Of a DNA stretch of 37,553 nucleotides, positions 1 to 37,553 are shown one piece after another. Source of the DNA: Candidatus Cloacimonadota bacterium. GTDB taxonomy: Bacteria; Cloacimonadota; Cloacimonadia; Cloacimonadales; Cloacimonadaceae. The position numbers and the translations under genes are program-made. Numbering within the stretch: the first letter of the stretch is position 1; each line of letters begins with the position of its first letter. The notes below the pieces were generated by a model. The model saw only the letters and a program-made list of their open reading frames with translations, did not search any database and was not told where the DNA came from. The DNA is taken from NCBI GenBank assembly GCA_020532215.1, contig JAJBBF010000065.1:1-37553 (forward strand). Direction: 5' to 3'.

Positions 1-320
1 AAAATATGAGCCTATCTATTTTGTCAAGAATTATTTGCAGATTTCAAAAACTATTTTTCGGGTCCAAAATGCGCTTACATTTTCACCAGACACTGAGGAT
101 TATGTGCAAAGGTCTTATATAGTCAAAGTGAGCAGAAGTGTAAAGCTGATCAGATTCGTTTTCATATACCTTTATTCGTGAGATATTTGTCAAGGAGAAG
201 GATGAGGCCACACGGATTAAATTGTTGACAAAACTCAACACCATCATTTCTGGGTTACATCCTTCCGCTTCTCTGGAATCATCCAAAATAGCGGAACGGG
301 GAGATATATCAAGGACAGAC

Positions 321-2117
321 ATGAAACAGGAACATATACGCAACTTCTGCATCATCGCGCACATCGACCACGGTAAATCCACCCTGGCGGACCGCTTTCT
401 GGAAAGCACCCACGTGGTGGGCAAAGTGGACATGGCGCAAGTGCTGGATTCCATGGACCTTGAGCGCGAAAAAGGGATCACCATCAAGAGCCACGCGGTG
501 CGCATGGTCCATAACTACAAGGGCCAGGACTACGTTCTGAACCTGATCGACACTCCCGGCCACGTGGATTTTTCCTACGAGGTCTCGCGCGCGCTGGCTT
601 CCTGCGAAGGCGCCATATTGCTGGTGGACGCCTCCCAGGGCATCGAGGCCCAAACCATGAGCAATCTCTATCTGGCGCTGGATAACGATCTGGAGATCCT
701 GCCGGCGCTGAACAAGATCGACCTGCCCAAAGCCGACATCGAAGGCACGGAACATGACCTCTGCGAGATCATGGGCTGCCTGCCGGAGGAAATCCTGAAG
801 GTGAGCGCCAAAGCCGGAACTGGGGTAACTGAGCTACTGGATGCAGTCTGTGAGAGGCTTCCGGCCCCCGCCGGCGTACCCGGGGCCCCGGCCAAAGCCC
901 TGATCTTCGATTCCTATTTCGACATGTACCGCGGCGTGGTGGTGCTGGTGCGCCTGTTCGACGGTACTCTGAAAAAAGGCGACAAGATCAAGCTCTTTGC
1001 CACCGAGCGGGAATACGAGATCGAGGAGATCGGGCATCTGGGCTTGAAATTCGCGCCCCAGCAGGAACTTCTGACCGGAGAGGCGGGCTACGTCATCGCC
1101 AACATAAAAGAGGTGGCGGACGCCCGTGTGGGCGATACCATCACCCTGGCTAAAGGCGGTTGCGAAGAGTCTTTGCCGGGTTTCATGGAACCCAAGCCCA
1201 TGGTCTATTCCGGCATTTTCCCCATCAACGGCGAGGACTATGAAAACTTGGTGGAATCGATCGCCAAACTCAAGCTCAACGACGCCTCCCTGATCTATGA
1301 AAAGGAAAACTCCACTGCCCTCGGCTACGGCTTCCGCTGCGGCTTTCTGGGCATGCTGCACCTGGAGATCGTGAAGGAGCGCCTGCTACGGGAATACAAC
1401 ATCCCCATCATCGCCACCACGCCCAGCGTGCGCTTTCTCATCACCCTCAAAAGCGGCGTGGAGATCCAGGTGAACAATCCCATCGATTTTCCCGATCCCA
1501 CCTTCATAGAAAGCATCAAAGAACCCTTTATGGACACCGAGATCATCGTGCCCACCGACTATATCGGCAACATCATGAAGCTGGCCCAGGAACGCCGCGG
1601 GATCCAGAAAAACATCCAGTACATCGACGAAAAGCGCGTCGCCCTGCACTATGAGATGCCTCTGATCGAGATCATCTTCGATTTTTACGACAAGCTTAAA
1701 ACCGTCAGCCGCGGCTACGCCTCGCTGGACTACGCTTTCAAGGATTTCCGCCTTTCCCACGTGGTGAAGGTGGACATCCTCATCAACGGCGAAAAAGTAG
1801 ACGCCATGAGCTTTATTTGCCACCAGGACAAAGCCCACAACTGGGGAAAGAGCGTAACCGACACCCTGCAGGAGGTGATCCCGCGCCACCTTTTCAAGAT
1901 AGCGTTGCAGGCAGCCATCGGAGGCAACATCATTGCGAGAAGCACCATCAACCCCATGCGCAAGGATGTGCTGGCCAAATGTTACGGCGGCGACGTGACC
2001 CGCAAGCGCAAGCTGCTGGAAAAACAGAAGGAAGGCAAGAAAAAGATGAAAGAGATCGGCTCCGTGACCGTGCCCCAGGAAGCCTTCCTGGCCGTTCTGA
2101 AGGCGGACCGCGATTAG
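321..2117 (+). CDS. lepA: Elongation factor 4 (LepA) GTPase
   Basis: Translation MKQEHIRNFCIIAHIDHGKSTLADRF..., DTPGHVDF, NKIDLP and the LepA C-terminal region. The ORF opens at 222 but the family-consistent ATG is at 321. Confidence 0.97.
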   Translation: MKQEHIRNFCIIAHIDHGKSTLADRFLESTHVVGKVDMAQVLDSMDLEREKGITIKSHAVRMVHNYKGQDYVLNLIDTPGHVDFSYEVSRALASCEGAILLVDASQGIEAQTMSNLYLALDNDLEILPALNKIDLPKADIEGTEHDLCEIMGCLPEEILKVSAKAGTGVTELLDAVCERLPAPAGVPGAPAKALIFDSYFDMYRGVVVLVRLFDGTLKKGDKIKLFATEREYEIEEIGHLGLKFAPQQELLTGEAGYVIANIKEVADARVGDTITLAKGGCEESLPGFMEPKPMVYSGIFPINGEDYENLVESIAKLKLNDASLIYEKENSTALGYGFRCGFLGMLHLEIVKERLLREYNIPIIATTPSVRFLITLKSGVEIQVNNPIDFPDPTFIESIKEPFMDTEIIVPTDYIGNIMKLAQERRGIQKNIQYIDEKRVALHYEMPLIEIIFDFYDKLKTVSRGYASLDYAFKDFRLSHVVKVDILINGEKVDAMSFICHQDKAHNWGKSVTDTLQEVIPRHLFKIALQAAIGGNIIARSTINPMRKDVLAKCYGGDVTRKRKLLEKQKEGKKKMKEIGSVTVPQEAFLAVLKADRD

Positions 2118-2127
2118 CCCTGGCGCC

Positions 2128-3792
2128 ATGAAACGCTCCCTGCTGGCCGCCGCTCTGCTGCTGGCCTGGGTTTTGGCCCCGGCCCTGAGTGTGGAGAAGA
2201 TCAGCTTTTCTGCCAATTTCGGGCTGGATGAAGCCGCGCTGCTGCAGGCATCCGGGCTGCAGACCGGTTCCCAGTACGACCCCGCGGACGTGAATGCCGC
2301 CATCGCGGCTATGCGGGCCTGGCTGCAAAACTCCGGCCATCCTTTCGTCAAGATCGCCAATCCGGAGCTGATCCCGCTTTCCGAAAGCGGCATGGAACTG
2401 GCTTTCAGGCTCACGGAAGTGCTGCCCGCGGAAGCTTGCGAACTCCGCTTCCGGGGCCTGCGCTATTTTTCCGAGGGCAAGCTGCGCGATCTGCTGCTGC
2501 TTTCCGATAACGCGCAGGTGCCGGTTTCCGGGCTGGTCGGGCTTATGGACCGCGTGCTGGATGAATACCACCGCCGCGGCTACCTCTTTGCCAGCGTGCA
2601 GCTGGATTCCCTCACAATGGAGGATGGCCTCACCGCTTATATCGGCATCGACGAGGGCAAGCCACTCAAACCGGAAAAATTCTATTTCCAGGGCAACAAA
2701 TACACCCGCGATAAAACCCTCATCAAACTGGCCGGATTCAACTCCGGACAGGTGCTGACCCCAGAGGCCATCCGCGCCGCCGAAGACAATATCCTGGCCA
2801 AAAACTACATCGAGGCCTGCCTGATCGAGCCGGTGGATCCCTCCAGCTTGCTGATCAAGATTGAGGAGGGCCGCATGACCTCGCTGGAGGGAGTGCTGGG
2901 CTATACCGGTGCTGGCGGTAAAAATGAATTCACCGGATTTCTGAATCTCGGGTTCTTAAACCTCTGGGGCAGCGACCGCTCCCTCTCCTTAAATTGGAGG
3001 AAGCTGCCGCTCTCCAGCCTGCTGCAGTTCGCTTACCACGAATCCGGGCCCAACAACTTTCCCCTCGCAGCAGACCTGCGCCTCTGGCGGGCGGATGAGA
3101 CCGATAACTGGATCAGGTCTGCCATTAGTGCCGATGTTTATTCCTACTTTGCCGATCACCACTACGGGCTGGAGTTTGCCGCGGAAAGCGTCAACTACTA
3201 CGTTCCAGCCTCCAAAGACAGCCTGCTTGTGGAAACAACCTCCACCCGCAGCATCGGAGCCTTCTGGCGCCTGGACAGCCGTGACCGAGCTTTCAACCCC
3301 TCCAAGGGCATGCAGACCAAGCTCATCTACCGTCTGCGCCAATCCGGAGAGCGCGGCTGGAACAACGCCCTGGAGGCGGACCATACCCAATATATAGGCA
3401 TCTCGCGGCGCTGGACCTGCGCTTTGGGGTTTCATCTGCGCAGCCTGGCGGATACCAGTTCCGTGGCCTACGAAGTTTACCGCTTGGGCGGCTACAATTC
3501 TCTGCGGGGCTACCGCGAGGACGAATTCAGCAGCTGGCGTCTCGGTTGGGCGGATCTGGAGATTCGCTATCTTATCAGTTCCCAGGCCCGGGTCTATCTT
3601 TTTTACGGCCACGGCCTCCTGGCCCGGGGCGAAAATGATCTGCGCGCCGATCTGCTGGCCCCCGGCCTCGGGATCAGGCTGCGCACCCGGCTGGGGATCC
3701 TGAGCATCGAATACGCCCTCGGTTACCGTGAAAACGGCTTTCCCAGCTTATCCGCGGGCATGGTCCATGCCGGCCTTGATGCCAGCTTCTAA
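2128..3792 (+). CDS. BamA/TamA-like outer membrane protein (POTRA plus Omp85/D15 surface antigen barrel)
   Basis: Signal peptide; POTRA-like N-terminus; RLGGYNSLRGYREDEF motif typical of Omp85 barrels; C-terminal barrel ending in F. Confidence 0.85.
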   Translation: MKRSLLAAALLLAWVLAPALSVEKISFSANFGLDEAALLQASGLQTGSQYDPADVNAAIAAMRAWLQNSGHPFVKIANPELIPLSESGMELAFRLTEVLPAEACELRFRGLRYFSEGKLRDLLLLSDNAQVPVSGLVGLMDRVLDEYHRRGYLFASVQLDSLTMEDGLTAYIGIDEGKPLKPEKFYFQGNKYTRDKTLIKLAGFNSGQVLTPEAIRAAEDNILAKNYIEACLIEPVDPSSLLIKIEEGRMTSLEGVLGYTGAGGKNEFTGFLNLGFLNLWGSDRSLSLNWRKLPLSSLLQFAYHESGPNNFPLAADLRLWRADETDNWIRSAISADVYSYFADHHYGLEFAAESVNYYVPASKDSLLVETTSTRSIGAFWRLDSRDRAFNPSKGMQTKLIYRLRQSGERGWNNALEADHTQYIGISRRWTCALGFHLRSLADTSSVAYEVYRLGGYNSLRGYREDEFSSWRLGWADLEIRYLISSQARVYLFYGHGLLARGENDLRADLLAPGLGIRLRTRLGILSIEYALGYRENGFPSLSAGMVHAGLDASF

Positions 3793-3801
3793 AAAAAATA
3801 C

Positions 3802-3829
3802 TTGCCAAAATATCCGACCCCTGTAGTAT
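3802..3829 (+). promoter_or_regulatory. Putative sigma70 promoter TTGCCA-N16-TAGTAT upstream of the small lipoprotein leader
   Basis: -35 TTGCCA at 3802-3807, -10 TAGTAT at 3824-3829, spacing 16. Confidence 0.5.
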
Positions 3830-3835
3830 GACCCT

Positions 3836-4005
3836 CAATATGTAAGCACATAGATGTGTCTAAGGACTGTGTGAGAGGCTGCTAAAGGCTTCGCGGCACT
3901 TCAGCCCTCTCTGCAAAAAAGCCCGGCAGGGCTCTAAACTGCCAGCCAAATCAAAGAAAAAAACCAAACCAAAAAAATACGATTTCACTGAATGGAGGAA
4001 TCAAA
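3836..4005 (+). promoter_or_regulatory. Structured 5' leader upstream of the small lipoprotein
   Basis: GAGAGGCTG (3873-3881) pairs with CAGCCCTCTC (3902-3911). AGCCC-ggca-GGGCT (3920-3933) competes with GGCAG...CTGCC (3925-3943). An A-rich stretch and GGAGG precede the ATG. Confidence 0.4.
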
Positions 4006-4197
4006 ATGAAAAAACTGACTCTTATTGCTCTCATCGCAATGATGCTCATCGGCATGCTGGCCTTCTCGGCCTGCCAGACCGAAGAAGTTGAAGAGACTGT
4101 CGACGAAGCCGCCGAAGGCATCGAAGCCGTCGCTGATTCAGCAATGGCTGTTGTCGACACAATGGCTGCTGAAGTCAACGAAACTGTCACACAATAA
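4006..4197 (+). CDS. Small acidic lipoprotein (63 aa), hypothetical
   Basis: MKKLTLIALIAMMLIGMLAFSAC signal and lipobox, then an acidic amphipathic tail; RBS GGAGG upstream. Confidence 0.75.
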   Translation: MKKLTLIALIAMMLIGMLAFSACQTEEVEETVDEAAEGIEAVADSAMAVVDTMAAEVNETVTQ

Positions 4198-4229
4198 CCT
4201 AACTGCCATCAGTTAGTATCGCAGTCCTT

Positions 4230-4266
4230 AAAAAACGGGTGTCCCTTGGGATGCCCGTTTTTTGCT
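4230..4266 (+). terminator. Intrinsic terminator
   Basis: AAAAAACGGG...CCCGTTTTTT hairpin with T-run. Confidence 0.8.
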
Positions 4267-4330
4267 TTCACAAACCTGCAGGGAACTTAAGATCAACGAT
4301 AGCCAAGAGGCGATAGATTAAGGAGGAATC

Positions 4331-4534
4331 ATGAAAAAATTCATCAGCGCCATCCTGCTGGCCACTCTGCTCTTCGGCGTACTGGCCTTCTCGGCCTGCC
4401 GGACCCAAAAGGATACACCAGAAAACGAAGAGGAAGTCACTATCCCCCAGGCAGGTTCAGACGAACCAGCCTCGGACACCGAACTTAATAGCTCGGAAGA
4501 AGTTCCGGCCTCCAATACAGAAGATCAAAACTGA
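4331..4534 (+). CDS. Small acidic lipoprotein (67 aa), paralogous signal region to 4006..4197
   Basis: MKKFISAILLATLLFGVLAFSAC; RBS AAGGAGG; acidic low-complexity tail. Confidence 0.7.
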   Translation: MKKFISAILLATLLFGVLAFSACRTQKDTPENEEEVTIPQAGSDEPASDTELNSSEEVPASNTEDQN

Positions 4535-4568
4535 CTTGGGCCTCCTTGCCCGGGGTCAACCTATCTTG

Positions 4569-4598
4569 CCGGCAGCTTATGGCTGCCGGTTTTTTTGT
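4569..4598 (+). terminator. Intrinsic terminator
   Basis: CCGGCAGC-loop-GCTGCCGG followed by TTTTTTT. Confidence 0.85.
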
Positions 4599-5042
4599 TC
4601 CTTGCCGGAGCGCTTTGGTAAAACCTCGATGATCCGGATCCCTGCAGATGGTGTTCAGAAGCCTCCCTATCCGGTTGTCGCCCAACAAGTTTGGCAGACA
4701 ACCCTTGTGTCCCGCCCTGAGCCCCCTCCCATACGCCTCCTGTCCGCCTCCGCCTTACTTCCCCCCTGCCAGGCGGGAAGTGTGGGGGAGGCCAATGTGA
4801 AGTGAATGGGAAGTGCGATAAGGGCGGAGCCTGCTGGCACCGGCAGATTTCTACCCGGCAGTTCCGAAGCTAAGCCCTAAGCGTATAATGGGCAACAAAA
4901 AAATGGAACAGAACAAAAGGGACAGGCTCTAAAGATATGATGGAGGCATTGATTTCAGCCTGATGCAAGCAGGGAATTCGATTTGGGGGAGGCAGGAAAA
5001 AACAGATGGGCACAGATGCAGTGCCAACAGAGGGCGGCAGGA

Positions 5043-5714
5043 TCAGTGCGTTGCGCCGGGAGGCGGTTGATCTGGCGGCTGCCGGACAAACAACTGCGGA
5101 TCGAAGAAGCTTTTCATGTCCAGGATCTTTTTTCCGGCCAGTGACCTGTAACTGAAGAGATCCGGCATGCCGCCGTGCAGATAGGCGCTGCGCACCAGTT
5201 CTGAGCAATAGAGGCGGTTATCCTCTTGCAGGTTAAAATCGTGGTCGAAGGCCGCTTGCAGCTTCAGGTGGTAATAACAACGCCTGACAATCGCCCCGCG
5301 GTTCACCTCCAGCCGGGGTTTCAGATGATAAATGCTGCCCGGCCTTGCCTGGCTTACAAATTCCTCCACGCTGTTGGCACGGATGCCGTCCCGGTCTGAA
5401 ATACGCCCCGAAATACTGTGGATCACCTGCCAACCCTCGCCGTCACGCACCACAACCCCGCAATGGGACACGCCACATCCGGAAAATTCCGCTATCAGTG
5501 AAGACACGAACCCCTCTCCGCATCTCAGGAGCACGTCTCCCTCTTCCAGATTCGCCTCGTTGACCGTTGACATGCCCCGCATCGTCTGATCAGCTGAATA
5601 CAAACCCTCGCCGTAGATAACGGTGCTGCCTCTGATTAGCAGAAAGGGGCCGGCCAGAATGGACAGGCCGGCCAGCAGAAATGATCCTAGTCTTTTTCTA
5701 GTTTGACTTTCCAA
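5043..5714 (-). CDS. Permuted papain-fold hydrolase-like protein (YiiX/YaeF-like, peptidase C92-like)
   Basis: EEGDVLLRCGEG...GVSHCGVVV (His) precedes NRLYCSELVRSAY (Cys), the permuted NlpC/P60 order; N-terminal hydrophobic segment. Confidence 0.7.
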   Translation of the reverse strand: MESQTRKRLGSFLLAGLSILAGPFLLIRGSTVIYGEGLYSADQTMRGMSTVNEANLEEGDVLLRCGEGFVSSLIAEFSGCGVSHCGVVVRDGEGWQVIHSISGRISDRDGIRANSVEEFVSQARPGSIYHLKPRLEVNRGAIVRRCYYHLKLQAAFDHDFNLQEDNRLYCSELVRSAYLHGGMPDLFSYRSLAGKKILDMKSFFDPQLFVRQPPDQPPPGATH

Positions 5715-6061
5715 TCACCATTTTCCTTTACCATCTTAAGGGTGTCTGTGTCTTTTTTATCCGGTGTTTCGGAGTTCCAAGCCTCCATAGTGACAGTGGC
5801 TGAGTCGCCTTCTTCCTCTACGCTGACCACGCTGAAGCGGTTGTTTTGGGTTTTGTCGTCTTCCTGCATGAAGCCTTCAACCAGGGTCAGCATGCCGGCC
5901 GAATCTTCGGTCGCCAGCTTTTTGGCGGCTTCAAAATCCTTGCTTTCCAAGGCGCTGAGGAATGATTTGGCTACGGCTTCGGGGCCTTTGCCGCTGGATC
6001 CGCAAGCTGCCAGCGCGATCAGGATGGCGATCACTGCCAGGGTGATGAGGGTTCTTTTCAT
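5687..6061 (-). CDS. DUF4878-like lipoprotein
   Basis: MKRTLITLAVIAILIALAACGSSGKGPEAVAKSFLSALESKDFEAAKKLATED...DGDWKVKLEKD-type NTF2-like/DUF4878 pattern with lipobox. Confidence 0.75.
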   Translation of the reverse strand: MKRTLITLAVIAILIALAACGSSGKGPEAVAKSFLSALESKDFEAAKKLATEDSAGMLTLVEGFMQEDDKTQNNRFSVVSVEEEGDSATVTMEAWNSETPDKKDTDTLKMVKENGDWKVKLEKD

Positions 6062-6388
6062 TGTGTTCTCCTTTATGAGTTCCGTATTCTCTGGCCGAAC
6101 CCGGTTGTTCAGCCAAAATCAAGTCAATTCACTCCAAGCGGGGAAGCGAGGTTATTGTCAAGCACTTTGTCCCGCGCCAGCATTACCAGCGCACAATATA
6201 GCCAATTGCCAAGGAAGCAGGGTGCAGAGTAAGGATAGCGGCAGCGCCCGCGGTAAGCCCTCCCCCTGCAGGTTTTTGGAGTAAAAACAAAGCTTTACAG
6301 GAAACGGGGTTGGCGAAATAAGTCCCCAGCGGCAGCGGCGGGAATTTATCCCGGGGCCGCGGATCAATGCCAGCAAAGGAGCCGGGGA

Positions 6389-7756
6389 TTGCCAGCAAGA
6401 ATTGTAACCAGCAAAGAGCGCCAGGCGCAGCAGAAAAGCTACACCGTGTCCCGGGCCTACCGGATCTCGGTGATCGAAGGCGTGTTCGCGCAAATTTACG
6501 GCAATCTGGGCAACATCGGCAGCAATTTTATCACCAAGTTCATGGTGCTGCTGAGCGCCAGCCCGCTGCAATTCAGCGTCCTGAGCGCCCTGGGCCAGGT
6601 GGCGGCGGTGTTCCAGCCGCTTGGCGTGGCCCTGATGCAGCGTTTGAAGCGGCGCAAGCGGGTTTGCGTGGCCATCACAGCCGCGGGGCGTTTTCTGACT
6701 TTCTTCCTGGGAGCGGCGTTGCTTTTTGCCTCGCCGCGGGCGGGGATCGTTTTTCTGCTGGCCCTGCTCTTTGTGAGCGCAGCTTTGCAGGCGGTGGGTT
6801 CGAATATCTGGATCGCCTGGGTTAGCGATCTCATACCGATCGGCATCCGGGGCCGCTTCTTCGCGCGGCGCAACCAGATCCTGGTCTTTTCCGGACTGGT
6901 GGCTGGCTACATTCTGAGTTATGGCACCGACCTCTTTGAAACGGGCGGCGGAGCTTTGCGGAATTTTCTGGGACGCTGGCTGGACCCGGAAGTCCTTTTT
7001 ACCCCGCGCAACCAGGCCTGGTGGCTGGCCGGGATCTTCGTTCTGGCCGGGATCATCGGTTTTATCGGATTGCTGATCCTGTCCCGGCAACCGGATCGCA
7101 AGCGTTCGCTGCAGGAGCAGATGAGCCTGAAGCGCAAGTTCAGCGAACCGTTGAAGAACCGTAATTTCAGGCTGCTGCTGGCTTTCGGGGTCTGGTGGAT
7201 GCTGGCCATCGGGGTGGGCAGCGCCTTCTGGGGTCCCTTCATGCTAAAAAAGCTGCAGATGAGCATGTTTCAGATGCAGCTTTACGGCAGCCTGCACATG
7301 GGCGCTTCGCTGCTCTCCTATTCTTTCTGGGGCCGCTTCATCGACCGCTGGGGCAACAAACGCGCGATGCTGATCTGCGTGTTGCTGGGCGGGCTGAATC
7401 CGATGTTCTGGCTGTTCATGACCCCGGCGAACCATAGCATCCTCTGGTTCGAAGGCCTGCTTTCCGGCGCTATGTGGGCCGGCAACGCGGTGGTGACAAC
7501 AAATTTCGTGCTGGCCATCGCCGGCAAGGGCCGGGAACAGACTTACAGCGCGCTCTACGGAGCCGTGGGCGGAGTGGCCATGATGGCCTCCACCCTGCTC
7601 ACGGGGGCTTTTTTTCCCCAGCCGCTGCAGATCGGGGCCAGGCTGCTGGAGCCGGAACAGGTGGTTTTCGGGATCGGTGGCATCCTGCGCTGGCTGAGCC
7701 TGATCCCGCTTTTGGCAGTGGCGGAAAAGCGCAGCGTAGTTCCGAGCCGGCGCTGA
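6389..7756 (+). CDS. MFS transporter
   Basis: About 12 hydrophobic segments and an MFS-like loop (GRFFARRNQ); TTG start at 6389 is uncertain. Confidence 0.8.
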   Translation: MPARIVTSKERQAQQKSYTVSRAYRISVIEGVFAQIYGNLGNIGSNFITKFMVLLSASPLQFSVLSALGQVAAVFQPLGVALMQRLKRRKRVCVAITAAGRFLTFFLGAALLFASPRAGIVFLLALLFVSAALQAVGSNIWIAWVSDLIPIGIRGRFFARRNQILVFSGLVAGYILSYGTDLFETGGGALRNFLGRWLDPEVLFTPRNQAWWLAGIFVLAGIIGFIGLLILSRQPDRKRSLQEQMSLKRKFSEPLKNRNFRLLLAFGVWWMLAIGVGSAFWGPFMLKKLQMSMFQMQLYGSLHMGASLLSYSFWGRFIDRWGNKRAMLICVLLGGLNPMFWLFMTPANHSILWFEGLLSGAMWAGNAVVTTNFVLAIAGKGREQTYSALYGAVGGVAMMASTLLTGAFFPQPLQIGARLLEPEQVVFGIGGILRWLSLIPLLAVAEKRSVVPSRR

Positions 7757-7955
7757 GATCCCGCCCCGGCAAGGGTATTCTGAATTCATCTTGCTGCAAG
7801 GCTTAGATTTAGCGATTTTCATTGACAGAATAACCCAGACGGGGGATTTTGCTCCAATTGCATAAATTTGCTTCAGCTTGGCTTGCACAAAGGCGCAAAA
7901 AGTGCCGCGAGCGCCTGCTGAGGGATGCTAACGACATACCCATAAAGGAGAACCA

Positions 7956-8141
7956 ATGGCTGTCCCCAAAAGAAAAACCTCAAAGACACGCAGAGATAAA
8001 CGCAGATCGCACGACGCGATCACGCCTCCGGCTGTGAGCACTTGCTCCAAATGCGGAGAGCCCGCCCGGCCGCATCACGTTTGCGACAATTGCGGGACCT
8101 ACGCCGGCAAGCAGATCAAGGCCGCTGCCAGCAAGGAGTGA
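7956..8141 (+). CDS. rpmF: 50S ribosomal protein L32
   Basis: MAVPKRKTSKTRRDKRRSH...CSKCGEPARPHHVCDNCGTY. Confidence 0.97.
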   Translation: MAVPKRKTSKTRRDKRRSHDAITPPAVSTCSKCGEPARPHHVCDNCGTYAGKQIKAAASKE

Positions 8142-8142
8142 T

Positions 8143-9141
8143 GTGCGCGTAGCCTTGGACGCTTTCGGGAGCGACAAAGCGCCGTTTCCGGAGATCGAGG
8201 GCGCCATCCAGGCCATCAAAGAAGACATCTGCGACGAGGTCATCCTGGTCGGCGACGCGGAGATCCTCAAGCACGAACTGGAGAAGTATTTTTATCCCCA
8301 AAGCCGGATCCTGGTCGAACCCGCCAGCCAGCGCATCACGATGGAAGACCACGCCGCGGAGGCAGTCCGCGCCAAAAAGGACTCTTCGATGGTAAAAGCC
8401 GTGTCCCTGCACCGATCCGGGGCCGCGGACGCAGCCGTCAGCGCCGGCAATTCCGGGGCTTTCATGACCGCCTCGCTCTTCTCCTATGGCCGCATCCGCG
8501 GTGTTTCCCGCCCGGCGATCGCGGTCACCCTGCCCACCATGAAGCATCCCGAGATCCTTCTGGACATGGGTGCGAACGTAGATTGCGACGCGGAGAACCT
8601 GCTGCAGTTCGCGCAACTGGGCAAGATCTATTTCAGCTATATCTACAACATCCCCAATCCGCGGATCGCCCTGCTGAACATCGGCGAGGAAAGCGCCAAG
8701 GGCAACTCCATGTCCCGCGAGGCCTGGAGGCTGCTCTCAGACGCGGAGGACCTCAATTTCGTGGGCAATATCGAAGGCAAGGATGTGCTGAAAGGCAATT
8801 GCGACGTGATCGTCTGCGACGGTTTCGTGGGCAACGTGGTGCTGAAGACGATCGAGGGCGCCGTGATGTCTGTGTTTGCACTTTTAAAAGAACAGCTGAA
8901 CAAGGATTGGATCGCCAAATTCGGAGCGATACTCTCCTATCCCGTATATAGTTACCTGAAGCGCAAACTGGACCATACCGAGATCGGCGGAGCGCTGTTG
9001 GTGGGGCTGAACGGCTGCAGCATCGTCTGCCACGGCAGCAGCAACGCCAACGCCATCAAAAACGGCATCCGCTTCGCCGCGCGCACCGCGCAGTCAGGAT
9101 TTGTGGGCCACACCAAGGAATACTTCGAGAGGATCAGCTAA
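8143..9141 (+). CDS. plsX: Phosphate acyltransferase PlsX
   Basis: MRVALDAFGSDKAP..., AVSAGNSGAFMTASL, LLDMGANVDC, GFVGNVVLKTIEG; GTG start. Confidence 0.96.
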   Translation: MRVALDAFGSDKAPFPEIEGAIQAIKEDICDEVILVGDAEILKHELEKYFYPQSRILVEPASQRITMEDHAAEAVRAKKDSSMVKAVSLHRSGAADAAVSAGNSGAFMTASLFSYGRIRGVSRPAIAVTLPTMKHPEILLDMGANVDCDAENLLQFAQLGKIYFSYIYNIPNPRIALLNIGEESAKGNSMSREAWRLLSDAEDLNFVGNIEGKDVLKGNCDVIVCDGFVGNVVLKTIEGAVMSVFALLKEQLNKDWIAKFGAILSYPVYSYLKRKLDHTEIGGALLVGLNGCSIVCHGSSNANAIKNGIRFAARTAQSGFVGHTKEYFERIS

Positions 9142-10133
9142 TGCCTTTGCACAACGCCAAATTCTCAGCTTTCGGCAGCCACGCTCCGGCCAAGATCGTG
9201 AACAATTACGATCTGGAGAAGATCGTGGAGACCTCGGACGAATGGATACGCACCCGCACCGGAATGTTCGAGCGCCATTACTGCACGCCCGAAGAGGCAG
9301 CCAGCGATATTGCCACCATCGCTGCCACCAATGCCATAGAAGCCTCGCGGGTGAAATACAAGGATATCGACCTGATCATCACGGGCACCGTCACCGGCGA
9401 CCATCCCTTCCCCTCCACCGCCTGCATCATCCAGAAAAAACTGGGGCTGAAAAGCATTCCGGCCTTTGACATCTCCGCCGGCTGCACCGGCTTCGTTTAC
9501 GCCCTGGACATGGCCAAAAACTACGTGGAGAACGGGACAGCGCAAAACGTGCTGGTGGTGGGAGTGGATATCCTGACCAAGATCACCAATTGGACCGACC
9601 GCAACACCTGCGTCCTCTTCGGCGACGGCGCCGGCGCTACGGTTGTTTCCCGCGCCAAACGGAGCGACGTTTCCCGGATCATCGATTCCCTCATTTACGC
9701 CGACGGCAGCCAGAGCGAACTGCTGTTCCAGGCCGCGGGCGGCTCCAGGATGCCGGCCAGCCACGAAACGGTGGACCAAAACCTCCACACCGTCTATATG
9801 GAGGGCAACCGTATCTTTAAAAACGCCATCCGCTCCATGTTCGCTTCCACGGACGAACTGCTGAAGCGAAACAAGCTGGAAGCCGCTGATGTGGACTGGG
9901 TGATACCCCACCAGGCCAATCTGCGCATCATCGAGGGTTTGGCCGATAAACTCCGCGTCCCGATGAGCAAGGTGATAGTGAACATCGAAAAGTTCGGCAA
10001 CACTTCCTCAGCCACCATCCCCCTGGCATTGGACGAGGCGATCCGCTCCAAAAAGGTCCGCCGCGGGGACATCATCCTCCTCACCTCCTTCGGCGCCGGC
10101 CTCACCTGGGGCAGCATCCTGGCCAGATATTGA
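9141..10133 (+). CDS. fabH: 3-oxoacyl-ACP synthase III
   Basis: SDEWIRTRTGM, DISAGCTGFVYAL, VDWVIPHQANLRI, FGNTSSATIPLAL. Confidence 0.96.
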   Translation: MPLHNAKFSAFGSHAPAKIVNNYDLEKIVETSDEWIRTRTGMFERHYCTPEEAASDIATIAATNAIEASRVKYKDIDLIITGTVTGDHPFPSTACIIQKKLGLKSIPAFDISAGCTGFVYALDMAKNYVENGTAQNVLVVGVDILTKITNWTDRNTCVLFGDGAGATVVSRAKRSDVSRIIDSLIYADGSQSELLFQAAGGSRMPASHETVDQNLHTVYMEGNRIFKNAIRSMFASTDELLKRNKLEAADVDWVIPHQANLRIIEGLADKLRVPMSKVIVNIEKFGNTSSATIPLALDEAIRSKKVRRGDIILLTSFGAGLTWGSILARY

Positions 10134-10143
10134 GGTGGCGCGC

Positions 10144-11079
10144 ATGAAAACAGCTTTCGTTTTTCCCGGACAGGGAGCCCAGTATGTGGGCATGGCGCGG
10201 GATTTCTGCGAACTTGAACCAGAATTCGCCGCCGTGCTGGACGATTTTGACCGCCGCCACGGAACCATGCTGCGCCAGATCATGAGCGAGGGCCCCGAAG
10301 AACTTTTAAAAGAGACCCGCCACACCCAGCCGGCCATCCTTTTCCACAGCATCTGCGCCCTCAGGCTTTTCCAGCAGCACTCGGACCTCAGGCCGGATTT
10401 CGTGGCCGGACACTCCCTGGGCGAATTCACCGCTTTGGTGGCCAACGGCACCCTGGACTGGCAGGACGCCTTGCATCTGGTGCACAAACGCGGGGAATTC
10501 ATGATCGAGGCCAACGCCGGCACGCCCTTTGGCATGGCCGCTGTGATCGGCCTGGAAGCCCAGGCTGTGATCGAAGCCTGCGCCGAAGCCGAAGCCGAGG
10601 GACTGGTGCGCGCGGTGAATTTCAACACTCCCACCCAAACCGTGATCTCCGGCACCGCCGCCGGGATCGCCAAGGCCAAAGAGCTGCTTGTCGCCAAAGG
10701 CGCCAAAAGGGTTGTGCCGCTGATCGTGGGCGGCCCTTTCCACACTCCGCTGATCGAGCGGGCCAGCCTCTGGCTGGCTGAGGAGATGGAGGGAATGCAG
10801 TTTCGCGATTCTGCCATTCCCGCGGTCTCGAACGTTGATGCCGCGGCGGCCACGAAGGGCAGTATCAGCCGGGAAAAACTGGTTCGCCAGGTGGTTTCCC
10901 CGGTGCTCTGGGTGGATAGCGTCCGGGCTTTGCGAGCGGCGGGCGTTACCCAGTTCATCGAGTTTGGACCCCAAAAAATCCTGAGCGGTATGATAAAGAA
11001 CATTGACAAAGAAGCCGTGGTTTTAAATTTTGGCCAGGCTGCGGAACTGGATGAGTTGCTCAGCGCTCTGGGATCATAA
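10144..11079 (+). CDS. fabD: Malonyl-CoA:ACP transacylase
   Basis: MKTAFVFPGQGAQYVGM, GHSLGEFTAL. ORF opens at GTG 10135; ATG at 10144 preferred. Confidence 0.95.
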   Translation: MKTAFVFPGQGAQYVGMARDFCELEPEFAAVLDDFDRRHGTMLRQIMSEGPEELLKETRHTQPAILFHSICALRLFQQHSDLRPDFVAGHSLGEFTALVANGTLDWQDALHLVHKRGEFMIEANAGTPFGMAAVIGLEAQAVIEACAEAEAEGLVRAVNFNTPTQTVISGTAAGIAKAKELLVAKGAKRVVPLIVGGPFHTPLIERASLWLAEEMEGMQFRDSAIPAVSNVDAAAATKGSISREKLVRQVVSPVLWVDSVRALRAAGVTQFIEFGPQKILSGMIKNIDKEAVVLNFGQAAELDELLSALGS

Positions 11080-11092
11080 AAAAGAATGAATT

Positions 11093-11851
11093 ATGGAAAC
11101 AGCAAAATATAACCTTCAGGGCAAGACGGTGGTGATCACCGGCTCGGCCCGCGGGATAGGTTTCGCCATCGCTGAAGCTTTTGCCGCTCAAAACGCCCAC
11201 GTGGTGATCGTGGACCTTGCCCGCGAAAGCGTGGATAAAGCCGTCCAAAGCCTTACCGGAAAAGGATATTCCGCCTCCGGCCAGGTGGGCGATGTCACCT
11301 CCGGCGAGGTAATGGAAGCCCTGTTTGCCGCGGTCGTGGCCGAATGCGGCGGGATCGACTGCCTGGTAAACAACGCCGGGATCACCCGCGACAACCTGCT
11401 TCTGCGCATGAAGCAGGAGGAATGGGATCTGGTGATCAGGATCAATCTAAGCGGCACTTTTGTCTGCACCCAGAAAGTTTTCAGGCACATGATGAAGGCG
11501 CGCGGCGGCTCGATCATCAATATCGCCAGCGTGATCGGCATCATGGGCAATGCCGGCCAGGCCAATTACGCCGCTTCCAAAGGCGGCATCATCGCCTTCA
11601 CCAAAAGCTGTGCCAAAGAATTTGCCTCCCGGGGCGTGAGGGTGAACGCCATCGCTCCAGGATTCATCGAAACAGAAATGACCGCCACCCTTCCCGAGGA
11701 AGTGGTGGCGTCCTACGCCAAAGCCATCCCGCTCCAGAAAATGGGTACCCCGGCCGATGTGGCCAGGCTCTGCCTCTTCCTGGCCGCGGATGACAGCGCC
11801 TATATCACCGGCCAGACCATCGCCATCGACGGCGGCCTGACCATGCACTGA
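11093..11851 (+). CDS. fabG: 3-oxoacyl-ACP reductase
   Basis: SDR motifs [19 protein letters not shown]; position in FASII cluster. Confidence 0.93.
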
Positions 11852-11915
11852 ACGCGTTGAACGGGAAACCATTCAATATAGAGAAAACCACACTTCAATA
11901 ATCATAGGAGGAATA

Positions 11916-12149
11916 ATGGATATTGAAGCCAAAGTCAAACAGATCGTGATGGACAAACTCGGAGTGGAAGAAGCTCAGATCGTTCCCTCCGCCAACTTCA
12001 TCGAAGACCTGCGTGCCGATTCCCTGGACACAGTGGAACTGGTCATGGCATTTGAAGAAGAATTCTCGATCAACATCCCTGATGAAGATCAGGATAAGCT
12101 CCGCACAGTCGGACAAGCCATCGATTACCTGAAGGCAAAGCTGGCTTAA
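11916..12149 (+). CDS. acpP: Acyl carrier protein
   Basis: [20 protein letters not shown] phosphopantetheine site; strong RBS AGGAGG. Confidence 0.97.
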
Positions 12150-12162
12150 AACCCCAAAACCG

Positions 12163-12210
12163 CGAATCAATCCTGATAGCTTCTGTTATCAGGATTGATT
12201 CCACCTTTTT
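12163..12210 (+). terminator. Intrinsic terminator or attenuator between acpP and fabF
   Basis: GAATCAATCCTGATA (12163-12177) and TATCAGGATTGATTC (12186-12200): perfect 15-bp stem, 8-nt loop, followed by CACCTTTTTT. Confidence 0.75.
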
Positions 12211-12284
12211 TATCGCCAAGCGGAACCAAACCGGCCGGACCCAAGACCAGTATGGCCGGGCAATCTGAACATGAGGATCCAGTT

Positions 12285-13523
12285 ATGAAAAAAAGAGTGG
12301 TAATCACCGGCATGGGAGCCCTGACCCCGGTGGGGCACAACGTGGCCGAAACCTGGAACAGCCTGGTGAACGGAGTTTCCGGGGTGGACACGATAAGCAA
12401 TTTTGATACCTCCGCTCTCTCCGCCAAGATCGCCGGCCAGATCAAGAATTTTAATCCCGAAGAGCATTTTGACCCCAAAGAAGCCCGCAAAATGGACATC
12501 TACACCCACTACGCCCTGGTGGCGGCGCGCGAGGCCGTGAAAGACGCCGGCATCGATCCCGCCAAACAGGATGGAAGCCGCGTGGGCGTGATCACCGGAG
12601 TGGGCATTGGCGGCATCCTCACCTTTCAAGAAGAAACCGTTAAAAACCACGAACATGGCCCGCGCCGCATCAGCCCCTTCTTCATTCCCAAGATGATCTC
12701 CAACATCGCGGCCGCCCACATCGCCATCGAGCATGGTTTTAAGGGACCCAATTTCAGCATCGCCAGCGCCTGCGCCAGCGCCAATCACGCCATCGGAACC
12801 TCTTTCCGCGCCATTCAGTATGGCGACGCGGACATCATTATCAGCGGCGGAGCCGAGGCGGGCGTAACCTCTCTGGGAGTTGGCGGATTCTGCGCTCTGA
12901 GAGCGCTTTCCACCCGCAATGACGATCCCAAGGCCGCTTCCCGGCCCTTCGACTCCGAGCGCGACGGCTTTGTGATGAGCGAAGGCGCCGCCTTTCTGGT
13001 GCTGGAGGAACTTGAGCATGCCAAAGCCCGCGGAGCCAGGATCTATGCCGAACTGGCCGGATACGCCGCCACCGACGACGCCTACCACATCACCGCGCCA
13101 CTGGAAGACGGTTCCGGCAGCGCCGCGGCCATGCTGGGCGCCATCGCCGACGCCGGGCTGCAACCAACTGACATCCAGTACGTGAACGCCCACGGAACTT
13201 CCACCCCCCTCAATGACAAAGGGGAAACCATCTCCCTGAAAAATTGTTTTGGCGACCACGCCTGCAAACTCAAGATCAATTCCACCAAATCCATGGTGGG
13301 CCACATGCTGGGTGCCGCCGCCGGGATCGAGGCCATCGTCTGCGTGAAAACCATCGAAACCGGCATCCTGCATCCCACCATCAACCTGACCCATCCCGAC
13401 CCCGATTGCGACCTGGATTATGTGCCCAATTCCGCGCAAAAGCTTGAAGTCACGAACGCCCTTTCCAATTCCCTGGGCTTTGGCGGGCACAACTCCGCCA
13501 TCGTGATCAGAAAATACGTCTGA
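12285..13523 (+). CDS. fabF: 3-oxoacyl-ACP synthase II
   Basis: MKKRVVITGMGALTPVGHN, ASACASANHAIG, VNAHGTSTPLNDKGE, NSLGFGGHN. The longer ORF opens at 12195; ATG 12285 fits the family. Confidence 0.96.
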   Translation: MKKRVVITGMGALTPVGHNVAETWNSLVNGVSGVDTISNFDTSALSAKIAGQIKNFNPEEHFDPKEARKMDIYTHYALVAAREAVKDAGIDPAKQDGSRVGVITGVGIGGILTFQEETVKNHEHGPRRISPFFIPKMISNIAAAHIAIEHGFKGPNFSIASACASANHAIGTSFRAIQYGDADIIISGGAEAGVTSLGVGGFCALRALSTRNDDPKAASRPFDSERDGFVMSEGAAFLVLEELEHAKARGARIYAELAGYAATDDAYHITAPLEDGSGSAAAMLGAIADAGLQPTDIQYVNAHGTSTPLNDKGETISLKNCFGDHACKLKINSTKSMVGHMLGAAAGIEAIVCVKTIETGILHPTINLTHPDPDCDLDYVPNSAQKLEVTNALSNSLGFGGHNSAIVIRKYV

Positions 13524-13585
13524 ACCGCTGAAACCTGTGGAGGGCCCGGCCCTGGAGCTGCGGGTTTGGATGAACTGAGGCAAGA

Positions 13586-14353
13586 TTGAGCAAGATCATA
13601 CAGAAGATCGTTGAATATTTCAACGGCAAAAAGATAGCAGAGCACTATCCCAAGTGGGAAAAAAGCCTGGCCCAACTGCAAAAGAGGATCGAATACAGCT
13701 TTCACGACCTCACCCTGCTCAAGGCCGCGCTTACCCACAAATCCTATCTGCGCCGCAATTTCGGCGACCACAAGACTCCCTCGCCCTTCGAACGGATGGA
13801 GTTTCTGGGCGATTCCATCCTCGGCTTCATCGTCTCCAAGGAACTCTTTGCCCGCCATCCCGACGAGCAGGAGGGAAAACTCAGCAAACTAAAGTCCAAG
13901 ATCGTCTCCGAAACCTACCTCACCTTCAAAGCCAACGCCCTCGACCTCGGCAAATACCTGCTGCTCAGCCCCGAGGAACAGCAATCCGGCGGCGCCAAAA
14001 AACCCTCCATCCTCAGCGACACCGTGGAAGCCCTGATCTGCGCAATCTATCTGGACAGCGGCATCTCCTCAGCCACCCGCTTCATCAAAAACCAGATCCT
14101 CACAGACTATGAGACCACGGTGAACCGCAACGAGCTGGTGAACTACAAAAGCATCCTCCAGGAACACCTGCAATCCCGCAGCGAAGAGCCGCCACGCTAT
14201 ATCACCATCGCCGAGGAAGGCCCCGAACACAACAAGACCTTTGTGGTGGAAGCCCGCCAGGGCAATGAACTGCTGGGCCGCGGCAAAGGCGGCACCAAAA
14301 AAAACGCCCAGCAGGAAGCCGCCCGCGCCGCCTGCCAGAAACTGGGCATCTGA
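13586..14353 (+). CDS. rnc: Ribonuclease III
   Basis: RMEFLGDSILGFIVSKELF signature, C-terminal dsRBD (GRGKGGTKKNAQQEAARAA); TTG start. Confidence 0.95.
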   Translation: MSKIIQKIVEYFNGKKIAEHYPKWEKSLAQLQKRIEYSFHDLTLLKAALTHKSYLRRNFGDHKTPSPFERMEFLGDSILGFIVSKELFARHPDEQEGKLSKLKSKIVSETYLTFKANALDLGKYLLLSPEEQQSGGAKKPSILSDTVEALICAIYLDSGISSATRFIKNQILTDYETTVNRNELVNYKSILQEHLQSRSEEPPRYITIAEEGPEHNKTFVVEARQGNELLGRGKGGTKKNAQQEAARAACQKLGI

Positions 14354-14432
14354 GCCGTCCTCCGATTCCGGGCCCCAGCGTTCCAGAACAAGCTGTGGAT
14401 CCAATTTTTTCTGGATGTTTCCTTACCCGGCC

Positions 14433-14515
14433 CCCATTATCATTACGGGATAAATACGGGATCAATACGGATGAAATCCGTATTGATCCCGTATTTATCC
14501 CGTAATGATAATGGG
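14433..14515 (+). repeat. Perfect palindrome, 40-bp arms with 3-nt spacer
   Basis: Left arm 14433-14472 CCCATTATCATTACGGGATAAATACGGGATCAATACGGAT; right arm 14476-14515 is its exact reverse complement; spacer GAA. Confidence 0.95.
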
Positions 14516-14659
14516 AGCGACCCTGGATGAGCAGGTTGAAAAACCTGGCCCAGGGACTGTTCAGGACTGCCTTTGATCCTGCCGGCGCAACCAGGCCAGG
14601 GAGCTTGCTGAAACTATTGCGCTCCTAATTCCTTTGACTGGCACGATTATTGCATAAAA

Positions 14660-15637
14660 ATGATGCAACAACTGAGGATACGGGAGGAAACGATGCATCC
14701 AGTTTCTCAGGCCGAGAGTTCCGGGGTTTTGATCCATCCGCTTTTTTTGGGCATGCGCGGCTGTCCCGGCCGCTGCGTTTATTGCGATCAGGACAAGCTG
14801 AGCGGCAGCAGCGGCTATGATCTGGAAGAGAGCGTGGCCAGGGTGAGGGAGTTTGTGCGGCATCATCCGGAGCGGGAAAAGCAGGTGGCTTTTTACGGCG
14901 GGACTTTCACCGCTTGGGAGCGGGATTCGCGGGAAAAGTTGCTGCGCGGGGTTAGTGAGGTTTGTGACGCGCGGACCAGTTTCCGCATCTCCACCCATCC
15001 CCTGTATGTGAGCGAGGAGATCCTGGCTTGGTGCAAAAATTGGAACATCCGCACCATCGAACTGGGCATCCAGGATTTCAACCCAGAGGTTTTGGCCTTG
15101 TCCGGCCGCGGCTATAGCGGCCAGGAAGCCCTGGAAGCCGCTTACCGGGTGAAAAAGCAGGGTTTTGAACTGGGGATCCAACTGATGCCGGGCTTGCCGG
15201 GATGGTCGGAAGCCAGCCTGGAAGAGAACCGGCGGATCCTGGCCGAACTGAAGCCTGATCTCTTGCGGCTCTATCCCCTCATCGTGATCCGCGGCACCGC
15301 TTTGGAACAGCTTTTCAACAGCGGGGAATACTTTCCGCTGAGCCTGGAGGAGGCAATAACCCAGTGCGCGGACTATTATCCCGTGGCCCGGCGCGCCGGA
15401 TTCCGCATCATCAAGCTGGGCATCCCCTCGAACATCGATCCGGCCGAGATCGCCGGCGGACCCTGGCATCCGGCTTTTGGCGAACTGGTGAAGGCGGAAC
15501 TGGCGGCCCGCAAAGTTCTGGCCATTGATCCGCAGGAGCAGGCAGTGACCTTAAGCAGAGATGAGATCCGCCTGCTGAAAGCGCATGGCGGGGCGGCGCT
15601 GCAAAAAGTTCAGGATTGGTTCGAACAGCACTCCTGA
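14660..15637 (+). CDS. Radical SAM protein (Elp3-like/COG1243-type)
   Basis: GCPGRCVYCDQ (CxxxCxxC), FYGGTFTAW, ELGIQ; located immediately after rnc as in several phyla. Start could also be ATG 14693. Confidence 0.85.
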   Translation: MMQQLRIREETMHPVSQAESSGVLIHPLFLGMRGCPGRCVYCDQDKLSGSSGYDLEESVARVREFVRHHPEREKQVAFYGGTFTAWERDSREKLLRGVSEVCDARTSFRISTHPLYVSEEILAWCKNWNIRTIELGIQDFNPEVLALSGRGYSGQEALEAAYRVKKQGFELGIQLMPGLPGWSEASLEENRRILAELKPDLLRLYPLIVIRGTALEQLFNSGEYFPLSLEEAITQCADYYPVARRAGFRIIKLGIPSNIDPAEIAGGPWHPAFGELVKAELAARKVLAIDPQEQAVTLSRDEIRLLKAHGGAALQKVQDWFEQHS

Positions 15638-15682
15638 CCTGGCTTGCTGGCGCGGGAAGAGCCAAGCGGAAAAACATTTTTC

Positions 15683-15790
15683 TTGGCAGGATCGCAAAAG
15701 CGTTTATAATGTAATCAGCCTACAGACACTACATAGAATACCCTCCGATACGTGGGAACACCGCCCGGTGATTCCCACGTTTTTTTTCCC
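15683..15790 (+). ncRNA. Candidate short transcript (promoter 15683-15710, terminator 15750-15788)
   Basis: TTGGCA-N16-TATAAT at 15683-15710, then an ACGTGGGAACACCGCCCGGTGATTCCCACGTTTTTTTT terminator hairpin ~70 nt downstream of the predicted TSS; no supportable ORF. Confidence 0.4.
15750..15789 (+). terminator. Intrinsic terminator
   Basis: ACGTGGGAA...TTCCCACGT with inner CACC/GGTG stem, followed by a T-run. Confidence 0.85.
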
Positions 15791-15956
15791 GCCGCGAACC
15801 GTTCGACAGCGGCGATGAGAGGATCTGAGTTGACCCGCCAGCCTTGCCGGATGAAGCTATGATTACCGGGCAGGCGCTTTTTGCCGGGCAAATTTTTCAT
15901 TGACATCCTGCCCGGCCCGACCAAGTTTGGCGGCACTTGAAGACAGGGAGAAAAAA

Positions 15957-16625
15957 GTGGAAGAACTGCTGAGGCTGGAGATAAGAAGCCTGTTTTACGG
16001 AACCAAGACCATCCTGCGCGGCCTTGAGCTGAGCGTTTCCAAGGGCGAAAGGATCCTGATCGTGGGTCCCACCGGAGCGGGGAAAAGCTCGCTGCTGAAG
16101 ACGCTCAACCTGATGAATCAAAGTTACGAGGGCAGCATCCTTTTGCAGGGAGAGGACCTGCGCGAATACGAGCCCGAGGTATTGCGCAGCCGGATCTGCC
16201 TGGTGATGCAGGAACCTTTTCTGGAGCCGGGAACGGTGCAGGAAGCCCTGGACGCCCCGCTGCATTACCACGCTTTGCGCCACCGCGACCTCACCGGCCG
16301 GGACCAGCGGGTGAAAAACCTCTTCAAGAGCTTCCAACTGGGCTCCGAACTGATGGACCAGAGCAGCGAAAAGCTTTCCGGCGGGGAAAAACAGCGGGTG
16401 GCCCTGATCCGCGCTTTGCAGCTTAATCCCGAGGTGCTGTTGCTGGATGAGATCAGCTCCGCCCTGGACCAGAAAACCTCCGCCATCATTTCGGACTGCG
16501 TTTTCAGCAACTATCCCGGAACGGTGATCGCGATCTCCCACGATCCGCTCTGGCAGGACCGCTGGCAGCGGATCTGGAGCCTGGAAGGCGGAACCCTCAA
16601 AGACAGGGTCCGGGGGAGGCAATAA
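15957..16625 (+). CDS. ABC transporter ATP-binding protein, FetA (YbbL)-like
   Basis: Walker A GPTGAGKSS, signature LSGGEKQR, Walker B VLLLDEISSALD. Adjacent to FetB-like permease. GTG start inferred at 15957; ORF open from 15900. Confidence 0.85.
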   Translation: MEELLRLEIRSLFYGTKTILRGLELSVSKGERILIVGPTGAGKSSLLKTLNLMNQSYEGSILLQGEDLREYEPEVLRSRICLVMQEPFLEPGTVQEALDAPLHYHALRHRDLTGRDQRVKNLFKSFQLGSELMDQSSEKLSGGEKQRVALIRALQLNPEVLLLDEISSALDQKTSAIISDCVFSNYPGTVIAISHDPLWQDRWQRIWSLEGGTLKDRVRGRQ

Positions 16626-17392
16626 TGGATATCAGCTATCTGGGACTCGGCCTGTCGGCCCTGCTGCTGGTTTTTCCCCTGCTCATCTTCTGGCATCTGA
16701 AGCTGGACCTCAGCAAACAGCTGTTCACCTCCTTTGCCCGCATGATCGTGCAGCTGGCCGTGATCGGCCTGGTGCTGCAATTCATCTTTCAGCAAAAGAA
16801 CCTCTGGCTCACCCTGCTGTGGATGCTGGTGATGATCGCCAACGCCATCTTCACCCTGCGGGGCCGGCTCAAATTCCAGCGCCGGGTGCTGCTGCCCGTT
16901 CTGATCATGGCTTTGGGCACAGCCAGCCTGGTGGTGATGCCCTGGGTGCTGCTGCTGGTGGTGAGGCCCAAGCCCTTTTTCGATCCCACCTACGCCATCC
17001 CCATCTACGGCATGGTGCTGGGCAACAGCATGAACAGCTGCGCCCTGGCCCTGGAGCGCTTTGAAAGCGGCCTCAGCGACAATTGGCCAGCCTATTACAC
17101 GCGGCTGAGCCTGGGCGCCAGCCTCTGGGAGGCGATCCTGCCGGCCTTTAAAAAAGCGCTGCACGCCTCGCTGCTGCCGCAATTGCTCACCATTGCCTCG
17201 ATCGGCGTGGTGAGCCTGCCCGGCATGATGTCGGGCCAGATCCTTGGCGGCGCTTCGCCCCTGGTGGCCATCAAATACCAGATGATGATCATGATCTGCA
17301 TCTTCAGCGGAGTTACCCTCACGGATTATCTGGCCATCCGGCTCTATCTGAAACGCCGCTTCGACAAATACCACCTCCCCGTGGAAGGCTGA
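16625..17392 (+). CDS. ABC transporter permease, FetB (YbbM/UPF0014)-like
   Basis: YAIPIYGMVLGNSMNSCALALERF and GVVSLPGMMSGQILGGASPLVAIKYQMMIM are family hallmarks. Confidence 0.92.
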   Translation: MDISYLGLGLSALLLVFPLLIFWHLKLDLSKQLFTSFARMIVQLAVIGLVLQFIFQQKNLWLTLLWMLVMIANAIFTLRGRLKFQRRVLLPVLIMALGTASLVVMPWVLLLVVRPKPFFDPTYAIPIYGMVLGNSMNSCALALERFESGLSDNWPAYYTRLSLGASLWEAILPAFKKALHASLLPQLLTIASIGVVSLPGMMSGQILGGASPLVAIKYQMMIMICIFSGVTLTDYLAIRLYLKRRFDKYHLPVEG

Positions 17393-17554
17393 ACTTCCCG
17401 AACCTTTTTGCTGCCCGGAAATACCGCCAGACTGAACCCGGGAAAAGATCCCGGGCAGGGGCAAGGAAAAACCTTGACAACAGAGCACGCTGCCTGAATG
17501 AGTTTTTGCAGTGATAAATTTCCAAGTCCGCTCTGGCGGCAAGGATCAAACAAT

Positions 17555-19093
17555 ATGAGAAGATGCCTCTATGCCATGATGGGCCTGATGCTGCTGCTCG
17601 GTGCCTGCGACATCAGCAAACCGCGCCTGCCGTCCTGGGATGTGGATCTCACGCTGCCGCTATTGAACGAACGTTTTCTGGTTTCAGATCTGGTGGACAG
17701 CGTGAATGTGGTGATCGGCGAATCGGACGTGCTCACCATCACCGCGAACGGGGAGGCCTCCACTCCGGATTTTGGCGAGGTCAATTTCACTCCCAACATC
17801 AATGTGGACGAGCTGGTCTTTCTGTCCGGGATCGATTATGAGACCACGGTTCCCCTGTTGGATCCCACCGGTTCGGTTTTCCTCTCCTACGGCCAGATCG
17901 AACAGGGGCAGCTGTCCTTCAACATGAACCTCACCGATCCCAACAACTCCAGCGTTACCCTGATCCTGCCTGACATCACCACCCCGGGCGGCGAACCTCT
18001 GACCCTTTCCAGCAATGACAACCCCAACTGGCAGAGCGTGAACCTGGAAGGATACCAGGTGGGGGTGGAGGATTCGGGCGTGATCCTCAATGACCTGCAG
18101 GTCCACCTCATCATCAGCTCTGACCAGCCCAACGGCACACCGCTGGGGATGGGCGGCATCCGCATCAACAGCCAGATCGGCTGCGACTACTTCCAGGGCT
18201 ATCTCTATAACTATGAGCGCGCTATCGCGGGCACCTATGCCTCCATCCAGATCGATTATCCGGAGGGTTTTGAGGAAGCGGTGATCCTGCAGGAGGCCGA
18301 ACTCTATCTGGAGATTACCAACGAGATAGGCTTCGGCGCCACCTTCCACGGGATGATCCACGCCATCAACGAAGATACCGGACAGGAACGCTGGGTGAAT
18401 GTTCTGGATGAATTCGGCCAGCCTTTTAATGTGGAGCCGGCGGAATTATCCGGCCCCGTGATCACCGGACTGAACTTTAACAACGGCCTGGCTGAGGTGC
18501 TGCAGATCTTTCCCAGCCGGGTGGAACTGGTGGATGGATATCTGCTCATCAACGGCGGGCACGATGGCACTGCCGGATTCGTAAGAGAAACCAACAGAAT
18601 GTTTTGCGCCTATCAGGTGGACCTGCCCTGCAATATCGTGATCACCGACCATGAATTCACGATGCCCACCCCGTCCGTGATCTCGGTCTCGGCCGAAACG
18701 CAAAGCCAGATCCTGAACCGCCTGCTGGACGCGAACCTGACCCTGGAAGCCACCAATAAGATCCCCGTGGGCGCTTCCGCGACCCTGTTCGTTGGTACCT
18801 CCGAACAGATAGATACCAGTGATCCGGCCACTTACAGCTTTTCCAAACAGGTGACCCTGTATTCCTCCGAATATGAAGGCCCGGAAGTCAACGCGGACGG
18901 CGAACAGATCCTGCAGCTGGGGCTGAATGAAGAAGAACTGTCAATTTTCGGGAATCCCAAAGTGTATGTGCTGGCCACCATCAGCCTGGAGCCCAGCCTG
19001 GGCGCCGTGATCATTCACGCTTCGCCGTCGGATTACATCCAGATTAGGGGAATGCTGACCGCGAAGGTGCGTGTTTCGGAGGACCTGCTATGA
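17555..19093 (+). CDS. Hypothetical envelope lipoprotein
   Basis: MRRCLYAMMGLMLLLGAC lipobox; extended beta-rich sequence. ATG 17555 preferred over ORF start 17498. Confidence 0.65.
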   Translation: MRRCLYAMMGLMLLLGACDISKPRLPSWDVDLTLPLLNERFLVSDLVDSVNVVIGESDVLTITANGEASTPDFGEVNFTPNINVDELVFLSGIDYETTVPLLDPTGSVFLSYGQIEQGQLSFNMNLTDPNNSSVTLILPDITTPGGEPLTLSSNDNPNWQSVNLEGYQVGVEDSGVILNDLQVHLIISSDQPNGTPLGMGGIRINSQIGCDYFQGYLYNYERAIAGTYASIQIDYPEGFEEAVILQEAELYLEITNEIGFGATFHGMIHAINEDTGQERWVNVLDEFGQPFNVEPAELSGPVITGLNFNNGLAEVLQIFPSRVELVDGYLLINGGHDGTAGFVRETNRMFCAYQVDLPCNIVITDHEFTMPTPSVISVSAETQSQILNRLLDANLTLEATNKIPVGASATLFVGTSEQIDTSDPATYSFSKQVTLYSSEYEGPEVNADGEQILQLGLNEEELSIFGNPKVYVLATISLEPSLGAVIIHASPSDYIQIRGMLTAKVRVSEDLL

Positions 19094-20349
19094 AAAAGCT
19101 GATCTTCCTGGCAGCGCTGATCATTGTCTGCGCGCTGCTTCCGGCCACCACTTTCACCCCCAAATCCCTGCTGTTAGCGGATAGCTACATGCTCAGCGCC
19201 CGCGGCTGCGACGCCAACTACTGGAATCCCGCCCTGCTCAACGAAGAGGAGGGCGATATCTGGGTCCCTGTGCTTAATCTGGGAATCTACGCCGGCAACA
19301 ATTCCATCGATGTGAACCTCTACAACTTTGTGATGAGGCAGGAACACCTGGATGACGCAGACAAACAGCTTATCCTGGACGCCATCGACGAAAGAGTGGC
19401 GCTGAATTTGGGCGGTCAGGCGGCGCTTTTTGGCTTCACCATGGGCAACGTGGCCCTCAGCAGTTCCATACACTATGGAGCCAAGGCCGCTTTTTCGGAA
19501 AAATATCTGGAGCTGCTGCTTTACGGCAACGGCGACGGGAGCCAGGTCTATGAGTTTACCGGCGAGAACAACTATCTGGAAGCCCTTAGCTATTTGGATC
19601 TGACCGTGGGGGTGGGTGACATCCGCATCCCGCTGCCGGAGACCATTCCAGACATCAAGTTCGGCTTTGCGGTCAGCGCTCTGGGCGGGATCGCGAACAC
19701 AACCACGCACAACTTTGACGGGCACCTATCCGCCAATCTGGACGGCCTCACAGTGCATCAGAACGTGACGCAACTGGCCGGTGCCGGCGGCTATGGGGCC
19801 AAGGGCATGATCGGCCTTTTCAGCGAACCGGTGAAGAATCTGCGCGTCGGCGCCACTCTGGACAACATCCTCGGCTTCATCAAATGGGGCCTGGTGCGCG
19901 AGGAATTCAGCTACCACTTTGAAGCGGACAGCCTTTACGCGCTGGATTTGCTGGAAGGCACCGAAGGCCTTTACACATCAGAGTATGAACAGATCAAGGC
20001 GGATCCCTTCACCACCCGCATCCCGATGGAAATGCGCCTGGCCGCGATGTTCAAAACCAAACAGGTATCCCTCTCCGCCGATTATATCCAGGGCTTCGGC
20101 GATTCCGCCGAGATCAGCCGCCAGGGCCGTTTCGCCCTCGGCGCGGAACTGCGCCCCATCCCCATCCTCTCTTTCTTTTTGGGCTACGGATCGCCCAATG
20201 AAACCTATCCCTGGCGAACTTCGCTCGGCCTGGGGCTGAACTTCAAAGTGATCGAATTTGGCCTCGGGATCCAGTCCATCGAGCAGTTTTACCCCGGCTA
20301 TTCCTCCAAGGGAATCGCCGTCGCCACCTATTTCAACATCAGGACCTGA
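19090..20349 (+). CDS. Outer membrane beta-barrel-like protein (DUF5723/PorV-like)
   Basis: Signal peptide, SARGCDANYWNPALL motif, amphipathic beta repeats; overlaps the preceding stop by 4 nt. Confidence 0.6.
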   Translation: MKKLIFLAALIIVCALLPATTFTPKSLLLADSYMLSARGCDANYWNPALLNEEEGDIWVPVLNLGIYAGNNSIDVNLYNFVMRQEHLDDADKQLILDAIDERVALNLGGQAALFGFTMGNVALSSSIHYGAKAAFSEKYLELLLYGNGDGSQVYEFTGENNYLEALSYLDLTVGVGDIRIPLPETIPDIKFGFAVSALGGIANTTTHNFDGHLSANLDGLTVHQNVTQLAGAGGYGAKGMIGLFSEPVKNLRVGATLDNILGFIKWGLVREEFSYHFEADSLYALDLLEGTEGLYTSEYEQIKADPFTTRIPMEMRLAAMFKTKQVSLSADYIQGFGDSAEISRQGRFALGAELRPIPILSFFLGYGSPNETYPWRTSLGLGLNFKVIEFGLGIQSIEQFYPGYSSKGIAVATYFNIRT

Positions 20350-20351
20350 GA

Positions 20352-22352
20352 CTGAAATACGCCGTCATAATTCTGATATCTGCGCTGATATCGGGTTATT
20401 ACTATTGGCGCACCCGCCCGGAATTGGACCGCGGCAGGCGCTGGCTGCTTTTTTCGCTGCGCTCGCTGAGCCTCTCGGTGCTGCTGTTGCTGCTCATCAG
20501 CCCCATCCTCTATTATATCCGCTCCCTGAGCGAAAAACAGCAGATCCTGGTGCTTAGGGACGTTTCCGCCAGCATGGAGCTCAGCGGCGTTTCCGCCAAG
20601 AGCAAAAAAGCCTGGCTGGAAGCTCCGGGGCGGGAACTGGCAGCCAAATTCGCCGCCGCCGGCTATGAGCTCCATCACTACGATTTTTCCACCGGACTGG
20701 AGGACGCCAGGGACAACACCCTGCTGGCCCCGGCTTTGGCGGAACTGGCCCAGGAACACGATTTCAGCCGGGTGAAGGGGGTGGTGCTGCTCTCCGACGG
20801 CTGGCTGCGGGACGCGTCGCTGAGCCAGGTGAAGCAGCTGGGCAGCCCTTTCTACGCCATCGCGGATACCCTGGCGCCCAAAAAAGCCGATCTGAGTGTG
20901 GTCCGCGCCCTCACCAACCGCCAGGCTTACCGCTCTGAGCCCACCCTCATCCGGGCGGAGGTGAAAGCCGACAACTACAACGGGCCCGTCGCGGTGAAGC
21001 TCTGGCTGGGAAAGAACCTGATCGCCACGCAGAATGTCCAGCTGAAGGATGGCATCTCCACCAACGTGGATTTCACCCACCGCTTTGCCCAAACGGGCTT
21101 CTATCCCTTCCGGGTGGAGGTTTCCGCTTCCGGCATCGGCGAACGCTCTCAAAACAACAACAGCTACCCCGGCGCCCTCGAGGTGCTCAGCGATAAACAG
21201 AGGATCGTAGTGATTTCGGACAGCCCCGCCTGGGACAACAAATTCACCGTGGACGCCATCGCCGCCAATCCGCGCTGGGAAGTATCACACTACCGGGTCC
21301 AGGGCGGCCGGGTGTTTTCCGGTGAAGCCGCCGCCGGCGATCTGCCCGGGGCAAATCTCGCGGCGCTGGTGCTGATCAACAACGGCGGCCTGCAGCTGAG
21401 CGGAAACGTGCTTGGTTACGTGACCTCCGCCCACAAACGCGGCGTTGGCATCCTCTGGCAGGGGCTGCCGGTGCCGGAACTGGCCTCTATTTTGCCGCTG
21501 CAGAGATCCAATATCACCACTTCCTACCAGGGATTCCTCGTTCTCAACCCCGCCGCGGCCAGATATCCCATGCTCAGCTTTGACGATGCGGAGCTCAGAG
21601 AGGTTCCGCCGCTCGATTATTACTACGTTACAGCCTCCCGCGGCGCGGAAGTGCTGGGCACGATCGATAATCCCCAGAATTCCCCGGCCATCGCCGTCAG
21701 CACCGCTGGCAGCGCCAAAACCCTGGCCCTGGCCTTTCTGAACCTCTGGAAATGGCAGCTCCAAAGCGCCGGCGGCGGCTACCAAACCTTGCTGGCCAAT
21801 TCCCTCACCTGGCTGGCCAACACCTCCCAAAGCGGATACGAGGCCATCTACAACAGCAGCTATTTTCTGGGCGAAGAGATCAACCTGCGCCTGCGCGCCC
21901 AGGACGACATCCGCTCGCTGCGCCTGGACCTGGCCCCGGAACTGACGGTCACCGATGCCTCCGGCAAAGAGGTTTTCCGCGATTTCATGACCCAAAGCGA
22001 GGGCGAATACTCCGCCCGTTTCAGCCTGGACCAGGCCGGGGCCTACGGTTTCCAAATAGCAGACAAAGTGAGCGGGGAAAAGAGCGGCGGGCGCTTAAAC
22101 GTGGCCGATTCCTCCATCGAAGCCCGCGATTTTGATTTCAATCTGCCCCTGCTCTCCTGGTTGGCCTCCGACACCGGCGGAAAACTGCTCAATCCCGCTT
22201 CCCTGAAGGATTTCCAGCCCCTGCCTGCCCAGATCAGGAAGCTCGATCAGCGCGCCGACATCCCCCTCTACCGCAAATGGTGGGTGCTGGCCACCTTCAT
22301 CATCGCCTTCTGCCTGGAACTCTTCTTGCGCCGCAGGTGGGGATTGCTGTAG
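20352..22352 (+). CDS. Membrane-anchored VWA-like protein (BatA/CARDB-like organisation)
   Basis: Two N-terminal TM segments if started at CTG 20352, VLRDVSASMEL MIDAS-like motif, VVLLSDG, C-terminal TM (WWVLATFIIAFCLELFLRRRWG). ORF track starts at TTG 20424. Confidence 0.6.
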   Translation: MKYAVIILISALISGYYYWRTRPELDRGRRWLLFSLRSLSLSVLLLLLISPILYYIRSLSEKQQILVLRDVSASMELSGVSAKSKKAWLEAPGRELAAKFAAAGYELHHYDFSTGLEDARDNTLLAPALAELAQEHDFSRVKGVVLLSDGWLRDASLSQVKQLGSPFYAIADTLAPKKADLSVVRALTNRQAYRSEPTLIRAEVKADNYNGPVAVKLWLGKNLIATQNVQLKDGISTNVDFTHRFAQTGFYPFRVEVSASGIGERSQNNNSYPGALEVLSDKQRIVVISDSPAWDNKFTVDAIAANPRWEVSHYRVQGGRVFSGEAAAGDLPGANLAALVLINNGGLQLSGNVLGYVTSAHKRGVGILWQGLPVPELASILPLQRSNITTSYQGFLVLNPAAARYPMLSFDDAELREVPPLDYYYVTASRGAEVLGTIDNPQNSPAIAVSTAGSAKTLALAFLNLWKWQLQSAGGGYQTLLANSLTWLANTSQSGYEAIYNSSYFLGEEINLRLRAQDDIRSLRLDLAPELTVTDASGKEVFRDFMTQSEGEYSARFSLDQAGAYGFQIADKVSGEKSGGRLNVADSSIEARDFDFNLPLLSWLASDTGGKLLNPASLKDFQPLPAQIRKLDQRADIPLYRKWWVLATFIIAFCLELFLRRRWGLL

Positions 22353-22434
22353 CTTTTTCAACGTGCAGGATATTGCGGCGGCGAAAACCAGATCGCCACT
22401 GGGTGGAAGTTCTCCTCATTTTCTTCTTGACTCT

Positions 22435-22463
22435 TTGCGAACTCGATTTAACTTGGTTATAGT
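22435..22463 (+). promoter_or_regulatory. Putative promoter TTGCGA-N17-TATAGT
   Basis: -35 at 22435-22440, -10 at 22458-22463, just upstream of the NTF2-like gene. Confidence 0.4.
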
Positions 22464-22489
22464 AAAATATGTTAAGCAGTATGGATGTT

Positions 22490-22957
22490 ATGGAACAACA
22501 AAGAAAACCTGAGACCCAGGAAAGGGTGCCCATCAATATAGACACGATCCGGGAATTGTGGAGCCGGACCTATAACCGGGAAGGGAAGCCAGACTGGTCG
22601 CATATTTTTCCCTACTATCACCCGGATATAGTTTTTCAGGATACCATTCAACGCATCGAGGGCATCGACAATTTTATCGCCATGTGCAACCGGCTTACCA
22701 AGCGCACCAATCAGCTGAAGATGGAGATCCTGGCCATTGCCCAAAACGGCAATGTGATAATCTTTGACTGGATAATGACCATGATGTTCAAGAAATACCC
22801 CAATACGCCCATGTACGGATCCACCAAACTGGTTCTCAGCGAGGATGGTTTGATCAAGGAGCAGCGCGATTATTACGACCTCTGGGGTGATATTTTCAAC
22901 AACATCCCCCATTTTGGCAAGATGTACCGCAAGTTCCTGGTAAAGAAATTCGGCTGA
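22490..22957 (+). CDS. NTF2-like/SnoaL-like protein
   Basis: HPDIVFQDTIQRIEGIDNFIAMCNRL...FDWIMTMMF...LSEDGLIKEQRDYYD; NTF2-like fold pattern. Start among ATG 22469/22481/22490 uncertain. Confidence 0.7.
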   Translation: MEQQRKPETQERVPINIDTIRELWSRTYNREGKPDWSHIFPYYHPDIVFQDTIQRIEGIDNFIAMCNRLTKRTNQLKMEILAIAQNGNVIIFDWIMTMMFKKYPNTPMYGSTKLVLSEDGLIKEQRDYYDLWGDIFNNIPHFGKMYRKFLVKKFG

Positions 22958-22966
22958 GGGAAAGCC

Positions 22967-23932
22967 GTGAAACCCAAAACAAGGCAATACATCCGTGAAT
23001 ACAAGTGGTCCAATATCCTGGCCATGATCAAAAACAACGGCCGGGATCCCCAGTTTTGCCCGGATGGCTGCAAAGGCAAGAATGTGGTCATAACCGGCGC
23101 CACTTCCGGGATCGGCTACACTACCGCCCGCAAGTTCGCCTCCAAGGGGGCAAACCTGGTCTGCGTGAACCGGAACCCCGAGAAATCTGAACGCTTGCGG
23201 CAGGAGATCGAAGGTGAGTTTGGCGTCAGCTGCGCCTACAAGATCGCCGATCTGAGCAGCTTGAGCGATATCTTCCGTGTTGCCAAAGAGCTGGCGGAAC
23301 TGGAGGCACCCCTCGATGTGATCATTCACAACGCGGGCAATTACCTCACCAAACAGGAGTTGACGGCTGAGGGTTTTGACAAGGTTTTGGTGGTCCACTA
23401 CCTTTCCTCTTTCATCATGAATTACCTGTGGCAGGACAAGCTCAAAGCGCAGCCACAGGCCCGGATCATCCTGGTGAGTTCAGAGGGGCACCGTTTTGCT
23501 GCCTGGGGACTGGATCTGGATGATCTGAACTGGGCTCGCCGCAGATACACCGGCTTACAAAGCTATGGTTCTGCCAAAACGGCCCAGCTGCTTGCCATGT
23601 TGTGTTTTGAGGAGCGCTTCCGGGATAGCGGGGTCACTATCAACACCATGCATCCGGGGGCGGTTAAGTCCGATACCGGCCAGGACAATGGACCTCTTTA
23701 CCGGTGGTTCAAACGGAATTTTTTTGACAAAACCCTGAGATCCCCGGAGGTTTCGGCGGAAGCTCTCTACTATCTTGGCGTTTCGAAGGATCTGGACGGC
23801 GTCAGCGGCAAATTTTTCAACCTGACCACAGAGGAGGAGCCGTCACCGCCAGCCAGGGACCGGGAGGTCGCCTGGCAGCTTTGGGATACATCGCTGAGCA
23901 TGGCCGGGTTGAAAAATGATGTTGAAAAATAA
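22967..23932 (+). CDS. Short-chain dehydrogenase/reductase (retinol dehydrogenase-like)
   Basis: VVITGATSGIGYTTARKFA, HNAGNY, YGSAKTAQ; GTG start. Confidence 0.88.
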   Translation: MKPKTRQYIREYKWSNILAMIKNNGRDPQFCPDGCKGKNVVITGATSGIGYTTARKFASKGANLVCVNRNPEKSERLRQEIEGEFGVSCAYKIADLSSLSDIFRVAKELAELEAPLDVIIHNAGNYLTKQELTAEGFDKVLVVHYLSSFIMNYLWQDKLKAQPQARIILVSSEGHRFAAWGLDLDDLNWARRRYTGLQSYGSAKTAQLLAMLCFEERFRDSGVTINTMHPGAVKSDTGQDNGPLYRWFKRNFFDKTLRSPEVSAEALYYLGVSKDLDGVSGKFFNLTTEEEPSPPARDREVAWQLWDTSLSMAGLKNDVEK

Positions 23933-23952
23933 CAGCTACAGGTTTGGGAACC

Positions 23953-25551
23953 ATGAGTGAAACAAGATACGATGTGATAGTTGTAGGCGGAGGAATGGCC
24001 GGCCTGACCGCCACCGCCTATCTTGCCCGCGAGGGGCGGAAAGTGCTGCTGCTCGAAAAGAACAGGGAGTTGGGCGGTCTGGTCAATTCTTTTACCAGGG
24101 ACGGTTTCCATTATGATTCCGGAGTAAGGGCCCTGGAATCCGCGGGGATCATCCTGCCCATGCTAAAGGATCTGAAGATCGAGCTGGAAGTGGTGAAAAG
24201 CCCGGTTACGCTGGGCATCGAAAACGAGATATTGGATATCGACGATCTGGGCAGCCTGGATAGATACCGGGAGTTCCTGAAGAAGTTCTATCCCGGCAGC
24301 AAAGACGAGATCGACCGCCTGATGAAGATCATCCGCAGGATCATGAAGTACATGGATGTTCTCTACGGGATCGAAAACCCCATCTTCAAGGATCTGAAGC
24401 ACGACTTTGCCTTCATCTTTAAAAAGCTGCTGCCCTGGTTTCCCCGCTTTTTGCTCACCGTGGGCAAGATCGACCGCATGCAGATGCCGGTGGAGGAGCA
24501 CCTCAACTCCCTGCTCACCAACCCCTCGCTCCGGGATATCATCTCGCAGCACTTTTTCAAGAATACACCAACCTTCTTTGCCCTGAGCTACTTTTCGCTC
24601 TACCTGGACTATTTCTATCCCAAAGGTGGCGTGGGCAAGCTGTCTGAAGGGCTTAGGGACAAGATCCTGGAACTTGGCGGCGAGATCAGGACAGAAACAA
24701 CAATCCAAAGCGTGTCTGCCGGCAGTAAAACGGTGACCGACCAAAACAGCAGCAGCTACGGCTATGAAAACCTGATCTGGGCCGCCGACCTCAAAACCCT
24801 GTACAGGATCGCCGATATTGGCGAACTGCCGGCTGAGGCCAAAGCAAGATTCGAAACTGCTAAAGCCAGAATGCTGCAAAACAAAGGCGGGGAATCGGTT
24901 TTCTCCCTGTTTCTGGGGGTTGACGAGCCACTGGACAGTTTTCGCCGGATCGCCAAAGGCCACTTTTTCTATACCCCTTCGCGGCAGGGCCTGGGCGAAA
25001 CGCACCGCGGGGAGTTGCAGGAGCTGTTGAGCAGATTTGACCATCTGGGCAAGGAAGAGATTCTGGCCTGGCTGGAAAAGTTCCTTTCCCTGAACACCTT
25101 CGAGATATCAATTCCCGGCCTCAAAGATGATAATACCGTTCCTGCCGGCCAGACGGGGATGATCGTGAGTTTCCTGGCCGATTATGAGCTGTTCAAAAAG
25201 GTGGCCGAGGCTGGCTGGCTGGATGAATTCATCACCACGATCGAGGATCGCGTGATCAGCTTGCTGGCAGGCTCCGTGTATCCCATGCTGAAAGACAGGG
25301 TGATCTCCCGCTTCTCGCATTCGCCCCTGAGCATCCACAACCGGGTGGCCAGCTCCGAGGGGGCGATCGTGGGTTGGGAGTTTCAACCGGATATGCCGGT
25401 GATCAACAAGATCAAAATTGCCGACCGCGCTGTCTTCACCCCCCTGCCCTCGGTTTATCAAGCGGGACAGTGGGCCTACAGCCCTGCCGGGGTGCCCATG
25501 TCCATCCTCACAGGGAAACTGGCCGCCAAAGAGGTAATCAAACCTAAGTAA
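23953..25551 (+). CDS. FAD-dependent oxidoreductase (phytoene desaturase/CrtI-like)
   Basis: YDVIVVGGGMAGLTATAYLAREGRKVLLLEKNRELGGLVNSF, C-terminal GQWAYSPAGVPMSILTGKLAA. Confidence 0.88.
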   Translation: MSETRYDVIVVGGGMAGLTATAYLAREGRKVLLLEKNRELGGLVNSFTRDGFHYDSGVRALESAGIILPMLKDLKIELEVVKSPVTLGIENEILDIDDLGSLDRYREFLKKFYPGSKDEIDRLMKIIRRIMKYMDVLYGIENPIFKDLKHDFAFIFKKLLPWFPRFLLTVGKIDRMQMPVEEHLNSLLTNPSLRDIISQHFFKNTPTFFALSYFSLYLDYFYPKGGVGKLSEGLRDKILELGGEIRTETTIQSVSAGSKTVTDQNSSSYGYENLIWAADLKTLYRIADIGELPAEAKARFETAKARMLQNKGGESVFSLFLGVDEPLDSFRRIAKGHFFYTPSRQGLGETHRGELQELLSRFDHLGKEEILAWLEKFLSLNTFEISIPGLKDDNTVPAGQTGMIVSFLADYELFKKVAEAGWLDEFITTIEDRVISLLAGSVYPMLKDRVISRFSHSPLSIHNRVASSEGAIVGWEFQPDMPVINKIKIADRAVFTPLPSVYQAGQWAYSPAGVPMSILTGKLAAKEVIKPK

Positions 25552-25612
25552 ACGGATGGCGCCTGCCGCCCGTTTCTAACAGGAAAGCAATCAACTTCAG
25601 GCCAAACAGCCA

Positions 25613-25644
25613 ATAAAACAGGGCGGAACGTTTCCGCTCCGCCC
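25613..25644 (-). terminator. Intrinsic terminator of the minus-strand lipoprotein operon
   Basis: GGGCGGA...TCCGCCC stem with T-rich tract (TGTTTTATT) on the minus strand. Confidence 0.55.
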
Positions 25645-25692
25645 GGTCAATTCGCAGCCTCCGGTAAGTTTTTGGAGGCTTGGCAGAGGTTC

Positions 25693-26151
25693 TCAGCGCC
25701 CGAGCAGTTCTCCTATCCTGGTGAGCTCAGCCTGAGCGGCTTCGTTTATCAGGGCCGGGGTTCCGTAGGCCTCAATCCCGAAAAAGATGAGTACGCTGGA
25801 GTTCGCTTCCGGCGGGCCGTATTCCCCGGACAGGGGCAGCAGCACACGCGACAGGCGGTCTTTAATCCCTGAAGGCAGGGTAACTGTAAGGGTGTCCGGC
25901 CAAACGATCTCCAGGGCCGAATCCGAGGCCTTGATGGAGTCGATCAGATCCGGGCCGACAGCCAGCATGGCCACTTCGCCGGCGTTTTGCAGCAGGCTGA
26001 GGACAGCAGCAGCCAGTTCATCGGCCTCAACACAGGGCCTGGCTTCGCCGTCGCTGAAAAGAGTGGCTTTGATGCCATCCTCACCGGTTTGGGCGATGCA
26101 GCAGCCCGTGAGCAGGGCGATCAAACCGACCAAAGCCATGCAGCGTCTCAC
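25693..26151 (-). CDS. Small lipoprotein (152 aa), hypothetical
   Basis: MRRCMALVGLIALLTGCC lipobox; 8 nt downstream of the 761-aa lipoprotein gene. Confidence 0.6.
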   Translation of the reverse strand: MRRCMALVGLIALLTGCCIAQTGEDGIKATLFSDGEARPCVEADELAAAVLSLLQNAGEVAMLAVGPDLIDSIKASDSALEIVWPDTLTVTLPSGIKDRLSRVLLPLSGEYGPPEANSSVLIFFGIEAYGTPALINEAAQAELTRIGELLGR

Positions 26152-26159
26152 GTTTTCCT

Positions 26160-28445
26160 CTAATAGATGGTGATCTCGTCCAGCAGGCAGGCGGAGTCAT
26201 AGATACTGTCGCCAACGTCACCGGCAGAGATCCTGAGACGCACAATCTGTCCGTGATAGGCGCTGATATCCGCCACAAACTGGCGCCAGCCGGTCATGTA
26301 GCAGCCGCCTTGGTCAAATGAGATGGGTGGCGTGCAGTTGGTGAGCCCGTAGCCCACGAAGGAATCGATGGTCTCGTGGAAGAGGGTGTGGGTGGCGCCG
26401 GTGCTGTCCACCAGGGCAAAGGTGAGATAGTCCTGGTATTGGGATCCCACCCATTCCATGAACTCTTCGGAGATGAAGTTCCATTTGATGCTGAGGTTGT
26501 TCACAGAATCGGGTACGCGGAAAGGCTGGGAGATGGATCCGCTGCTGGTGGTGAAACCGAGCCCGGTGGAGATGATGCCCATATAGGAGCCCTGGGTTGG
26601 GGCTTGGTCTCCAAGCTGGGTGATCACACGGCCATCGCCTTCGCGGAACCAGCCGTTGAGGTTGCCGAACTCAAAGTCTCCGTTGATAAGGTCATAGGTA
26701 TAGTGCAATCCGTCCCGGCCCCACATCGAATAGGCGGCGTGGTAATGGCCGGGGTCGGTCTGTCCGGCTATGAAAGCTTCGCCGTTGTTCTTGAGCTGAA
26801 CGGCCAGGCGGCGGAAATACTCCAGCACCCGGTCGCGGGCCCAGGTGGCTCCTACTATCTTCGAGAATCCCAAATAGGCGTTCGCGCCTTTCGCGGAGAA
26901 AGCGTTGCGGAGATTGTTCACCTTGAAGCTCTCGCAGGAGGAGTTGAAGACCACGCTGTTCGGCATGGTGCCGGGCAGGTTCTGGATCCAGGCGGAACGG
27001 ACACTGTATACGGTGCCCTTTTGGGCAAAGCCGCCGGCGGTGGAATAGGTTACGTTTTCGAAGAAACCGATCTCGTCGTTGAGGATGGGGAGGATGTAAT
27101 CCCAGATATTATCGTCGGTCATCAGTTCCCGGGTGAGGATGTGTTCACCGCCAACCCCATGGGTGTACATGATCACGGTGCCGTATTCATGGATGTTGTT
27201 CAGGGAAGCGATGGTGCACTCTCCGGCGCTGAGGCTGACAACGTTGAGGCCCAGGTCGCTTTCATTGAAGATGGTGGTGAGTCCAGGCAGGACATTGGAG
27301 CTGGCGGAAAGTTGCTGCGTGAAGGGCTGCCAGATCAGGACGTCCTTGTCCTGGATAACGTCTTCATCCTCTTCCTTGGGATCGGCAGCGCCGACCGGCA
27401 ACACCCTGGGATCCGGTGCGATTCCACGGGTCTGCTTGTTAAGCGGAATGGAGGGTCCGCGAGGTCGTGTGTTTCCCACCGGAGCGCCGAGGGTAGTGAT
27501 ATATCCGTCCTCGTCTGTCTCGGAGAAGATCACTCCGCCTTTGATACCTGAGGAATAGGTGACCTCCAGATAGCCGTCCACAATCTCGGCTTTGGTTACG
27601 CCGGGCTGGTCCTCGAACCAGGTTTTCAGCTCTTGGGCGCCTTCTTCGAGGGTATTGGCATCGGTGGCGTTCAGGGCGGCGGAGATGGCGGCATGGTTGT
27701 CGATCATCTCGTCCACCTGCGTCTGGGTGATGGTTTCGTGAATGGTGACCTTGTACAGCGGCGAGTAGTTTGCCACCTTGGCGTCGGAATAAGCCACGAT
27801 CCGATAATAGCGGTCTCCGGCCATGGTTTCCAGGATCCCGGGATAGCCGGACCAGACGTTGTCGTTCTGGATCTCGTCGTAATGGCTGTAGAGGTCGCCA
27901 TCATCATAAAGCGAGCCGATCTCATCCACCACGGCGAAGGTGGAGTCCAGCTTGGCCACTGCGACATTTGTAATGCCCCGGGTGGTGGAGGTCAGGGTTT
28001 GGCGGACCACAGTGTAGCCGGTTTGGTTGGCAAAAAAGCTGCTTTGGCTGAAATACGGGTGGCCGGTGAATTCCACATCGGTGTTCCGCATCACGTAGAA
28101 GGTGGCGGTGCCCGTGTTTCCCTTTTTGTCCTTGGCCTCGCAGACGATGGTGTTTTCACCCATCTGCAGCGCGATGTCCGTCAAACTCCAGTTGGTGGTC
28201 CCGGTTGCCTCCACGGCAGCAGCGTCGTTGACCTTGATGGTAATGGATTTGATTTCCTTGTTGTCAAAAGCCGTCCCTGCCAGGTCGATGGTTTCCTGGG
28301 TGGTGGCGTAAGAAAAATAGTTGGTGGGAGATGAGATCTGGATAACGGGGTTTTCGTCATCCTTGGGGAACAACCAGGCGCAAGCCCCCAGCAAGAACAG
28401 CAAACCGATCAACAGGACTGGCGTCAGCCTTGTTAGGTTCTTCAT
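26160..28445 (-). CDS. Large lipoprotein with Ig-like N-terminus, putative clan CD (caspase/gingipain/CHAT-like) His-Cys domain and C-terminal beta-sandwich
   Basis: LIGLLFLLGAC lipobox; VIQISSPTNYFSYATTQETIDLAGTAFDN Ig-like; GTVIMYTHGVGGEH ... NSVVFNSSCESFKVNNLRNAFSAKGANAYLGFS; NGDFEFGNLNGWFREGDG beta-sandwich. Confidence 0.65.
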   Translation of the reverse strand: MKNLTRLTPVLLIGLLFLLGACAWLFPKDDENPVIQISSPTNYFSYATTQETIDLAGTAFDNKEIKSITIKVNDAAAVEATGTTNWSLTDIALQMGENTIVCEAKDKKGNTGTATFYVMRNTDVEFTGHPYFSQSSFFANQTGYTVVRQTLTSTTRGITNVAVAKLDSTFAVVDEIGSLYDDGDLYSHYDEIQNDNVWSGYPGILETMAGDRYYRIVAYSDAKVANYSPLYKVTIHETITQTQVDEMIDNHAAISAALNATDANTLEEGAQELKTWFEDQPGVTKAEIVDGYLEVTYSSGIKGGVIFSETDEDGYITTLGAPVGNTRPRGPSIPLNKQTRGIAPDPRVLPVGAADPKEEDEDVIQDKDVLIWQPFTQQLSASSNVLPGLTTIFNESDLGLNVVSLSAGECTIASLNNIHEYGTVIMYTHGVGGEHILTRELMTDDNIWDYILPILNDEIGFFENVTYSTAGGFAQKGTVYSVRSAWIQNLPGTMPNSVVFNSSCESFKVNNLRNAFSAKGANAYLGFSKIVGATWARDRVLEYFRRLAVQLKNNGEAFIAGQTDPGHYHAAYSMWGRDGLHYTYDLINGDFEFGNLNGWFREGDGRVITQLGDQAPTQGSYMGIISTGLGFTTSSGSISQPFRVPDSVNNLSIKWNFISEEFMEWVGSQYQDYLTFALVDSTGATHTLFHETIDSFVGYGLTNCTPPISFDQGGCYMTGWRQFVADISAYHGQIVRLRISAGDVGDSIYDSACLLDEITIY

Positions 28446-28528
28446 AACATCCTCCTTTCAAGGACAAGTTTATTAAGGTGCATGTTGGTCTGCCGCCATA
28501 GGCAGAGACCCAACTCTCTCAGTTTGGC

Positions 28529-28556
28529 AATTTATTCCCATACAAAAAGCTGTCAA
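28529..28556 (-). promoter_or_regulatory. Putative promoter TTGACA-N16-TAAATT for the 761-aa lipoprotein gene
   Basis: -35 TTGACA on minus strand (28551-28556), -10 TAAATT (28529-28534). Confidence 0.5.
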
Positions 28557-28711
28557 GTAAAAAATCGCGTATAAACCTGAGAGCGTGCTTTTTTTGCTCC
28601 CTACCCCCGTTGGTGCCAATACTGGTTTCGGAGTTGGAAAAGCTTTTGGAATAAAGGGATATAGGCCCAGAGTGGATTAGGTTTCTGAGGATAAATTTCC
28701 ACAGGAAAAGA

Positions 28712-30019
28712 TCACATTGTGTCCAAGATCAACTCTTCCTTCTCTATCGGCTCGGGGCTGAAAGTGTAGGCTGCGCGGATAAGGCGCACCACTTCTTCCG
28801 CCTGGGCCTGGTCGTTGGCATGGATTTCACCAATGGGTTCTCCTTTTTCCAAGCAGTCCCCGATCTTGGGGATAAGCAGGGCGCCGGCGCCGTAGTCGAT
28901 AGAGTCCGAAACCTGCATCCGGCCAGCCTTGATCCGCACCAGGGCGTAGCCAATGGCGCGGGCGTCGATGGCTTTCACATAGCCACCGGTTTCGGCCAGA
29001 ACCGGTATCTTCACCGATGTCTTGCCTAGAAGGCTGTAATCATCAAGCACACGGGGATCGCCGCCCTGGGCTGTGATGATCTCCTCCAGCTTGGCCAGAG
29101 CTTTGCCGCTGGAAACGGCTGTTTGGATCATGTCCACGGCCTCTCGTTCCGAAGCGGCCAGCCCTCCGCTCAGCAGCAGCCTCGCGGTGAGTTCCGTGGT
29201 GAGTATCTTGGTGTCGCGCAGAGGGTTTCCTTTCAGATATTCGATCGCCTCCACCATCTCCAGGGCGTTGCCCACAGCCAGGCCGAGGGGTGAATTCATG
29301 TTCGAAAAGACCACCTGGACCTTCTGGCTAAAGCTGGCGCCGGTGGAGACCAGCAGTTTGGACAGTTCGCGGGCTTTGCCCAGATCCGGCATGAAAGCGC
29401 CGCTGCCGATCTTGAGGTCGATCACCAGGTGTTCGCTGCCTTCGGCGATCTTTTTGCTCATGATGCTGGCTGTGATCAGGCCCAGGCTTTCCACGGTGGC
29501 GGTCACGTCGCGCAGGGCGTAGATACGCTTGTCGGCGGGAACCAGCGCGTCGGATTGGCCGATCAGGGCGCAGCCATGTTTTTCCACCAGGGCCTGGAAC
29601 TCTTCCGGGGCATACTGGGTGCGGAATCCGGGGATGGACTCCAGCTTGTCGAGGGTGCCACCGGTATGGCCGAGGCCGCGTCCGGAGATCATCGGCACAG
29701 CAAGTCCCAGGGAAGCCGCGATGGGAGCCAGCATCAGGCTGATCTTGTCGCCGACTCCGCCGGTGGAATGCTTGTCCGCGACGATCAGTTCAGCGGGGAA
29801 TTTGATGATCTGGCCGCTGTCGATGTAGCTTTGGGTGAGGCTGGCGATCTCCCGGGCATCCAGGCCCTGGAAAAATATGGCCATCAGCAGCGCGCTCATC
29901 TGGTATTCGGGGATCGCGCCGGCCATGTAGTTTTCGATGAAGGAGGCTATATCCTTGGCTGAGATGGCTTTGCCTTCGCGTTTGGCGAGAATGAGTTCCA
30001 CGGGGTTGATATTTGGCAT
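28712..30019 (-). CDS. deoA: Thymidine/pyrimidine-nucleoside phosphorylase
   Basis: MPNINPVELILAKREGKAISAKDIASFI, DKHSTGGVGDKISLMLAP, SGRGLGHTGGTLDKLESIPGF. ORF open to 30436 but real start is 30019. Confidence 0.95.
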   Translation of the reverse strand: MPNINPVELILAKREGKAISAKDIASFIENYMAGAIPEYQMSALLMAIFFQGLDAREIASLTQSYIDSGQIIKFPAELIVADKHSTGGVGDKISLMLAPIAASLGLAVPMISGRGLGHTGGTLDKLESIPGFRTQYAPEEFQALVEKHGCALIGQSDALVPADKRIYALRDVTATVESLGLITASIMSKKIAEGSEHLVIDLKIGSGAFMPDLGKARELSKLLVSTGASFSQKVQVVFSNMNSPLGLAVGNALEMVEAIEYLKGNPLRDTKILTTELTARLLLSGGLAASEREAVDMIQTAVSSGKALAKLEEIITAQGGDPRVLDDYSLLGKTSVKIPVLAETGGYVKAIDARAIGYALVRIKAGRMQVSDSIDYGAGALLIPKIGDCLEKGEPIGEIHANDQAQAEEVVRLIRAAYTFSPEPIEKEELILDTM

Positions 30020-30033
30020 GAGGATGTTCCTTA

Positions 30034-31014
30034 TTAGCTGGAGACCAGTTTTTCGCGGATATAGCCGCTGAAAATATCCATCACCCAGACCACGATGGCG
30101 ATCAGCCACATGATCAGGCCCACGTTGCGCCAGGCCAGCATCTGCTGCTGTTGGTTGAGGGCGAGGCCGATGCCGCCTCCGCCCACAAAGCCGACGATGG
30201 TGGCCATGCGCACATTGATGTCCCAGCGGTAGATGGTGAAGGCCAGATAGGGAGCCAGGATCTGGGGGGTTACGGCGTAGCGCCAGACCTGCAGGGTGGA
30301 AGCGCCGGTGGCCTTGATAGCCTCCACGGGTCCGGGATCGATGTTTTCGATCTGCTCGGAGTATAGCTTCACCAGCGCGGCGATGGAATGGATCCATAGA
30401 GCCAGCATACCGGCAAAGGGGCCGATGCCCACCCAAACGCAGAAGATGATGGCCCAGACGATGGCCTCGATGGAGCGGAAAATGGTTGAGATGGTACGGA
30501 TGAAGATGTAGGCGGCCTTGCCGGCGGGGGAGCCGTACATCAGGTTTTTGGCGGCGAAAAAGCTGAGCAGGAAAGCGAAGGGAATGGCAAAAACCGTGGC
30601 CAGCAAGGCCAGATAGATGGTTTCCATCAGGGCGGCCAGCATCGGCATCAGTTGGTTCAGATTGGGGTTGAAGATGCCCTTGATGATGTTCTGGGCGTTA
30701 CCCGCCTGGGTGAGAAAAGCCAGCGGCCTCACCTCCACGATCACCCAGCCGACCACAGAACTGATCAGGATCCCCAGAGCGGCTTCCCACTTCCAGAATT
30801 GGTGTCCGGAACCAGTTTCCGGTCTGACGATCATCCTTCCGATGCTGCCTTTGCAGGCGCCCAAAGCCAGCCCCACGGCAACAGGCGGCAGCAGGATCAG
30901 CCAGGCCGGGGCAGGCGTGGTTACCACCTCCAGCCGGAAGACCAGCCAGGCGCTGCAGCCCAGGATGTAGAGCCAGAGCAGATATTCGATCGCGCTTGCT
31001 TTCAGATACTTCAT
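30034..31014 (-). CDS. phnE: PhnE-like phosphonate/phosphate ABC transporter permease
   Basis: ETIYLALLATVFAIPFAFLLSFFAAKNL, RTISTIFRSIEAIVWAIIFCVWVGIGPFAGMLAL, EAIKATGAS, RWDINVRMATIVGFVGGGGIG. Confidence 0.9.
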   Translation of the reverse strand: MKYLKASAIEYLLWLYILGCSAWLVFRLEVVTTPAPAWLILLPPVAVGLALGACKGSIGRMIVRPETGSGHQFWKWEAALGILISSVVGWVIVEVRPLAFLTQAGNAQNIIKGIFNPNLNQLMPMLAALMETIYLALLATVFAIPFAFLLSFFAAKNLMYGSPAGKAAYIFIRTISTIFRSIEAIVWAIIFCVWVGIGPFAGMLALWIHSIAALVKLYSEQIENIDPGPVEAIKATGASTLQVWRYAVTPQILAPYLAFTIYRWDINVRMATIVGFVGGGGIGLALNQQQQMLAWRNVGLIMWLIAIVVWVMDIFSGYIREKLVSS

Positions 31015-31063
31015 GGGAGGTAAGCTGAAAAAGGGGGCGGAAAAGTCAAGCAGTTTTTGTTTT

Positions 31064-31202
31064 CCCTACGGAATCAACGGATTCAAAGGATTGTAGGGAT
31101 TTCTTTAACCAGAGGCACGGAGATAAAGAGAAAAAGGAAAAAGGTTTGCTCACAGCCCCGCTGTGTCATTCCGGGGTGGGGCTTCAGCCCCGGGGCCCCG
31201 GA
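31064..31202. repeat. Intergenic repeat-like tract (short direct and inverted repeats, two GC hairpins)
   Basis: CCCTAC...GTAGGG; CACAGC-ccc-GCTGTG (31151-31165); CCGGGG/GGGGCT-tc-AGCCCC/CCCCGG nest. Confidence 0.5.
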
Positions 31203-31217
31203 AGCCAGAGAAAAATA

Positions 31218-31245
31218 TTGACAGATCGTGCGTTCTCGCTATTAT
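31218..31245 (+). promoter_or_regulatory. Putative promoter TTGACA-N16-TATTAT
   Basis: -35 at 31218-31223, -10 at 31240-31245; predicted TSS at about the ATG at 31253. Confidence 0.65.
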
Positions 31246-31252
31246 GAATGGC

Positions 31253-32032
31253 ATGCTAAAAACACGTCAACTGATCTTCTTGGCCGCTCTGACGCTGGCC
31301 TGGGCGGGGAATATAACGGCGGATGATGTTCCGACCACCCGGATGGTTGCGCCACCTGCGGATTCCCTCAGTCCCGTGGCCCATTCTGCTTCCTTGGATA
31401 CCGGCAGATCTGTCCTGAACAAAGAAATATCCGTCTTCAGATTTGAGGGAACAGGCCCGGAAAAGGTCATCATCGTGGGCGGCATCCACGGCAACGAACC
31501 TCAGAGTGTGGTTTTCGCGGAGGCTTTGGTGGACAGCCTGAACACCCTGGAACCCACAACCATGGCCAAAACCCTGATCGTGATCCCGCTTTTGAACCCA
31601 GACGGTTTTGAACTGAAAACCCGCAAAAACGCCCGCGGAATAGACCTGAACCGGAACTTTCCCGCGCTGGACTTCTCAGTGGGATATCCCAAGAGCAAAT
31701 ACTACGGTGGGGATAAAGCCGGCTCCGAACCCGAAACGAGATTCATGTTGGACCTGCTAAAGAGGGAAAAACCGGACCTTTTGATAATGCTGCACACTCC
31801 CTACAACCTCGTCAACAGCGACGGCGACTCTCTGGGTCTGGGTCCCCGGCTGGCCGAAACGCTGGGCCTAAAATACCTTGCTGAAATGGCATATTCCACT
31901 CCCGGGGCCGCCGGCAGTTACTTCGGCAGGGAGGGTCGTCTGCCTGTGCTCACCGTAGAATTCCCAGCCCGGGACGACGTCTGGAAGAGATTTGGCGTAA
32001 AGTTCCTCAGGTTTTTACTGGCGTCGGAGTAA
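31253..32032 (+). CDS. M14-family zinc carboxypeptidase/AstE-like (MpaA-like) protein, exported
   Basis: Signal peptide; GGIHGNEPQ (HxxE), RGIDLNRNFPALDF, LLIMLHTP, LTVEFPA. ATG 31253 chosen because ATG 31244 overlaps the predicted -10. Confidence 0.85.
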   Translation: MLKTRQLIFLAALTLAWAGNITADDVPTTRMVAPPADSLSPVAHSASLDTGRSVLNKEISVFRFEGTGPEKVIIVGGIHGNEPQSVVFAEALVDSLNTLEPTTMAKTLIVIPLLNPDGFELKTRKNARGIDLNRNFPALDFSVGYPKSKYYGGDKAGSEPETRFMLDLLKREKPDLLIMLHTPYNLVNSDGDSLGLGPRLAETLGLKYLAEMAYSTPGAAGSYFGREGRLPVLTVEFPARDDVWKRFGVKFLRFLLASE

Positions 32033-32109
32033 GAAAAAAATCCTTGCCAAGATCAGAGGGGATAATGAAATTGGTAATCATCTGAAATTTCATCCAAGGA
32101 GATACAATT

Positions 32110-33537
32110 ATGAACAGCAAGCCAATGCTTGGCAGATACTTGGCCGCCGCCCTGCTGATGGCGATTTGGGCCGGGCTGCTTTCCGCGCAGACACCTTTAT
32201 TCACTTTTAATGTCGACGATCTCGAGGGCACCGAGCGCAACACTATCTGGCTCTTCGATTTCGACAGCCCCTCTTTTCCCACCCATGACGGAAACTGGTA
32301 TTCCTTCGGCGATACCCCGATTTATCAAAGTTTTCCCTTCCTGCACTATTACGCCGAAGACCTGGTGCGCATGACCCTGCCCGGCAACCCGGAAGGAACT
32401 ACTCTGATCGGCTGCGTGCAGGAAAACGTCCCCTTCACGGGAGACCCCTCCCAGATTGGCATCTCTTTCTCAGCTTTCAACCTCACCGATCTTGAGCGGG
32501 TGAACCTGGTTAACCCCGGCGATCCCTGGCAGACGCCCGGCGAATCGGGTGATATCCGAACCTACGCAAATTCCAACGGTTACATCACCTTGGGCGGGGC
32601 CAACAAACTACGCATCACCAATATGCAATACGAGATCACCACCCCTTATCCCACCGGCCAAGAGATCCACGATTTCATCGAATCCCTGGCTTATCCCATA
32701 CCCTATACCTGGAATCCAACCGAAAGCATCGGGCCCGGCATCTTTTTCGGGCAGACCGGATCCGGCACCGGATTGGTGGATCCCGCTTTGAGCGACCCCG
32801 CCTGGGCAGCGTTATTCGAAGATGTTGGCTATGTTGTCACCATCGAGATGCGGAATATCGTTTCCCGCACCACCCAGAACTCCACCTACCACGATTTTGA
32901 CCTGCTGCTTTACGCCGATACCGAACCCAACGTTCCCGTGGTGCTGAGCAGCTTTACCGCCGGCCTCAACGCGGAAAACCTGGCTGTGCTGAACTGGAGC
33001 ACCGCCTCCGAAAGCGACCTGATCGGCTTCCGGGTCTTCGGTTCCCCCACGCAAGAGCTGGATTCCGCCTATAATCTCACCCCCGTGCTGATCCCCGCCC
33101 AAAACAGCAGCAGCGGCGCTGATTACAGCTTCACCGCTGCGGAATTCGACGCCCCCGGCACCTACTGGTTCTGGCTGGAAAGCATCGATATCTCCGGCAA
33201 CAGCGGCTTCTTTGGCCCAATTTCCGTGACCATAAATGACGCCCAAATCCCGCCCCTGCCGGACCGCAGCAGCCTCGGTAGCGCCTATCCCAATCCCTTT
33301 GTGGGCGGTGCCAGCGCGAATATCCTCGTGGAGATCAAAGCCGGCGACAGCGGCGAGCTTGGCATCTACAACCTGGCCGGCCAGCGCGTGGCCTCTTTCC
33401 CGGTGCAGCAGGGCGTTCAAACCATCTCCTGGGATGGCCTGGATCCCAGCGGCAAAGCCTGCGCCAGCGGCGTCTATTTCTACCGGCTTAACACTGGATC
33501 CCACCGCGAGACCAAAAAACTCATCCTCTTCAAATAA
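32110..33537 (+). CDS. Secreted protein with Fn3-like region and C-terminal FlgD-Ig/T9SS-type sorting domain
   Basis: Signal peptide; LSSFTAGLNAENLAVLNWSTASESDLIGFRVF; SLGSAYPNPF...LGIYNLAGQRVASF...SGVYFYRLNTGSHRETKKLILFK. Confidence 0.8.
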   Translation: MNSKPMLGRYLAAALLMAIWAGLLSAQTPLFTFNVDDLEGTERNTIWLFDFDSPSFPTHDGNWYSFGDTPIYQSFPFLHYYAEDLVRMTLPGNPEGTTLIGCVQENVPFTGDPSQIGISFSAFNLTDLERVNLVNPGDPWQTPGESGDIRTYANSNGYITLGGANKLRITNMQYEITTPYPTGQEIHDFIESLAYPIPYTWNPTESIGPGIFFGQTGSGTGLVDPALSDPAWAALFEDVGYVVTIEMRNIVSRTTQNSTYHDFDLLLYADTEPNVPVVLSSFTAGLNAENLAVLNWSTASESDLIGFRVFGSPTQELDSAYNLTPVLIPAQNSSSGADYSFTAAEFDAPGTYWFWLESIDISGNSGFFGPISVTINDAQIPPLPDRSSLGSAYPNPFVGGASANILVEIKAGDSGELGIYNLAGQRVASFPVQQGVQTISWDGLDPSGKACASGVYFYRLNTGSHRETKKLILFK

Positions 33538-33561
33538 AGCCTGATCAATCAGGACAAGATA

Positions 33562-33590
33562 AAACCCGGTCCCTGCGGCCGGGTTTTTCT
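33562..33590 (+). terminator. Intrinsic terminator
   Basis: AAACCCGG...CCGGGTTTTTCTT. Confidence 0.8.
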
Positions 33591-33632
33591 TGTGTTTCAT
33601 GTTAAAATGAAGTGGGTGCGACTGTTGCCATC

Positions 33633-33903
33633 CCAGCGCAGGAGAATGCGTGAAAATTCATTTCTAAGTCCCGGAGGGACGGAATTTTAGATAGATACGG
33701 TGATTTCGAGATGTTTAATGTGAGTCCCTTGGGGACGACACATATGATACGTATCTCATTGTGGTTTATGTGAATATCAAGTTCCATAATGCCGTCCCTC
33801 CGGGACTCCGTGGGCATTTTGGGACTTCGGTTCTATCTGAAATTCCGTCCCCACGGGACTTTTTTACGGAATCCTCTCTTGCTTGTCACACAGCCTGCGC
33901 TGG
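33633..33903. repeat. Nested inverted-repeat element with four GTCCC-N3-GGGAC units
   Basis: Outer IR CCAGCGCAGG (33633-33642)/CCTGCGCTGG (33894-33903); inner 30-bp IR 33666-33695/33832-33861 (27/30); GTCCC-N3-GGGAC at 33668, 33724, 33794, 33847. Confidence 0.85.
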
Positions 33904-33950
33904 AATTACAAAGACGGCATCCGCTTTCAACCACCATAAATCAACTTGAA

Positions 33951-33988
33951 CCAAAAAAAAGCCCCTGCCAGAACGGGGCAGAGGCTTC
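33951..33988 (-). terminator. Intrinsic terminator of the minus-strand small protein gene
   Basis: On minus strand: GCCTCTGCCCCGTTCTGGCAGGGGCTTTTTTTT. Confidence 0.75.
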
Positions 33989-34010
33989 CAATGCTAATGG
34001 ATCCTGCTTG

Positions 34011-34223
34011 TTAAGCTTTCTTCCAGTTGAATTCTTTTTCCAGGTAGAGGTAGAAATTATCGCGGTTGTGGGGTTTGTAGGCGTCTCCGGCTTTGTAGTC
34101 CTTGCATTTTTGCTTGATGTCGGCCAGGTTGGCGTCGGTTTTTTCACGGCCATAAACCTTGAGGATATGGGCCATCTCATGTTCCTGTTCGCAGGCTACG
34201 AGGTTAGCGTCTTGGTTTGCCAT
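34011..34223 (-). CDS. Small hypothetical protein (70 aa)
   Basis: MANQDANLVACEQEHEMAHILKVYGREKTDANLADIKQKCKDYKAGDAYKPHNRDNFYLYLEKEFNWKKA; RBS AAGGAGTG, own promoter (TTGCCG-N17-TAGTAT) and terminator. Confidence 0.75.
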   Translation of the reverse strand: MANQDANLVACEQEHEMAHILKVYGREKTDANLADIKQKCKDYKAGDAYKPHNRDNFYLYLEKEFNWKKA

Positions 34224-34256
34224 GTTTCACTCCTTGTTATTATATGGTTTGATAAT

Positions 34257-34285
34257 ATACTAATCCGCCTGGCGGGCGCCGGCAA
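34257..34285 (-). promoter_or_regulatory. Putative promoter TTGCCG-N17-TAGTAT for the 70-aa protein
   Basis: -35 at 34280-34285 and -10 at 34257-34262 on minus strand. Confidence 0.5.
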
Positions 34286-34318
34286 CTTTTCCGGGCTTTT
34301 TTCAGCTCGGGCGAGGGC

Positions 34319-35190
34319 TCACTGCACCCGGCGGTATGTGGGATAGGCCAGATCGATATGCTCCTCGGCCCCGAAGCGGGTGAGGATCTTTTCCCAGATC
34401 TTCTCCGTGCCGCCCCTTCTTTTTCGGATCTCCGTAAGATGCCTTATCGTAAGCAATACCCCGCTGTCCTCCACGGAGGTATAGACAATGGGGGTTATGC
34501 TTTTGTAAAAGTCAGGAATTTTTTGGCGGAGGCGATGATCTCCTGCTCCGCTTCCTTGATCATGGGGCCGGAATACTCATCGATGATCTCCTGCAGTATG
34601 GCTTTGGCTTTTTGCCAATCGCTTTCGAAGGTGATCAGAACAGGGATCTCGTTCCAGATATATTTGAAGCCCATGTCGAAATTGCACAGGGCCTGCTCGA
34701 AAACCTTGAGGTTGGGGATGTGGATGATCCTGCCCGTGCTCTGGTCCGCCTGCACCCAGTTGCCTATCTCCAGGATGGAAAACTGGAACACCCGGATATC
34801 GATCACGTCTCCGGCGTGCTCACCAACCTGGATGCGGTTTCCCACCACGAACGGCTTTCTCCACAGGATAAAGATCCAGGCCACAAAATTAACCAGAGGG
34901 TCCCTCAGGGCGATGGCGATGCCGGCGCTCAGCAAGCCCAGGAAAGTCGCGGCGGATTCGAAAGCCTGAAACCAGATCCTACCCACCACCAGGATCCCCA
35001 GGGTCACCAACACATAACCGATCGTTTATTTGAGGTTGTAGCGCGTTTTGGGGTCTTCCACCCGCCGGTGCGTGATGCTCACCAGCAGCCAGTTGATCAG
35101 CCAGAACAGAACGATCACCGCCAGCGAGCTCAAGATCTTGCGGATCATGGGATCCTGGATGAAGGGGATAAGGTTGTACAGTTTTTCCAT
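34319..35190 (-). pseudogene. mscS: MscS-family mechanosensitive channel, disrupted by in-frame TAA and a frameshift
   Basis: Start MEKLYNLIPFIQDP... at 35190; TAA at 35026-35028 in frame; MscS core LGLLSAGIAIALRDPLVNFVAWIFIL; frame lost at T6 (34519-34524), then IPDFYKSITPIVYTSVEDSGVLLTIRHLTEIRKRRGG...YPTYRRVQ* to 34319. Confidence 0.8.
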
Positions 35191-35421
35191 ATCTCTTCCT
35201 GAAATGTTTTTGACTCTTAGCTTCCCACTTCTCACAGATATTATCCTTGTCAAGATTTCTCTCGCGGCCATCCTGTCCGCAGGCTTCAATTGCAGGCCGC
35301 AAGAGCCTTTGGTCCCACCCGGCGGCTTTATTTGCTTGACAGCAGCCCGCCGCGCCAATTTCTGGGTTAGTTTTACCCCCAGGCCAATGAAAATCCCGCT
35401 GGGGGGATAAAGGTGAAACCG

Positions 35422-37553
35422 ATGGAGATCAGCAAAACCTACGAAGCAGCACAGATCGAAGCCAAATGGTACCGGTTCTGGGAAGGAAAAGGCTATTTCA
35501 AGCCGGGCGGAGACGCGTCCAAACAGCCTTTCACCATCCTGATCCCGCCGCCCAACGTGACCGGAATCCTGCATATGGGCCACGTTCTCAACAACACCCT
35601 GCAGGACGTGGTGGTCCGCTATCACAGGATGTTGGGCGAACCCACGCTCTGGCTGCCAGGAGTCGATCACGCCGGCATCGCCACCCAAAACATGGTGGAA
35701 AAAGAACTGGCCAAGGAGGGGAGATCCCGCCACGACCTTGGCCGCGAGAAGCTGCTGGAACTCATCTGGGCCTGGAAACAGGACAAGGGCGACCGCATCA
35801 TCGACCAGCTCAAGCTGCTGGGCTCTTCCTGCGACTGGGACCGGCTGCGCTTCACCATGGACGAAATGCTCTCCCGCGCTGTGAAAGAGGTCTTTGTAAG
35901 CCTTTACGAAGACGGCCTGATCTACAAGGGAAAATACATCATCAACTGGTGCCCGCGCTGCGTTACGGCCCTGGCCAACGACGAGGTGGAACATTCCGAC
36001 GAAACCGGAAATCTTTGGTACATCCGTTATCCATACGCGGATGGCAGCGGCTACCTGGTGGTGGCAACCACCCGGCCGGAAACCATGCTGGGCGATACCG
36101 CCGTGGCCGTTAACCCCAAGGATGAACGCTTTCAAAGCCTGATCGGTAAAGAGATCCGGCTGCCGCTCACCGGCAGAACCATCCCCGTGGTACCGGATGA
36201 ATATGTGGACCTCGAATTCGGCACCGGCTGCGTGAAAGTGACCCCAGCCCACGATCCCAACGACTTCGAGATCGGCCGCCGCCACAACCTGCCCCAACTG
36301 CTGGTGATGGACGAGCACGGCATCATGAACGCCGCCGCCGGAGCCGATTTTGAGGGCCTGGACCGCTACGCCTGCCGCGCCAAAGTGGTGACCATGCTTT
36401 CGGAACAAGGCCTGGTGGAAAAGATCGAAAAACACGAGCACGCCGTGGGACACTGCTACCGCTGCGACACCGTGATCGAGCCCTACCTTTCCGACCAGTG
36501 GTTCGTGAAGATGAAGCCCCTGGCCACGCGCGCCATCGAGGTTGTGGAATCCGGCCTTGTGCGCTTCCAGCCGGAACGCTGGACCAAGGTTTACATGCAC
36601 TGGATGAACAACATCCGCGACTGGTGCATCAGCCGCCAGATCTGGTGGGGACACCGCATCCCGGCTTATTATTGCCTCGCCTGCGGCAAAATGACCGTCG
36701 CCAAGGAAAGCCCTGCCAGCTGTCCGGATTGCGGCCACACCAGCTTCCGCCAGGATGAGGATGTGCTGGACACCTGGTTTTCCAGCTGGCTTTGGCCCTT
36801 CTCAACCTTGGGCTGGCCGGACGAAACCGAAGACCTGAAGCGCTTCCTGCCCACGCAGGTGCTGATCACCGCTCCGGAGATCATCTACCTCTGGGTGGCC
36901 CGCATGATCATGAGCACCCTGCATTTCAAGGGCCTTATCCCCTTCGATACCGTTCTCCTGCACGGCACCGTGCGCGACGAGATCGGCCGCAAGATGAGCA
37001 AATCTTTGGGCAATTCGCCCGATCCCATCGATATCATCGCCAAGGTCGGCGCCGACGCCCTCCGCTTTTCCATGGTTTTCGGCACTCCCAAAGGCGCGGA
37101 TGTGATCTATACCGATGCCATTCTGGAAACCGGGCGCAACTTTGCCAACAAGATCTGGAACGCCTATCGCTTCATTATGCTGAACGTGGCCGAGGGCGAC
37201 AAACTGCCTTCCAGAGAGGATCTGCGCCTCGAACTGGCCGACCGCTGGATCTATTCCCGGCTCAACGAAACCGCCCGCGACGCCGCCGCGCACTATCAGA
37301 ACCTGCGGCTAAACGACGCCGGGCAGTGCGTCTTCCAGTTCATCTGGGACGAGTTTTGCTCCTGGTACATCGAGCTGGCCAAGGACCGCCTCAATTCCGA
37401 CGACCCCGCCGCGCGCGGAACCGCGCTCTACATTTTGCTGGACGTGATGCAGGCCGCCATGCGCCTTCTGCATCCCATCATGCCCTTCATCACGGAAGAG
37501 ATCTGGCAAAGCGTGAAAAGCGTCTTTCCCCAGCCGGAATCAGCGCTGATCGT
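35422..37553 (+). CDS. valS: Valyl-tRNA synthetase (3' truncated by window end)
   Basis: PPPNVTGILHMGHVLNNTLQD, TTRPETMLGDTAVAV, GTGCVKVTPAHDPNDFEIG, RKMSKSLGNSPDPIDII; open to the window edge (not in ORF track because it has no stop). Confidence 0.96.
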   Translation, partial: MEISKTYEAAQIEAKWYRFWEGKGYFKPGGDASKQPFTILIPPPNVTGILHMGHVLNNTLQDVVVRYHRMLGEPTLWLPGVDHAGIATQNMVEKELAKEGRSRHDLGREKLLELIWAWKQDKGDRIIDQLKLLGSSCDWDRLRFTMDEMLSRAVKEVFVSLYEDGLIYKGKYIINWCPRCVTALANDEVEHSDETGNLWYIRYPYADGSGYLVVATTRPETMLGDTAVAVNPKDERFQSLIGKEIRLPLTGRTIPVVPDEYVDLEFGTGCVKVTPAHDPNDFEIGRRHNLPQLLVMDEHGIMNAAAGADFEGLDRYACRAKVVTMLSEQGLVEKIEKHEHAVGHCYRCDTVIEPYLSDQWFVKMKPLATRAIEVVESGLVRFQPERWTKVYMHWMNNIRDWCISRQIWWGHRIPAYYCLACGKMTVAKESPASCPDCGHTSFRQDEDVLDTWFSSWLWPFSTLGWPDETEDLKRFLPTQVLITAPEIIYLWVARMIMSTLHFKGLIPFDTVLLHGTVRDEIGRKMSKSLGNSPDPIDIIAKVGADALRFSMVFGTPKGADVIYTDAILETGRNFANKIWNAYRFIMLNVAEGDKLPSREDLRLELADRWIYSRLNETARDAAAHYQNLRLNDAGQCVFQFIWDEFCSWYIELAKDRLNSDDPAARGTALYILLDVMQAAMRLLHPIMPFITEEIWQSVKSVFPQPESALI

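Follow-up and report, generated by a model that had tools for sequence, protein, structure and literature searches.

A dispersed palindrome with an 11-bp unit downstream of rnc in a Cloacimonadota genome: design, distribution and possible origin

The locus and the anatomy of the palindrome

The window, which is the whole stretch of 37,553 nucleotides of Candidatus Cloacimonadota bacterium that was analysed, contains rnc (13586-14353, forward strand), coding for ribonuclease III (PF14622/PF00636/PF00035), followed on the same strand by the gene of a radical SAM protein with a Radical_SAM_C domain (14660-15637; PF04055/PF16199). The rnc protein shares 43% identity with that of a Cloacimonadota MAG and 36-38% with those of other phyla, in agreement with an assignment to Cloacimonadota but no proof of it. 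The 306 bp between both genes hold a palindrome that far exceeds every other close inverted repeat of the window in length. Its two arms of 40 nt (14433-14472 and 14476-14515) are exact reverse complements separated by a GAA loop (14473-14475; TTC on the opposite strand), and they reach 43 nt (14430-14518, 98%) if one mismatch is allowed. The left arm shows phased 11-mers, TACGGGATAAA at 14444, TACGGGATCAA at 14455 and TACGGATGAAA at 14466. Both the exact arms and the phased 11-mers had been described in a previous sequence-only reading of this DNA and were confirmed at these positions.

The whole element spans 14429-14519, with its centre at 14474 and four 11-bp turns on each side of the 3-nt loop. 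The core of 71 bp (14439-14509, centre ±35) is nearly invariant, with about 2 bits at almost every position in 31 own-genome copies. From the loop outwards, the left arm consists of three 11-bp units on the forward strand, TCAATACGGAT (14462-14472), TAAATACGGGA (14451-14461) and TCATTACGGGA (14440-14450), the self-match of the arm at lag 11 being 0.78; the right arm (14476-14508, reverse strand) has the same three units, inverted in order. The fourth turn is the foot, GGCCCCCATTA on the left (14429-14439) and TAATGGGAGCG on the right (14509-14519). The predicted RNA fold of the intergenic region lies 9.9 s.d. below that of shuffled sequences; there is no T-tract 3' of the palindrome and the Rfam search of the window gave no match. 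Directly 3' of the palindrome a smaller hairpin, CCCTGG...CAGGTTGAAAAACCTG...CCAGGG, occupies 14521-14555.

Copies in the host genome

The host genome assembly (G000; 1.95 Mb in 178 contigs, about 80% complete) was searched with one arm of the palindrome, which resulted in 59 forward and 56 reverse matches (58 and 55 with a second pattern) and none with the reversed pattern used as control. The palindrome at 14433-14515 is one of about 60 near-identical copies dispersed in the host. Because copies lie no more than a few hundred bases from contig ends in several genomes, the counts are lower bounds. Related to this, many contigs of four other genomes (G003, G009, G012 and G020) break within 100-250 bp of a copy, and the palindromes probably fragment these metagenome-assembled genomes. 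The possibility of an assembly fold-back, raised previously, is excluded in practice, since the flanks of the copies differ, many arms are imperfect, and the copies come from many contigs and several independent genomes.

None of the 51 distinct host copies that were read lies within a gene predicted by the simple codon model made for this analysis. They are found between tandem (26), convergent (9) or divergent (8) gene pairs, while for the other 8 the contig ends or no neighbouring gene was called; these classes are much like those of the ordinary gene pairs of the window (20 tandem, 4 convergent and 4 divergent). Terminator-like positions are not preferred among these copies, and the distances from copy to gene vary widely. 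An intrinsic terminator was rejected on the absence of a T-tract at the copy described here and on the gene-pair classes, which include divergent positions, and the previous statement that the palindrome is not a standard terminator stands.

When the host copies are aligned on their centre, they hardly vary from ±2 to ±35. At ±36 to ±45 they vary within a restricted alphabet, with GGCYCC...GGRGCC as the consensus of the foot, and conservation drops to the background beyond about ±53 (50 own-genome copies). Each arm is thus made of three similar units and a foot, four 11-bp turns in total. No target duplication was detected, as no direct repeat of at least 5 bp is common to more than 2 of 50 copies.

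The two sides of the same copy are not independent. In the core, left and right arms match each other more than expected from random dealing (z +5.0), and positions 14, 22 and 25 covary. In the foot, on the other hand, pairing is below random (z about -3.7) at positions 36-38 and 42-45, most strongly at 36 and 45. Fixed left and right ends were considered as a cause, given that the feet differ within a copy beyond chance, and rejected: the assignment of bases to ends at position 36 is uncoupled from that at 45 (20 to 15), and the asymmetries at 36, 39, 42 and 45 are weakly coupled. For this reason the foot asymmetry is read as kept mispairing, and the simplest reading is that the mispaired foot is maintained as such. 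In the REPs of E. coli and their transposase, the unpaired state of the bulge outweighs its sequence (PMC8266576), and the mispaired foot may be a parallel of that bulge. The proposal that perfect arms imply a recent origin is too simple, as the arms of the core are kept complementary by compensatory changes and homogenised in each genome.

Relatives and orthologous sites

Within the genus, four further genomes carry the palindrome (G003, G007, G009 and G012, with about 35-75 matches per strand), and the strict pattern has no match in eight others (G001, G002, G004, G005, G006, G008, G010 and G011). The non-carrier G002 sits with G003 among the carriers in the rnc tree, with moderate support, so the presence of the palindrome is patchy. 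Five species of the genus have a common design, which consists of a 3-nt loop, four 11-bp turns per arm and the foot GGCYCC/GGRGCC. The core differs in each of the four further carriers, with palindromy, length and period unchanged.

In 25 of 26 matches between orthologous neighbouring genes, both copies of the palindrome adjoin the same end of the gene. Sites with shared neighbours make up 8 of the 16 sampled copies of G003 and 5 of the 13 of G012, and about one would be expected by chance in each case according to our own estimate from gene numbers. At 22 orthologous pairs, 317 of the 344 diagnostic core bases are those of the consensus of their own genome and 26 those of the other genome. 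That orthologous sites retain the element and yet bear a genome-specific core is concerted evolution. A clean empty site was not seen at the DNA level because the flanks are too diverged.

The 11-bp rule in unrelated families

The 11-bp period is not a property of one sequence. A second family with the unit TTAATCAAGNN is dispersed in eight genomes (G001, G004, G005, G009, G010, G013, G017 and G020), and a variant with the unit ATCAAGAGCAA occurs in G019. When 50 genomes were searched for units, 14 of them matched at 11-bp spacing and none at the 10-bp spacing used as control. Unbiased sampling of 200 kb from each of two genomes (G016 and G034) gave many further unrelated palindrome families; all 19 sampled palindromes with strong internal repetition (defined by minima of 16 for the paired arm and 0.6 for the internal self-match) have a period of 11, and none of four palindromes from other phyla has a period of any length. 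In 13 representative arms the self-match at lag 11 is 0.68-0.92 and at all other lags 0.45 or less. At one locus, between the same two genes, the TTAATCAAG family of G001 stands where G000 and G012 have the TACGG family. As 11 bp correspond to one helical turn, such arms may offer an identical contact at each turn. No description of palindromes with an 11-bp period was found in a search of openly accessible papers.

Y1 transposases and RAYT genes

Y1 transposases (PF01797) are encoded at three places of the host genome. One of them is a TnpA of the IS200/IS605 type (clade A; NF033573 at 75.7 bits, cut-off 55) with conserved HxH motif and Tyr115. A palindrome with the 11-bp period is located downstream of this gene and of its orthologues, at 260 bp in the host, 27 bp in G007 and 81 bp in G009, the one of G009 belonging to the other sequence family. 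By our reading, 13 of 40 Y1 loci are accompanied by such a palindrome at a distance of up to 1.3 kb. Within the genus, a strong Y1 hit is present in all seven genomes with at least 16 copies of either palindrome family and in none of the six others. This link is weak beyond the genus: G066 contains copies but gave no Y1 hit, and Y1 occurs in many genomes with neither family. Among 80 loci of TnpA homologues from other phyla, any palindrome was found at only two, neither of this design.

Another of the three Y1 genes of the host is RAYT-type, and in both G000 and G003 such a gene has a copy of the palindrome about 300 bp downstream. RAYT as partner of the palindrome is weakened by the fact that RAYTs adjoin classical GTAG REPs, and the association is probably incidental because classical GTAG hairpins, and not the long palindrome, flank the RAYT genes in G007 and G001. 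The best candidate mover would be the IS200/IS605-type TnpA, for which the palindromes directly downstream in three genomes are suggestive.

Possible explanations

A role specific for rnc is unlikely. It had been proposed that the palindrome is an RNase III hairpin that autoregulates rnc, and a copy is indeed found 3' of rnc in four genomes (G000, G007, G009 and G012), of which G007 and G009 are not independent counts because their sites were fetched through the radical SAM gene. Nevertheless, rnc has no 3' copy in seven relatives (G001, G002, G003, G004, G008, G010 and G011). The spacing between rnc and the radical SAM gene in relatives is about 5-54 bp without the palindrome and about 300 bp with it (L068 versus L071, L072, L074, L081 and L082). 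The specificity for the rnc transcript that is expected of an RNase III autoregulatory leader was not found, since about 58 copies lie elsewhere, more than 50 of them by unrelated genes and 8 between divergent genes. As the reason for the element, a private hairpin of rnc with 3' autoregulation is therefore extremely improbable. More generally, the copies could act as RNA, as transcribed double-stranded stems of 34-44 bp which serve in termination, in stabilisation or as substrates of RNase III, with 11 bp as one turn of A-form RNA. The very stable predicted fold, the compensatory changes in the core and the many copies 3' of genes, rnc included in four genomes, are consistent with this. It is nonetheless improbable: there is no T-tract, 8 of the 43 classifiable copies lie between divergent genes with classes like those of ordinary gene pairs, the foot that would close the stem pairs below chance, and a function of double-stranded RNA needs no identical sequence in 50 unrelated transcripts.

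The other readings act on DNA. The palindrome could be a MITE moved by a DDE transposase, that is, two terminal inverted repeats without a middle, as the terminal GGCYCC/GGRGCC symmetry and the dispersal might suggest; this is very improbable given the lack of target-site duplication, the fact that the most conserved part is the centre and not the ends, and that no longer element bearing such ends was encountered. A helically phased array, in which six to eight 11-bp sites per palindrome bind a DNA-binding protein of the host (architectural, partition-like or regulatory), the sites being functional, fixed and kept uniform by ectopic gene conversion, is a stronger contender that we still consider rather unlikely. 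It would account for a period independent of sequence, for conserved orthologous positions, for the gene gap that bears either the TACGG or the unrelated TTAATCAAG family and for outer arms that are not selected for pairing. Against it, no protein emerged as a candidate, the copies lie at very different distances from genes, whole sets are missing from near relatives such as G002, and the covariation of the core arms is more than a mere binding site requires. Of the phased array proposed previously, the 11-bp period has proved to be a general rule in the relatives of the host, and the protein has no candidate.

The explanation that we favour, tentatively and somewhat short of an even chance, is that the palindrome belongs to a miniature, non-coding, intergenic repeat population copied by a Y1-assisted single-strand mechanism with homogenisation. 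An IS200/IS605-type Y1 (HUH) transposase would act in trans on the element folded as a single-strand hairpin, for example where the lagging-strand template exposes it, and copy it. The mispaired foot may be the zone of recognition or cleavage, and a uniform set at fixed sites in each genome would result from new copies entering or overwriting resident ones, or from recombination among them. The 11-bp unit would provide identical contacts once per helical turn. This explanation agrees with about 59 copies against none in the reversed-pattern control, with the absence of predicted genes at all 51 copies read, with genome-specific cores at shared neighbours, with a core that pairs and a foot whose mispairing seems to be kept, with the lack of target duplication, and with IS200/IS605 TnpA beside palindromes in three genomes and the co-occurrence with Y1 throughout the genus. 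On the other hand, neither an insertion or excision event nor a clean empty site was seen, the conservation of position and the homogenisation fit gene conversion at fixed sites equally well, TnpA homologues of other phyla are without such a palindrome, relatives have classical GTAG REPs that belong to their RAYT genes, the Y1 link is weak outside the genus, and the tie between 11 bp and the helical turn is itself inferred.

Comparison with known systems

The suggestion of a REP/MITE-like mobile palindrome is borne out at the level of the class, by about 59 intergenic copies in the host. A REP/REPIN-like population is secure as a description of how the element works, not as a membership. Like REP/BIME elements (GTAG/CGTC), it is a short intergenic palindrome in tens to hundreds of copies, whose single strands can fold and whose families differ between related genomes. 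However, the flanks of the aligned copies have no conserved GTAG/CGTC tag, and REP stems have 5-13 bp (PMC3733652) whereas the core stem is of 34 bp and up to 43 bp here (range 34-44), 3-4 times too long; in addition it is built on an 11-bp unit, and classical GTAG REPs coexist in the same genomes beside RAYT genes. The REPINs of Pseudomonas, in which two inverted REPs form one hairpin, are similar in the symmetrical unit of about 80-110 bp, the compensatory changes, the homogeneous population per genome and a suggestive link to a Y1 transposase. In REPINs the ends are invariant and the spacer varies (PMC3116915), unlike in the palindrome, which has an invariant centre, variable ends and no spacer; the two conserved inverted end motifs of REPINs are absent. 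With the end hairpins of IS200/IS605 it shares the lack of target duplication, the imperfect feet and the IS200-type TnpA by some copies, but an IS-borne copy is not shown here. Those end hairpins are much shorter than the palindrome. ERIC, Correia/NEMIS and similar MITE-like elements are also intergenic palindromes of roughly 100 bp; to our knowledge, the sequences of ERIC and Correia/NEMIS are unrelated to the present one and an 11-bp period has not been described in them.

Dispersed palindromes of bacteria have long been known, and the news is that unrelated sequences converge on one 11-bp architecture. This sequence-independent architecture and the concerted evolution read at orthologous sites are what is new here. 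The homogenisation of short dispersed repeats in bacteria can rarely be tested at orthologous sites, and these palindromes allow it. Orthologous sites with genome-specific versions are also a natural set of substrates for finding the recogniser, be it a transposase, an architectural protein or an RNA mechanism. It is conceivable, if rather doubtful as a whole, that this bacterial family contains a new class of repeats, with many unrelated palindrome families whose arms of 11-bp units are selected for one identical contact per helical turn, which are kept uniform via concerted evolution at fixed sites and recognised by an as yet undescribed protein (or in RNA form).

Other repeats of the genomes surveyed

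Several other repeats were met in these genomes. Classical GTAG-tagged REPs (GTAGCGCAGCATTCCAATGCTGCG) occur alongside long palindromes in the host and in G003, G012, G020 and G034, and a textbook REPtron was found in G007 (L226, 1956-2990), with a RAYT-type gene, four GTAG hairpins (GTAGCCAGAGGATTCCGATCCTCTG) upstream at 36-bp spacing and one downstream. The RAYT of 210 aa of G000 and G003 (L233 and L221), which lies upstream of a palindrome, has repeated small palindromes (CCGGATNAATCCGG) on its 3' side that are perhaps its own REPs. In Candidatus Jettenia ecosi (L295), two palindromes of 81 bp (GGTCATTGCGAGGGT...CCCTCGCAATGACC) are located upstream of an IS200-type TnpA homologue, and an 11-bp period is not obvious in them by eye. 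Finally, the window itself contains a cluster of inverted repeats around AGTCCCGGAGGGACGGAATTTTAGA (33666-33861), which is a different repeat from the palindrome at 14433-14515.
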